From assembly GCF_015832195.1 (NCBI RefSeq), contig NC_052032.1, positions 7,136,618-7,200,617 on the forward strand: a stretch of 64,000 bases of DNA, in the 5' to 3' direction. The stretch comes from Motacilla alba alba (Eukaryota; Chordata; Aves; Passeriformes; Motacillidae). Position numbers and translations under genes: made by a program. This document shows positions 1 through 64,000 of the stretch, one piece after another (position 1 is the stretch's first letter; every line of letters begins with the position of its first letter). The notes beneath the pieces are model-generated. The model was not told the origin of the DNA. It made no database searches and worked only from the letters and a program-made list of their open reading frames with translations.

Positions 1-3000
1 CAAGACTAAAAGCTAAGTGCAAACAGTTGGAATGTGCAGTGAGTGTATCAGACAGTGGGTGCTTCCTGCTCTGGGGTTTCTGTGTTGGGCTCTCCGTGTG
101 TGGCCCTTGCTTGTTGGTGCTCCTGCCTTTTTGGGAGCAAGAAAATGGCAAGGGGCTGGTGCCAGGGGTTGTGCAGGGAGAACCTGGGCTGGAAGGGCTG
201 CCTGCCTTCCCTCATTGCCCTCTGTAACCCAGGGAGGGGGACACCTCTGCTGCTGGCCTTACGCAAAACACGGCTTCTAGAGGGGAAAATCGTTCAAATC
301 CACACCTGACGCTCAAAGGTTGGTGTCTAATAAGGCTGGAGCTCCCAGGGCAGGTCAGTCAGGAGCACAGGTTAGTGGAGATTGCACTTGTAGATGTACT
401 CTGAGTTAGCAGTGTGGCTGATCTGTCTGGAGCACTTGTGATGAAAGGAGTTAAACTCACAGCAAGATCCTTGAGCTTTGCCATTTCTGACTCCAAGGGC
501 AGCAGTTTGCCCAACCATCACCCTTTTCTCTGGAAAGAGAAAGATCCTTACACTGCTATAGAAGACTAGAATGATTTGGTCTCACTCTCTTCTCTCCCCA
601 GTCCAAGCTCCATTCCCTTTGCCATCCTGCATGCGCACACTGATTCCCTGCCTCAGTTTCCCCTTTATTACAGACTATTAATGCTCAGTGGCATGCTTTG
701 AAGCTTAATAAATCAGGGGCAGATCTTGTGGTCGTCCATCAAGCAAAACTTCCTTTGGCTTTGACCTTTAATGCTTATGAAAAGCTTTGAAGACAACTGC
801 CAACTTATTATTAATAATCTTCTTGGGAGTGGAAGTTACAAGCAGTTGGTGCCAGGCAGCCCAGCAGCCAGCAGCCCCTGCCAGGGTTTCTTCTGCACTA
901 ACAAACCCAGATTTTTCAGGTGTGTTTTTACAACAACATTCTTGTTTTACTTTCTCAAAAAAAAAAAAAAAAAAAGGTAAGTTTTTCCTTCCACCTTTAA
1001 AAAAAAAAAATCTCATCAAATTTGCCTTTCTCAAAACACTGAACATTCCCTTTCTCATCTACCTAAACCTGATGTTGAGTTACTGTCCCCCAGAGGCTTT
1101 CAGTAGCTCAGTTCTGATGTATCCCTGCACTTTGTAGCTCACTGCCTTCTTAGAGTGTAATCAAACATCAAGCTAAGTAGCAAATAAATCTCCCGATCTC
1201 ATAAGCTGCACAGCAAGATCATGTAAATGCAAATGAAGGGCTTGATTTCAAGCTGTCGCGGGGGGAAGGAGGGAAAAATGCTGGGCCTTGTCACTGCAAT
1301 CACTTCACTCTGCAAGTGCAGTAAATCTGCAATAATAATAGTAATGGCAGCGTGACGGGAGGCTTTACTGTACAAGGGGGTGTAATGAAAAGGGGGACAG
1401 AAGGTAGGAAGGAGGCAGGGCCTGGCAGCTGAAAATGCACCAGCTCAGAGTTTGCAGGTGTCCACGAGGCAGAGCCAGAGAGGAGGGGATGGGGCAGCCC
1501 CGGCTGAGTCAGAGCACAGAGGGTTCAGGGATTTTCCCCCTCCCAGGGAAAGGCTGTAGAGGCAGGGATTAAAAATCCACATCTCAGTCTCTTTCTGTAC
1601 CTCTCTGTGTGGACGCATCTCCCAGCTCTCTCAGTCATCTTCAGAAAATTGATGCAATGTGTTTTGCTGGGCCATGAACACCAGGGGACAGAGCAAAATA
1701 AGTCTTGCAACAAAACCTGGAATCCTTAAAAATTTTGCACTTCCTTAAACCTTCGCAATGCCTCCACCTCTAGAAAAACACCCCTTTCAGAGCCTTCCTC
1801 TTCCTCCACAGCAAACATTTTCCAACACTTAAATACAAATCCAGGGCTCAAGCCCAGGGCTGCAGAGATCAGAAACTACCTGGTAAAGGCTCAGGATAAC
1901 TCAGTACACCCAACAGCATCCACTTTTCAGCCAGCCAAGGTCTCCCCACTGATCTAACTCCCCCAGCACTGCACCATGACCGGTGGGAGCATGGCACCCT
2001 CCAAACCCAGCCCGGACACACCTAGTACCACCAGGGAAATTCTCATGTCCAAGGGGAAAGGATGCATCAGCCAAGCCCTTAAAGGCAGTTTGAGAGTGCA
2101 AACAAAGCCTCAGCACTCATCTCTCATAGCCCTGAGAGGTGTTGATCTCTGCTGGGTGTTCTGGGAATGCTTCAGGATAAGGTCTGGAGCTGTGTTTTCC
2201 AAACTGGCTGGATAAACAGCATTTAGGATGCTGGATTTTCCTCACTGAGATCGTAAAGGGAGAAAACTTGCAGAAGGTACCCAGAGAAAATTAGGACCGC
2301 CTGGGATGCAGAGAGAGACGGTTTTAATTAGAGCCAAGAGGTGGGAAATAAGGCAGAGAAATGACATCTTAATGAGGTTTAATGAAGTTGTCTGCTGATG
2401 GGCACAGCTGTCAGACAGATCTGTATTCCAGCCAAGCAGCTTTGTGACAGGCTAAACCTGAACACAGGGAATGGTGCTGGAACTGGGGGAGAAAAAAAAA
2501 AAAAAAAAAACAGACCTTCTGCATCAACTTTGGCTCAGTTTCCCCACTGCTTTATGACAGAGCACACCTATAGTGCCTCAGGACAAACAAATGAAACCAG
2601 CCCGTGAGCTGGAAACAGCATTTTGCTAATTTATGAATGAGAAAGGCTGTGATTGTGGATTACACCAAGCAGGATTCATTCCTGCTACATCCTTCCCCTT
2701 CTTTGCTTTTGTAGGTAAAAAATGTTGGCAGGCAACCAGAGTCCTCTGAGTTCGTTGATTTTTCTGCAGGCACAGATTCTCTCCATGTTCAACATATTGG
2801 ACCAGATTTTTTTTTTTTAATTAATTATCCAGCACCTTCAGCTTTATTTATTCAGTGCAAAGTGACTGTAAAATGCCACCTGATCATAAAAGGAAACAGC
2901 ATGCACTCATTTTGTGATGGAGTAAACACCCAACTGTGTTAACTTCAGGTGCCCTGCAGAAGGGACTCCTTAAATCCCATCATTTCAGAGTTCTGCACTT

Positions 3001-5020
3001 GAGGGTCTAGAAGCAGCTTTGCCACAGGTTACAAACCTCACTCCTGCCCTGCAGTTTCTCAGTGATTTTTCTCCCATCTGACACACCTTTGCCATCACAG
3101 CAGATTTCTGACCTCACTTCCCTGATCCCTCACCAGAAGGTGCTCCCAGGAAAACGCCTTTCCTCCTGCATCTGAGGAACATTCCACCATTTCCCTTGCA
3201 CACCAGTGACAACCAACCTAAAAATAGCTGTAAATACAGGAGGAGCAGATCAGCAGTGAAAGCTCCTTTACCACAGCTGGCAGCATTTTGCACAAGCTCC
3301 TGGCACGCACAGAGTGTACACAGGGTTTGTCACTGCCACTGCAGCCCTGGTGGCACTAAAACCCCACTCAGTCCCCTCGTGCTTGGAGCTGGACAGGGGA
3401 CAGTCCCTCCCTGTGCTCGAGGCTCACAGGAGGGATGTGGGGAAATGCAGCCGTGCTTGCATCATGTCCCTGGGTCAGCGGCTTTTAGAAAGGCTGTTTG
3501 TGACAAAGGAGCTGTAGTTTCACACAGGACGGGTCCCTAAAACTCATTTTCTGGGGAATTTTTGGTCCTGAAAGCCATGGAAATGGCACACCTCCTTTAG
3601 AGTGTCACAAGTGTAAAAGTTGGAGGAATTACAAGCACATTTTAGAGACCTCAATACAGAGCCCTCTGGAAGGGTGCCTGTTCTGGACAGGGGTTATTAA
3701 CCCTCCCTCTCCAGGCAAAACTGGCTCAGTGAGAGTTGTGCCTGAGCTGAGGGTGATGCAGAAGAGCACATTGGAAAGCAGCCACCATGCTGGCAGTGTA
3801 CAGGGGAGCCATGGCTGCTCTGAGGCCCTGGCCAGGGTTTGCACTGTGCTGACTGGGAGTGAAAGGAAAATTTTGGTGTGGATAATGCTCCTACACAAGC
3901 AGCTGCAGTGCTGGGTCCCTTATCAACCTGCACAGCCTGGGCCTGCCATGGTGGCAAGCTGGAGGTGTTCATTTGCTGCTTTCTTTTTCACTGTGTCTCT
4001 GCAGGAAGGGCTGCATTTGGTTCAGCAGCTCCTGACCCAGAGTGTTCACTCTGCAGTGTGATAATGGCCATCTCAAGATCAGTGTTCACCATGAGAAGCA
4101 CCAGAGTGGTATTCCAGCACTTTCATTCTCCCAACAAGACCTGCCAACACCTACAACACCCCAGCTCTCCTAACACCCTTCCCATGGAAAATAACCTGTC
4201 CCAAAGCACCCACATCCTGCCCTCAGGGCTCCTGGGGACTCTGCTCCAGCTTTCCCTGTGCCAGGCTCTCTCCCCTTCCCTCCCTTTCAAGCAGCAGTGA
4301 GGTTTCAAGACACATCCTGCAGGGACTTCACCATGGAGATGGGAGGGTGGACACAAAAGGGTGAGGGGAGGTCAGTTAATCCCACAGACACCACCAGGCT
4401 GGGACACACATGAGCTGGGGAAGAGTTCTTTTGAAAACAAAATAGAAATTATGTTATTGAGCTGAAGGGGTTTTTCTGTGCTATAAAGCCCAGGCTCTGC
4501 TCTCCCTTCTTCATCCCCCTTCTCCTCCTCTTGCAGCACGCCTGTGTCTTGATTATTCTCAAGCAGGAGCACCCATGTGATTCTGCCTGGGCAGGTTTAT
4601 GTCAGTTTTTTAGGAGGATGCGCAACTTGGAAATGAAATAACTCAAAGTAAAGTTAAGACTAGCTGCTGTCTCCCCAGCAGACACCACAGTTGGGCATCC
4701 TCACCAAAGGAGAGATTAACCAAAGAAGAAGATTTCAAGTCCGTATCTATGGAGTCAGGATCCCTATTTCCAGCAAGGCTAGATGTCTCTATAACTCAAA
4801 GCCTAACTTGTGTGAAATTCAGCATTCTTTAGGCTTCAGCTCCTTTTTGCACTGTGGCACTCGTGCAGTGGGATTCAAGCCCTTGCCAAATGGACACTCC
4901 TGGTACTTGTGGCTGTGTTCTGTTACAAACGTCTGTTTTCAGGGGCTTTAATCTTATCAGAAAAGATCTTTATGCTTCTCTATCAGTGCTCTATATGCTT
5001 CTCTGTTCCCTTTTCTGCAG
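1..5020. other. CFAP77 upstream intron (partial)
   Basis: No coding exon is recognisable here. The stretch reads as intron ending at the acceptor TTTTCTGCAG at 5011-5020. It holds poly(A) tracts near 957-976 and 2491-2510, a T run near 2810, and one unique AT-rich block at 1150-1400 listed separately. All open reading frames are short and lack recognisable domains. Confidence 0.6.
1150..1400. promoter_or_regulatory. Candidate conserved non-coding element with POU octamer
   Basis: This is a unique, non-repetitive block within the CFAP77 intron. It contains a perfect octamer ATGCAAAT at 1227-1234, a TAAT cluster around 1330, and CpG-containing segments that stand out from the neighbouring degenerate sequence. 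No open frame or splice-site pair suggests coding. The enhancer interpretation is inference from sequence character. A multi-species alignment would decide it. Confidence 0.35.
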
Positions 5021-5120
5021 CCAGAACTTGGGAAGCCCATGAGAAACTGCTACTCCCTGCCAGGCCCTGATTTTACCTATGGGATGTACATGCACAAGAG
5101 AGATGGAGGAGTCCCTGAAG
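5021..5120 (+). CDS. CFAP77: CFAP77 internal exon (ELGKP...RDGGVPE)
   Basis: The exon starts after the acceptor TTTTCTGCAG and ends at the donor GAAG|GTAGGA. Read from its first base it encodes 33 residues running from PELGKPMRNCYSLPG to RDGGVPE, then one base of a split codon. This matches the human CFAP77 segment with AELGKP, a DFTYG motif and RDGGVAE. The block is part of the conserved core of a microtubule inner protein of ciliary doublets. Phase 1 at the 3' end fits the next exon, which begins with two bases (G|CC, Ala). This is the most upstream CFAP77 exon I can identify in the window. Confidence 0.85.
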
Positions 5121-5636
5121 GTAGGACACTGCCCCTAAAACACAGACCTGCAACAAAATCCTAATGCTAGCAGGAAGTCTCCTCTCCTTCCCACAGCTCT
5201 TCAATACTTCTCATCAAGCTGGAAGTGCAGAACTCCAACATTTACCCACTTTCATTAATATCACCCCAATTGCTTGGTGACCAGTGAAGGTTCTCTGTCA
5301 CACTGGAAACTTTCAGAGGCTCACACAGAGCCCAGGCAGGGAGGGTGCACCTGCAAAAGGTGATGCACCTGGGCACTGTCATAACTTTGTCAGGGCTCCT
5401 GCTTTGTGCTCTCAGGGGCAATTTCCCTGTAAAAATCAGACATCCTGAGCAATCCAGGGCAGAAGGTGAGAAGACATCCAATTCAGATGGGGCATGGGAT
5501 GCAGTGGGACAGGGTATGAAGCTCACAAAAGGAACCTTAGCCCCACAAGACCCCCATGCACAGTGCACACACATCAGTCAGCTTTCCCAAAAGGAGCTAA
5601 CCAAGATGCCTCCTCTTTATTTCCTTCCACCTCCAG

Positions 5637-5713
5637 CCACAGGCCACTGGGACGCAGTGAAGGCCAAGGCTCACCCCTGTAAAATGGTCATGCCTCAGGA
5701 TTTTGTGACCATG
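5637..5713 (+). pseudogene. Duplicated partial CFAP77 exon, copy 1
   Basis: This is a 77-nt copy of the start of the 5988-6210 exon, with its own acceptor (CCTCCAG) but no donor. It carries replacements relative to the real exon, including RKRV to CKMV and PRDF to PQDF. It lies 351 nt upstream of the true acceptor, so it is in frame with the true exon. Read-through nevertheless meets a TAA inside copy 2, near 5861. Use of this acceptor would truncate the protein. Confidence 0.85.
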
Positions 5714-5817
5714 AACCTCAGCCCCACAAGACCCCCATTAACACACATCAATCAGCTTTCCCAAACAGAAGCTAACCAAGATGCCTCCTCTTTGTCTGTA
5801 TTTCCTTCCACCTGCAG

Positions 5818-5894
5818 CCACAGGCCACTGGGATGCAATGAAGGCCAAGGCCCACCCCCGTAAGAGGGTCATGCCCCGGGATTTTGTGGCCATG
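5818..5894 (+). pseudogene. Duplicated partial CFAP77 exon, copy 2
   Basis: This is the second 77-nt exon-start copy, nearly identical to the real exon and preceded by a good CCTGCAG acceptor, but without a donor. It lies 170 nt upstream of the true acceptor. Splicing here and reading through would shift the frame and meet a TAG at 5991-5993, just inside the real exon. It is a potential decoy acceptor. Confidence 0.85.
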
Positions 5895-5987
5895 AAGCTT
5901 AGCCCCACAAGACCCCCATGCATGGTCTGCTTTCCCAAACGGAAGCTAACTGAGATGCCTCCTCTTTGTATTTCCTTCCACCTGCAG

Positions 5988-6210
5988 CCATAGGCCACTG
6001 GGACGCAGTGAAGGCCAAGGCCCACCCCCGTAAGAGGGTCATGCCCCGGGATTTCGTGGCCATGGGCCGCGCAGCCGTGGACGAGGGCTGCACCACAGCC
6101 CGGGAGTTTGCTCTGTACTACAACTACATGGACATCCGCTGCAAGGACAAGGGCATCCTCAGATATGGGGGCAAGGCACCCCCAGGCATGACCTTTGGCA
6201 GGCCACCACG
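5988..6210 (+). CDS. CFAP77: CFAP77 internal exon (GHWDAVKAK...MTFGRPP)
   Basis: A 223-nt exon lies between the acceptor CCACCTGCAG and the donor CACG|GTAAGG. It encodes about 74 residues: AIGHWDAVKAKAH, a PRDFVAMGRAAVDEG segment, YYNYMDIRCKDKG, and finally PPGMTFGRPP. Human CFAP77 has the corresponding SHWK, RDFVALNREAV, HDIRRK and PPDMTFG blocks in the same order. Entry phase (CC completes Ala) and exit phase (CG, completed by G to Arg) agree with both neighbours. The first 77 nt and the acceptor are the third unit of the tandem triplication. The two upstream copies compete for the same branch-point region, so correct splicing must select the last of three similar acceptors. Confidence 0.9.
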
Positions 6211-7046
6211 GTAAGGCCCTCCTCAGGATGAAATTATCCCTTCCTGCCTGTGGGGGTATTAGTTGTTGGTTTTTTTGGGGGTTTGGATTGAAGGTATTTG
6301 AGACAGCAATTTGCGTTTGGATTTAAGTGTTTCTTATTTTTTTTATCAGTAAGATAGTTTTATTATTGTGTGTTTGGCAGCTTTTTATTAGAAGGCACAA
6401 AATGGCTAACAATTTTTTGTTACAAGGTTTTTTAAGACTAATCTGTCTAATTAAGAACTGACACTTTGATTATTTTTTAACTCAATAACTGATTTCAAAG
6501 AGTTCGCAATGCAGACTTACTTGCTTAATTACAAAATGCTACTGAACTTATGAACAAGAAGGAAGAAGAAGAAGCATGAAGAAGAAACTTAGGACAACAC
6601 TTTGTGCTTCCTATTTTGTTTCTATCTACAACATACTCAAAATTTCAAAACGTAAATTTTTCACTAATTTTTCTTTATAATTTTTTTCACACTTTTGTGG
6701 ATTCTAGTCTATCTTGACATCTAGGAAACTTTTTCTATGAATGAGGTTTAAAGTTAGTACACCTTTGGGGGTCAGAGCACCCCAGAGCAGACAGAGAAAT
6801 ATTCCTGGTGCCCTGGGTTTTCACACCTACCCTCACACCTACATCCCTCCCCAGTCTCAGCTACCACAGTCCCCAAAAGAGAAGTGTCCTGAACCTGGAT
6901 ATGCTGAATCAAAGCATCACATCCATGTCTGATGACACTGTGACATATGGTCTCCTTGAGCCAGGTCTCATAAGCTCTTGGGGATTTAGATCACACCCAA
7001 GATAGCTCAGCTACCTTAGAAGGCATAAAATCAGCAGGATGGCTTC

Positions 7047-7434
7047 TGTGGTAGTGTTGGAAACAGAAAAGTTTTAATAAAAGGCAAAATAACAAAACTC
7101 TTTACAGAGAAAACCCGAGCCAGGTGCAAGAGACCCTTGCCCCTGATAAACACCTCCCAAAAGCCATTGGTTCCTTTGTTCTCTTCTTTTTCTGGTAAAT
7201 TGCTCAGGCAGGACTTTTTGGCTCCTGTCCAATTGTCTGTCCTTAAGTTTGAGGTGAAGTCCCCCAAGTCCTATGAGATGTCTTTTCACCTAATTGAAGA
7301 GAGAAACTTCTGGGCTTTTTTCCTTTTTTAAGGAGACAAAGGATAGTTCTGTCACTCCGTCAACAGGGGGCTCATTCCTACAACACTCCTGTCAGATAAT
7401 CAACTACCTGAATCTAACATACACGCCACAACAC
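7047..7434 (-). mobile_element. Solo LTR-like endogenous retrovirus remnant
   Basis: The block reads TGTGGTAG at its left edge and GCCACAACA at its right edge on the plus strand, giving TG...CA-type ends. On the minus strand an ATTAAA poly(A)-like signal lies about 30 bp from the 3' end, as in some avian ERV LTRs. Possible imperfect target duplications are GGCTTC (7041-7046) and GGCCTC (7435-7440). There is no internal retroviral coding sequence. Family membership was not verified, and a repeat-library search would settle it. Confidence 0.5.
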
Positions 7435-7809
7435 GGCCTCATTTCACCTGTAGTATTATGGGCTTGAAGCCTCCTAAAAATATCTTCAATGCCAACCCTT
7501 CAATTTAAGGAATATGAAGAGCTGTCAGCCAGAAAATTGCCATCCCAGGGTCAGAAAATCAGAGCAACAGCATTTCTACCTGTCTGCACTAGTTGAAATA
7601 TTCTGGTGGTTAAAGATCAGTTCAAGTTCTTTATCCTACTCTCTCCCACTTAATTAATTGCTCTGCACTGGGCAGAAATTGGGAGTGGAGCAGGAAAGAG
7701 GCAAAGAAGCTTTTCCATGCCAGTGCAACTCCAGCACAAACCAGTGCTAAAGCCTCTGAAAGTCCTGCTGCTGCTGGAGCCCAGGGGGGTTTCTTGCTCT
7801 GTGCAGGTC

Positions 7810-8440
7810 TGGACCAGACATTAGGTTTTTATTTTAAGAGCTAGATAATAATCACTACCAGAAAAATAACAGCTACAAATTCTAGAGAAAAGACATGATG
7901 AACGGCACCGTGTATTTTACATGATAGTAAATGGGCTTTGCATATGCAAATTGAATGGATTTTAAAATGGTATTTAATGACAATTTTCGTAGCAGACATT
8001 AACATTAATTGCATCAAAATGAAAATGTAGCATTAGCTTGCTGTTAGCTGCAAATGCCCCAGCTATAAAGCTTTATCTTTATCAGTATCAGCCCTCATCC
8101 ATGTGACAGGGCTGCTCTGCAAATTGCAGGCAAAAGGGCTTTTATGTTGCAAAAGTATCCCCCAACGCAGGCCAAAATCAACATCAATTTTGCTTTATTT
8201 CTTCATAAACGGAGGTTAAATGGCTGCCTGTAAGAAGCCCAGGCATGCTTCAAAAGTTTTAAGGAAAATCTGCAGACCCCACAACGGCAGAAGTAGTGAG
8301 AAAGGGCTTTTAATTGAAAGTTATTATTGTACAACTTGCCTGCTCCTTAATAGCTACCTTTTATGCAGATTGATTGTATTTATCCCTTTACTTTAAAAGC
8401 ATGTTATAGATAAAACTGGGATTACTGGGATTATCAAGGA
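7810..8440. promoter_or_regulatory. Candidate conserved non-coding element with palindromic octamer
   Basis: A long, unique AT-rich block lies in the CFAP77 intron. It contains the palindrome TTTGCATATGCAAA at 7937-7950, which overlaps the octamer ATGCAAAT (7944-7951). It also has a TTAATTGCATC homeodomain/POU-like site near 8010, two TTATC (GATA-type) sites around 8072-8085, and AATTGAAAG and CCTTAATAGC sites near 8310-8350. Motif density and lack of repeats resemble vertebrate developmental enhancers. The target, if any, is inferred to be BARHL1. Confidence 0.4.
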
Positions 8441-11400
8441 GTTGTTACAGCCATTTCAGTAAAAGTGGGAGTTAAACACACTTTTCCATGACTGGCAAGT
8501 TAGAGGGGCCAGCTTTGGTGAGCATCCCCAGGACAAGCTGATCCCTGGGCACAGCAAGACCCATCTTCCTAAAAATGACCTGGCTGTCAATGGATTTCAG
8601 TAGGGTTTGGACTCTAAGCCCTGTTTCACTGTGATCTCAGTGCTGCTACCTGGGAAGGTGCTCCCAAGTAAGGCACGTGCATGTCTGGGGGCAGAAGAAA
8701 ATGGTGGCAAAAGGTCTTTTTTCACAATTCCAAGCACTTCATGTCCTTAAGAAATAACAGACCTGATCTACAGGTGTATTAACATCTTGGGTGCAGTGAA
8801 TTTTTCAGCCAGAACAGCACTTGCCTGTCATCTCCCAGCACTGACAGTGTGGCTGAGGAGGCCAGAGAGCAAAGGTGCTTTCCCATGGCACTGGGAGCAT
8901 TGAGACACCCTGCCTGATGATGTGGTGCTTTGGGACAGCCCAGAACCCCAGTGCAGACCCTGCCCAGTCTGCAGCTCTCTGCACAGTGGGAACTGCAGCT
9001 GGTGCCAGCCCACAGCCTCGGGGCTGGGCTGCTTCCCTGGGAACACAAATATCTCAAATAACCCAAATAACTGTGACAGGAACGTGGCTGGGGTCACTGG
9101 GTAATGCACAAGGGGTTTCTCGAGCCTTGGTAACTCATCTCCAGCCCCTTCCCAGGCTCTGGGCTGTGCTGCTAAAGGTTTCTGTCTCCTGGAGACACCA
9201 GGAGCTCTCCCTAGGCTCACAGGTTGGAGCTCTCCTGGATCATCCCAAATAGAAACAAACACCAAAGCTGTGGTTGCTATTAGTGCCTTGTTAATCACTG
9301 CCTGGCCCTGCTGCTGCTCTAACTCGGATCTCTTGTGCCTCTGCTTTCTGCTCACAGTGCGTGCAGCGTTTCACCAGGCAGCCTCAGACACTGCAGCAAA
9401 GCTCTCTGAAGCTTTGAGGCCTCTTTCCTTTCTTTTCCTGGGATATTTACCTTCAAAGGTCACCCATACCCCTCTATATTCCCCCTGGGCACCTTCCAGG
9501 GGAGAGAAGCAGTGCTGCTTTTTGCTGATTCCCCCCCCATTCTCTCCCTCCCTTTTCCCGGAGTAATGTTTGCTACCAATCACGTGGCCAGCTTTGTTGT
9601 GAGAGTCATAAAAAGGACATTTTTCATCTCTCCTTTTTCCTGCTCTCGCTCCCTTCTCTCTCTCAGTAGCAGACAGAGATTTATTCCTTCCCTGATGCCT
9701 GTGGCATTTGGAGCTGGGAGGGGTCAGGGGAGGCACTGATGGAACATAACAGATAATGCAGTGGTTCCCCAGGGGCTTGTCCAGCTCCAGAGCCGATCCA
9801 TCAGCAGGCAGTGCTCATGCCAAGGTCAGCAGTAACGAGGATGGGGTGGGCTCCCTGCCTCCCCCGTGGGGCATCCTCCAGCCAGGCTCCCCCAGTTCAT
9901 GCTCCAGCTTCTGAGCTCTACAGGAGCTGCCTTGTGCAAGCACACTTTGCAGGAGAGGACACTGAGTGCAGGCACTGGGCTCACAGCACACAGGCTCAGC
10001 TTCACCTCTGCCAGCCCTCCTCCCCACCACACACAGCTCCACAGACTCATCTTCCAAGGAAAATTCCCATCTTTGACAGTCCCCTCCAGGAGCTAAACCC
10101 CATCCACGTGCTCTGTGCATGAGCCATTACAGAGCTGCTGGGGGTTGCTGTCCTCCCAGGTCTTTCATTCAAAATTTCCCCACAGGTGTGTCCAGCCCCA
10201 TCCTCTGCAATAACAACCTTGTTTTACAAGGGAGAGGCTGGAGGGCACTCAGTGGGCTGGGGTTTCATGGTACTGGAGACCCAAAGGCACAGAGGGTCTG
10301 TGAAGACATCCAGCATCTTCACTGGTGTCACTCCAGCCTGCTATTCAAGGTGCATTTGGAAACCTCAAATGGTGTCCAGACCTACATTTATCCTCCTGAC
10401 CACCTTTTCTGGCTGAGCTTCACTGTGCACTGAAATCAGCCAACACGTAAGGATCATTTTTTGAATGAGAGGTAAACACAAAGACGTGGATGCTGCGTAC
10501 AGCTGGATTTTAGATGCTATTGATCTGTGCAAGGTCACACAAGGAGTTGGAAGCCAGAACACTCCAGCACACAGTTGGTACTCCGAGCACCAGCTCTGTC
10601 CCCAGGAGTGAGCAGGGCAGAGTGCACCCTCAGTATGGACACACTGCCAGGACAGAAAAGCTTCCAGTCACCTCTTGGTGAGCATCCTAAATCTGCCTGC
10701 TACGCCCCAGAACCTGTTCCTGGACACGAGGAGTGCACAGACGTGCCATCCTCTGCCATCCTGCACCTGTACCTGCTCCAAAGCCTGCATGGCCATAACC
10801 CTGCCTCCCACGGGCTGCCATGCACTTGGCAGTTGGCCTGGAGGTTGGGCTGACCTTGGGTGTGCTGGCAGGATTTCCCTGGCACTCTGTCATCCCCAGG
10901 GCTCCTGCCGGGCCCCCCCACTGTCTGCCTTCGCTTCAACTGTCCCTTTCCTGAATTTCACAGCCCATTTTCCTTCTGTCTTCATCTCCTGCCTCCGTTC
11001 CACCTCCCATTCTCTAAAACTGCTCTTAGTCCTTTGGCAGCTGTTTTCATCATGTCCCTGCAGCAAACTCACCTCTCCAAAGTGTTTGGTCACTGCAATC
11101 TCTCTTCTTCAAATTGTTACACTTGGCCAAGGGCATCAGTTACCCAGTACCTCCTCTTTAATTGGTATCATTTGCAACCATCTCAATCTTTCACCTTCCC
11201 TGAGAAGAGAGATTTCTATGCTCATGCTCTGCTTAGCAAGTGGCCTTTCCACCCAGTGTCTGTGCTGTTTGCACACAGCCAGAACAAAGTTTAGAAAGCA
11301 GCTCAAGAGGTGCTGAGCTATAGATTTATTTTTGAGATACTTAAAGAACATTTCAGGCTGCTAATATATGGCTGTGGAAAGAAAGCTAATCTAGATGTAG

Positions 11401-13504
11401 ACCAGCTGCAAAGATGTCAAAGAAATAATTTGTTACTGGAAAGAACCCACCAGGAAAAGCTGGACAGGCAATAAAATTGAATATTACAGCAAGTGTGCAT
11501 CTGACCCATGGTCTGGGAAGCCAAAGGGAGTGTAAAGCCACCAAAATCCTAAAGATGAGGGCAAAAAAGTTTTACAGAAAAAAAAAAAACCTGAGGACTG
11601 ACAAAACAGGTTCTAAAACTGTAACACAGAGAGTGGAATCACTGTCAGGCTCATGGCGACAGAGAAACGCAACCGAGATAAAAAACACAGGACTCCCATC
11701 AGCTCAGATAATTACACATCCTATCCAATTCCACAGTGAAAGGCACTTGGTGCCTCTGCCACCATTCTCACACTGCTAAGATAAGAATTTCTATTTCAAG
11801 AGGAGTTTTCTTCTCCTGGGAACGTTCCAGGCCGGGTGTGTGGTCACAGAGCTCCCAGCCCCATCCGCGGTGCAGGAGGTGGCTGCAGCATCTGCTGGGG
11901 CAAGAGGAACCTGTTACACCCTTCAAAAAACCCTGAGTGCACCATGAAGATGCTGATTCCCCTCCAGAGTGGTGGTTTGCTTGCTGTTAGAGTTTCTGAC
12001 TGCTTCAGGCTGATGGTTTAAGAGAAAATAAACAGCCAAGTCATGATTTGGCATAAGGTTCAGGTTCTGCACATCAGCCCTAGAGATGGGGAAGAAAAAG
12101 ATCTGAAGGACAGATTAAGATCCCTTATTACCAATTGGTTTACACTGAATAGGAAAGTAATTTGCTCTCACACAGACTGGCTGTTGTCTGTGGGTTTATC
12201 TCCATTGATTACAACCAGCTGAAATTCTTCTTCCAAAGTTTTATCATCTAGAGCTGCTTCTGGCCACAAGTGGACTTTTTCTTTGCCAACTTTGGCTTTT
12301 TCAGCCTGTTTAATGAAAACCTGGGTCAGGGGGGAATAATCACAGAATCCTTTCTGTGAAAACAAAGCTTTTCAGCCCTCATCAACATCTTTTCCTTTCA
12401 AACGAAGTCATGTTCCCACCCAGCCAGAGAGATTCAAGCATGGGATGGAGGTCAAGGGGAAGACCTCGTGCTTTGATTTCTTTTGCTCAGCATTGGAGTG
12501 GTTTTTCCTTGGTTTTTCTCTCTTTGGGATGTTTTGCATTTGTTGATGGCTGCAGACTGAGCACTGTTCACTCTCAGCCATAGATCTGGACCTCCAGGCA
12601 GAACAGCTCTGTCCCAGAATCACATCCCACCTGAGTTTCTCAAGGATAACAGCAGATAACAAATGTGTTGAAAACAAACCTAAATAATCTTCAATTAAGT
12701 CAGCCAAAGGGCATCTCCAACCCTAAAATCAATGCTAGCACACAAATTCCAGCTTGTCAAGCCAGTTATTTAATGGGTAAGAGCTGGCTTGGCATCTTCA
12801 CTGCAAGACACAGGTTTCCACACGTGCTTTTAGGAGCAGTGCAACAAACATCTCACTGGGCCTGGGAGGGAATAGTAAAGCAAATTGGTGCTCTTGTAAC
12901 CGTGTGTACTCCTAAGTACAGCTATGAGCATCTGATAAATCTTTTAAAGTGCATGTTTACAATGGATTTTATTCTTTTTACTGTTCTGTACATATGAGCC
13001 CTCTGAGCAAAATAACAGATCCTCTGACACTTAGAAGAAGCCACTGCCTCATTGGCTGCCTGCAGTGAAATAATTTATATTGTTATTTCCTCACCCAAAT
13101 TGCAAGGATTGTAAAGAAGCTTCAGAAATTCAGAGTAATTAGTGTTTTGGTGGCTCAGATCCCACTGCTGCCACACGAGTGGAAGACCCACTATTGCAAC
13201 TGAGAGTTTTGCCAGCCCAAAGACTGCAAAAAAAATTGGTCCCTGAGTGTTCTCTACCAATTTTTCTCTTGTTATTTTCTTCAATAGTTAATGGAAAGCG
13301 AGGACAAGTGGAGATAATTTAAAAATGATCTTTTGGGTCTCTCCATGGGTTTATTGCCAGGACCTATTTAGAGAAGCATGCAGCTGTAAGGGGGGCTATA
13401 ACTTTACTGCATATTCCACAAGCTGTTTAGGAAAACCAGGAGCCTTTGGATTTACACCCGGCTCTCTCCCTCTCCTCACAAACACACCCACACACGTGTG
13501 TGCA

Positions 13505-13960
13505 GGGACTTCCAGCTGCTAATTGAATTCACCCTTATGAAAGCCTTAACAAATTGTAAGTGACCTTTTATACAAATTTCAAAGTCAAGGATTCACCACT
13601 AACTGCACATCCCTCTTCTGCCATTCACTGTTATGCAAAACCCACAAACAATTAAAAGAAATAATGAAGAGCCCAGCGGCCCTCTTTCCTAATTAGCTGC
13701 AGGAGGCAGTGCTGGGGAGTGTGGTTAAGTGCTTCAATTACCTCGGCCCTCCTCGCAGCCCTTGTTAGAAGAGACAGGTCCAGGGGCCAAAGGGGAACAA
13801 TTAAGGCGAGGCAGAGCCCGCAGTTTGCAGGGGGATGCCGGGGCCGTGCCGGCTCTCACACAAGAGCCAGAGCTGTAATCATACCCCAGCTTCCTGCTGG
13901 GCTACACACAGACAAATTAATGGGAGATAGATTGCTACCTGCAGCCCATCAGTAACCAGG
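13505..13960. promoter_or_regulatory. Candidate conserved non-coding element
   Basis: This is a unique block with many homeodomain core sites: CTAATTGAATT near 13520, the palindrome CTAATTAG at 13689-13696, ACAATTAAGG near 13798 and AAATTAATGG near 13914. It is mixed with CpG-containing sequence. No coding frame of interest is present. The regulatory role is inferred from motif clustering only. Confidence 0.35.
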
Positions 13961-14204
13961 GAGGCAGGAGGCTATACAGCACTACAAGGGAGCCATAACC
14001 TGGATTTTCCTCTGCTCTCAGCCCCTTTTAGGGCAGAGGGACCTGAGCACTAATACCTCACTGCTGTCTACATTGAGGGTACCCCACAGCCCCAAACAGA
14101 ATCACAGACCCAGCCTGAGCTTTATTTGCTGAAGTTAATTCTGGTGGTGGCTGCCCCAAGGAGCCCCACAGTCCAGAGGTGCTGGAGACCAAACTGTTCC
14201 CCAG

Positions 14205-14263
14205 TAAGAAACCGGTTGGGCTCGACCTTGAAGGTCTTTTCCAGCCCTAGTGGTTCTATAAGA
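14205..14263 (+). mobile_element. CR1 LINE 3'-end fragment
   Basis: The sequence GGTTGGGCTCGACCTTGAAG followed by GTCTTTTCCAGCCCTAGTGG resembles the conserved CR1 3' terminus in sense orientation, ending in GGTTCTAT. The fragment is short and diverged. It is consistent with the severe 5' truncation usual for avian CR1. Confidence 0.5.
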
Positions 14264-15039
14264 AACCAACCTGAGCTGGTGGGAGCTGGTTCTGCTGGGA
14301 GATTCCATATGGACAGCACAAATCCTTCCCAGCATGAAGACACAAGTAAAGGATATAGAAGTGGTGCCCCTGTAGCGGTCTCCCCTGGGGACTGAAGGCC
14401 CCTAAGACAGATCCTGACTGTGCAGCAAAAGCACATCTTAGGTGGAAGGACAGCAACAAGAACTAAATCCCCCTGTAGCCTCATTAACCTTTCAGGGAAG
14501 GGTTAAAGTTTCCACATAGGCAGTGGTGCAGCAACACAATTTTAATGTCACAGGCATGGACAAATTCCATTTGGATGGATCTGTTGCATAAGCAGCTGTG
14601 CAGGGCCAGATCCTGCTGCTTGGAAGCTGCCACTGGGATTGGAGCAGTGAGTGCTCTGGGCAGAGCCCCACGAGCCACTGCCTGCACCCATCCTCTGCTC
14701 CCTGCTCCAGCCCATCCTGACCAGCAGCACGAAAAGCTGCCCTGGCTGCAGAGCCACGCACAAACCCCACGGGCTGAGCTCTGCACTAAAATATTTAGAT
14801 GCTTTTGAATTATACAGGAAATAAAAAAAGCACTCACAAGTCAAGTTTTTACCCTTTTGCAACAGAACTTAGCAATCAAATTGATTGCACCTTTCAAGCT
14901 GGTGTGAACCCCCTTCCTGAGCAAAGTCCTTTGCACCCACTTTAGCCAAGCACCTTTTTTTTTGCAGCTGATATAGAAACCTTTGAAAATAAATTTGAGG
15001 GGAGACTGACAACCTTGAAACCTCAAGAGCAGCATGGCA

Positions 15040-15290
15040 TTGACGGGCGCGGCTCCCTCAGCTCAGTATTATAGATAGATTTTAATTTTATTTTAACAAA
15101 ATAGCTGTCTCCAGTGGAAGAAGCATCAAGAGGTAAATGAGGACCCGTCTTGAGCTGAATCACGTTGAACAGACCTCGGCACTGTCATTGATTTTCTGGG
15201 AAGAAAAAAAATGCCTCTGGCTACTAAACCAAATTAGTAGTCACTGATGACCAATTATTTTGCCCCACTGTGAACGGGGAGGCGTACTAA
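15040..15290. promoter_or_regulatory. Candidate conserved non-coding element
   Basis: An AT-rich unique block contains TTTTAATTTTATTTTAAC near 15080, and ACCAAATTAGTAG and CCAATTATTTTG near 15230-15260. It lacks repeats and coding frames. The regulatory role is inferred from sequence character alone. Confidence 0.3.
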
Positions 15291-15599
15291 AATTCCAGTT
15301 TGTCAGACCCAAGGCTCTCTTCTCAAACGCCTTTCAACAAGCGTGTACCAAAAATCTCTCAGATGGTTCTGATGCCTTCCTGTTTTCGGCAACTTCTCCT
15401 TCTCCAAAGTTTTAATGAGCTGCTGCTCTGAGGACAGCCTGCCACAAAGTGAGCCCTTCCCTGCACGCTGGAGCACTATTTGGCATTGGCACAAATCACA
15501 GCTGTCAGGATTTATACACACATACACAAAAAAAGTGTCAGCCTAATGTTTGCAAATTATAATTACCATTTCTCTTGCATGTCCCTGGTGCCTTCATTT

Positions 15600-15980
15600 T
15601 AGATAAATCCCAGCTCTGAGGTATCAGCTGCAAGGCACTGAAGGCTCATATTGAATGGAATAGATTTAACTAGTTTGTAGCTCATTTAAGGCCTACACTG
15701 TTTTATTTTAATATTGTTAATACTTTATTATACTTTTTAACACTGTTTTCACAGTAAAATAGCCTATTAGGAGGCTGCAGCTTCTTTTCCAGGGGATGTC
15801 TGGCAGACTAGAATTCCACATTGTATAACCAAGTTAGCAGGTGCTTGTCATTTCAGTTGAAAATAGGTCTGTACCCTGACTCTTGAAAGTAAATTAGAGA
15901 GATTCTATTAAAGAGACAGGAACTGTTTCAGGGATAATAGTTTTGAAAATGTGCACAGATAAATTTTAAAATATTTAGGA
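15600..15980. promoter_or_regulatory. Candidate conserved non-coding element
   Basis: The block includes TTTAACTAGTTTG, runs of TTTTATTTTAATATTG around 15700, and AAATTTTAAAATATTTAGG near 15961. Low GC and absence of repeats distinguish it from its surroundings. No coding potential is visible. The call is speculative without alignment. Confidence 0.25.
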
Positions 15981-17389
15981 AATGTCAGCATTAGAAGTGG
16001 CTCCAACTATTTGACTATAAAAGGAAGCAGATGAGTATTTTTTTCCCCTGCAATTATAAATAATTTGTTACATCCTATCAGAACTTCTTTGCCTTTCCTT
16101 TCTGTGGCAGGGTGCTTGTGCCAAAACAAGGAGATCTGAGTTACTGTGAATGAGATGGGTTTTAATGTGCAATAAGCATTTCCAGAGGATGCTTCCCCTG
16201 CTCTCCCCGCAGCATCCCCAGACAGCAATGGCAAAATCCTCCCTGTTCAGGAGTGACACCTGGGCAGGGTGACAAAAGGAAAGGGAACACACAAGCCATT
16301 GATCCCTGTCCTTAAGTAACACCAAGGCAAAAGGACATTTTCCCAAAGGCCAGCTGCAAGTAAGAGCTGTCACATTGCCAAGCAGCGCCGATATCGGGGC
16401 CAAATTCCCCGTCCCTCTGCTAAGATCAGGCTTTGACCTACAAAGGAAAAGCCACCTCGCTGAGATCTCTGCAGTCACCTTAAAGAGGTGCTCCCTGATG
16501 TCCCCTGCTCTTCCCCACTCTCTCAGAGCTTCTCCCAAAGGAGGAAAAGCCAGAGGAAGCCTCAGCCCCACCAGGGCTTGCGTGGATAACGGAGCACACG
16601 AGTCATTCCCACCCATTTGAGGGAGGCAGTTCGTGTGTGCATCGTTCCAGGCATGATTCTATACTTTGCTGGATCAGGACTTAAATGTGATTAATCACAC
16701 GGCAGGGAAGGATCTCTGAAGAGCATCAACCCAAATGTGTCCTTTCAAGCATTTACTTACAAGCCAGCTGCGGACTATCAGTCACCAACTGGCTGGTCCA
16801 CTGGAGATGGTAAAAGTCACCTCCATAGAGGTGTGAAAATACATTCAACTTCAAAAAAAAACCCCCAAAAATCAATAATCAAAGACTACACACAAAGGCT
16901 TAGTGCTTTCCTGCATCCCTCCCTGCTATTCCTGCACACCAGGAAAGCTCCTACCTTGGAGAGCAAAGGGACAGCAGCAAACAAGCAATGCTCACCATGT
17001 GCTGCTGTCAGGAATACCAACATTTACACCACACTTCAAGACTGGAGGCCCAAACAGATAATAACACACTTTACCACTGGTTTGCCACACCTTTTAACCT
17101 TTTAAATATTTTGCCCAGCTGTGATCAGCATGAAATGCCAAACTGGAAGGGAAGGAGGGGAAAGAAGAGGGGACAAAGGGTAAATGTCAGCGTTGCCTTT
17201 GGCACTGGGTGTCTCCAGATAACAGTCTGGAGCAGCAGAGCTGATTTGCAAGCAAAGGCTTGAAAAGCCCTGCAGCATGTGATCTATGAAACAGGAGGCC
17301 TGCAGAAGGATGTCTCCTCTGATATGAATGTCCCCTTGGGATGGATATTGCTGGATTGCACATCCAGTATCATTAGAAAACACAACCAT

Positions 17390-17530
17390 AGATTAGGCTG
17401 TTTTGAAGCATGTGGTGTGCAATAATTAAGTAATAAAAGTCACCACGGGGGTGAAGGAACAAGAAACAGAAGAGTTACTATTTGCATACAGGCTGCTGGC
17501 GCCCTCGGTGATCATCAAGGATTCTCCAGG
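17390..17530. promoter_or_regulatory. Short candidate element with octamer
   Basis: A perfect octamer ATTTGCAT (17480-17487) lies in unique sequence next to AATAATTAAGTAATAAAAG (around 17420), which has several homeodomain cores. This small candidate regulatory block is inferred from motifs only. Confidence 0.25.
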
Positions 17531-18812
17531 CTGCTAAAAGCTGGCAGCTGTCAATTCTGGACCCACTCCTGCCATAAACCACAAAGCACCAGCTCACTCT
17601 GTGGCATGTGGGCTCTTTGCAGAAACAGGTGGAGCTGGTGGCCCAGAAGCAGGCAAGCAGCTACCCCAAGTCCCCAGTGTCCTGCAGTTGGTCTGCACAG
17701 GCAGGAACAGCACTGGCTCTGCTATGGGAGCTGCAGCTGAGGGTCTGCAGGCTGCAGGTGGGAGCAGAGCTAGAGGTGAGAGCTCTACAGTCATCAGCTG
17801 CTGCCAAAATGGAAAAAGTCACTCCTTAGCAAGGTGTGCAAGGACAAGGACCAATAAAACTTGAGCTTGAGGTCCTCCATCGCCTGTTTGCTTCAGGACC
17901 ACGGCAATTACTGATTTGCTGTCCCTGCCACTGCCAGATCTACCTCCCATGGTGGCTGATGAAGTATCCTCACATGCAAGGAGCAAGGCTCAACAGTTTC
18001 AGGCTGCAGCTTCGCCACAAGCTGGTCAGGTTAATGCCAGCTCAGAGCAGCTGAATGGGACACTGGCCAACAAGGAACCGCCTTTTTCTAGAACCAGGGT
18101 CACGTGCAGCTCCTCCCCTCTGCTGTCTCCTCCTTGCTCCCTGAAATCCTCTTTCAAGGGGCAAATACACCTGTTCTGTGCAGCTGAGGCACCAGACCAG
18201 GGCTCAGCATTTCAGCTCCCCTTTCTGCTGCAGACACCTGACCATCTGCATTGGGTCCATTTTTAGCCCTACTCAGACTGCTTAGGCCAGCACTTACTCC
18301 TCCCACCCCATCCATCACTGTGCATTTGCAGTCTTTGGTGCACCACACCAGAGAGATTTCAATGGCAAAAGCAGTGTTATTTTAGCAAAGCACACTTGGC
18401 ACCCAGGGGTTCTTCCCCTGGAGGGAATCCAGCCAGAGCTGCTCCATTGGGAACCAGCTGGGAGATGCTCTCCTGAAGCTCTAGCAGAGCCCAAAGTTGA
18501 GCTGCAGCCTGTGGTGCCCCATGGTTCATCCAGCACACCAGGGCTCGGACAGAGCTGCTGAAACCTGCCCTGTAAATGGCTGTACAATTGTTCCAGTTCT
18601 GGGGACTGCCCTGGCACAGGTTTCCACAGGTGTGTGCAGGCTGTGGTGTGTTCACTGCAAATCATTGTGGGTTTGAGGTTTCCTGAGGAGGAGAAAGCTT
18701 TTCCCAGTGCAAGGCTTCATTCGTGCTCTCACCAGTCACTTTCCAGGAGCAGAGATGTGAGCCAGCACCAGGAAACAAAGATTAAATTGGTGTCTTTTCA
18801 AATGTTTTCCAG

Positions 18813-18915
18813 GCCTTCCACTCCCATTTTTGACATCATGCAACACAGATACAAGGAGCTGTGGATGGAGGAGCAGAGAGCCCGGACTAGAGTCCAGCAC
18901 ATGGTGAAGAAAAAG
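18813..18915 (+). CDS. CFAP77: CFAP77 internal exon (RPSTPIFDIM...)
   Basis: A 103-nt exon lies between the acceptor ATGTTTTCCAG and the donor AAAAG|GTGGGA. It completes the Arg codon begun in the previous exon and then encodes PSTPIFDIMQHRYKELWMEE, followed by QRARTRVQHMVKKK. Human CFAP77 has RPSTPIFDLMEHRY at the same point. The segment is charged and likely helical, ending in a lysine run. It ends in phase 0, matching the next exon, which begins with an intact ATC codon. Confidence 0.9.
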
Positions 18916-19978
18916 GTGGGAAAAGTCCAGCAATCCTTTCCTGTGATGTGAACAGCACTACTGGGCACAGCCCCCACTGTCCTACCCCACAAGGGACAAA
19001 TGGGCTGCTCCCAGCCCTGGGAAGGGCTCTCAGCTGGGAAAACACCCCCCTGACTACTACAAGGCTGATGAAGCCTAACAAAGATGAGCATCCCCCTGCC
19101 AGGCTGTCCTTTGGACATCAGCTCTGCTCAGGTCACCTGTGACAGTGGCCACAACAAAGGAACAAGCAGCAAATGCTGAAAGGACAGTCCCAGCCCTGAG
19201 CCTGCCATGGTGAGGTTGATGCAGCACCCTCAGCAGCTGTTGGAGTGTAAGGCTGTGCTGTTAAACAAACCAACATTGTAATATCATTTAAAAGCAGCCA
19301 ATGACTGTTTTATTAGTTAATGGCTCAAAGAAGAGTCGGGCTAATATGGTAATGACCAATTTCAATGGGCTTACTGCCATCACAAACTGTGCTTTATAGT
19401 TGAAGTGCAGGAATACAGTGTCCTTAATTAGCAGCTATTTTATGAATACACCAGCCCGGGACATTGGAAAGTGCATCCCTACTTTATCTATTAATGACTG
19501 ATGTTTTTAATCACTAAGTTTCCTCCATCAAGCTCCCAAAGCCTGCAGCCACCAATTACTGAGTTAAGCAACACAAACCTGTCTCCTAGACCACAGAGCA
19601 CACAGATTCCCAGGGTATCCAGGTACCTGCACTGGCTTGTGCTGGGATTATTCAGCACTGTGGCCTGCAATTAATCAGGAGAGCCAGGAAACCCCACCAT
19701 GGCAGGGGTGCTGGAGGGGACTTGCCCAGTTAGGGATGAGCCAGTGCTGTAGCTCAGGGCACAGGGCTTCCAGTGGGCAGCAGTCACCTCCCTGAGATGC
19801 TCTACAAAGAGAAACTGAGAGCTGACAGCTGCTCACGTGTTGTAACTATCAGTATTGGCTGCATGGACATCGAAAACTCCCCAGATCATGGAACTGTGAT
19901 CATCACCCCAAAGCAACTTCTGGCCTCATCCATCCCAGTGTCACTGCATTGTGTCACACAGAGCTGATGAGCATGGCT
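18916..19978. other. CFAP77 intron segment before the minisatellite
   Basis: This is intron sequence with no coding exon. It contains an AT-rich unique block at 19255-19520, listed separately. The intron then runs into the acceptor-bearing minisatellite at 19979. Confidence 0.6.
19255..19520. promoter_or_regulatory. Candidate conserved non-coding element
   Basis: A unique AT-rich block contains TTATTAGTTAATGG near 19310, TTAATTA at 19424-19430 (in CCTTAATTAGCAGC) and TTTTTAATCACTAAG near 19505. It has a homeodomain-site cluster and no repeats. The enhancer role is inferred. Confidence 0.35.
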
Positions 19979-20462
19979 GTGCAGCAGTTTGAGCCCACTC
20001 TTGCTCACTTTTGGTTGCAGAGAAGTGAAGTGCAGCAGTTTGAGCCCCTGTGTTTCTCTTAGGTTGCAGACAGGAGAAGTGCAGCAGTTTGAGCCCACTC
20101 TTGTTCACTTTAGGTTGCAGACAGGAGAAGTGCAGCAGTTTGAGGCACTGGTGTTTCTCTCTGGTTGCAGACAGGAGAAGTGCAGCACTTTGAGCCCACT
20201 CTTGTTCAGCTTTGGTTGCAGACAGAAGTGCAGCAGTTTGAGCCCACTCTTGTTCACTTTAGGTTGCAGACAGGAGAAGTGCAGCAGTTTGAGCCCGTGT
20301 TTCTCTCTGGTTGCAGGCAGGAGAAGTGCAGCAGTTTGAGCCCACTCTTGTTCAGCTTTGGTTGCAGACAGGAGAAGTGCAGCAGTTTGAGCCCACTCTT
20401 GTTCACTTTAGGTTGCAGACAGAAGTGCAGCAGTTTGAGCCCGTGTTTCTCTCTGGTTGCAG
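19979..20462 (+). repeat. Minisatellite whose units carry the exon's 3' splice site
   Basis: About ten direct repeats of 44-51 bp run up to the CFAP77 exon at 20463. Each unit has GTGCAGCAGTTTGAGCCC, then a pyrimidine-rich part (ACTCTTGTTCACTTTAG or GTGTTTCTCTCT), then GGTTGCAG. Positions following each GGTTGCAG-type AG are 20021, 20070, 20121, 20171, 20222, 20270, 20317, 20368, 20419 and finally 20463, the real exon. Units of the two pyrimidine types are interspersed. After each decoy AG the frame reads TGEVQQFEP-like, and the true exon begins IGEVRENR. The repeat therefore probably arose from the acceptor plus exon start. Confidence 0.95.
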
Positions 20463-20558
20463 ATCGGCGAGGTGCGCGAGAACCGCACCACGTTCCTGCG
20501 CACGCACCCGCTGCCCGTGAAGGAGGAGTCCTTCTGGCACCCCCGGCGCTTCGAGAAG
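20463..20558 (+). CDS. CFAP77: CFAP77 internal exon (IGEVRENRTTFLR...)
   Basis: A 96-nt, phase 0-0 exon encodes 32 residues, beginning IGEVRENRTTFLRTHPLPV and ending WHPRRFEK. The acceptor is CTCTCTGGTTGCAG and the donor GAGAAG|GTACAG. The segment corresponds to the carboxy-terminal part of CFAP77 (TTFLR, PPVK and PRF blocks in the family). The exon is GC-rich, unlike the repeat immediately upstream. Its acceptor is the last unit of a minisatellite of about ten similar acceptors. The nearest decoy, 44 nt upstream, would shift the frame if used. Confidence 0.85.
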
Positions 20559-21589
20559 GTACAGGCTCCCCACGTCCCATCCCCTGACCAAAGACAACTT
20601 TTCTGGGCCTCTACAAGCATCTGGTTGAAATCAGGGACACGCTCTAACCTTGCTCACGTGCCCCAATAACATCCTTAGCGCACAATGAATGAGAGTCTTA
20701 ACTCAGAGCTCCCCGTGACCCAGACCTTAAAATAGTCCCAAATATGCTCAACCATCAGCCCCTTTTGAACATCAGGGTGGGATCTTTTTTCCCAGCCATA
20801 AGCCCTGGAAGAGAGGCAGCAGTTGGCCAAATAACATATTTTTTAACTTTTGTGCACTTTCACAAGCTTCCTGAGATGAGAAGCATCTTTTTATATCTCG
20901 CTGTTAGTACAGGGTGGCCTTTGCTCTACAAGTGCCCTACACAAGCAGGACAGTCACACCTGCATTTTAGGGCCCTGCCATTTCATCAGCTCTCACCATA
21001 AGTAATTCAAACCCCACCAGATGTTTCAAGAAGCTTTTTCCACCCCAGGATTAGAGCATTTCCAGAAAGCTTGCACTCTTGATACCTCTCTAAACTACCT
21101 GATTGACAATATTCACCCTGAGACAAAGCAAAGGGTCTGGCCAGGTTAGAGATGTCCTTGACACTTCCTTTAATTGATCCAAATAAGAGCCAAGGTGAAG
21201 ATTTCTTTTTCTAGTGATGGGATCTAAACATCTTCCTGAATTCATCTGTGCAACCTGCTGTGCTCTGGGGTACTTGTTAGAATTCCATTAGCTTTGTTTG
21301 TGGTGTAAATTACATGGAAACTTCCAGTGAAGAGCTGGGGGGGGGCGGTTTAGGAGAGAAGGAGAAAGAGCTGGACCAGTGGAATGGCAAGGAGACACCA
21401 GGAAGTGAAAGCACTGAAGCCCTGCTGGTAATTTACATGGCCAAAATCATATTTGGCATTGATAGATACCACTGCAAAAAGCTCTCAGCTCTCTGTCCTG
21501 GCCCTTCTTCTGCTGGGGTTATTTTTTTTTGCCATGCTGTTGATTTCTAACCACACTTTAAACAGCAAAGAAGCCCTGTGATTTCCTGA

Positions 21590-21800
21590 AGGTAATTTAC
21601 TTGTACAAGTTGGAGAGTTTGTCCAAGAAATGTGCTTAGCACCACCTTGATGTATTCCTCTCCCATCCTGTCTGAGAGTGCCCGATTAGCATATGTCAGT
21701 AATCATTTATCCCCACTGCCTGTCAGCTCGGAGCTGCGGCTGCGGCGGCGGCAGCGAGAGAACATGACCGATCGCTGTTAAACAGATTGTGAGAGTCACA
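21590..21800. promoter_or_regulatory. Candidate conserved non-coding element
   Basis: A unique block combines CCCGATTAGCATATGTCAG and TAATCATTTATCC (near 21680-21710) with a GCGGCTGCGGCGGCGGCAGC run and the CpG-containing GACCGATCGCTG. The mixture of homeodomain-type cores and CpG-bearing sequence is unlike the flanks. The role is inferred only. Confidence 0.3.
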
Positions 21801-23632
21801 CGAGATCCTGGGGCAAGCCTCCTCTTTAGAGCTCCTCTCACCCCAGACCTTTCCATCACTGTTCATTTTTCAGCCTGGGTTTTGCTTTGTGCTTTCCCTT
21901 TTGTTTCATCCCTGGCTGTGGTTGGGTTCCTGCCCCAGCCGCAGTTCTCAAAACCTTCAAATCTTTCCTTCTTCTCTTTCACCTTTTTCTTCTTCTCCCT
22001 TTCCCTCCCTTCTCAGAAGCAGCATCCAGGGTGGAGGGACAGCTCATTTTGCACAGCCTCTGCAGATTTTCCACACTCCTCCTTTCTCGTTGCATTACCC
22101 TGGAAGGTTTGCCTTTCCCCAGTTACAGATCTAACAGGCACAGCCCACATCAGAACTTGGATCGAGGAATTTGTTACTCACTTGACCTTCAGTGCATGGT
22201 TTCCTCCACGGAAAGATAACTCCACTTGAACATCCATAAATGTTTACCTGGTTAAAAGCAGTAACAACCTGGAGGAAGTTAAGGGTTCCCAAAGATATTT
22301 GGTGGTCTCCAAACTGTTCTTTAAGTACTCCTCTAAAGGAGGGTTCTACAGAGATGATGGAATGGTTTTGAATTCCAGACTGACCTAATCCAGGGACTCC
22401 AGGAGTCAATGTCAGTCCTTCCTTTACTGAGGTGACAAATGACCAAAACACTGCCTCTAATCCATGTAAAAACCTCATCCTACTGTGCAAGAAGACTGTG
22501 AAAAGCAACCACAAAAATATCACCTCACAGAAAGCCTGTTAGCAGACTCCATCTGCATATTCCTGCCAGCCTCTGGTGGCTTTGTCCTGCTCTGACCAGT
22601 ACAGAAGATGCTCATGACTTGGGAAATACACAGACCCTGGGCAAGAATATGCAGAGACTCCATTGCCTGGCCGCAGCCTCGCTTGAAACCGTATTTCCAC
22701 ATGATCCAAGGCAGGTGTGAGGTGCAGGAGCGTGATATTCTCAAGCCACTCATCCTTCTGGTCACTCAGTCACCTCATCATCTGGAGTAACACCTTTCAG
22801 TCTGGCCTGCTCTGGGTCTGAGGGGAGCAACACCCACCCACTGAAATAGTTACAATCCAAAACAGGGGCAGCAGAAAGGTGAGATTTTGTTCCTTTAGGC
22901 CCGTAAAAATAATCAAAAAGTATTTTTTTATTCCCACCGTGACCCCTTACAGACAGCTGCAGAAACTGAGCATGGATATCTCTGCTGGCTCTTAAACTGG
23001 GCTTTCCATTCAGTCCCTGGCACCATGAAAGCTTGCCCAAGAAGTAGAAGAGAAGAAAACAAAGGAGCTTTTCCCTCCCCACTAATTGCATCTGCTTGCT
23101 CCCTGCATTGCCAGAGCTGCATGACATTACATAGTCATTCAGTCAGTAAAATATGGACAAATTGACTATATTTTCATTTGGATTTAGGTTTCAGCTCCAC
23201 TGCCCACACTGTTAAGCTAACTGGGTGATTTGCAGGCTCTCCCACACCGGGTGCTCCTGCTCAACCTGTGGTCTCCTGGGCCCCCCAGCTCACCAAGGCA
23301 AGCAGGTCACAGGGAGCCAGTCCTGTCCTGATGGGCAGTTCATTAGGGAAAGTTGCTGCATTAAAATGGTTTTTTTTATTTATTTTTTTTAAACTATACC
23401 AAGCAGATGTTAACTCCTTACTCACCTCAGCACAATGCTTCTACTGCCCTCCTCTTCCTCAGCCACCCCCAAAGCAAACAGCCTCTGCCTTGCTTTGCCT
23501 GCAGTGACACAATTCCAGGGCTCAAGCTTTGCCAGCATGGCTGGGACTGTGCCCCAAAATTTAATTTATTTGTAGATGTGGGACTACATTCCCTGGGGGT
23601 TATACTCTCAGGCACCCGGCATGGATATAAGT

Positions 23633-24056
23633 CATGGAATCATAGAATGGTTTGGGTTGGAAATGCACCTTGAAGATCATCTTGTTCCAACCACCCTGCC
23701 ATGAGCAGGGACATCTTCCACTGGACCAGGTTGCTCAGAGCTCCATCCAGCTTGGCCTGGATCACTTTCAGGGATGAGGCAGCCACAGCTTCTCTGGGCA
23801 ACCTGTTTCAATGCCTCACTACCTCTCAGGGAAAAAAAGTTTTCTAGTATCTAATCTAAACTTACTCTCTTTCAATTTGAGCCCATTCTTCCTTATCCTG
23901 TCACTCCAGGTTCTTATAAATAGTCTTGCCCCATCTTCCCTCTAAGTTCCCTTCAGGTCACCCCAAAACCTTCTCTGTTCCAGACTGAGCAATCCCAGTT
24001 CTCTCAGCCTCCTGTCCCCCACGTTTGTCCTGTCCCTGTGTCACTCCTCACCTGCT
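23633..24056 (-). mobile_element. CR1 LINE, 5'-truncated
   Basis: The left edge ATGGAATCATAGAATGG and the following TTTGGGTTGGAAATGCACC are the reverse complement of the CR1 3' end with its ATTCTATGATTC tail. The element continues with GAGGCAGCCACAGC and TGGGCAACCTGTTTCAATG, standard avian CR1 3'-region blocks, to about 24056. It is in minus orientation and non-autonomous. Confidence 0.85.
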
Positions 24057-24429
24057 GGCTCAGGCAGAATTGTGTCAGCCAAACTCTGGAAAGGACATTG
24101 CTGCCCAAATGCAGCATCTCCATCTGTGTCAGGCCAGGCTGAGGCTCTAGCACCTCCACCCGAACATTTGATAGTCACTATCCAAACCAGTAAGTCAGTT
24201 TTGGCCACCCTCAATATATTTCCAGGGCTCTATCAAATCAAGAAGGATTCAGGCAGCGACAAAGCAGCAACACAGGACAGAATTCACCAATGTGTCAAAA
24301 CAGCTCCGTGCACCTCCTGTCACTGACACACACCAGGGTTCTTCTTTGCTCATTAGAGAATCCCAGCTCACAGAGACACTCAGGTGGCTTGTTTACTTGA
24401 CCAAGCAGGGGGAAGGAAAGGAAATGCAG

Positions 24430-24830
24430 CAACTTTGGACAAGACTTTTGTCACCGTGCGCTGCCTCCCCGAGCAGATGAAACGCGCGGCGCGGATGCGC
24501 GATATGAATAAGCGATAAGCAATTGACGAGCAAGTGTTCGGGTACCTTGGCAAAAGACTTAATTTGCAACCTGGCACAAAATCAAAGGCTCTGTCAACGG
24601 CTGAGCGGCTCTCCTGCGTACGCCTTGCATTACCTGGGAAAGCTCTGTCAGGTAAATTTCCACTGAAAGTAATTAGAGGAATCCCCACTGTATAAAGTTT
24701 GCAGCAAAAATTCTGGGCTCCGGAATTTGATTCTCACCAGGGATCCGATACCTGCTCGCAGCCTGATCCTTCGTCAGAATTAACAGCTGAGGTTTAACAC
24801 GTACACACAAAAATGTTCTGCATTTTTTTT
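24430..24830. promoter_or_regulatory. Candidate conserved non-coding element, CpG-bearing
   Basis: A unique block starts near a CpG-rich segment (AACGCGCGGCGCGGATGCGC). It runs through AATAAGCGATAAGCAATTG, AGACTTAATTTGCAACC and AAAGTAATTAGAGG (TAATTAG at 24670-24676). CpGs are retained although the surrounding intron is CpG-poor, which suggests constraint or hypomethylation. It has no convincing coding frame. It is a strong candidate distal enhancer, by inference. Confidence 0.45.
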
Positions 24831-25589
24831 TAATGCCTTACCTCTATTTTTGTCTATAGAGCTGAACTGACAAGCACGGCTCATGTAATCTTGCAGCTGT
24901 TGTCTTGTCAGAAAAGCCAAAGATTCTGCTTAAATAACTTGGGCTTGATACACAGCACACAGGGCTGGCTGTTCAGGTGCAGCATTGGTCCTCCTGGGTT
25001 TGAGGGCAGAAAAACTTCTGGGATTTGGAGTGCTATAAAACTCCTCTCCTGGGGCCGAAATAGTGCTTAAATAATAAAGCAATGAGTTCAAGAGCTTCCT
25101 GTCACCACACTACCAGATCAATCCTCCCTTCAGCTGGGACTTTGGCCGACCAAAAAGAATTAAAATCAGTGTCAGCTGATGGTTGTTCAATGGCCCAAGT
25201 GACAGGAGCTGGTGGCTCCCAGCCCTGCAGTAACAATCCAAAGCAGCATCCCTGGCCTGTGGCAGCACAGTGCAAACAGAGACCACAACATCCTGCAGGG
25301 CTCCAAACAGGAGCCCTGACTGACCCAGCTGCCCTGGGCATGATCCCTGCACATCTCCTCTGGGCCCACAGCTGCTCCATGGCTAACTGCAGGCTCTGGG
25401 CCCCTGTCACCATCACTGCATTTCCTTGCAGATTCTGGAGGTTTTCTTGTTTTGCCTCCACAGTCAAAGATTCCAGCAACACAATTGCTCAAATCACAGC
25501 AAAGCATTTTCATGATCCAGGTTTTCCCACTATCCCTTGTGCCCTGGACACCCAACCTCTCATCCTGCCCAATGCTGCCCTCTGTCACA

Positions 25590-25830
25590 GAATACTTTGG
25601 CATGGAAGGAATATTTAGGGGCCATCTAGTCCAGTTCCCCTGCAGGGAACAGGGTCATTCTCAACCAGATTGTGTTTCTCAGGGCCCCATCCAACCTGAC
25701 CTTGAATGTTTCCACAGATGGAGCGTCCACCACCTCTCTGGGCAACACGTCCAGGTATTTCAACACCCTCACTGTAAAAAACTTCATATATCTTACCTCA
25801 ATTGACCTTCTCCTTGTAAAAACCATTACC
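25590..25830 (-). mobile_element. CR1 LINE, 5'-truncated
   Basis: The block has TCACAGAATACTTTGGCATG, then a GGCCATCTAGTCCAGTTCCC segment, CACCACCTCTCTGGGCAAC and AACACCCTCACTGTAAAAAA. This is the reverse-oriented avian CR1 3' region. It is diverged from the copy at 23.6 kb, so it was inserted independently. Confidence 0.75.
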
Positions 25831-26809
25831 TGCCATGCTCAGCACTTCCCTCAGAGACAGAGTGACCATCACTCCTGTGCCATTTCCATTGCTCTGGACA
25901 TCTCCTGGTTGACACAGGAAAACAACCCCCTCCTGTGCTGCTGCACAGCCTAGATCATCTCCAGGGCAGGCTCCACCTGCAACCAAGCCCCAGTAGCCAA
26001 AGGCAGCACAAGGAACAGTTGGCAGCCAGTTCCCATTGCTCTTCTGGAGATTCTCACCCATGAAGGAAGAGATTTTGGGTGCTCACAGCTTGTGGCAGGG
26101 TGAAACCACACACGCTGTGTTGGGTCATGGGTGAGCACCTGCCATTGCTGCCAGTGCACAACTCCACGGAAATGCTTTTTAAATGGGTTTGGGAATTTCA
26201 TTCATGGCCCTGTTCTGACTTCTGCAGAGATGCTATTTATCAGGATAACTTTAAGTAAAACTCTTGCCTGGCATGAAAAGGGTCAGGATTCAGATGTCAA
26301 GCACATGAGGTCAGTGTGAAAGCTGCCAGCTCTGGTCTGACCCCGAAACATCTGCCGGGGAGGTGGGGGGCACACTCCAGGTTACAGCTCCAGTGTGTTA
26401 ATTCTTCTTTCCTCATGCTGTTGTCCAGACCAAATGACCAGTGAACCCCAGCAAATATCTGTGGCCGTTATTTTCAGGAAGGAAAAAAAACACCAAAACC
26501 AAATCTCTATGTGACATTAAATACAGCAGCCCAAAATCGCCAAGCACTGTTTGAAACCTTCCTGGGCTTGAAGCAAATAAAGATCATTTAGCCCAGGCTC
26601 CCTTGTCCTGCATTTCCCTCTGTTCTTGGAAAGGTGGGGAGAGAAAAATCAACCCCATTCGTTAAGCCAGTTAAGCACGCTCCTGGCAGGAAAAGCCACA
26701 TTATTTGTAACCCTAATAATCCAACACTCACCTCTGAGCACAGCTCATCTTGGACAGAATAACGTCTGTTTTAAAAGTACCTGCCTCTCTCTAACTTGTC
26801 ATGGCATTT

Positions 26810-27470
26810 GTTGACAACCCTATTGAAAGCCGCTCTCGATGCGGCTGTGAAGGATCTTTCAGCACCTCTTTCTCTTTCCTAGACAGTTTTTGAAAGGGAG
26901 GGGAGAAAAAGAAAAAAGCCATCAATACAGGGGGAAAAAGGCATCAGCAGCCAACATCGGCTGATGAAGCGCCTCACCTGGGCCCCCAGCACACCGCCTC
27001 CAATTAAATCAAAATGGTTTGTTTTTAATGGTCTTTTACACTGACAAGTGGGCTATCATTCCAGGCCTAGAGAGCTGTCAGGGAGCCGAGGCAAATCCTC
27101 CGTTGATAATGCCCAATGCTTCCAATTAGGAGCCGAGGCCGCTGCTGGCGCACTAACGATTCCCCAGCCTCCCCCAAGGCCCCTTCGGCGTTGGCTGTTT
27201 CGTCTTGGCTCTTCCTCCTCCGCAAATTACTGACACAAAACGGAGGCGCCCCGGTGCCTCCTCACCACGCCGGGCCCCGGCCCTGTTGGATTTAATGAGG
27301 CGATGGAAGTTTTTGCGGATCTTTCGCTAAATTCTTTTCTTGTTTGACAGCTGCTTGAGTGTTGACCTTATAAAAGATTTAGTGTTTCTCATTATTTTCT
27401 GTCAAGCTTTACAAGCGGTGGCTTGGCGGAAAAATCATTTGCATCTCGATGCGCGCGCGCGCGCGGGGTG
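26810..27470. promoter_or_regulatory. Candidate long conserved non-coding element
   Basis: A long unique block has GAAAGCCGCTCTCGATGCGG, CCTCCAATTAAATCAAAATGG, TTCCAATTAGGAGCC, GGATTTAATGAGGCG and an octamer ATTTGCAT (27437-27444). It ends in an alternating GC tract (27451-27465). Many CpGs and homeodomain/POU cores are retained. No open frame with splice sites is apparent. Among the intronic blocks it looks most like a deeply conserved enhancer. BARHL1 as target is inference. Confidence 0.45.
27451..27465. repeat. Alternating GC dinucleotide tract
   Basis: A pure alternating G/C run follows GCATCTCGAT. Such alternating purine-pyrimidine DNA can adopt Z-form. It adjoins the octamer motif of the candidate enhancer. 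Confidence 0.9.
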
Positions 27471-30185
27471 GGTTTCTTTATTTATTTTTTATTTCTTATT
27501 TTGTCTGTACGGGGATGCTCGGCGCGCTGAGCATCAGTGTGTGCACCCTACCCCTCTCTGTATTGTTTGTTTTACTCCCTCCTCCCTGCCTTTCCTGAAA
27601 AAAATCCACTGGTTTGTGTTGTTTTGGAGGAAAAAAAAAAAAAAAAAAGCCCCGGGATTTGTTAGACTGCTGTAAATGAAGGAGGGTTTGGGAAAGGAAA
27701 AAGAAAAAGAAAATAATAGAGATTGGTTTCCTGTAAAGCGAGCACAGGAAAGTGTTTTGTCACCCGCTAAAAGGATTCGATCAAATGGATGATGGAAGGA
27801 AGCAGGCTGAGTCCCGGCGCAGCTTTGTTGTTAAAGTGAAAAATGGAGCAAGGCTGGGGAGCTGCCTGGGAGCAGGTGGGCAGAGCCAGGCAGGTGCTGG
27901 GAGAGGAACAGGCACAGCCACGTCTCCATGGATCCTTCCAGGCCACGAGGACAGCCTGGTGCTGCTCATTACTTCAGGCCTTTCCATGGGTTCTTTCTCA
28001 AGTCACCAGAAACCACTAAGCCCAGCCCTAGTAACTAAAACTCCCCCCTCAAACTGAGCTTATTGTGCAGCCAAGGGTGCTCACAGTGCCCAGCACCCAC
28101 AAAACCCTGCTCAGTCTCTGGGGTTTGCTGCCATCAGGGGAGCTCTGACCTCCCTGCACCAGCTTGGCCCTTCTGCACCTCACATGCAATTTATCTGCAC
28201 CTCAATTAACACACCTGCCTTAATGTACCCTCCAGTTTAACACATTATTACAACTGTGAAACTCTAAACATGATACTCCCCAAATACATATTGAAGTTTT
28301 AGGAGTGGTAATTATTTTTCTTGCCCCTCTAATTCCGTGAAGCAAACAGTGACATTACAACGTCCCAGCTGCAAGGGTCCTGCAGGTTTTCATTTGTCAA
28401 TAATAAATGAAATGAACAGCAGCAAACATTGCTCCTCAGCAGCAGCTGGAGCCCATGGCAGCTCCATCATCCTGCAAGGAAAACCTTTCAGCTTTCTCCT
28501 ACAAGCCATATTCCTGTCCTGCTGCAGCCAGTGCTCCAAACAAAATCCTGGCATTAACAACCCGTAACGGCAGCAGAGTAATGGCAAAGATCATCAGCTG
28601 TCTCTAGAGGAGGTACCTTTGGGTTCATCATTTAAAATATGAATTAGAAGAATCAGAGATGAGGATTCATCACTGGCATTGACTGCTCAACACCAGTCTC
28701 TGTCATAAAAAGACCTTTGACCCAAGGACACCCTTATCTGGACTCTAACGACGGGGAGGGTTTCTCATTTTTTAAAGCAGCACTTGCCCCTGTCCTACAC
28801 CTGGTGCTCCCCACTCAGTCATGCTGAGGGCAGGAGCTGGCATCCCTCACAACTTCCTCAAGGCTCTGCTCACTTTAATTACTGCCAGTTGTGGCTCAGC
28901 GGGACATTTCTCACCCAGGAGCTCTGTACTGAGACTGGAGTGAATAAACTGCTGTTTCCTCTCCTGTGGCATCACCCCCATCCCAGGCAGAAATGTCCCT
29001 GTGCCCAGTTCCCAGCACTGGTGGATGAGGGAGCACAACAGGAAGGCAGAGGAACACTCAAGAGAAGCAGCTCAGCTGTCCTTACCTGCAAGCACTGGAT
29101 CTTTCTAAAAACCCCAGCTGCAAAGGAAAAACTGCTGCATATTTAATGGCAGGCTGGAGTTGGAACGAGCAGGGATTGTCCCTGCCAGCTCTCTGGGGTT
29201 ACCCACCTCCTGCAGCAGCCCCTGCTTCTGCCTTCCCCACCTCTCCCTCCCCGAGAGGGGTTATGTCACTGCTGCTATTTGTGAGAGAGCAAAAACATCC
29301 AGAAACAGCTGTCTGAAGTTAGGCACTCCAATGCATATTTAAGTACCTGAACGCCTTCCTCCAGAGAGGGGGAATAGCTAAATACGCTTTGTTTGTCTTG
29401 ATTAATGAGATCACTAGCAAGCTTTTCAGGGCAAAGACTGCTCTGTATTTTTACATATGCAAAACCTGACATCCAGCCAGCCTGAGCAGGGTGGATGGGG
29501 AAGTGGGAGGCAGCTCAGCTCCGGCAGATGTATGGCACAGGGAATTGTGCTGGGGGCAGGCAGAGCCCCCACGGGAAACACTCCAGTCCCAGTCACTGCG
29601 TCCCCCGTGCAGGTTTGCTGCACACAGCTGTGTGTGAGCCCCACTGCTCACCCCAAAGGGCCCTGGCGCCTTTCTACCCCCAGATCACTTCCCTTTTGTT
29701 TGTTGTCATGGGCATTTTTTCACCCTGTCCTCACTCAAAGGTGATTCCTGGGCAGCTGCCGCTTCTGTGTTTTTAGGGCAGGTCATGTAAGAGCCCCTGA
29801 CCTCACCAGGGACTTCTCTGGGAGCTCTGAGCCCATCCTGGCCCCTCAGTGAAGCACCCAAGTGCTGTGTTGTAGAAAACAAGTCATATTTATTTCAGGG
29901 CCCACCTTAGGGCACGGCAGCCTTTGAAAATGTCAGACAACAAACACACCATAATAAAATTCCAGGGTGCTGATGCTAGAGCAGGAGAAGAAGCTCCTGA
30001 AGTCAATCAGAAAGCTACTCCTCATTTTAAGCAGGTTAAGTGTTTAACTTCAGCTGGAGACATATCTCCCAGGCAGGCAGAAGCCCTTGTGCAGTCTGCA
30101 GTCTCCTCCCTGTCTGTGCTTCAACCTATTTTCTGTGGCTGGCTCGTGGCTGTAACCAATCCTCTCTCTGCTCCTTTCCTCATAG

Positions 30186-30254
30186 GTTGAGCCTCATCTC
30201 AGGACTTTTCCAGACCCTGAATCCCGTCAAAAGGCTCTCAGTGCCTCCCACTGA
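30186..30254 (+). CDS. CFAP77: CFAP77 terminal coding exon
   Basis: After the acceptor CTTTCCTCATAG the frame continues in phase 0 for 22 codons: VEPHLRTFPDPESRQKALSA, then SH and TGA at 30252-30254. The VxPxLxTF pattern followed by a basic RQKA segment fits the end of CFAP77 as I recall it from human. The phase agrees with the 20463-20558 exon, and a poly(A) signal follows at a normal distance. The exon is short, so identification rests on phase, position and this weak similarity. Confidence 0.75.
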   Translation, partial: VEPHLRTFPDPESRQKALSASH

Positions 30255-30394
30255 GGAGTGCCTGTGAGCTCTCCCTTCCCCAGAGGGCCCCCACAGCAAG
30301 GATGGTGCTGGGCACAGCCCTTGGACCCCGGGATTCCACATGCAATAGACTTTCTCTCAGGTTTTACAGAGTTATGCTAATGCAGATATAGCCA

Positions 30395-30400
30395 AATAAA
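30395..30400 (+). terminator. CFAP77: CFAP77 polyadenylation signal
   Basis: AATAAA (in GCCAAATAAATCA) lies 141 nt after the CFAP77 stop codon, followed by a T-containing downstream region near 30420. It is the first canonical signal after the stop. Confidence 0.7.
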
Positions 30401-30420
30401 TCATAAATATAAGAGGAACA

Positions 30421-33400
30421 ATTCTGTCTCAGCCTGTTCATTGCCTTGTGTCAGATGCACAGCACAATCCTGACGATGCTCAGGAGCAGGGCAGTGCTCA
30501 CACCAGCACAGCCCCACAGGGAGGCAGGACAGGCTCCTTCCCTGCTGCCTCTGGACAAATAGATTGAATGCAGCCATATCCTAGCTGATATCAAATCTGT
30601 AATATCTCATCAGGCCTCATTTCTCTGCCAGAAAAGCTTCCCATCAGTGCCTGATTCAGCAAACCATTGCCTGTGTGAAGGAATTCAAACAGCTGCTTTG
30701 AGTGCTCTGCCAAACTGGGCCTCACCACAGGCGATGCCTCTGCTTTCAGGTGGCTCCAGCCAGCTCCACACCCACCCTCCAGCAGCTGCTGCTGCCTGGA
30801 GCCCCTCAGGGCTGAGCCTCTCCAAGCACTCACCCAACAAACTCAAACTCTACCAACGCCAGCTCAGCATCACAGCACCCACAGCCACAGGCTCAGTCAG
30901 GAGCCAGCACATTTGGAATCCATCTTCTCCCAACAGAGCATTTCACTTCAAATAACACTTGGTTAAAAGTGCCATTATTTAAACTGTGGCTCTCCATTAT
31001 TACTAAAGGAATAATTGATATCTCTTACGCAGTCTGCTTCTCACATCTACCATTACAGCTCAGAGTTTACCAGATTTTAAAGCCAAATTATCTCCCCATT
31101 TTCATATTCTCTCTCCTATTGGCACTTGGAGAGCTCAGGTGTGTTCACCCCAGAGCTCTGGGTGGTGACATCTGCTGTGCTGGGCAGCCCCAGCTGCATC
31201 CTGAGCTCAGGTGGATGTGCCAGCATGATTTTGCCCCCCACACCTTGGCACTGAGATGAGCCCGGTCCTACATAAAGCCACCAGCCAAAGGACCTGAAAA
31301 ACCCATGCTGAGCTCAGGGCTCATTGCCCCTCGGATTTCCAGCCAAACCTTTAACCCTAAACCTCAAGGAGAAGAGTTCTTCATAGCATTACACTGCATT
31401 GCTCAAGATGAAACGACAAAGTAAACTGCAAAAGCAACTTTTTTTTACCCTTTTTTTTACCCCTCAGGACAATGAAGGCTCCCCAGGAGCTGCTCCAGCA
31501 TTTCCCACATCCTCTCTTTAGGGCAGCTTGTACCTCAGCCTGCCCTTTCATAAGGAAGGAGCTGTAACAAACTCCCCCTGCCCAAACCTGAGCTGAGGGA
31601 GGAACAAAATCGCCTGCTCCACACCGGGAAAACCCTGGTACGTGGTTGCCTCTTTTTAGTACAGTCCTCTAAATAAAACCCATCTAAAATAATGAGGGGG
31701 ATAACAGCAGGGCTTGCCAAGCTGGCAGAGGTGGATTATAACCAAAGGCCTTTCCCACCTCCCCAGGGAGGGAGGGAGGAAGCTGGGCCTTAAATGACTT
31801 GTCTTGCTAAAAATGACACTGGTTATGAGAGTGTGAGAAACCCAGGCACGAGGTTTGTCCTTCTGCCTGCCGGGAGGCACATCCAGCTCTCAGCCCAGGC
31901 ACGGTGCCCTCCTGCAGCAGCCACTGGGCTCCCTGGGGTGTGCTCAGGGAAGGAGGCACCTCCAGAGGGTCCTGCCGGGCTGGGGAGGGCTGGCACAGCA
32001 CGGTGTGAACCAAACCCCTGCAGAGCTGCCGGTCGGGACAGGCAACCAGCAGAGAGACCAGAAACCCGAAAATCATCCGACAAATACACAAAGTGCGTTC
32101 GGGAGACACCTCTCAGTGCAGCTCAGAGCCGACAGATGTGCCCTCGAAATGCCGGGCAAGGCCGTGCCCCAGATGTCCCCGGTGTCACAGCTCGGATGGG
32201 CAGCGGGGTACCCCTGTCCCGGCTCCCCCCGGCCCGGCCGTGCCCCGTCCGAGCCGTGCGCCGCCGTGTCCCGGCCCCCGCTCCTTGTCCTGCAGTGACA
32301 CCCACCGGTAACGGGCTTCTACCGCCGCTGCAGCGGCCCCGAGCCGGGCCCGGCTCCTCCCCGGCTGCCGGGCCCCCCGTGCTGCCGCTCGCCCCCAGCC
32401 CGAGCCCTCTCCTCTCTCCCGAAGATGCTCTCGTTTGGTTCCCGGAGCGTCCCGGCGGAGCCCGAGCATCCCCCGCTGCTCCCCGGGCAGGAGGGGTTCC
32501 CCCCTCAGCCAGACCCTTCCGGGACACCGGGCTGTGCGGGAATCTCTGGATTAACCCGTGCTCAGTCACCGTCAGAGCTCAGCAGCCCCTGGCCCCGCTG
32601 TGAAGGGAACACCTGGGTCAGCCCTGCCCCTCGGCCCCAGGGCCAAACCTGCGCTGGTGCGGGAACCAGGAGAGCCCAGCCCTGTGCAGCAGCAGCAGCC
32701 GGCGGGGTGGGATGAACAGCAGCTCCCAAAGCTGCCACGGTCCGAAATCCACCCCTGGATTGCGACTGAGGCTTGTGAATGCAGTTGGCACCAGGGATCT
32801 CCTCTTGGCTGATTGTTTGTGAACAGGAACAGTCTGGAAATGGGGGTTTAAGGGCAGGCACGCACAGGCACTGCTCCCTGGTCTGTGCACAGGATTTCCT
32901 GTTTCTGCTGGGAGCCACAGAAAAATCCTTGGAACCCCACCTGTCCAGGGTCTGGTGATGTAGGAGGGACTCCACATATGGGCAGAAATGGGCACATTTC
33001 TGCCTCGGGGAGTCCAGCTCTGAAACAATTTAATGAAGCAATAGCATTAATAGTAATAATAGCAATAATAATCTTAGTGTCATTAGCACACAACTAGCAG
33101 TGCATCTGTAGCTGCTGGGAGCCCCAAGTGTGGCCTAGGAGTGACATATCTGTCCCCAGGGCTGGGAATGGCACTAAACAGAACCTGCTCTGGGAGGTCA
33201 AATCAAATACCCCCCAAAATCTTGCACATCATCAGGAAGTTGGTCTCATCCGGGGGCGTCCTTGTGGTTATTTGAAAGCAGGTGCTTTATTCAAGAGCAA
33301 GCCTCGCCAGCCCAGACCTGTCCCTGCATGGCTGATCCAAATCCTGATCCTAATCCCACTCCCAGCCCTCTGCCTTTTCCAGTCCCGTTCCTGGTCCCAA

Positions 33401-34690
33401 ATAAAACCTCGGCGCTGGTTCTATCCCAGTGCAAATTTCCAACCCAAATGCGGTCTCCTGGTTGAAGGGGGAGGCTTCCAGAGCCCAGGAACCAACACAA
33501 ACCCTGCGAGGAGCTGCCAAACCCAGTGCCATTCCTCACCAGGACCACTTCCTGCACACCCACTGCTCTGCTCCAGTCCAAAGGGACACTTGGCCCAGCC
33601 TCGGGGATGGTGGCCACTGCAAAAGTGACCTGGTGCCAGTCCTGGCTCTCTGCTGGGAGGGACGCAGCAGCAGGAACCTCTCAGCAGGGGCAGGGAGGAT
33701 GAGCAGCCCTCAGCACGAGGTGGGGGCAGGCTGGGACCGGGGCTGATGATGCTGATTTTGTTCCCGGGCTTTTCCTCCTCTAAAGTTCTTTTGTTCCTCT
33801 GCCCCGATCGCAGCCGGCCCCGAGCTGCAGGGCCGAGGGCAGGAGGTGCTGGGGGCCCTGCCTGCGCCGCTGCCCGACAGCTGGCAGCCGGGCTGCCCCA
33901 GGGGGCTCTCCCCTCCTTGGTCGCCTCCAAGCTGCCGGCCAAGGGCGGCTTTGGAAGAGGGACAAGATGCAGCTGACTGGCCGGGAAGGTGGGGAACAGA
34001 AGAAATCGAGTGTTTGAGAAATAACCAGCGACATCACTTTAAAGTGACGCAGCTTCAGGCGCCCGGGTGTGGACATTTTCCTATCTCCGCGGCGAAGGCT
34101 CTATCCGCTGGAAAAAACCCTAAATAAACCCTCGAGGAGACAGCAGCCAGTCCGACCGCCAGGAAGGTGGGAATCCTGCGTGAGCCTGTCCCTCTCCAGC
34201 CCGGGAGACCAACAACAGCAAACCCCGACGGGGCGGGAGGGAGGAAAGTTGGTGTCTCCGGCAGAGCCGGGCAGAACGGGGCAGCCCTGCCTGAAGCCGT
34301 GGGGGTTTTATTTAAAATGCGATTGACGGCAGGAAAAAAATCCGCTCTGAGCGCGGTCCGTGCCCAGTAGCACCAGCAGGTACCGCTCCGGCAGAGCGAT
34401 GCCCGCTCCTCGCCGCTCCGGCAGCGCTGGGCGAGGGACGCGGCTGCCCGGCGGCCCCCTGGACCCCTCTGCTCGGCCACAGCCCATTTCCAGGGCATGC
34501 AACGAAATTTGCACCTCCGAGGCTCATCTCGGGCTCAGAGCAGCCGCCTCAGTGCTGGGGGTACTGGGAGGTTTCGGTGCTTTTTCGTTCCTTTTTTTTT
34601 TTTTTTTTTCCCTTTTCTATTTTTTTCTGTTTTTTTTTTTTTCGTTTTAATTTTAACGCCCAGCAAAACTTTCCCTGCTCGGGAGGGACC
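30421..34690. other. CFAP77-BARHL1 intergenic region
   Basis: No coding gene is recognised. Base composition changes from ordinary bird intergenic DNA (30.4-31.8 kb) to a CpG-rich block at about 31.9-32.7 kb, back to neutral sequence with a short ATT/AAT-type stretch at 33,030-33,080, then CpG-rich again from about 33.75 kb. A T-run of about 58 bp lies at 34,587-34,645. Long frames in the GC-rich parts are explained by composition. Confidence 0.6.
31900..32710. promoter_or_regulatory. CpG island about 3.5 kb upstream of BARHL1
   Basis: The stretch is dense in CpG and GC, including CCCCCGGCCCGGCCGTGCCC around 32226 and GTGCGCCGCCGTGTCCCGG around 32255. It lies several kb before the BARHL1 coding start. 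It carries long open frames on both strands, as expected for GC-rich DNA, but no recognisable domain. It may be a distal promoter for BARHL1 or for an unannotated non-coding transcript. Confidence 0.5.
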
Positions 34691-34910
34691 GGCAGATCAG
34701 CTAATTGCGGGGGGAAGCGCGCAGAAAGCAGTAACCCCTCGATAACCCACCCAACTCACACCCCCCCTCCCTCCGCGGCTAATCATCCCATTAAGAGCCC
34801 CATCAGCGGGATAATGACAGCAAAAGAGGGCGGAAACCGCCCGGAAAGCGCGGGGATCCGGGCGACAATTAATTCCCGTTAATCAAGCTCCGAGGTGTCG
34901 CCTGTTGGGG
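34690..34910. promoter_or_regulatory. BARHL1 upstream homeodomain-site cluster
   Basis: About 0.9-1.1 kb before the start codon, a unique stretch contains CAGCTAATTGCGGG near 34699, CGGCTAATCATCCCATTAAG near 34777, GCGGGATAATGACAGC, and CAATTAATTCCCGTTAATCA near 34865. Paired TAAT/TTAATCA cores in a CpG-rich setting suggest a homeodomain-bound proximal enhancer. Autoregulation by BARHL1 is a possibility, not shown. Confidence 0.45.
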
Positions 34911-35588
34911 AGTGACATCCCCCAAAACGCCTGGCGGCCAATGGGCGCGATCACACGGGCTGGGTGGGGGGTGCCGGGGTCCCCCAGCCGGAGCGGCCCG
35001 AGTTCGGCTTTTTCTCCCCATTTCCCCCGTTCCCCCCCGGGGAGGGCGCGGCGCTCCCGCCGCTGTCCGAGGTGCTGAAGGCTCCGGAGCGGCTCCGGCG
35101 CTGTCCGAGGTGCTGCGAGCTCCGGAGTCACTCCGGTTCCCGCCCCCCCGGTGCTGTCCGAGGTGCTGGCGGGGAAGGGGGGCGCCGCGGCGGCCCGGCG
35201 ACTGGCCACCCCCTCCGCCCTCCCCTCGCCCTTCCCCATTGATTTCTGGATCATTAAGTGGTTAAGGCGCTGCGAAGCCTTCACTATCGATCGCTGCCTC
35301 CCCACCTCCGGCTGGGAGCCCCCGGGCTGCCCCCCAGCCCCGCGCCGCCGCCGCTCCGGGCACTCCGGGTGGGGTGGCCGGGACCCCGGGTGAGCTTGGG
35401 GTCCGTCCCCCCTCACCCCACCCCCTTCGCGGCCAAAGTTTGACTCTGCCTCCCTCTCCCCCCCCTCCTGTCTGTCTGTGAGTGCAGCTGGGCGCGATGC
35501 TGAAGACGGAGCAGCCCTGGATCTAACGCGCGGCGCCTCGGAGAGCCTTGCAGCAATTGTTGCCCGGATCCCAGACTGAACTTTGCTC

Positions 35589-35700
35589 TTCTTTTTTTTT
35601 TTTTCCTTTTTACCTTATTTTTTTTCCTTTCGTTTTTTCTTTTTTCTTTTTTTTTTTTTTTTTTTGTTTGTTTGTTTGTTTTTTGTTTTTCCCTCCTGTT
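35589..35700 (+). repeat. T-rich tract in BARHL1 5' region
   Basis: An interrupted T tract of about 110 nt with (TTTG) repeats lies 80-190 nt upstream of the BARHL1 start codon, within the probable 5' UTR or immediate promoter. It contrasts sharply with the surrounding GC-rich DNA. Confidence 0.85.
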
Positions 35701-35748
35701 ATTGTCAATTCTCGTTACCAACCCGCTTCCGCCGCGCCCTCCCCGCCA

Positions 35749-35760
35749 ATGCCCGTGTGA
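35749..35760 (+). promoter_or_regulatory. Minimal upstream ORF before BARHL1
   Basis: ATGCCCGTGTGA encodes Met-Pro-Val-stop and ends 22 nt before the BARHL1 start codon. Its context (GCCAATGC) lacks a purine at -3. The main start has G at -3 and G at +4. If the transcript includes it, leaky scanning would be expected. Confidence 0.5.
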
Positions 35761-35782
35761 GCGCCGGCACCTCGCGGGGGCC

Positions 35783-36233
35783 ATGGAGGGCTCCACCGGC
35801 TTTGGGATCGACTCCATCCTCTCCCACCGAGCCGGCAGCCCGGCCGTGCCCAAGGGGGACCCGCTGGTGGGGGACGGCCGGTCCCCGCTGGAGCTGAGCC
35901 CCCGCTCGGAGGGCAGCAGCGGGTGCCCCTCGCCCCGCTCCCCGGGCCGCGAGTGCCTGGAGGCGGCGGCGCCGCGGCCGGGCCTGGACGCGCATCTCCA
36001 GCCGGGGCAGGTCTCGGCTCCCTCGCAGTCCCGGACCGTCACCTCCTCCTTCCTCATCAGAGACATCCTGGCCGACTGCAAGCCCCTGGCCGCCTGCGCG
36101 CCTTACTCCAGCACCAATGGACCTCACGGCGGGCAGGAGCCGGCGGGCAGGATCCCCACCAAGCCCGGCGAGGATTTTAGGGAGAAAATGGAAAAAACCA
36201 CCAGCAGCTCCTCCTCGGACTCGGAGTACAAAG
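35783..36233 (+). CDS. BARHL1: BARHL1 exon 1 coding part (FIL motifs)
   Basis: The start ATG has strong context (GGGCCATGG), and no in-frame ATG lies closely upstream. The exon encodes residues 1-150 plus one base and ends at CAAAG|GTAAGA. Residues 7-13 (FGIDSIL) and 90-96 (FLIRDIL) are the two FIL/EH1-like motifs. In this family they recruit Groucho/TLE corepressors. Between them is a Pro/Ser/Gly-rich linker, and the end is a serine run before DSEYK. The beginning MEGSTGFGIDSILSHRAGSP and the SRTVTSSFLIRDILADCKPL segment match human BARHL1 almost exactly, and they separate it from BARHL2. Confidence 0.95.
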
Positions 36234-39593
<3,360 letters not shown>

Positions 39594-39894
39594 TAAAAAT
39601 GCGCCGCTCCCTCCTGCCCACAGCGCCGGGATCCCGCCCTGCTCCCCTCCCCGGCCGCGCACCCCGAACCAGGCAGGGCTTTGCACCCCACAACCGCCCC
39701 GTCCCTCCGGCACAGGGACAGCGGCGATGTCCGGCCCGTCCCCGCCTCTCCCGGGGACTTTTACCCCAAAGCCAGGGGGAAAAGGCGATGCCGAGGCAGG
39801 GCGGGCGTGGGGCGGCAGGGGGCAATCCGTGCCCCCGGCCCCGGCAAGGCGAGGAGGCAGGAGCGGGCTTCCAGCTAAACACAACAGCATAACA

Positions 39895-40035
39895 CATCGG
39901 CCCATTAATAATGGATACCAATTACTGCTTTGGGCATCAATAATTAACACCCTTTACAGTAATTACACAATTATTATTATGATGAATAATTTACTGGTGG
40001 AAATAGGTTTAGCGCTTCAGCGACAAATCTGTAAA
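39895..40035. promoter_or_regulatory. Candidate intronic enhancer of BARHL1
   Basis: A unique, non-repetitive AT-rich island in GC-rich intron 2 contains GCCCATTAATAATGGATACC, CAATTACTGC, ATCAATAATTAACACC, CAGTAATTACACAATTATTA and GAATAATTTACTGG. At least eight TAAT/ATTA cores lie within 140 bp. This density, with no simple-repeat structure, suggests a homeodomain-bound regulatory element. Known BARHL1 autoregulation makes self-binding plausible, by inference. Confidence 0.5.
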
Positions 40036-40401
40036 AGGGCTGGCGACGCGGTGGCTTCGGTGGGTTTGTCCCGACGTCGCCAGCCCCGGCCATTGCCACC
40101 GCCACCAAGCGAGGGATCCCCGGCCGCACCCCCGCCCTGTCCTCTCGCTCGTTCCAGGCTTTTACCCTCCCTCCCCATCGTTTCCAGTCCCATTTCTCCA
40201 TCTGCAAAGATTCCCCTACGCCGGGGATTTGGGGAAGTTTAGGGGTGGTTGGGGACGCTGTGATCACCCCTCCTCTCCCCAAATCCCTCCTGCAAGGACA
40301 CGCCGGAGCCGAAACTGCGCTCCCAGCCCTTCCCCGGGCAGCCCGGCCGGCCGGCGGCGAGATCCTGGGGCCGGGCTCCTCCACGAGATCCGGCACACAC
40401 A

Positions 40402-40403
40402 CA

Positions 40404-40438
<35 letters not shown>

Positions 40439-40720
40439 GTATACATTTATATTATATATATATATTTATATATATATTTATGTATACATATATATATATA
40501 CATGCCTATACCGATATATACGCATAGAAAAAACATACACTTACATACGTACATATACATATATATAGATGTATATATGTGTATTTAGACACAGATATAT
40601 CTATCTATATCTATGTCTATATATACAGATATACACACACACATATATATATACAAATATACACATTATATACATAGATATAGATATATGTATAGATATA
40701 TAGATATACAGATATGCCGC
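40402..40720. repeat. TA-rich microsatellite cluster
   Basis: About 320 bp are composed of TA, TATG, TACA and TAGA dinucleotide and tetranucleotide runs inside GC-rich BARHL1 intron 2, starting with a pure AT run after CATGAATA. The short frames across it, rich in Ile, Tyr and His, are artefacts of the repeat. Confidence 0.95.
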
Positions 40721-41315
40721 AAACGAATTCCCCGGGACCGTGCCCCTCGCCTGTCCCCCCGCGGGACTCCCGGAGCCTCCCGAGCGGCCGGGCCTGGTGC
40801 CGGCAGCCCCGGCCGGGGGAGAGGGTCCCGGAGCCGCCGCGGCTTCGGGCCGCAGCATCGCGGTGATCGCAGCATCCGCGCTCAGCTCACGGATCCCCCG
40901 TGCCCTCCTCGGGTCGTGTGACACCCTGGGATTTACACCCTGAGGAAGGGACTGAGTTTCTGTCGCGATTTGTGTCGCCGGGATTCACATCCCGCCGTTG
41001 GCTCCCAGCCGGGCTGTGCGTCCGGTGCCTCCGGGAGAGCTCCGTGGGCGCCCACACCGGGCTGCGGCGGGACAGCCAGGGAGATGAGCTCCCTCCCCCC
41101 ACTGGCAGGGTCTGCATCCCATCCCGTTAAATCCCATCCCATCCCATCCCTGCCCTGCGGGAGAGGCCGGCCCTGGGAGCCAGCGGCGGGAGCGGGGATG
41201 CGCAGCGAGAGCAGAGCCCGGGGAAAGGGGGTGTGCAAAGGGTAAAAAGAGCCCGGGAGCGGCTTTGGGAGCCTCCCTCCCCTCCTTGACCCCTTCTCTC
41301 GACTTGCCCCCCCAG

Positions 41316-41610
41316 GACCAAGTGGAAAAGGCAGACGGCGGTGGGCCTGGAGCTGCTGGCTGAGGCTGGCAACTACTCAGCCCTCCAGAGGATGTTCCCC
41401 TCGCCCTACTTCTACCCGCAGAGTTTGGTCTCCAACCTGGACCCCGGCGCCGCCCTCTACCTGTACCGCGGACCCAGCGCGCCGCCCCCCGCCCTACAGA
41501 GACCCTTGGTGCCCCGCATCCTCATCCACGGACTGCAGGGCGGCAGCGAGCCCCCGCCGCCCCTGCCCCCGCTGCCCGGCGTCCTGCCCCGGGCAGCGCA
41601 GCCCCGGTGA
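41316..41610 (+). CDS. BARHL1: BARHL1 exon 3 (homeodomain end and C-terminus)
   Basis: The last coding exon completes Arg 225 and continues TKWKRQTAVG, finishing the homeodomain at residue 232. It then encodes the family-specific tail: LELLAEAGNYSALQRMFPSP, YFYPQSLVSNLDPGAALYLY, and a proline-rich stretch ending PGVLPRAAQPR, with TGA at 41608-41610. Total protein length is 322. The tail matches human BARHL1 nearly residue for residue. Only small differences (such as LQGGSEP for LQGASEP) are visible, confirming BARHL1 rather than BARHL2. Confidence 0.95.
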
Positions 41611-41721
41611 GCCCCGGCCGTCCGGGCAGCCCCTGCGGCACCCACCGGGCCGAGGGGGCTGGAGGGGGCCACCCCACACCTCTGGGGCCGCGAGCAAGAG
41701 ACAGACTGCCGCTCATCCCCA

Positions 41722-41722
41722 A

Positions 41723-41747
<25 letters not shown>
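41722..41747. repeat. AT dinucleotide run in BARHL1 3' UTR
   Basis: A pure alternating AT run of about 26 bp lies in the 3' UTR about 110 nt after the stop codon. It is a second AT repeat within the gene, separate from the intron 2 array. Confidence 0.9.
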
Positions 41748-41755
<8 letters not shown>

Positions 41756-42397
41756 AATGAGACCACCCCCTCCTTTTTTAAAATAATATATAAAGAATGC
41801 AAGGATCAAGGACAGGCTTGGCAGGACGGAGCCGGCGGAGCTGCCCCTCGCCACCTTTACCCCCGTGTGCCCCCGAGGGGCAGCGGGGCCGCTGCGTGTC
41901 CCCCACCCCGGCCTGGGACGGCGCCAGGAGCACGGGCGGGGGTCGGATGCTCCGGGGGGGCTTCGCCTCTCCGCCCCCTCCCCAGGAACAGGCAGGGGAG
42001 CCGAGCCACACCTGCCACGGGCGGCTCCGGGGAGACCCCTCCCCGCTTTCTCCGCTCCCCCGGCCTGGGGCAGCGCTGCCGCCGCCGGGAAGGAGCGCGG
42101 GGTGGCCCGGGCCGATGGCCCCAGCGAGACTTTGGGACGTCGCTAACTTAAACTTAAACAAAACAAAACAAAAAAAAAATTAAAAAAAAAAAAGAAAAAA
42201 GGAAAGAAAAAAAAAAGCGGTGGAATGTAAATACGGTGCAAAATGTATATGAATTATTTATTTGTGAACCCTGAGGGCGTATTTGTGTAAGTGATTCTTG
42301 TCAGTCTGTATCCCGGGGCCGGCCCGGCCGGGCGGGGGGCGCGGGGGGGGCTCGGGGAGCCGCGGCCGCTCCCGCTCCCCCCTTTTTTAAATGTGGA

Positions 42398-42403
42398 AAT
42401 AAA
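42398..42403 (+). terminator. BARHL1: BARHL1 polyadenylation signal
   Basis: AATAAA in TGTGGAAATAAAACTTC lies 788 nt after the stop and is followed by sequence outside the GC-rich UTR pattern. The Pumilio and AU-rich motifs just upstream support this as the main 3' end. Confidence 0.75.
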
Positions 42404-42674
42404 ACTTCTTTACAAACAAACGGCTCTCGCCTCCGCCGGCCCCTTCTTCCCCTCCCGCTTGTTTGCCCTGGCGGAACGGCCGCCGCCGAGGGGAAGGGAA
42501 AAGCAGAGGGGAGTTTTCCCACCTCCCATCGCACGGGACCCCCGCTCCCTCCCCCGGGGCTCGGTGCTCCCCCGGGGCTCGGTGTCCCCTCGGTGTCCGG
42601 TGTCCCCCCGGGGCCCGGCTCCAGTGCCGGCATGCGGGAGCGGCGGGGGAACCGGGGCAGCCCGGCGCGGTGAT

Positions 42675-42870
42675 AGCCGCGACTCCGGTGAATTAATAAC
42701 GCTAATCTTAAGTGTATAATTGCCTAAGTGCTTTAAATGATCGCTTTGGAAAATGGATTGTTTCCACCCTTTAAAAGTGTCGCTCGTCTGGCCGCGGCCG
42801 GCGGGCCCGGCAGCTGGTGCCCGGGACAGCCGGGCAGCGGCTCGCCGGCTCGGGGAGCCGACAGATGGGC
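42675..42870. promoter_or_regulatory. Candidate BARHL1 3' enhancer with E-box
   Basis: The block contains GGTGAATTAATAACGCTAAT, CTTAAGTGTATAATTGCC and CTTTAAATGATCGCTTTGG, then a CAGATG E-box at 42862-42867 (in CGACAGATGGGC). Mouse Barhl1 is reported to have a 3' enhancer using an Atoh1-type E-box and a homeodomain site. This block lies about 0.3 kb past the poly(A) signal and has both site types. Homology to the mouse enhancer is not established. Confidence 0.4.
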
Positions 42871-43269
42871 TGCGGCTCCCCCCGGCCCCGGCCGCTCCCC
42901 CGGCTGTCTGCGGAGCCCCCCCGGCACCCAGCCGCCCTCCAGATCCCCCTCCCCGGCTCCCCGGGCCGGGTCCCAGCCCGGTGCCCCCGGGCCGGCTCCG
43001 TCCCGGGAGCTTTGGCCCGGCAGCCCCGAGCCCCGCGATTGTCGGCTCGGCCAAATGCACAGCCACGCCTGGGGACAGAGCCCCCGGCCTTTGTGGACGG
43101 GGCCGGCTCTTTGCATGTGAATGGCGGAGTTTGGTAAATCCCCGGGCCTCGGCTGGGCGAGGAGGAGGAGGAGAAGGAGGAAGGGGGGTCGCTCCCAGCT
43201 CGGGGTTAATGAAGTGGGAAAGGAGTCTTTCAGAGAGGCCTGCAAACAACCCCCTCCCCGGGCAACAAC

Positions 43270-43620
43270 CCCCGTCCCAAATCCTACATGGATTGACTTA
43301 AACCCAGGGGATAAGTGCTTTAAATTAATCTCATTGAATAAGAATGAGGCCAAACAAAACTCTTTAAAATCATATTAAAAATCTATCAAAGGACAACTTG
43401 CAGTGGGTGTGCTTTTCATTTTGTGAGCGCAAAGGCAAGGAGCATACAGCAACCTTCCTCCCATTTACACAGCAGGAATGTGAATCAAAGACATTCTCTA
43501 ATATTTAATTGTCCTTGTAGCCGTAGCGGATTCCTCCTCTTACATTAATGAAGTACAAGGCTTCGTTACACGTTTGTAATTGTGATATTTAAATTTACCG
43601 TTTCACATCTGGAAGGAGCT
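43270..43620. promoter_or_regulatory. Candidate conserved element downstream of BARHL1
   Basis: A unique AT-rich block has GCTTTAAATTAATCTCATTG, two TCF-like ATCAAAG sites (near 43384 and 43486), ATATTTAATTGTCC, CTTACATTAATGAAGTAC and TTTGTAATTGTGATATTT. It lies between a CpG-rich flank and ordinary intergenic DNA. There is no coding signal. The regulatory role is inferred. Confidence 0.45.
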
Positions 43621-45999
43621 GGAAACTCCCCTGTGCCAGCGGGTCTGAGCCAGCACCATAACACAGAGCCAGGGTCCGGTTTGTGCTGTGAGGATGGTGG
43701 GAGAGAGCAGGACAGAGTCCCGAGGAATCCTCTGCCCTGGGAAGGGGAATGGCTGTGCCGGGCATGGTGGGAAGGAAAGAGAGCAGAGGGGACAGGAGGG
43801 CTGGAGCCGCTGCTGCCAGGGAGATCTCACAGCAGAGTCAAGCTTCAAGATGAAACAGTTTAGGGAAGACACCACAAGCTCTAAGCAGAGAGCACATATG
43901 AACAGCATCACGTGTGGGAGGATGTCAGCAGCCTCAAAACCTGCTGGAGGACCAACCTCACCTCCAGCCTGCGTGCAGGGACTGAGATGGGAGCTGGTGT
44001 CCCACAGCAGAGCCCACCAGCACTGGCCCTGCACCTACAGCAGCCCCTGAGCAGGCTGGAAATGTTTCCAGAGGATGGTGCCAGGTGGGCACAATCCTGG
44101 CAAAGCCCCGGGGTAGGACAGGCTGTGCTGGCTTGAAATGATATGAAGCAAAAAAATGGAACAGTAGAGAAGCACCACTCCCAGCAGGGAAACCTTTGGG
44201 TATTGCAGCAGGGATTTCTCCAGGGTGCAGAGCCCAGCACACAAGCTGCTGCTGCGGGTCAGGTTCTGTCAGCTCCAGGCTCTGGATCCAAAGAGTGCAG
44301 TGGGTTTGCCAGAGCCAAACACAGTCCTGGCTCTCAGGTCCCTTCCAGGCTTTTACCCAGCTCAAGGGCCACCTTCCTCCCCTCCTGGCACAGCTTTAAG
44401 CAGGACCAGCACCCCAGAACAGCCACAGCAAGAGCTGCTCTGCTGGACAAGCCAGCACACAAAGTCACTGCAATCAGCAGAATTGTTTCTAGCCAAGATA
44501 CTCCATGGCTTCATCCCAGCACCAAACCAAACGATGTCAGAATGGAAAGCCCAGAGCACTGTGGCTTTTCCTGGCCTCTCCCAGGTTCATGGAGAAAACA
44601 AGGTGTTGTACACAGAGAGGTTCTGCTGCTCTCTACCCTGCCTAGTTATGGTGTTCTCAGCAGCCAGGGACCAGGGCTGTGTCCCGTGTCTGACCCAGCC
44701 CCTGGTGTACAGCTGTGACCCTTGCCCCAGGGTGACCTCCTTGCTTTTCCCTAATCCACAGCCTTGCAGTGTGAGCCCAAGATGCTCCAGCTGCAGAGGA
44801 GAGGAGGATGTGAGCTCTACCACGGAGCCAGAAGAGAGCTGAGAACACACAAGAGCATCTCCTGCAGTCTCATGGTGTGAGAGCAGGGAAGGCAAGCCCA
44901 GCTAAGCCCTGCTCTGACTCACAGGCAGCTTTGTAGAAAAGTTACACAGTGCCACTGTTTCCAGACCAAACCCAGGGACTTCGGGCTGCAGGGCAGTGAG
45001 GCCCCTGCCCTCCACCACTACCCAGAGAAGCAAACAGGACCAAAGCCAAAACCAAAGCTGCAGTTCCACCAACACTGCCAAACCCAGCTCCCCTCCCCTG
45101 CCAGCTGTGCAGGCAGCTCCCACCCAGCCAAGCCCCTTCAGCACACACCACCTACCTCGGAGCAAGAGGGGACAATCCAGGAGAAGTTCAGGGCAACATC
45201 CACCTGCTCCATGCCACAGGAATCCACCCCCAGCTGCTCCTCTGGCATTTGGGTGCTCAGAGGATTTGGGAACCTCTGCACACACAACAGCCTGGTCCTG
45301 CTGCGGGTGGTGGAGATTTGCAGGTGGTGGAAATGATGGAACTCTAGAGCAGATCACAGCTCCAAGCACCACACCCTGCCCTGCCTGAACGAAAGGGTGA
45401 TTTGAGTCAAATCAACCCCAAACCTACCAGGTTCTTCTTGAATTGAGTGGTGCACAAGGGTGAGGCCAGCTCAGAGCCAATCTAGAGCTGCCCAAGTGTA
45501 AATAAAGGCACAATTTGATTCCTGCCCACCCAGCCACAATTCAAACACCTTTTTCTCATCAGCCTTCAAGTTTATTAGGAGAAAACTCAGGAGCGTGTGC
45601 ACTTAACTTCAGGTGCAGGTGCATTTTTTTTAACACTTTCTTATTCAACAACTCCTCCTCCCTCTCTCCCTAATCACTCAAGCAATCCAGCCCTATCTGC
45701 TAAAGATGGTGAAGATGAAAGAAAAATGCCCTCTGATATTTTTTAAAGATCAATTTATTCATCATAACCATTTGTACCGTTTCATGCCCAGTTAATACAG
45801 GCAGCAATGAGATCTCCTGATGTGTCTCACCTATGTGCTGTTGGCCTTTTTTCCTACTCTTATGAATTTGCCAATAGTCCCTATTAATTCCAACGTGACA
45901 GTCAGCCAGGAGAAGGTCATGTACTTTCCCTTCATGCACAAGATCATTCCCAAACTTGCACTCTCTGCATCATTCTGAGTCATTTTCATCCTCAGGGGT

Positions 46000-46420
46000 T
46001 TCTTTTCTGTTTAAGTTGACATTTGCCTTAAACCTGATTGCTCTTCCAAATAGTTCTCATAACAAAAATCAGGTGGGCTTTGTTATTTTATTTTAATCTA
46101 ATAAATGTTCGTAACTTCATTCTCTCTGAAAAATCGTGGTTAATTTGATACTGGAGCCTTCCTATCATCTTTCAGAAGCGTTGAAAAAAGTATTGCAGTG
46201 AAATCAAAGTGTCTGATAATTGCCCGGGAGGAAATAAAAATTCTGGTTTCACAAGTTACCTTCACTTCAGAAATTGAATACTTTGGGGCTGCTCTCCTAC
46301 AATCCTTTGTATGACTCACTACAGCCCAAAGTAGGTGCCCTCAATTCTGCATTTACAAGGCATCATTTTCATCTGTTTATACTCCTTTTTCAGTACTTTT
46401 CTTCCTTCTGACGTCTGAAA
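46000..46420. promoter_or_regulatory. Candidate conserved non-coding element
   Basis: An AT-rich unique block includes TTGTTATTTTATTTTAATC, GGTTAATTTGATACTGG, GTGAAATCAAAGTGTC and TCTGATAATTGCCCGGG. It is about 3.6-4.0 kb beyond the BARHL1 3' end. No repeats or exons are seen. Inferred from composition and motifs only. Confidence 0.3.
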
Positions 46421-47490
46421 TTGCCGCTATTTGAGCACTTTCTGCTCCTGCATTAAACATGCCCGGCTCAGGTCATGGTGGGCTGCTCCTCCTCATCCCT
46501 TTCCTCGAGGAAGACACGTGCAGGGAGCAGAAAGTTCTGTTTTGGCTGGGTTTGTGCTGCTCTCACCTGCGCCCTGCTTGGTGCTTGTGCTCCAGGAGGG
46601 GCTGGAAGAAGCAGAGGAAGGGACAGGTGGGGGCTCACCTGTAGGAGCTGGGGAGTTGGGGGATCTCCTGCAGGCTTTGGGGACACTTTCCCACTCACGG
46701 GGCAGTCTGGGATTCATTTCACACACTGTGGTGAACGAGTGCCAGCCTCAGCACACCGGGGCCATCCTGCATCCCTTTTCCCAGTGTCCCAGTTCTCTGA
46801 TGGGATGGCAAATGGGAAAAGCAAGAAGTGAAATCCATGAGCTCAAACGGGCCCAGGCAAGGCAGAGAACCCCAAAAGGCTGGGTCATGACTGGCAAGGG
46901 TTGGCAAGAACCCGCAAAGGCTTTAATGTTCAGAGAGGTGAGACATCTCAGACTCCCTCTGTGTTACATAATCAGGAATGACAGCACACTGCAGGCAAGG
47001 AGAAGTTTGGAGACTGCTGGATTCCACTCCGGCTCCTTCCCACAGTGACAATGTTTGTTCCCAGGAGCTCTGACAGCGAGTTCTGTGCCCATGAGCTCTG
47101 CCCCAAAGGGACCGTGTGTCACTGCACTGAAGAGCTCTCCACAATCCTGCCACTGGCATCCCTGCAGGTGGCAATTGTGACTAACAGTGACCAGGGACAG
47201 ACCTTGCCCAGTGCACAGAGGACAGCAGAGGGGGTGGCAGCAATGTGGCTCCATTACCTGAGACAGGAGCAGAAGTGCTCCCTTTACAGTGACAGGGCAC
47301 AGGGCAGATTCCCCTCTCCGTGGTGCTCCCAGGACACCTCCCCTGCCATGTTTACCTGGCTGGAAACAGCAAGTGAAGGGATTGTGGAGAGTTCCTTAGA
47401 CAGAAAAGCACCTCCTGCCTGCCCAAACTTGTCTCACTTTTATGTTGCACACACATCATGTTTCTCTGAAAATCATATTTAACCTTTTTT

Positions 47491-47496
47491 TTTATT
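47491..47496 (-). terminator. DDX31: DDX31 polyadenylation signal (candidate)
   Basis: The plus-strand TTTATT reads AATAAA on the minus strand, 258 nt after the DDX31 stop codon. It lies within a T-rich plus-strand run (A-rich on the transcript). It is the first canonical signal after the stop. Confidence 0.6.
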
Positions 47497-47753
47497 TTTT
47501 CTGGCTAAAAACCACCTTAGGAACACGGTGCATCTTCAGGAGGCCACATTCAATTGCAGCAGTACAACAGGACACGCCTAGATTCCATTCCACTCGGACC
47601 TATGGAATGAAGGGGAGGAGGCCAAGATCCCCAGGATCCCTCCCACATTTGCCTGATAAATTGAAACACTCCTCAGTTGATTTGGCAGGTCACCCTGACC
47701 CCCAGCTGAGGCACTCAAGCAGCTTTTACAGCCAGTCACTGGAAGGGCCTGGC

Positions 47754-47904
47754 TTACGTTGGAATCTGCTGGTTGCCAGCTTTTCTCTGCCTTTTCTTCT
47801 TCTTCTTGACCTTGGCTCCAGCAGTGTCCATCCCACTGGAATATTCAGAGCTCAGGAGCTCAGCAAGGCGGCGTTTGCCGTGGGTCTTCTTGAGCAGCTC
47901 ACAC
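47754..47904 (-). CDS. DDX31: DDX31 terminal coding exon (basic C-terminus)
   Basis: On the minus strand, after the acceptor CTTCCCCCTGCCCAG, the exon completes an Arg codon and reads CELLKKTHGKRRLAELLSSE, then YSSGMDTAGAKV, a run of five lysines, RQRKAGNQQIPT and TAA (47756-47754). The HKKT...LAEILRSEYSSGM block of human DDX31 is clearly recognisable. Human continues further after KVKK, so the bird tail is shorter and more basic, or alternative ends exist. The tail is likely nucleolar-targeting or RNA-binding by composition. Confidence 0.85.
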
Positions 47905-48215
47905 CTGGGCAGGGGGAAGAGCAGAGGAATTCAGGAATTCAGAACCCCTTCCCCTGCTGGGTGGGTTCCTGCAACACCACTGACAGGTGCACATTAGAGA
48001 AGGAGCAGCTCCCTTTCCTTGAGGCTTGATTTGAAATTCTGCCTCGTGCAAAATTAGGTTTTGTTGTGACAGGTTTCCACAAAGGTGGCAAAATATCACG
48101 GCGTTTTTCAAAGCAAGCCTTTGTTCTGTACAAATGCTCTTGCAGGGGTGGTGGGGAGAAGGAGGGAAGCTTGTGTGCCTGAAGGCTGATGAATGAGGTG
48201 ACACAGCAGTTTGGA

Positions 48216-48325
<110 letters not shown>

Positions 48326-48829
48326 TAAAAACCAACCTAAGACCCCAATGACATTGGCAATGGAAATGTTTTATAAACAGAGCTTAAATCCAGAGCTTGA
48401 AAACACAACCCCCTCCCAAACAAACCAGGGGAAAAATGAGAATGGCATGAGTCTAAACCCAACAGATCCAACAGATTTTCTTTTCTTGCAGTGCCCTGCA
48501 GCCATCCCATGCAGCTCACAGCTCCCTCTCCAGAGGCTGGCTTTTGCAAGAGTAGCTGCATTTTGCATGGCCACCAAACTCCAACATGGATGTCCCTGCA
48601 GCCCTAAACTGCCAGCTACAAATATAAAAACCCACTCAGCATTTTCCCACCACGAGTTCTGCCTCTGTCATGCTCTGTAACCTTGGGCAAAGCTCACCCT
48701 CAGTTATTTAAGAGACAATTTCTTGGGTGCAGGAGCAGTCATTCCCTACCTCATTCCCATGGTCCTGGGCACAACAGGGTGTCCACAGCTGCTGGTGTTG
48801 GCATGTCCCACCCTCCTCCTCATCACCAC

Positions 48830-48950
48830 AGAGTCACAGACTGGTTTGGGTTGGAAGGGACCCTAAACATCAGCTCATTCCTGTCACTAAACCAGGTCCA
48901 ACCCGAGCCCCCTCCAGCCTGGCCTTGAACACCTCCAGGGTGCTCCTCTC
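48830..48950 (-). mobile_element. CR1 LINE 3'-end fragment
   Basis: AGAGTCACAGACTGGTTTGG, GTTGGAAGGGACCCTAAACA and GGCCTTGAACACCTCCAGGG match the reverse-complemented CR1 3' region. The fragment is truncated soon after the CACCTCCAGG block. Confidence 0.8.
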
Positions 48951-51900
48951 TGAGCAAGTTCTAGTAGGGACCTGCAACAGATCTCAAGTGTTTCCAGAAA
49001 AACAGAACAGAAATCTGTCTGTCCCTCTGCACATGAGGGAACTGAACTGAACAGCAGCCTCACACCCACGCCAGCGAGCTTTGGTGACAACACAGGGACT
49101 CAGCAGTCCTAGAGGTGACACCTAGCACTGCCTCAAAGCCCTTCAGGTGTCCAAACCCATGCTGGGTGTTGAAGAGAAGGAAGAAATTCTGGCTGCAGCA
49201 ACGGATCAAGGCATTCCATAGGCCAAACCCACAGGGGGCACAAGGGAAGTGAACTCCTGGCTGCCTGGGGTGTCTGCCTGCTCCCTTCCCACAGCCTGTG
49301 CAGGGGTATCCTCTGTCAGCCCCCTCCACCAGTGGGTGAAGTTCCTATTTGACACTTTGATTGTTGTCTCCAAGCATTTCCTACAGTAATTCCTGGGTTT
49401 CCAAGCAACACACCAGTTTACTTAACAACAGGGAACTCTCTGCTGCAGAAGGACAAGGAATCCACCAGTAGCTGCAGGGCTGAGCTGCAGCTCAGCAGGG
49501 AGGTTGTCCAACACTTTATTATCAATCAGGTGAAATTGCTGCCCAATTAGTAAATCAATACTCCCTGCTGAGGTGATCAGCTGTACACAGAAAAGCAGGG
49601 ATGCAGGGAAAAGGGAGCTCTCTCCCTCTAACCCAGGGCCACAAAAATCAATGGAGTTGTGCTGTGGAACCTGTGCTCATCACAGACAGAAGAAAAGCAG
49701 CTGTCAAGGCCCTGGGTAACCATGAGATGGAAGAGCTACAGGGAACAGCACCAGCCTGCAGTGACAGCACACCAGGAAACTGCACCAGGTCAGGAGCCCC
49801 GATTGCTGCTGTAAATTCCCCTCTCTGCCCAACTGGTGACAGTCTCTGGGGCTCTGCCAGAGCAGCAAGATAACCACAGGGCACCTTCCCTCACCAAGGT
49901 TATGAGACAAAGCCCAGGAGAACTGAGCAAGACCTTAACACTCACCCCCTGAGCATCCCTGGGCAAGGTTTTTAATCCCTTCGGCCTCCATGTCCATTCT
50001 CCCTGTGCTTGCCCTGCTGCTGAGGGCTGGTGGGATGTTAATTTAAGGGAGCTGGCTGGTGATACTGTGGCAAAAAGCTTCACAGAAAGGCTGTAAATGT
50101 AAAGATGCATTTGCAACACAGACAGAACCCATGTTCCCATCACTGCAAAAGCACATGGATGATGAGCATCTCTTGCTGTGATCTCATGTCTAGGTATCAT
50201 GGTGTACTGAGACAGAGGAAGGAATAAAAGGCTCGGGTTTAGAGCTGCCTTTGCACATCTGTAATTAAGCTGCAACCTCACAAAAGCTGGTACCAAGACC
50301 CTCAGCAGAGAGACAATAAGGAAAAAGAGGAACTGTCCCCAGATGACTTTGTAATCTCCTCAAAGGCTAGAAAAGACCAGGCCAAAGTTTTAAAGACAAA
50401 AAAATATAAAAATCTGTTCTCCTTCAGAAAACTGGAGTGATTTAAACATTGTTTGAACACGAGAAACTTGTGAATCTTGCTAACTACATCACTGTTTGAT
50501 GAAAAGGCAGAAGAACATCTGGAAGAAAAAGTGTCCATAGAAGGAAAGAGTAAAATCCTTCGCTCTGCTTCAGTTCCCTTCTACACCCACTTGCAGAGCT
50601 GTTCCCAGCCTGCTGCTCCCCTTCCCCACCTGGGAACCACAGGGATCTCAGGGATGCTGGTGCTGCCCAACCCTCCATCTCTGAGGAAATCTGAATGCTT
50701 TGGACTGATCTCCTGGCTCAGAAGACGCCTCTGCTCATCTTTCACCTCAGCGTGAGCGCGCCTGTTCTTGGAGGTGTCTCTCAGCCTGGCTGGCATCACT
50801 ATCACTGCCTGTTCCTTTGTCTTGCTGGGTGAGATGCTGCTGCAATGCAGTGCACAGGTGTAGTGACCTTTAACCAACTCCCAGCATCTGCAGCATCCAA
50901 AGGCTCCCGAATTGCTCCAGCTGAGGAAGGAGGAGGATGAAGTTCTGACACACAGTCCCAGAACTCATGGTGTGTCTTTGGAGGAGACCGTTCCATTTAT
51001 CAGGAAACATTTCAACGTGGATTGCACTATCAATCTGCCTGACAGCATCTCCAACAGCTCCTTGACACTGTGCCAGCAGCAGAGCTGGGTTACCTCTGGG
51101 CCAAGGCTGCTGCAACACCTGCTTTTCCTACTTATAGCACTGGATGAACCATCTGCAGCCAATGCAACCCTGTTTGGGTTGGTTTTGCTGCTGTTGTTTT
51201 TGCAGAGTGGGGGCAAGAAATCCATCAGCAATCCTCCACTGCTCTCGACAGGTCAACAGATGGCCCAGGTCCTCTGCTCCCAGCTGATGCAGATGCTTGA
51301 GAAGATCAAGGAAAATTATTACCCAGCCAGAATGAGCACCAAGCCTGTTCCAGAACACTCAGGGCAGGGTGGTCTCCACACTGGGGTGTGCTGAACAGCA
51401 AAGCCCACCTTGCCCTACTGAAGTCAAATGCATTTCAGCCACACAGAAACCCCAGTCTCACTTTCACTGCCATCCCTTGGTCTTCACCCTATGGAAAAAG
51501 GACAAAAGCAGCGCTGGGAGGCCGGGATCCTCCCAGGATTCTTGCTTCTGTCAGGCCCCTTCCCAGCCTAGAGAACAGAATGTATTTCAATTAGAGAGAG
51601 ATGACAATTTTTGGTGCACAGCCCCCAGCACAGAGGTTTTCCAGCTCTGTTAACTTGATTGGAGATGGAGCAGAGGCTCCGTTCTGCAGCCACAGTGGAA
51701 CAGGACAGTAATAAAGGGCACTGCTGTATGCAGGAAACAATCAGATGGATTTTACAACCATAAAACTTTAATTTCATAAGAGGATTTCTTTTATAACATC
51801 ATGATGTGGCAGCCAGGACTCACCTGTGTCCCTGAACTGCCTTAATGAAGAGTGATGGTGATGTTTCCTTTCACAGCAGCCATGTCTCTTACTCTCATTT

Positions 51901-53019
51901 TTGGCTCCATTTGCCCATGCCCTTACCTGAGCTCCAGTTTGGCTTTCTAGAGCAGACTGCCCAAAGTGAAATTCCCAGTGGGCAGGATTCCAAAGCTGCA
52001 TTTGGACTAATTAAGTGATATCAGGAAAGCTCTAAGTGTGCACACTAAAACTGGCAAGCAAAGTGCTTCTAATGATGAGACAATTGCTGTGCAGGGAGGC
52101 CCAGCTGCAGCCCTGAGTCACAAGCCCTGGATTTTTCAAAAATTGTCAATGCCAAGATGTTCAAAAGTGGAACCAGGGATGTGAAGGGGGAGAGAAGGTA
52201 AAAGGCCACGAGTTTGCACCCAAAGGAAACTGCTGCCCTGGCCACGTGGAGGACACAGGGCTACAAGGTCTGTTTCCCAGGAGCTGTCTGATTCTATCTG
52301 ACCATGCTGAAGAATGAATTAACACAATGATCCTGCAGCCAAAGCCTTCAGGCCATGCCCATCTCCACATCAGAGCAATGGCACTGTGATAATGATGGAC
52401 AGCAGTGCTCTCAAACTCCTCTTCCTGACCCCATTTCACTTGAGGGTTGGACTTAGACTCTGAAGCACGAGGGGCTTTTTACCTTTGTTTTTATATCACT
52501 TTTTGCATATGCTGTAGAAATTCTTGATACTCATAAGTAAATTCAATCCTTCTGAGCATTTCTTGCATCAGAAATTCCTGTAGCAGGGAGTTCCACAGAA
52601 TCAGCTGAACTAAAGAGTCACCTTTCTTTCTGATGGCTTGAACTCACAAAAAAAGCCAAATTAAGTTGCAACTGCTCACTGCAGGGAAAGCCTTTGGGGG
52701 CACACACTGCCCTTCCTGCTTTCAAAGGGAAAGCAGGCCCTCAGTTGATCCAGAATGCAAAAGCCTGAGCAGCACAGGGCTGCACGGTGGAATTGCCGTG
52801 GGTCTTTGGCATGTGCATTGTGAAGGAGGCAAAGACAAGTCTATCTGGCCTGTCAGCCACTTCCTCGGCGCGCTGCGACTCCATGGCGAAGCAAGGACAG
52901 CTAATCCCTCAGTGGAGGTGGGATCAGCTTCCCTGCCTCTAGCCTGCAGTCAGAGCATGAGCCCAGACAGTGCCTGAGCTGATGTGCTGTAATTCAATCC
53001 GCAGTATCTGGTTCGTGTG

Positions 53020-53560
53020 CTCATCTCTCACCTCGACACAGCGTTGCAACTTTCTGAAAACATCGCCGGCAATTATTTTTCCGTCTTCAGATCGGGTTTT
53101 GCAAGACCCGCTCCAGCTAAGGGGACAGCTGGTTTGCACAAAGACCTCTGAAAAATGCATGGAAGTTGACATGGGCAATGAGGAGAGGGCTGCTCCCACA
53201 TTTCAGCACTGAAACATCACACACCTGGCTGCTCCCTCTCACTGCCTCACCTTCCCCCAGCAGGCTCTCCGAGGAGGCGCCGAGCACGAAAGGAGGCTTC
53301 GAAAGAAACGAAAAGTTTTCTTTGTCCTCTTAAGGAAACATTTAATGATTGCCTTTACCCCACGTTCAACCTGGAGTGCCTGCTCTTTATTCTCTGGGCA
53401 GGTGCTGAGAGATGAGGCTTTAGTGAGCAGCCTGATTAAAAACCCAGTATCAGATGTTGGGAGACAATGTGTAATACGACAACCAGCACTCACAGCATCA
53501 TGTGAGAAATATAATTAAAAAGATTGCTCTGTGACTGTGCTGTTATCATTTCAAGCCTTG
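53020..53560. promoter_or_regulatory. Candidate conserved element in DDX31 last intron
   Basis: A unique CpG-retaining block includes GTAATTCAATCCGCAG, ACATCGCCGGCAATTATTTT, CGTCTTCAGATCGGG and, further on, GAAACATTTAATGATTGCC, GTGTAATACGACAACC and AAATATAATTAAAAAG. Sequence quality is unlike the neighbouring intron. It overlaps a minus-strand exon-like segment (53032-53147). It could be an enhancer, an alternative exon or an ancient domesticated repeat. Confidence 0.35.
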
Positions 53561-55140
53561 CATTTTACAATTAGAAACCATTTGTCTTCTAAATGGCAGG
53601 CTAAGTTTTGCTTTCTGCTTTGTCAGTGTGAAATCAAGAGCAATTCTCTAAGTTAATAGCATAATCTTGGATTTATGCAAGTGCAGACTGAATTTGAATC
53701 AATATTCACTTTCTCTAAACTATCCTATAAATACTAATATACCTTCTCCCTTTACTTATTTTTTTAAGTACACACAGAGAAAGCTTATTAAAGCCAAGTT
53801 TCACAGGCAGGAACAATTGTTGCACATCACAATTTTGGCTATTTTTTGCAGGGAATTAACTTTGCAGATGCTCCCGGATTTGAAATCTGCAGCTTGAGCC
53901 GTGACAGAGCTGTGCAAAGTCTGCCCACTTTCCCTGAGCTGCAATTCTGTGATCCACGTGCAAATGAGCTCTCAAATCACTCTCAGACCATTTGTTCCAA
54001 CACCTCCACATCCCCCCAACCCCACAGGTCCTGTGTGTAAATACCTACTGTATCTGGAGCTTGTCTGTGCTATAATGGGATGAAGACTCGGGGAGGAGGA
54101 ACCCCCATCTAAAAGAGGTTTGTAACAAGGGAAAAAGTAGCTCTAACAGAGTAGCAACATCACAGGAACAGAGAGAGGCATTGTTACAGGCCAAGTAATC
54201 CTGTGACACGCTACTGTCACTCATAGCTTGACACCCTGCTGGGCCAGCAAGACATCAAAGCCCACCCCATACCATCTTACATGCTCTTTATCAGCTAATC
54301 AGGCTATTCTTCCCGAAATAAAGCTCCCCTAAATCCCCTGCTCACAGGGGCATTCCCATCCTGTTGCCCATCTGCTGAGGAGGGTCAGCTGGAGCAGGAG
54401 GCAGAGCAGTGGCCTGTCCCTGGTGGCTGCTGAAAGCAGGACAATGCAGGCTCCAACTTTTTATTTTCAAATCCCTTCCCCCCTGCATTTTTTTTTTCTT
54501 TTCACAGGATAGGTGCATGTGCAAGAGAAGTGCCCAGCCCTGGAACAATTATGTGGATTAGTGCTTTAATTGCACGGCTAAGGTTTGCTAACAGGGTTTG
54601 TAGCAACAATTACACGGAAAGAGTCACAATTGATGCTGATAAAGAGAAAAGATTTTGCTCCTTTGAATTACTGCAATGATTTTACTGGATCCTGCCACTG
54701 CACTGGGGAAGAGAGCCCGTCCTCAGCACTGTGATCCCAAAAGAGAGGATTATCTGTCCTGTGGAAGCAACTCAGAGCAGCCAGGATCAGAGGCACTGAG
54801 CACCTTCAGCTCCCCTGCAGGCACAGAAGAGGGCTCAGGGCTCCTCCAGCAGCACCAGGGAGTCTCCAGCTCCCCACACAGACCAGGAGGACCCAGAGCA
54901 GCCCTGAGCACACACTAGAGGGGACAGAGCTGCAACTCTGGGCTTGCTGCAGACTCTCCTCACGAGAGATCCCACAAGATTTTGCAGAAATTCTTGTGCC
55001 AGAGCTACTCACACCTCCAGGTTTGCAGAAGGATCGTTTCTACCAACAGATCTGCCTTTTTTACACTTGATTCCTGGAGCAAGCCCAACCACCTTGAGGA
55101 GCAAAGCACAGCACAGCTCAGGAACATGAGACTGACCTAC

Positions 55141-55321
55141 CTTTTTGGTCTTGGTTTGGTTTTCCTCTTTGAGCCTGCAGTTGGAAGAGCAGTCAGGTTC
55201 TGGGGGGCATCTCTCAGCCCAAAGCTCTTGGCCACGTGACCCAGGTGGAGAGATTTGATGTGGAAGATGTGCTTGAGGTCCCTGGGATAGGTGGTATAGG
55301 CACAAAGGAAAGACTGCAGTG
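55141..55321 (-). CDS. DDX31: DDX31 internal exon (DUF4217 region)
   Basis: A 181-nt minus-strand exon lies between the acceptor TTCCTTCCTCTCAG and the donor AAAAAG|GTAGGT. It completes an Ala codon and reads [20 protein letters not shown], then [19 protein letters not shown], then [20 protein letters not shown]. Human DDX31 has ALQSFIQAYATYPRELKHIF and [20 protein letters not shown] here. This is the core of the DUF4217-type domain found after the helicase core in several ribosome-biogenesis DEAD-box proteins. The distal basic segment is diverged. It ends with two bases (AG), completed by G of the terminal exon. Confidence 0.92.
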
Positions 55322-58300
55322 CTGAGAGGAAGGAAAAACACCAGTGAATTCTGTTTGCTGCTGCATTTATATATAATTTTTATATATATATATACACTTA
55401 AAGATTCAGCTGTTCCATCTGAAAGGAGATGGGGCTGGTCCTTTGGGACACCTTCTGGTCAGCAGCTGGCAGAAAAGGTTGGCATGTTAAAAACCTGTGA
55501 AGGTTGCACAGTACTGGTGCAATCCCAAAAGGGGAAGGTAGGTGCTGGGGAGGTGTTAGGGACTGAAACAAAGCTCCACTGAATTGCACTGGGTTGGGCT
55601 CCTGCAAGGCTGCTCCTTTGGCCACTAAAGGTGAGTTTGTGGCATTTCTCTCAAGAGTCATTGCTACTGAGTGGCAGCAGATAAGAGGAGAGTGGGATCA
55701 GAGATGCAGGGATGAAGAAAGGGAAGCATGGAGATGGCACAGGAAGACTCCTCTGATATTAGAGTCCCAGTAGTCCATGCATTTTTCACCAGTTACCAGC
55801 TAGTCCCTTATAAATATCTGAGAGCCGGATGGATTTCCTGACTCATCAGCACACTGAGAACAGAGCTCACCTTCTCAAAAGGGAAAAATAATAGAACTGT
55901 GTGCAAATTTCCCTTCCCATCTTTATATTCCTGTAATGCCCTTCCCTCAGGGCTCATTGCTCTAAAGACAATCATCCACTAATATGAGCACTACCTCTGC
56001 TCCCCCCCATCCCCAGAACGTTCACTCCACGCGGGCTGGCCCCTGCTCTGGGAATAGAGGGACTTCCAGGAAGGAAACTCTGCAGCTCAGAAAATGCCTC
56101 CCCTCAATCCCCTGCTTGCTAAACCTCCTGTGTCCCCCCAGCCCTCACTCCAAAGCACCTCCTGCATCTTCCTCTCCTCTCACTCCCGACAGCAGTGAGC
56201 TCTAAACTCTCACCTCTCCTGCCCTTGCCTGTTGAGCCACCAGACCAGCAAGTTTGCCCACAGCTTATGGCTAATCTCCTGGCAGCAGCCGGAGATTGGA
56301 GTTTATGAACAGTAATAAAAATGTCATTTTAGCAGATCAGCTCCTGGAAGGACCCAGGGAATCCATCAAAGCTCTGTTTACTGAGCAAAGCGAACTCCTT
56401 TTCCCAATCGATGAGAAGAAAAGATTGAGTTTTTTGCACCTTCTTCCCAATTTCACAATGCTGCTCTTTTAGAGGCTTCTGAGCACCGAGAGACCTGTGC
56501 TTTCCCAAAAAAGAGAATGCTAAATTCCAAATACTGTCTCAGGCTCCTGTCTGAAGGCCATCCTTCTGAGGGCTTATAAACCAGCTCAAATGCTCTCAAA
56601 AACACTGTTCTGCTGCTTTTTTTTTTTTCATAAAGTTATTGGTCAAATTCACCTATGAGAAGGTGTAACTCTTCAAAGGGAACAATAGGAACTTGCTCCT
56701 GCTTTGAATTCAGTCCCATTGGAGCTAATACAGCTGTCTGCCTCACAGCATTTGAAATGGCTGATGCTAAAGATCCTGTTATTGTGAAGGCTGAGCTCAC
56801 CTTCCACAGCCGTGCAGAGAGGAAAAGCTGCTGGTACCAACTCCCCAAATCAGAGTCAGAGAATCAAAAGTGTCAAAGGCTCCCCTCTTCCCAAAGTCCT
56901 GACAGACACCTGCCAGCTCCAGCTGTGAGTCAGAGCACACAAAACCAGGGAGAGCTGCAAGGCACTAACCCAGGGCTGAGCTGAGAGCCTGGCTGGAGCT
57001 GCAGGTCACAGTGCCAGCCCAGCACACTGCCTCACCTCCGAGCAGCTCAGAGCTGAGATGTTCATTACAGCACCCATGAGATTGAAATGAAGACCTTTGT
57101 GGATGAGATTCTTTCTAAAATCTTTACTACCAGGTCTTTAGACCTCTCAGTGTTGCCAGAGCCATGTTTTCTGGCTTTTATGTGCAATTAGAGTGGCCAG
57201 ATACCGAACGCTTTATTGGATTTTTTTTTTTAAGTTGAAATTCTTTTATGATTTTGTGATCAAAGAGACAGAGCTTTAGGAAAACAACCCACAAAGACTG
57301 GTAACAGTGCTGGTCAGGCCATAATTCATGTACAGGGTTCCTTATCTTGATGCCACAGGAACAAACTGTCTGAGCTGTTGAGTTTACCACACCAACACAA
57401 GTCTAAGGTAACATGTATTGGCTTGGAGTGGGATTTGGACTTGTGCTCATGTAAGACAGAGGATTTAGACTGGTCCTTTGCACCCCTGCATCCCCATTTT
57501 TTCCTCCAGGAAATAGAAGTGTGGAAAATCAAAGGAAGAAAAGAAGAGCCAGTGTGTTCTTATGTATGGTGGGGGCTAGATGGTTTGGTGTTATCTTAAC
57601 CAGGGGATGAGAGGGTAATGGGATGTGCAAGGGAGACAGGTGTTCACCTGTTCACCAGGCTCTCAGCTGGCAGCCAGCTCCCAGCACTGGCCTCAGCAGG
57701 GCTGGATAAACTGGGAGGCACTTTCCAGAGCAGCTGGAAGCAGGAGGAACACCTGGATGCACCAAAACCACCACGGATTGGAGCCTTGTGCCACAGCCCT
57801 GGGCTCCTGTGACTCTGCTCTGCCTCTCCACACACAGGTGCTGAGGACAGCAAGGAGGAGGCAAAATGCTCAACTGCTGGCTGTAAAACTGGGAAATGAG
57901 GAGGAGGAAAGCAGGGTTTGCTTCCTTGCCCTCTCTGTAACTCAGGGGCACACAGGATCACTCTCCTGAGCTCCTTCTGGCCCCACAGCTCCAAAATGAA
58001 GCACCTATCACTGTGCAAAGCCTTGGGATGAGCATCCTCCGCTTCCCAAAAGGGGCTCCACTCTTGCTAAGGTTCATCCTTCAGGTAGCAGGGCCCGGCC
58101 AGACCCTCCTCCCACCCATCTCACTGCTGATCAGTCAATCAAGTTTGAAGGGCAGCACCTTCCCTGAACCATTTGATTTGAGTGTGAAAACCACGGGACC
58201 CAGAGGCAGAAGGGGAGAGCGGGCAGGGAGCCACTCGCCTTTTGAAAGCAGGCTGCAGTGCAACCACTGCTTATTAACATTGACTAGGTCAGAAAATGGG

Positions 58301-60402
58301 GAGAAACAGAAAAAGAGAGAGAAACAAATGCATCTCTGGCACAGTTTCCAATTGATTGTCTGCCATGAAAGCAAAAGCCAGCTGCCATGTTAATTATTCA
58401 TGATGCCTGGCTCAGAGGGGAGGAAGAGGGGCTTATGGAAGCCACTCAGCAGTGGAAAATTTGCATATGTAGATAGCAGAGTTGGAAAAAGAGGTGGAGT
58501 GCTCCTCTACAAGATAAATGGGATGCACAGTATTTCAGCATCTCCTGATGTATTTTCTGTGGCTAAAGAAGTAATTAATGCTGAGGTCAGCAACAAGTGT
58601 GGGTGTGTGCACAGTGACACTGGGTAGAGAGGAAGCACAGAGGTTTTTTAGGTGGGACCAGAGTTATTCTCTGGCTGTTCCTGTCACAGGCATTTCAGGT
58701 TAGAAGTTTGCATGGGGTTCAAGAAATCCCAGGGGAGCAGCAAGAAGCTCATCCATGCAGAATGAAGGATTATGGTTGTTTTGGTCAGATGCTTTGAGAC
58801 TGTGGATTTAAAAGAGCAGCTACAAAACTACACCACACACCTGAAAATGGGTGCAAGCTGCTTGTGTAGCAAGTCCAGCACTTCCACTGCAGGAGGAGAG
58901 TGTTTGACAGCTCCAAGGAACTGAAATCAGCCCTGCAACTCTGGAGCTGGGGTGAGATTTCAGCCCAGGGATGTGCAGTGGTGGGGAGGGAGCAAAGAGT
59001 GAAACAGCAGAATTTCAAATCCTTTGCCCCTCAATACAGGCACACATAATAAAAAACATGCAGAATGACTGGGGTAAGCAGATAGTCACAGGAGATACTC
59101 TGGTTGCTCTGCTGTGTCATCACCTGAGAAGGGAGTGCAACTTTCAGAAACAAGCAGCACCTTTGACCTCCTGAATGATCACTTCTCAAGACTCCAAACA
59201 ATTTTCATGCTGAACTTTTATCTTGAGAGCAGCCAGCCTCTCCTCCTCCAGTTTCTCCAAACACTGTATAACTCCAATTTCTCCATATGGTTTTGGACCC
59301 CTTGGGAGGTGATCTCAGAAGGTGAGCACACCAGGCACACCTGTCCCACACCTGTATGCAGGTGCACAGAATGATGCAGACCATTCAAATTCATCTCACT
59401 GGATGAATGAAAATAATCTTAAACTGGAAATGCTGCAGAACTGAAATAACTTCTACACAAGCTTAGAGAGCAGAGTTTGACTCAGAGCAATGAGGTAAAA
59501 AAGAAAACAACCAGGAAGGGAGGTGTGGGAAGAGGAGACTCAAAAAAGGGAAAAGGCTCCAGTCCTAAATACTGTGAGCTAGAATGGCTTAGTCTCTTTC
59601 ATGAAGGGTTTGCATTTTGTGGACCTGTCTCAGTAACTCATAGTCAAATTCCCAGTAATTCCCCAGGAGCTCTGGGGCCTGACTTCCCACAGTGCCTACC
59701 CTGCATCACTTTTATGGCTCCTCTCAGTTTGGGATTTCTTTTCCTACCACATCCCCAGCAAGATTTCCATCTCCCTCCCAAATCTGTCTTCCTCTTGATT
59801 TTCCAAACTGAGAGGAAGAAGGGCAGAGTCTCTCACACTGCTCAGTGCCAACTGCTTGGAAAAGATGGCACATCAAACCCCAGACTTGTACACAGCTACA
59901 ACTATCAAGTCCATCCCAGTTTTTATTCTTCCTGCCTTTGAGTTGTTGCCCCTTTCTCTTTTATCTCCCATCCCACTCAACCAGCTCCAATCCAAGATCC
60001 TTTCCTGGTCAGGGCTGCATCCTGCCTTTCAGGCTTCAAATTCACCCCTGGGGTGAACTGGAGGCATCTGATGGGAATTGCAGCAGGATGAGGTGGAGGA
60101 AGTCACCCATCCCCTTCCCAGCACAACACACACAACCCACTCGCTCCTGTGATTGGGTCAAAGCCCTTGGATGTGAATCCCACTGAAAGCCAAGACTAAA
60201 TCTCATTTGCACGTGATATGGGAACGGCAGAAATTAACATTTAATATCACCACAAAGCCTTCTGAGTCTGCCTCAGCCCCCTGCAGAGCCCAGCGGCCCC
60301 AAAATGTTTCTTCCAGGCCTTTTCCCTGACGCTGTGCCCCAGAAGAAAACCTTGGCAGCTCCTCTGAGCCCTTGTGGGATAAATGGAAGGAAACTCACTG
60401 AC
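55322..60402. other. DDX31 intron, 5.1 kb
   Basis: No exon or RNA gene is recognised. It carries a short TA run at 55384-55395, a T run near 56622-56631, and a unique candidate regulatory block at 58225-58600. The remaining sequence is ordinary bird intron. The frames at 56655-56848 on both strands have no convincing splice sites. Confidence 0.6.
58225..58600. promoter_or_regulatory. Candidate conserved element with octamer
   Basis: The block contains GCTTATTAACATTGAC, CATGTTAATTATTCATGATG (around 58387), octamer ATTTGCAT at 58459-58466 (in AAAATTTGCATATG) and AAAGAAGTAATTAATGCTG near 58565. Several homeodomain/POU cores in unique sequence suggest an enhancer, by inference. Confidence 0.35.
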
Positions 60403-60514
60403 CTTTCTTTGCCCACTGGACAGTCCCCTCGCTGGAGTGGACGAGATTTTCAAATTTTGTCTGCAGGACTGTGGCTCTCTCCCGGACTTCCTGAGGGTTC
60501 TTGCCACAGGATTT
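60403..60514 (-). CDS. DDX31: DDX31 internal exon ([12 protein letters not shown]...)
   Basis: A 112-nt minus-strand exon lies between the acceptor CTGCCTCCCTGGTAG and the donor AAGAAAG|GTCAGT. Read from its first base it gives [20 protein letters not shown], then [17 protein letters not shown], then G of a split Ala codon. Human DDX31 has [19 protein letters not shown] and VHSSERRVSWAKKA. The segment lies just after the helicase C-terminal domain and begins the DUF4217-type region. Exit phase 1 agrees with the 55321 exon start. Confidence 0.92.
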
Positions 60515-62052
60515 CTACCAGGGAGGCAGGAGGATTAGAGGAAAGAGAGAATTTGAGTCAGGAATAATGAAGCAGTTTACAATAGATTTAATAACAGTAA
60601 AATCACACAGCAACTACCCAGGGGCCAACAAAGGTAATCCTCTCAATATTACTAGAGGAAAAAAAAATCCAGATAAAGATGTTAAAGTCAGAGCAGCCAG
60701 TGAGCGCCGTGTGGTGGGGAGAACAAATCAGTTTTAATTTTGTGTTTTCTAACATCTATCACGTATCTTTTCCCCTTGTTTTTCTCTTCCCTTCCCTTTT
60801 TTTTTTTTTTTTTTTGCTTCCAGGTACAACAGGCCAGATCCCACTGCTAGCTTCCATTGGGATTATTTGGAATAACTCCCCCCAGACCCTACACTAACAG
60901 TTTCAGAGCGATGCTGCAAGCTCCCCTGTGCACTTCCCCAAAACACCCAGGGCAGGAGACCACGAGATCCACAATCACCCCCAAGCTCCAGAGAAGAGAC
61001 AAATTCAGCAGCTGTGAACAAAGGCAACCAAATGAACTTCTCACCAATTCCAGCACGGATTTCTACATGAAGTTTCCTGACTGCCAACACATCACATTGG
61101 ACTGGAACTGCCATCACTTGGCTCCTCTAGAGCAGGACAAGCCCCTTGCACCAAAGGCACGACAGAATAAACTTCCTCAGGCCAAAAGGGCAATTTTGCA
61201 CGTGTTCCAGCTTTCCTGGGATCACACTGCAGGATGCACTTCAGGAAATGGAAAACAAACATTCCTGGGAGCAAGCTGTTACTGGGAGGAGAAGAGAGGC
61301 TCTCTGCCTCTCTGAGGGATCCAGGCAGAGAAAGGAAATGTGCACCAGGAAAACAAGCAAAATTTTTGATGGAAAGCTGACAGCAAAGTGCAAAGCCAAG
61401 CATCCACGGATGTCACCTCTCCCAGGAAAGGGCCACAGCTCTCCAGTGTGACTCAAGACAGGAACCAGCATCCAAGTGTGAGAGTGCCAGATCCAAGGCA
61501 GCAACTTGGTAGTGGTCAGACCCCTCACCCCAGCAGGGCTGACTGAATACAAACAGCCAGCTCCTGGGATCCTGGAGGAGCCCTGTGCCAAGGCAGCAAT
61601 CCTGCTGCTCCTCTGGCAGATCTGCATGCTAATGCTGCAAACCCCTCTTTCCTCTGCACTGCTGCCAGGCCAGAGCAGCCACATCCCACCGGCACCACAA
61701 ACAAACCCCAGGGACCCTGGGGGCTGCCAGCACCTGACACAAAATGCTCTCCTGTCCCAGATGTGCCACTCTGTACCCAACTGCAAATGTGCTCAGAGAC
61801 AGACCTCAAATGCAGTTTAAATGCCCTGCACTGAGCCCCCTCTGAAACTCAGGATTCCACAGCTTCCAGAATTCCAGGTAATTCCTCAGCAAAGCAAACA
61901 CACCTGGGGCTGCAGCTCCTGCTCACTCACTGCCTGGACTGACTGTCCACCTGCCCCTCCAAGGACAGCCTGGCTGTTTGAACTCATTAACTCTCCCACA
62001 TTTCTGGTCTCTGCTGTCTCCCAATCCCCTCAAGAAAGGCTCATGACCCATC

Positions 62053-62535
62053 TCACAGAATCACAGCATCATTTAGGTCAGAAAAGACCTCCAAGATCAT
62101 CAAGTCCAAACTTGGACTGATCACCACCTTGTCAACCAAACCATGGCACTGAGTGCCACATCCAGTTTTTCCTGAACCCCTCCAGGAATGGGGACTCCAC
62201 CACGTTCCTGGGCAGCCCATTCCAATGCTTGACCATCCTTGCAGTGAAGAAATTCTTCCTGATGTTCTACCTGAACCTCTCCTGGCACAGCTTGAGGCTG
62301 CGTCCTCTCCTCCTGTCCTTGTTCCCTGGAAGCAGGTCCTGACCCCCACCTGGCTGCACCCTCCTGTCTGTGAGTTCTCCTCCCTGAACCTCTTTTCCTC
62401 CAGTTCCCTCAGCTGCTCCTCACATAATTCACTCTCTGGACCCTTCCTCAGCTCCTCTGGACACTCCTTTCACAGGTTCCTTTGCCTTCAGGTGTGAAGC
62501 TGAGACCAGCCCCAGCCCAGGACCTCTGCAGAGCT
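62053..62535 (-). mobile_element. CR1 LINE, 5'-truncated
   Basis: The element starts with TCACAGAATCACAGCATCAT and continues with AGGTCAGAAAAGACCTCCAA, GGCAGCCCATTCCAATGC and TTCTTCCTGATGTTCTACC. This is the reverse complement of the avian CR1 3' region. It reaches further upstream in the element than the other copies in the window. Confidence 0.85.
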
Positions 62536-62684
62536 TCAGTGACCCCCAAGTGCAGCTGCCAGCCCGAAGCGGCCGCTCCTTGTTGACACCACCAACTTTC
62601 CACCCGACGTGAAACACAAAACTTTGTGGCCCCGCCTGCTCCTCCCGGCCCCCAGCACTTTCCTTTTGTTAAGCCTCCTGGCAG

Positions 62685-62950
62685 CACCAAGTGTCACCTT
62701 CCCAGCGCTTTTTAATATGAATGTGAAATTAGTGAGGTTTGCCCTTTCCCCTGGCGGACAGAATCCTCTGTTATTAAAAAGTAAAGCACTTTAATAATGA
62801 AAACTTTTTCTCTTTTTCCTGTGTTTTAACTGTTTAAAATTAATGAGAAGGGCATAACGGTTGTCAAAGCGATATTGAAAGCTGGGTAGCCAGGACCGAA
62901 TAAGCACGAAAATCCCTCCAGAGTGTTAAATAAACAGTGCTTCAGCCCCC
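62685..62950. promoter_or_regulatory. Candidate conserved non-coding element
   Basis: A unique AT-rich block has CTTTTTAATATGAATGTG, AAATTAGTGAGG, GTTATTAAAAAGTAAAGC, CACTTTAATAATG and TTTAAAATTAATGAG, then CpG-containing GGCATAACGGTTGTC and GCGATATTG. It follows the CR1 element but is not part of it. Regulatory function is inferred. Confidence 0.35.
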
Positions 62951-64000
62951 TCTGAATCCCTGTGTTGGTTATTGTATACATTCTGTAACAGCACTCAGAA
63001 TAGATCTGAGCACCAGGGAGGCAGAAAGGTTTCAGAATTCCAATAAAGGCCTCAAATTAAAGACAGCCTGGTGCGAATTCCAGGAGAAAATTAAAGAGAC
63101 CTCAAGCTTAAGTGACAGGTGACTTGCTTCTGTGTCACAACTGTCAGGGGATTTAGTGATAATATGGCAATATATTACAAAGGACTTTTCTTATTCCCCC
63201 CTTTAGGTTTCAAAATGAGGCATCTCTTCTTCCTGGTGCTGGGGGAAAATAAAAAAAAAAAAAAAAAGTAAGACAAAAATGAGGGATAAAAAGCTAGGTG
63301 CATAATTTCCAAAGTGTGAGGTCAGTGGAAGAGATATAAATAAAAAAAGAAAAAAAGCAAACGGCAGGAAACATAATGTCCCTGGAAAACAGCTTCTCCC
63401 CTCCTCCCATCTCCACTTTGTCTTTTATCCCCTTCAGACCCTTGAGACAGAACTCATTTTAAAATTGCACCCTAATGGGCATGAAAAAAACCCTGTGTTT
63501 GATTCCTGTCTTCCAGGGAGGTTCAGCTAAAAAACAAAAAAACCCCACCCCAATAATAATAATAATAAAAAAATCTAAATTTAAAACTGACTCAGAGGCA
63601 AACTGTGAAAATAAAACCTGCCCATGACTGAGTGTCTGGACAGATCAAATAAATCAGTGCTACTGGAAGGGCATGGAAGCCATTCCATGTGCTTTACTCA
63701 CACAGGCAAGCTTTAATCCTGGTTTGGATGAGCAGGACAATTAATTTGAGACCTTACACATTTTTCCAAGACCCCAAAGATAAAAGCCTACCCCAGAGGT
63801 TTGCTTGATCTGCATCCCCATCCCTCTGTTAAACAAGCAGCACTGTTGCCATCATGGAGAAACGGTGGGATAGGAGAACTTTTTCTGCCTTGTGATTCCT
63901 TAAAATCCTGTTCTGGCAGATCCCAAACCACTGGCACAATGAGTGTGGACAATAACATTATTTATAAGCTAAAAGAAGAAATGCAAGAGAAAAAAGTCAA

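Follow-up and report, generated by a model that had tools for sequence, protein, structure and literature searches.

The CFAP77 Locus

The window (the whole 64-kb stretch of Motacilla alba alba DNA that was analyzed) carries CFAP77, a gene of the cilia, on its plus strand. The stitched exons match the Pfam family PF14825 (E-value = 2.8e-35), and solved CFAP77 chains align to the gene model with a best E-value of 3.4e-27 over 138 residues. The splice model consists of five exons and gives a single open frame of 196 residues plus a stop, uninterrupted across the exons located, that agrees by 90% with the protein of Zonotrichia and by 91% with that of Ammospiza. The exon PELGKPMRN..GGVPE is located at 5,021–5,120 (splice model and tblastn of Ammospiza P0002). 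Exon 2 (AIGHWD..FGRPPR) lies at 5,988–6,210, exon b (RPSTPIFD..VKKK) at 18,813–18,915 and the last exon (VEPHLRTF..SASH and the stop) at 30,186–30,254, all three placed by tblastn and the splice model. Exon c (IGEVRENRTT..RFEK) covers 96 nt at 20,463–20,558 and contains a GTGC at exon +10 (20,472–20,475). The KKK/xGEV exon edge is common to the proteins of Zonotrichia (P0001) and Ammospiza (P0002) and to the window. The first exon of CFAP77 was not found within the 64-kb window. In Passer domesticus isoform X3 (P0003) a segment of about 30 residues stands between exons b and c; its homolog in the window is at 22,011–22,109, downstream of exon c, and the order therefore differs.

Anatomy of the Array at Exon c

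Directly upstream of exon c, TRF reports a repeat at 19,979–20,442 with a period of 51, 9.4 copies and a score of 648, and a second row at 19,979–20,463 with a period of 149 (a trimer), 3.3 copies and a score of 724. This array, hereafter array 2, confirms the minisatellite that a sequence-only reading of this DNA had placed before the CFAP77 acceptor. As described there, the unit ends in GGTTGCAG (10/10 units, with ends at 20,020, 20,069, 20,120, 20,170, 20,221, 20,269, 20,316, 20,367, 20,418, and 20,462) and the array runs into the true acceptor, the tenth GGTTGCAG (20,462) being the live acceptor of exon c. Nine spare acceptors thus precede the real one, and the distances of these decoys to the exon (442, 393, 342, 292, 241, 193, 146, 95, and 44 nt) are exactly those given earlier. 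They are indeed mostly not multiples of three: only two of the nine (393 and 342) are divisible, and the decoys at these two in-frame distances both reach a stop inside the array. Two statements had to be narrowed. Ten or so units of 44–51 bp had been counted, which holds for nine of them, the first being a partial unit of 42 nt; and TGEV, thought to follow every decoy, does so in 5/9, the remainder reading TEV (2/9), AGEV (1/9), or RSEV (1/9).

Specifically, on the plus strand, the partial unit 0 (19,979–20,020, type A'), whose left edge is at a GTGC, is followed by unit 1 (20,021–20,069, type C'), unit 2 (20,070–20,120, type A), unit 3 (20,121–20,170, type C''), unit 4 (20,171–20,221, type B), unit 5 (20,222–20,269, type A with a 3-nt deletion), unit 6 (20,270–20,316, type C), unit 7 (20,317–20,367, type B), unit 8 (20,368–20,418, type A), and unit 9 (20,419–20,462, type C), which is the true acceptor of exon c. 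In the 1.07-Gb Motacilla assembly, a single location was reported for the array DNA, a result that does not by itself prove rarity.

Read from the 5' end, the types follow one another as A' C' A C'' B A C B A C. The two alternating types that the sequence-only reading took as a hint of a higher-order unit are three in fact, but the higher-order unit itself exists in the form of the trimer. Full units three positions apart (lag 3) have a mean identity of 0.90, compared with 0.80, 0.81, and 0.86 for lags 1, 2, and 6, respectively, and units 2 and 8 are identical across all 51 nt; in the single allele examined, the trimer and this identity point to homogenization. The true acceptor takes part in it. 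Unit 9 is identical to the decoy unit 6 (20,316) over 42 intronic nt, including a 4-nt deletion that both have in common, and has another 3-nt deletion in common with unit 5, so that the live splice site belongs fully to the array and, as a pattern, has exchanged sequence with its decoys. Concerning sequence constancy, none of the 8 columns of GGTTGCAG is variable, compared with 16 of 43 elsewhere in the unit. The GTGCAGCAGTTTGAGCC columns are nearly as constant (2/17 variable), and for this reason no selection on the AG is claimed.

A Second Array at Exon 2

CFAP77 bears another boundary-spanning array, array 1 (5,538–6,064), which lies outside the region of the sequence-only reading and consists of three tandem copies of the exon 2 acceptor, each with 88–99 nt of the intron end, the acceptor, and 77 nt of exon 2. 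On the plus strand, copy 1 (5,538–5,713) has CCTCCAG with the AG ending at 5,636 and matches the exon in 68/77 positions, copy 2 (5,720–5,894) has CCTGCAG with the AG ending at 5,817 and matches in 73/77, and the native copy (5,900–6,064) has the true acceptor, with the AG ending at 5,987, and the first 77 nt of exon 2. Over the whole unit, gaps included, copy 1 is 83% and copy 2 is 87% identical to the native copy. Five of the 13 differences in the exon part (9 + 4) are at CpG sites of the real exon 2. The ORF P0097 reads as a single-copy relative, leading from the unique flank on the left side (MQWDRV) to exon 2 by way of one copy; P0095 agrees with a single-copy state less clearly, as it includes only a few residues of the unique flank. 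As a separate observation, exon 2 (6,025–6,038) and copy 2 (5,855–5,868) both hold CCCCCGTAAGAGGG, an inner donor-like site, and the acceptor of copy 2 together with this site could make a pseudo-exon of 42 nt.

When the three long-unit arrays of the window were placed at random 200,000 times, at least two of them overlapped CFAP77 acceptors (five considered) in 0.19% of the trials, a figure to be taken as a hint only, given the small numbers and the frequency of arrays on the contig. Minisatellites are dense here: twenty control stretches of 10 kb (200 kb) gave 15 loci with a unit of at least 25 bp. Acceptor-like sites on some strand were present in six of the 15, under a cut-off of 70% pyrimidine that was set after the array had been seen and with control rows merged by hand. 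Finding an acceptor-like motif within a unit is consequently unremarkable alone; what matters is the exon boundary and the single-copy relatives.

Origin of Array 2

The 51-bp unit of array 2 is composed of 42 nt of the intron end and 9 nt of the exon start, and GTGC occurs at both breakpoints, the left edge of the array (19,979) and exon c +10. The state before duplication can be compared with P0105, an unspliced ORF from a 936-bp bird-like contig in a cluster of four member sequences. P0105 reads from the left intron flank of the window (..HPSVTALHRADVHGCAVLEPTPVSLWLQ) directly into VGEVRENRTTFLR of exon c. In tblastn against the window it gives two main pieces (19,814–20,038 and 20,445–20,666) with 12 residues in common, an overlap characteristic of a tandem duplication. 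Measured from the shared point, exon c is 243 nt away in P0105 and 690 nt away in the window; subtraction of the nine extra units leaves 248 nt, and the array therefore accounts for nearly the whole length difference. The intron part is also alike (LEPTPVSLWLQ in P0105, VSLWLQ before the true exon, FEPTLAHFWLQ in unit 0). P0105 is thus the apparent single-copy state of array 2; repeats can collapse in short-read assembly, yet the length fits and the cluster has four members. A further search for unspliced exon c ORFs (76 aa) returned no candidate, which is a weak negative since P0105 is itself such an ORF.

The exon-derived 9 nt read TGE after five of the nine decoys. Among bird proteins, exon c starts with xGEV in 21 of the 87 that could be parsed (18 of 105 sequences could not), where x is I, V, M, P, A, S, or T; the 20 named xGEV proteins are, we presume, all from oscines. 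The CFAP77 of Hirundo rustica (P0018) has TGEV at this start, matching the 5/9 decoys, and is annotated from two codons earlier, beginning with LQ. At the DNA level, unit and exon c agree in 9 of the first 13 nt, a level reached by 13 (unit query) and 8 (exon query) of 9,715 AG-anchored sites in the window. Sites as good number 45 and 22 of 9,716 over 12 nt, 32 and 10 of 9,715 over 18 nt, and 123 and 101 of 9,713 (about 1%) over 27 nt, respectively; weakening with a longer stretch is expected if homology stops at the GTGC. GEV at codons 2–4 was found at none of the 9,716 other AG-anchored sites in the window. This likeness, being post hoc and limited to 9–13 nt, may be regarded as moderate evidence, and more weight falls on the single-copy relative and on the second array. 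Together with the unit structure, these two support the earlier proposal that the acceptor of exon c and its first codons gave rise to the array.

Predicted Effects of Decoy Use

Translation was followed from exon b by way of each decoy in turn, across exon c and into the last exon. On paper, the normal C-terminus of CFAP77 results in 0/9 cases. Relative to the last exon junction, the stop lies 496 nt upstream for the decoy at 442 nt, 219 nt upstream for those at 393 and 342 nt, and 38 nt upstream for those at 146, 95, and 44 nt; the decoys at 292, 241, and 193 nt cause a frameshift, with a stop shortly after the start of the last exon. By the NMD rule of 50–55 nt before the junction, only the decoys at 442, 393, and 342 nt would be clear candidates. 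The nearest upstream AG lies 27, 26, and 23 nt from the decoys at 20,020, 20,170, and 20,316 and 23 nt from the true site; for the other six decoys an upstream AG ends 7 or 12 nt away. The array peptides QQFE, KCSSL, and ADRRS were looked for in the 105 bird-type proteins retrieved, each of them representing a cluster, and occurred in 0/105; a protein search with the array ORF (147 aa) gave 0/1,941 candidates at E ≤ 1.

Comparison with Known Repeats at Splice Junctions

Excerpts of two reports describe the amphioxus "mirage" minisatellites (BflGb6, BflGb9, Adh3, PGBD5, and troponin C) as tandem copies across an intron-exon boundary, with AG/GT signals in many, not all, of the repeats (PMC3087553, PMC3902484). 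In a 3' boundary case in these excerpts, the two haplotypes had six and three units and RT-PCR suggested normal splicing (PMC3087553, PMC3902484). In BflGb6, the 3' end of the intron and the 5' part of the exon are repeated in units of 150–160 bp (excerpt of PMC3087553), and array 1, with units of about 165–176 bp and 77 nt of exon, has almost the same design. Both CFAP77 arrays have boundary-spanning units, with a short exon part in array 2. In both, the native boundary is at the array edge, the acceptors at 5,987 and 20,462 being the last copies, and the splice signals are kept (10/10 GGTTGCAG in array 2, AG in 3/3 copies of array 1). They differ from the amphioxus cases in occurring in a bird gene and at two acceptors of one gene, and array 2 also in its exon part of only about 9 nt, its ten units, and its trimer higher-order repeat.

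In the human ABCA7 intron-18 VNTR, as far as the source excerpt goes, the unit is 25 bp, the first GT is the exon-18 donor, copy number ranges from about 12 to 427 units, and association with splicing and disease has been measured (PMC5954066). As in CFAP77, units repeat a splice site and the edge unit (the first one in ABCA7) is the live site; unlike ABCA7, CFAP77 repeats the acceptor and not the donor, a mirror image, and its array is for that reason not assigned to the ABCA7 type. FAM20C, known here from one sentence only, resembles CFAP77 in having a tandem repeat across a splice junction, namely a VNTR over the intron-exon junction that is said to affect splicing (PMC5941971, citing Simpson et al., 2007). 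For human segmental-duplication genes, internal tandem repeats are reported in which minisatellites have expanded where exon and intron meet, with possible activation of cryptic splice sites. Unlike in CFAP77, half of these repeats are in coding sequence, and the excerpt holds no acceptor array of this kind (PMC2812944). The CFAP77 arrays, in view of the mirages, ABCA7, and FAM20C, belong to a known class. The novelty implied by the sequence-only reading, which knew of no described splice-acceptor minisatellite in this gene, is accordingly weaker. No bird gene with an acceptor array was found in the open-access literature among the matches listed, and the part of the chicken MUC2 source that was available contains none. 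What is new here is a second boundary-spanning array in the same gene.

Proposed Explanation and Its Alternatives

We regard array 2, with a probability of roughly 0.8, as a boundary-spanning minisatellite of the mirage type that arose from the acceptor of exon c and whose decoys are mostly passengers. A 51-bp segment, delimited by the GTGC that lies 42 nt ahead of the splice site and the GTGC at exon +10, would have been tandemly duplicated, probably by way of the 4-bp GTGC microhomology; slippage or unequal exchange may then have raised the number of units to ten and subsequently produced the trimer whose pattern is observed. Every unit would thus owe its polypyrimidine tract and AG to descent, and not to separate selection. 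The exon-proximal acceptor is probably the one used because the 96-nt exon c and its downstream donor define it, and the decoys would be mostly silent passengers with occasional out-of-frame use at a low level. The array is most likely a tolerated passenger, although its neutrality is something we infer.

Alternatively, the decoys might compete with the true acceptor and give rise to frameshifted or decayed transcripts, the array length tuning the CFAP77 level. Such a role would fit the decoy at 20,316 with the 42 intronic nt of the true site, and the fact that every decoy route spoils the protein (0/9 normal), 3/9 being expected NMD targets. In the excerpt on ABCA7, the length of the donor-side VNTR goes with a splicing change and single-unit retention is mentioned (PMC5954066), and male Cfap77 knockout mice are less fertile according to the part of the source available (PMC13002332), from which dosage could matter. 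We nevertheless hold it to be unlikely, as the array peptides are absent from the 105 returned protein sequences, the array-ORF search gave none at E ≤ 1, and lancelet mirages, in the excerpts cited, apparently do not disturb splicing (PMC3087553, PMC3902484). It is even harder to maintain that some units of array 2 are spliced in as coding repeats: the 51-nt units do have one open frame (TGEVQQFEPTLVHFRLQ), but the mixed unit lengths shift the frame, all nine routes end in a stop or a frameshift, and such an insert occurs in 0/105 of the protein sequences returned, which leaves this idea with hardly any credence.

Two further alternatives concern the array as such, and we give each of them very little chance. 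An unrelated minisatellite could merely adjoin exon c, its GEV likeness being due to chance, as might be thought from the short exon likeness and from the 15 control loci in 200 kb, six with an acceptor-like site. However, the intron part of the unit resembles the ancestral intron end seen in P0105, GTGC stands at both breakpoints, and array 1 copies 77 nt of exon; an origin from unrelated sequence, by which the sequence-only reading would have been overturned, is on these grounds largely refuted. An assembly artefact could have inflated the copy number of array 2, tandem arrays being often misassembled and a single assembly having been examined. Such inflation is difficult to reconcile with substitutions and indels between units in an ordered trimer pattern, and with an array on an 11.27-Mb contig that occurs at one place in the assembly.

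Evolutionary Context and Neighboring Sequence

Under the mirage-type reading, boundary-spanning minisatellites, seen earlier in lancelets and at a few human loci, now extend to a bird, at two places in one gene, and apparently single-copy relatives let the first duplication be read. The locus is also a natural experiment on how acceptors are chosen: the 42-nt intronic acceptor at exon c recurs unchanged 146 nt upstream, so that any difference in use must stem from exon context or position. Tentatively, and at somewhat short of even odds, we suggest that a minisatellite has taken in a live 3' splice site, which evolves in concert with its own decoys; exchange would swap the acceptor, so that copy number and acceptor quality would drift together, and the occurrence of two such arrays in one songbird gene might mean that boundary-spanning duplication is recurrent in bird genes.

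Concerning the rest of the window, an Rfam scan gave 0 matches at the gathering score, and a Pfam scan of ten long ORFs of the 14 listed (31,794–47,045, the neighbors of CFAP77) gave a family in 0/10. At 35,057–35,136, a GC-rich 38-bp unit is present twice within a G+C-rich stretch.
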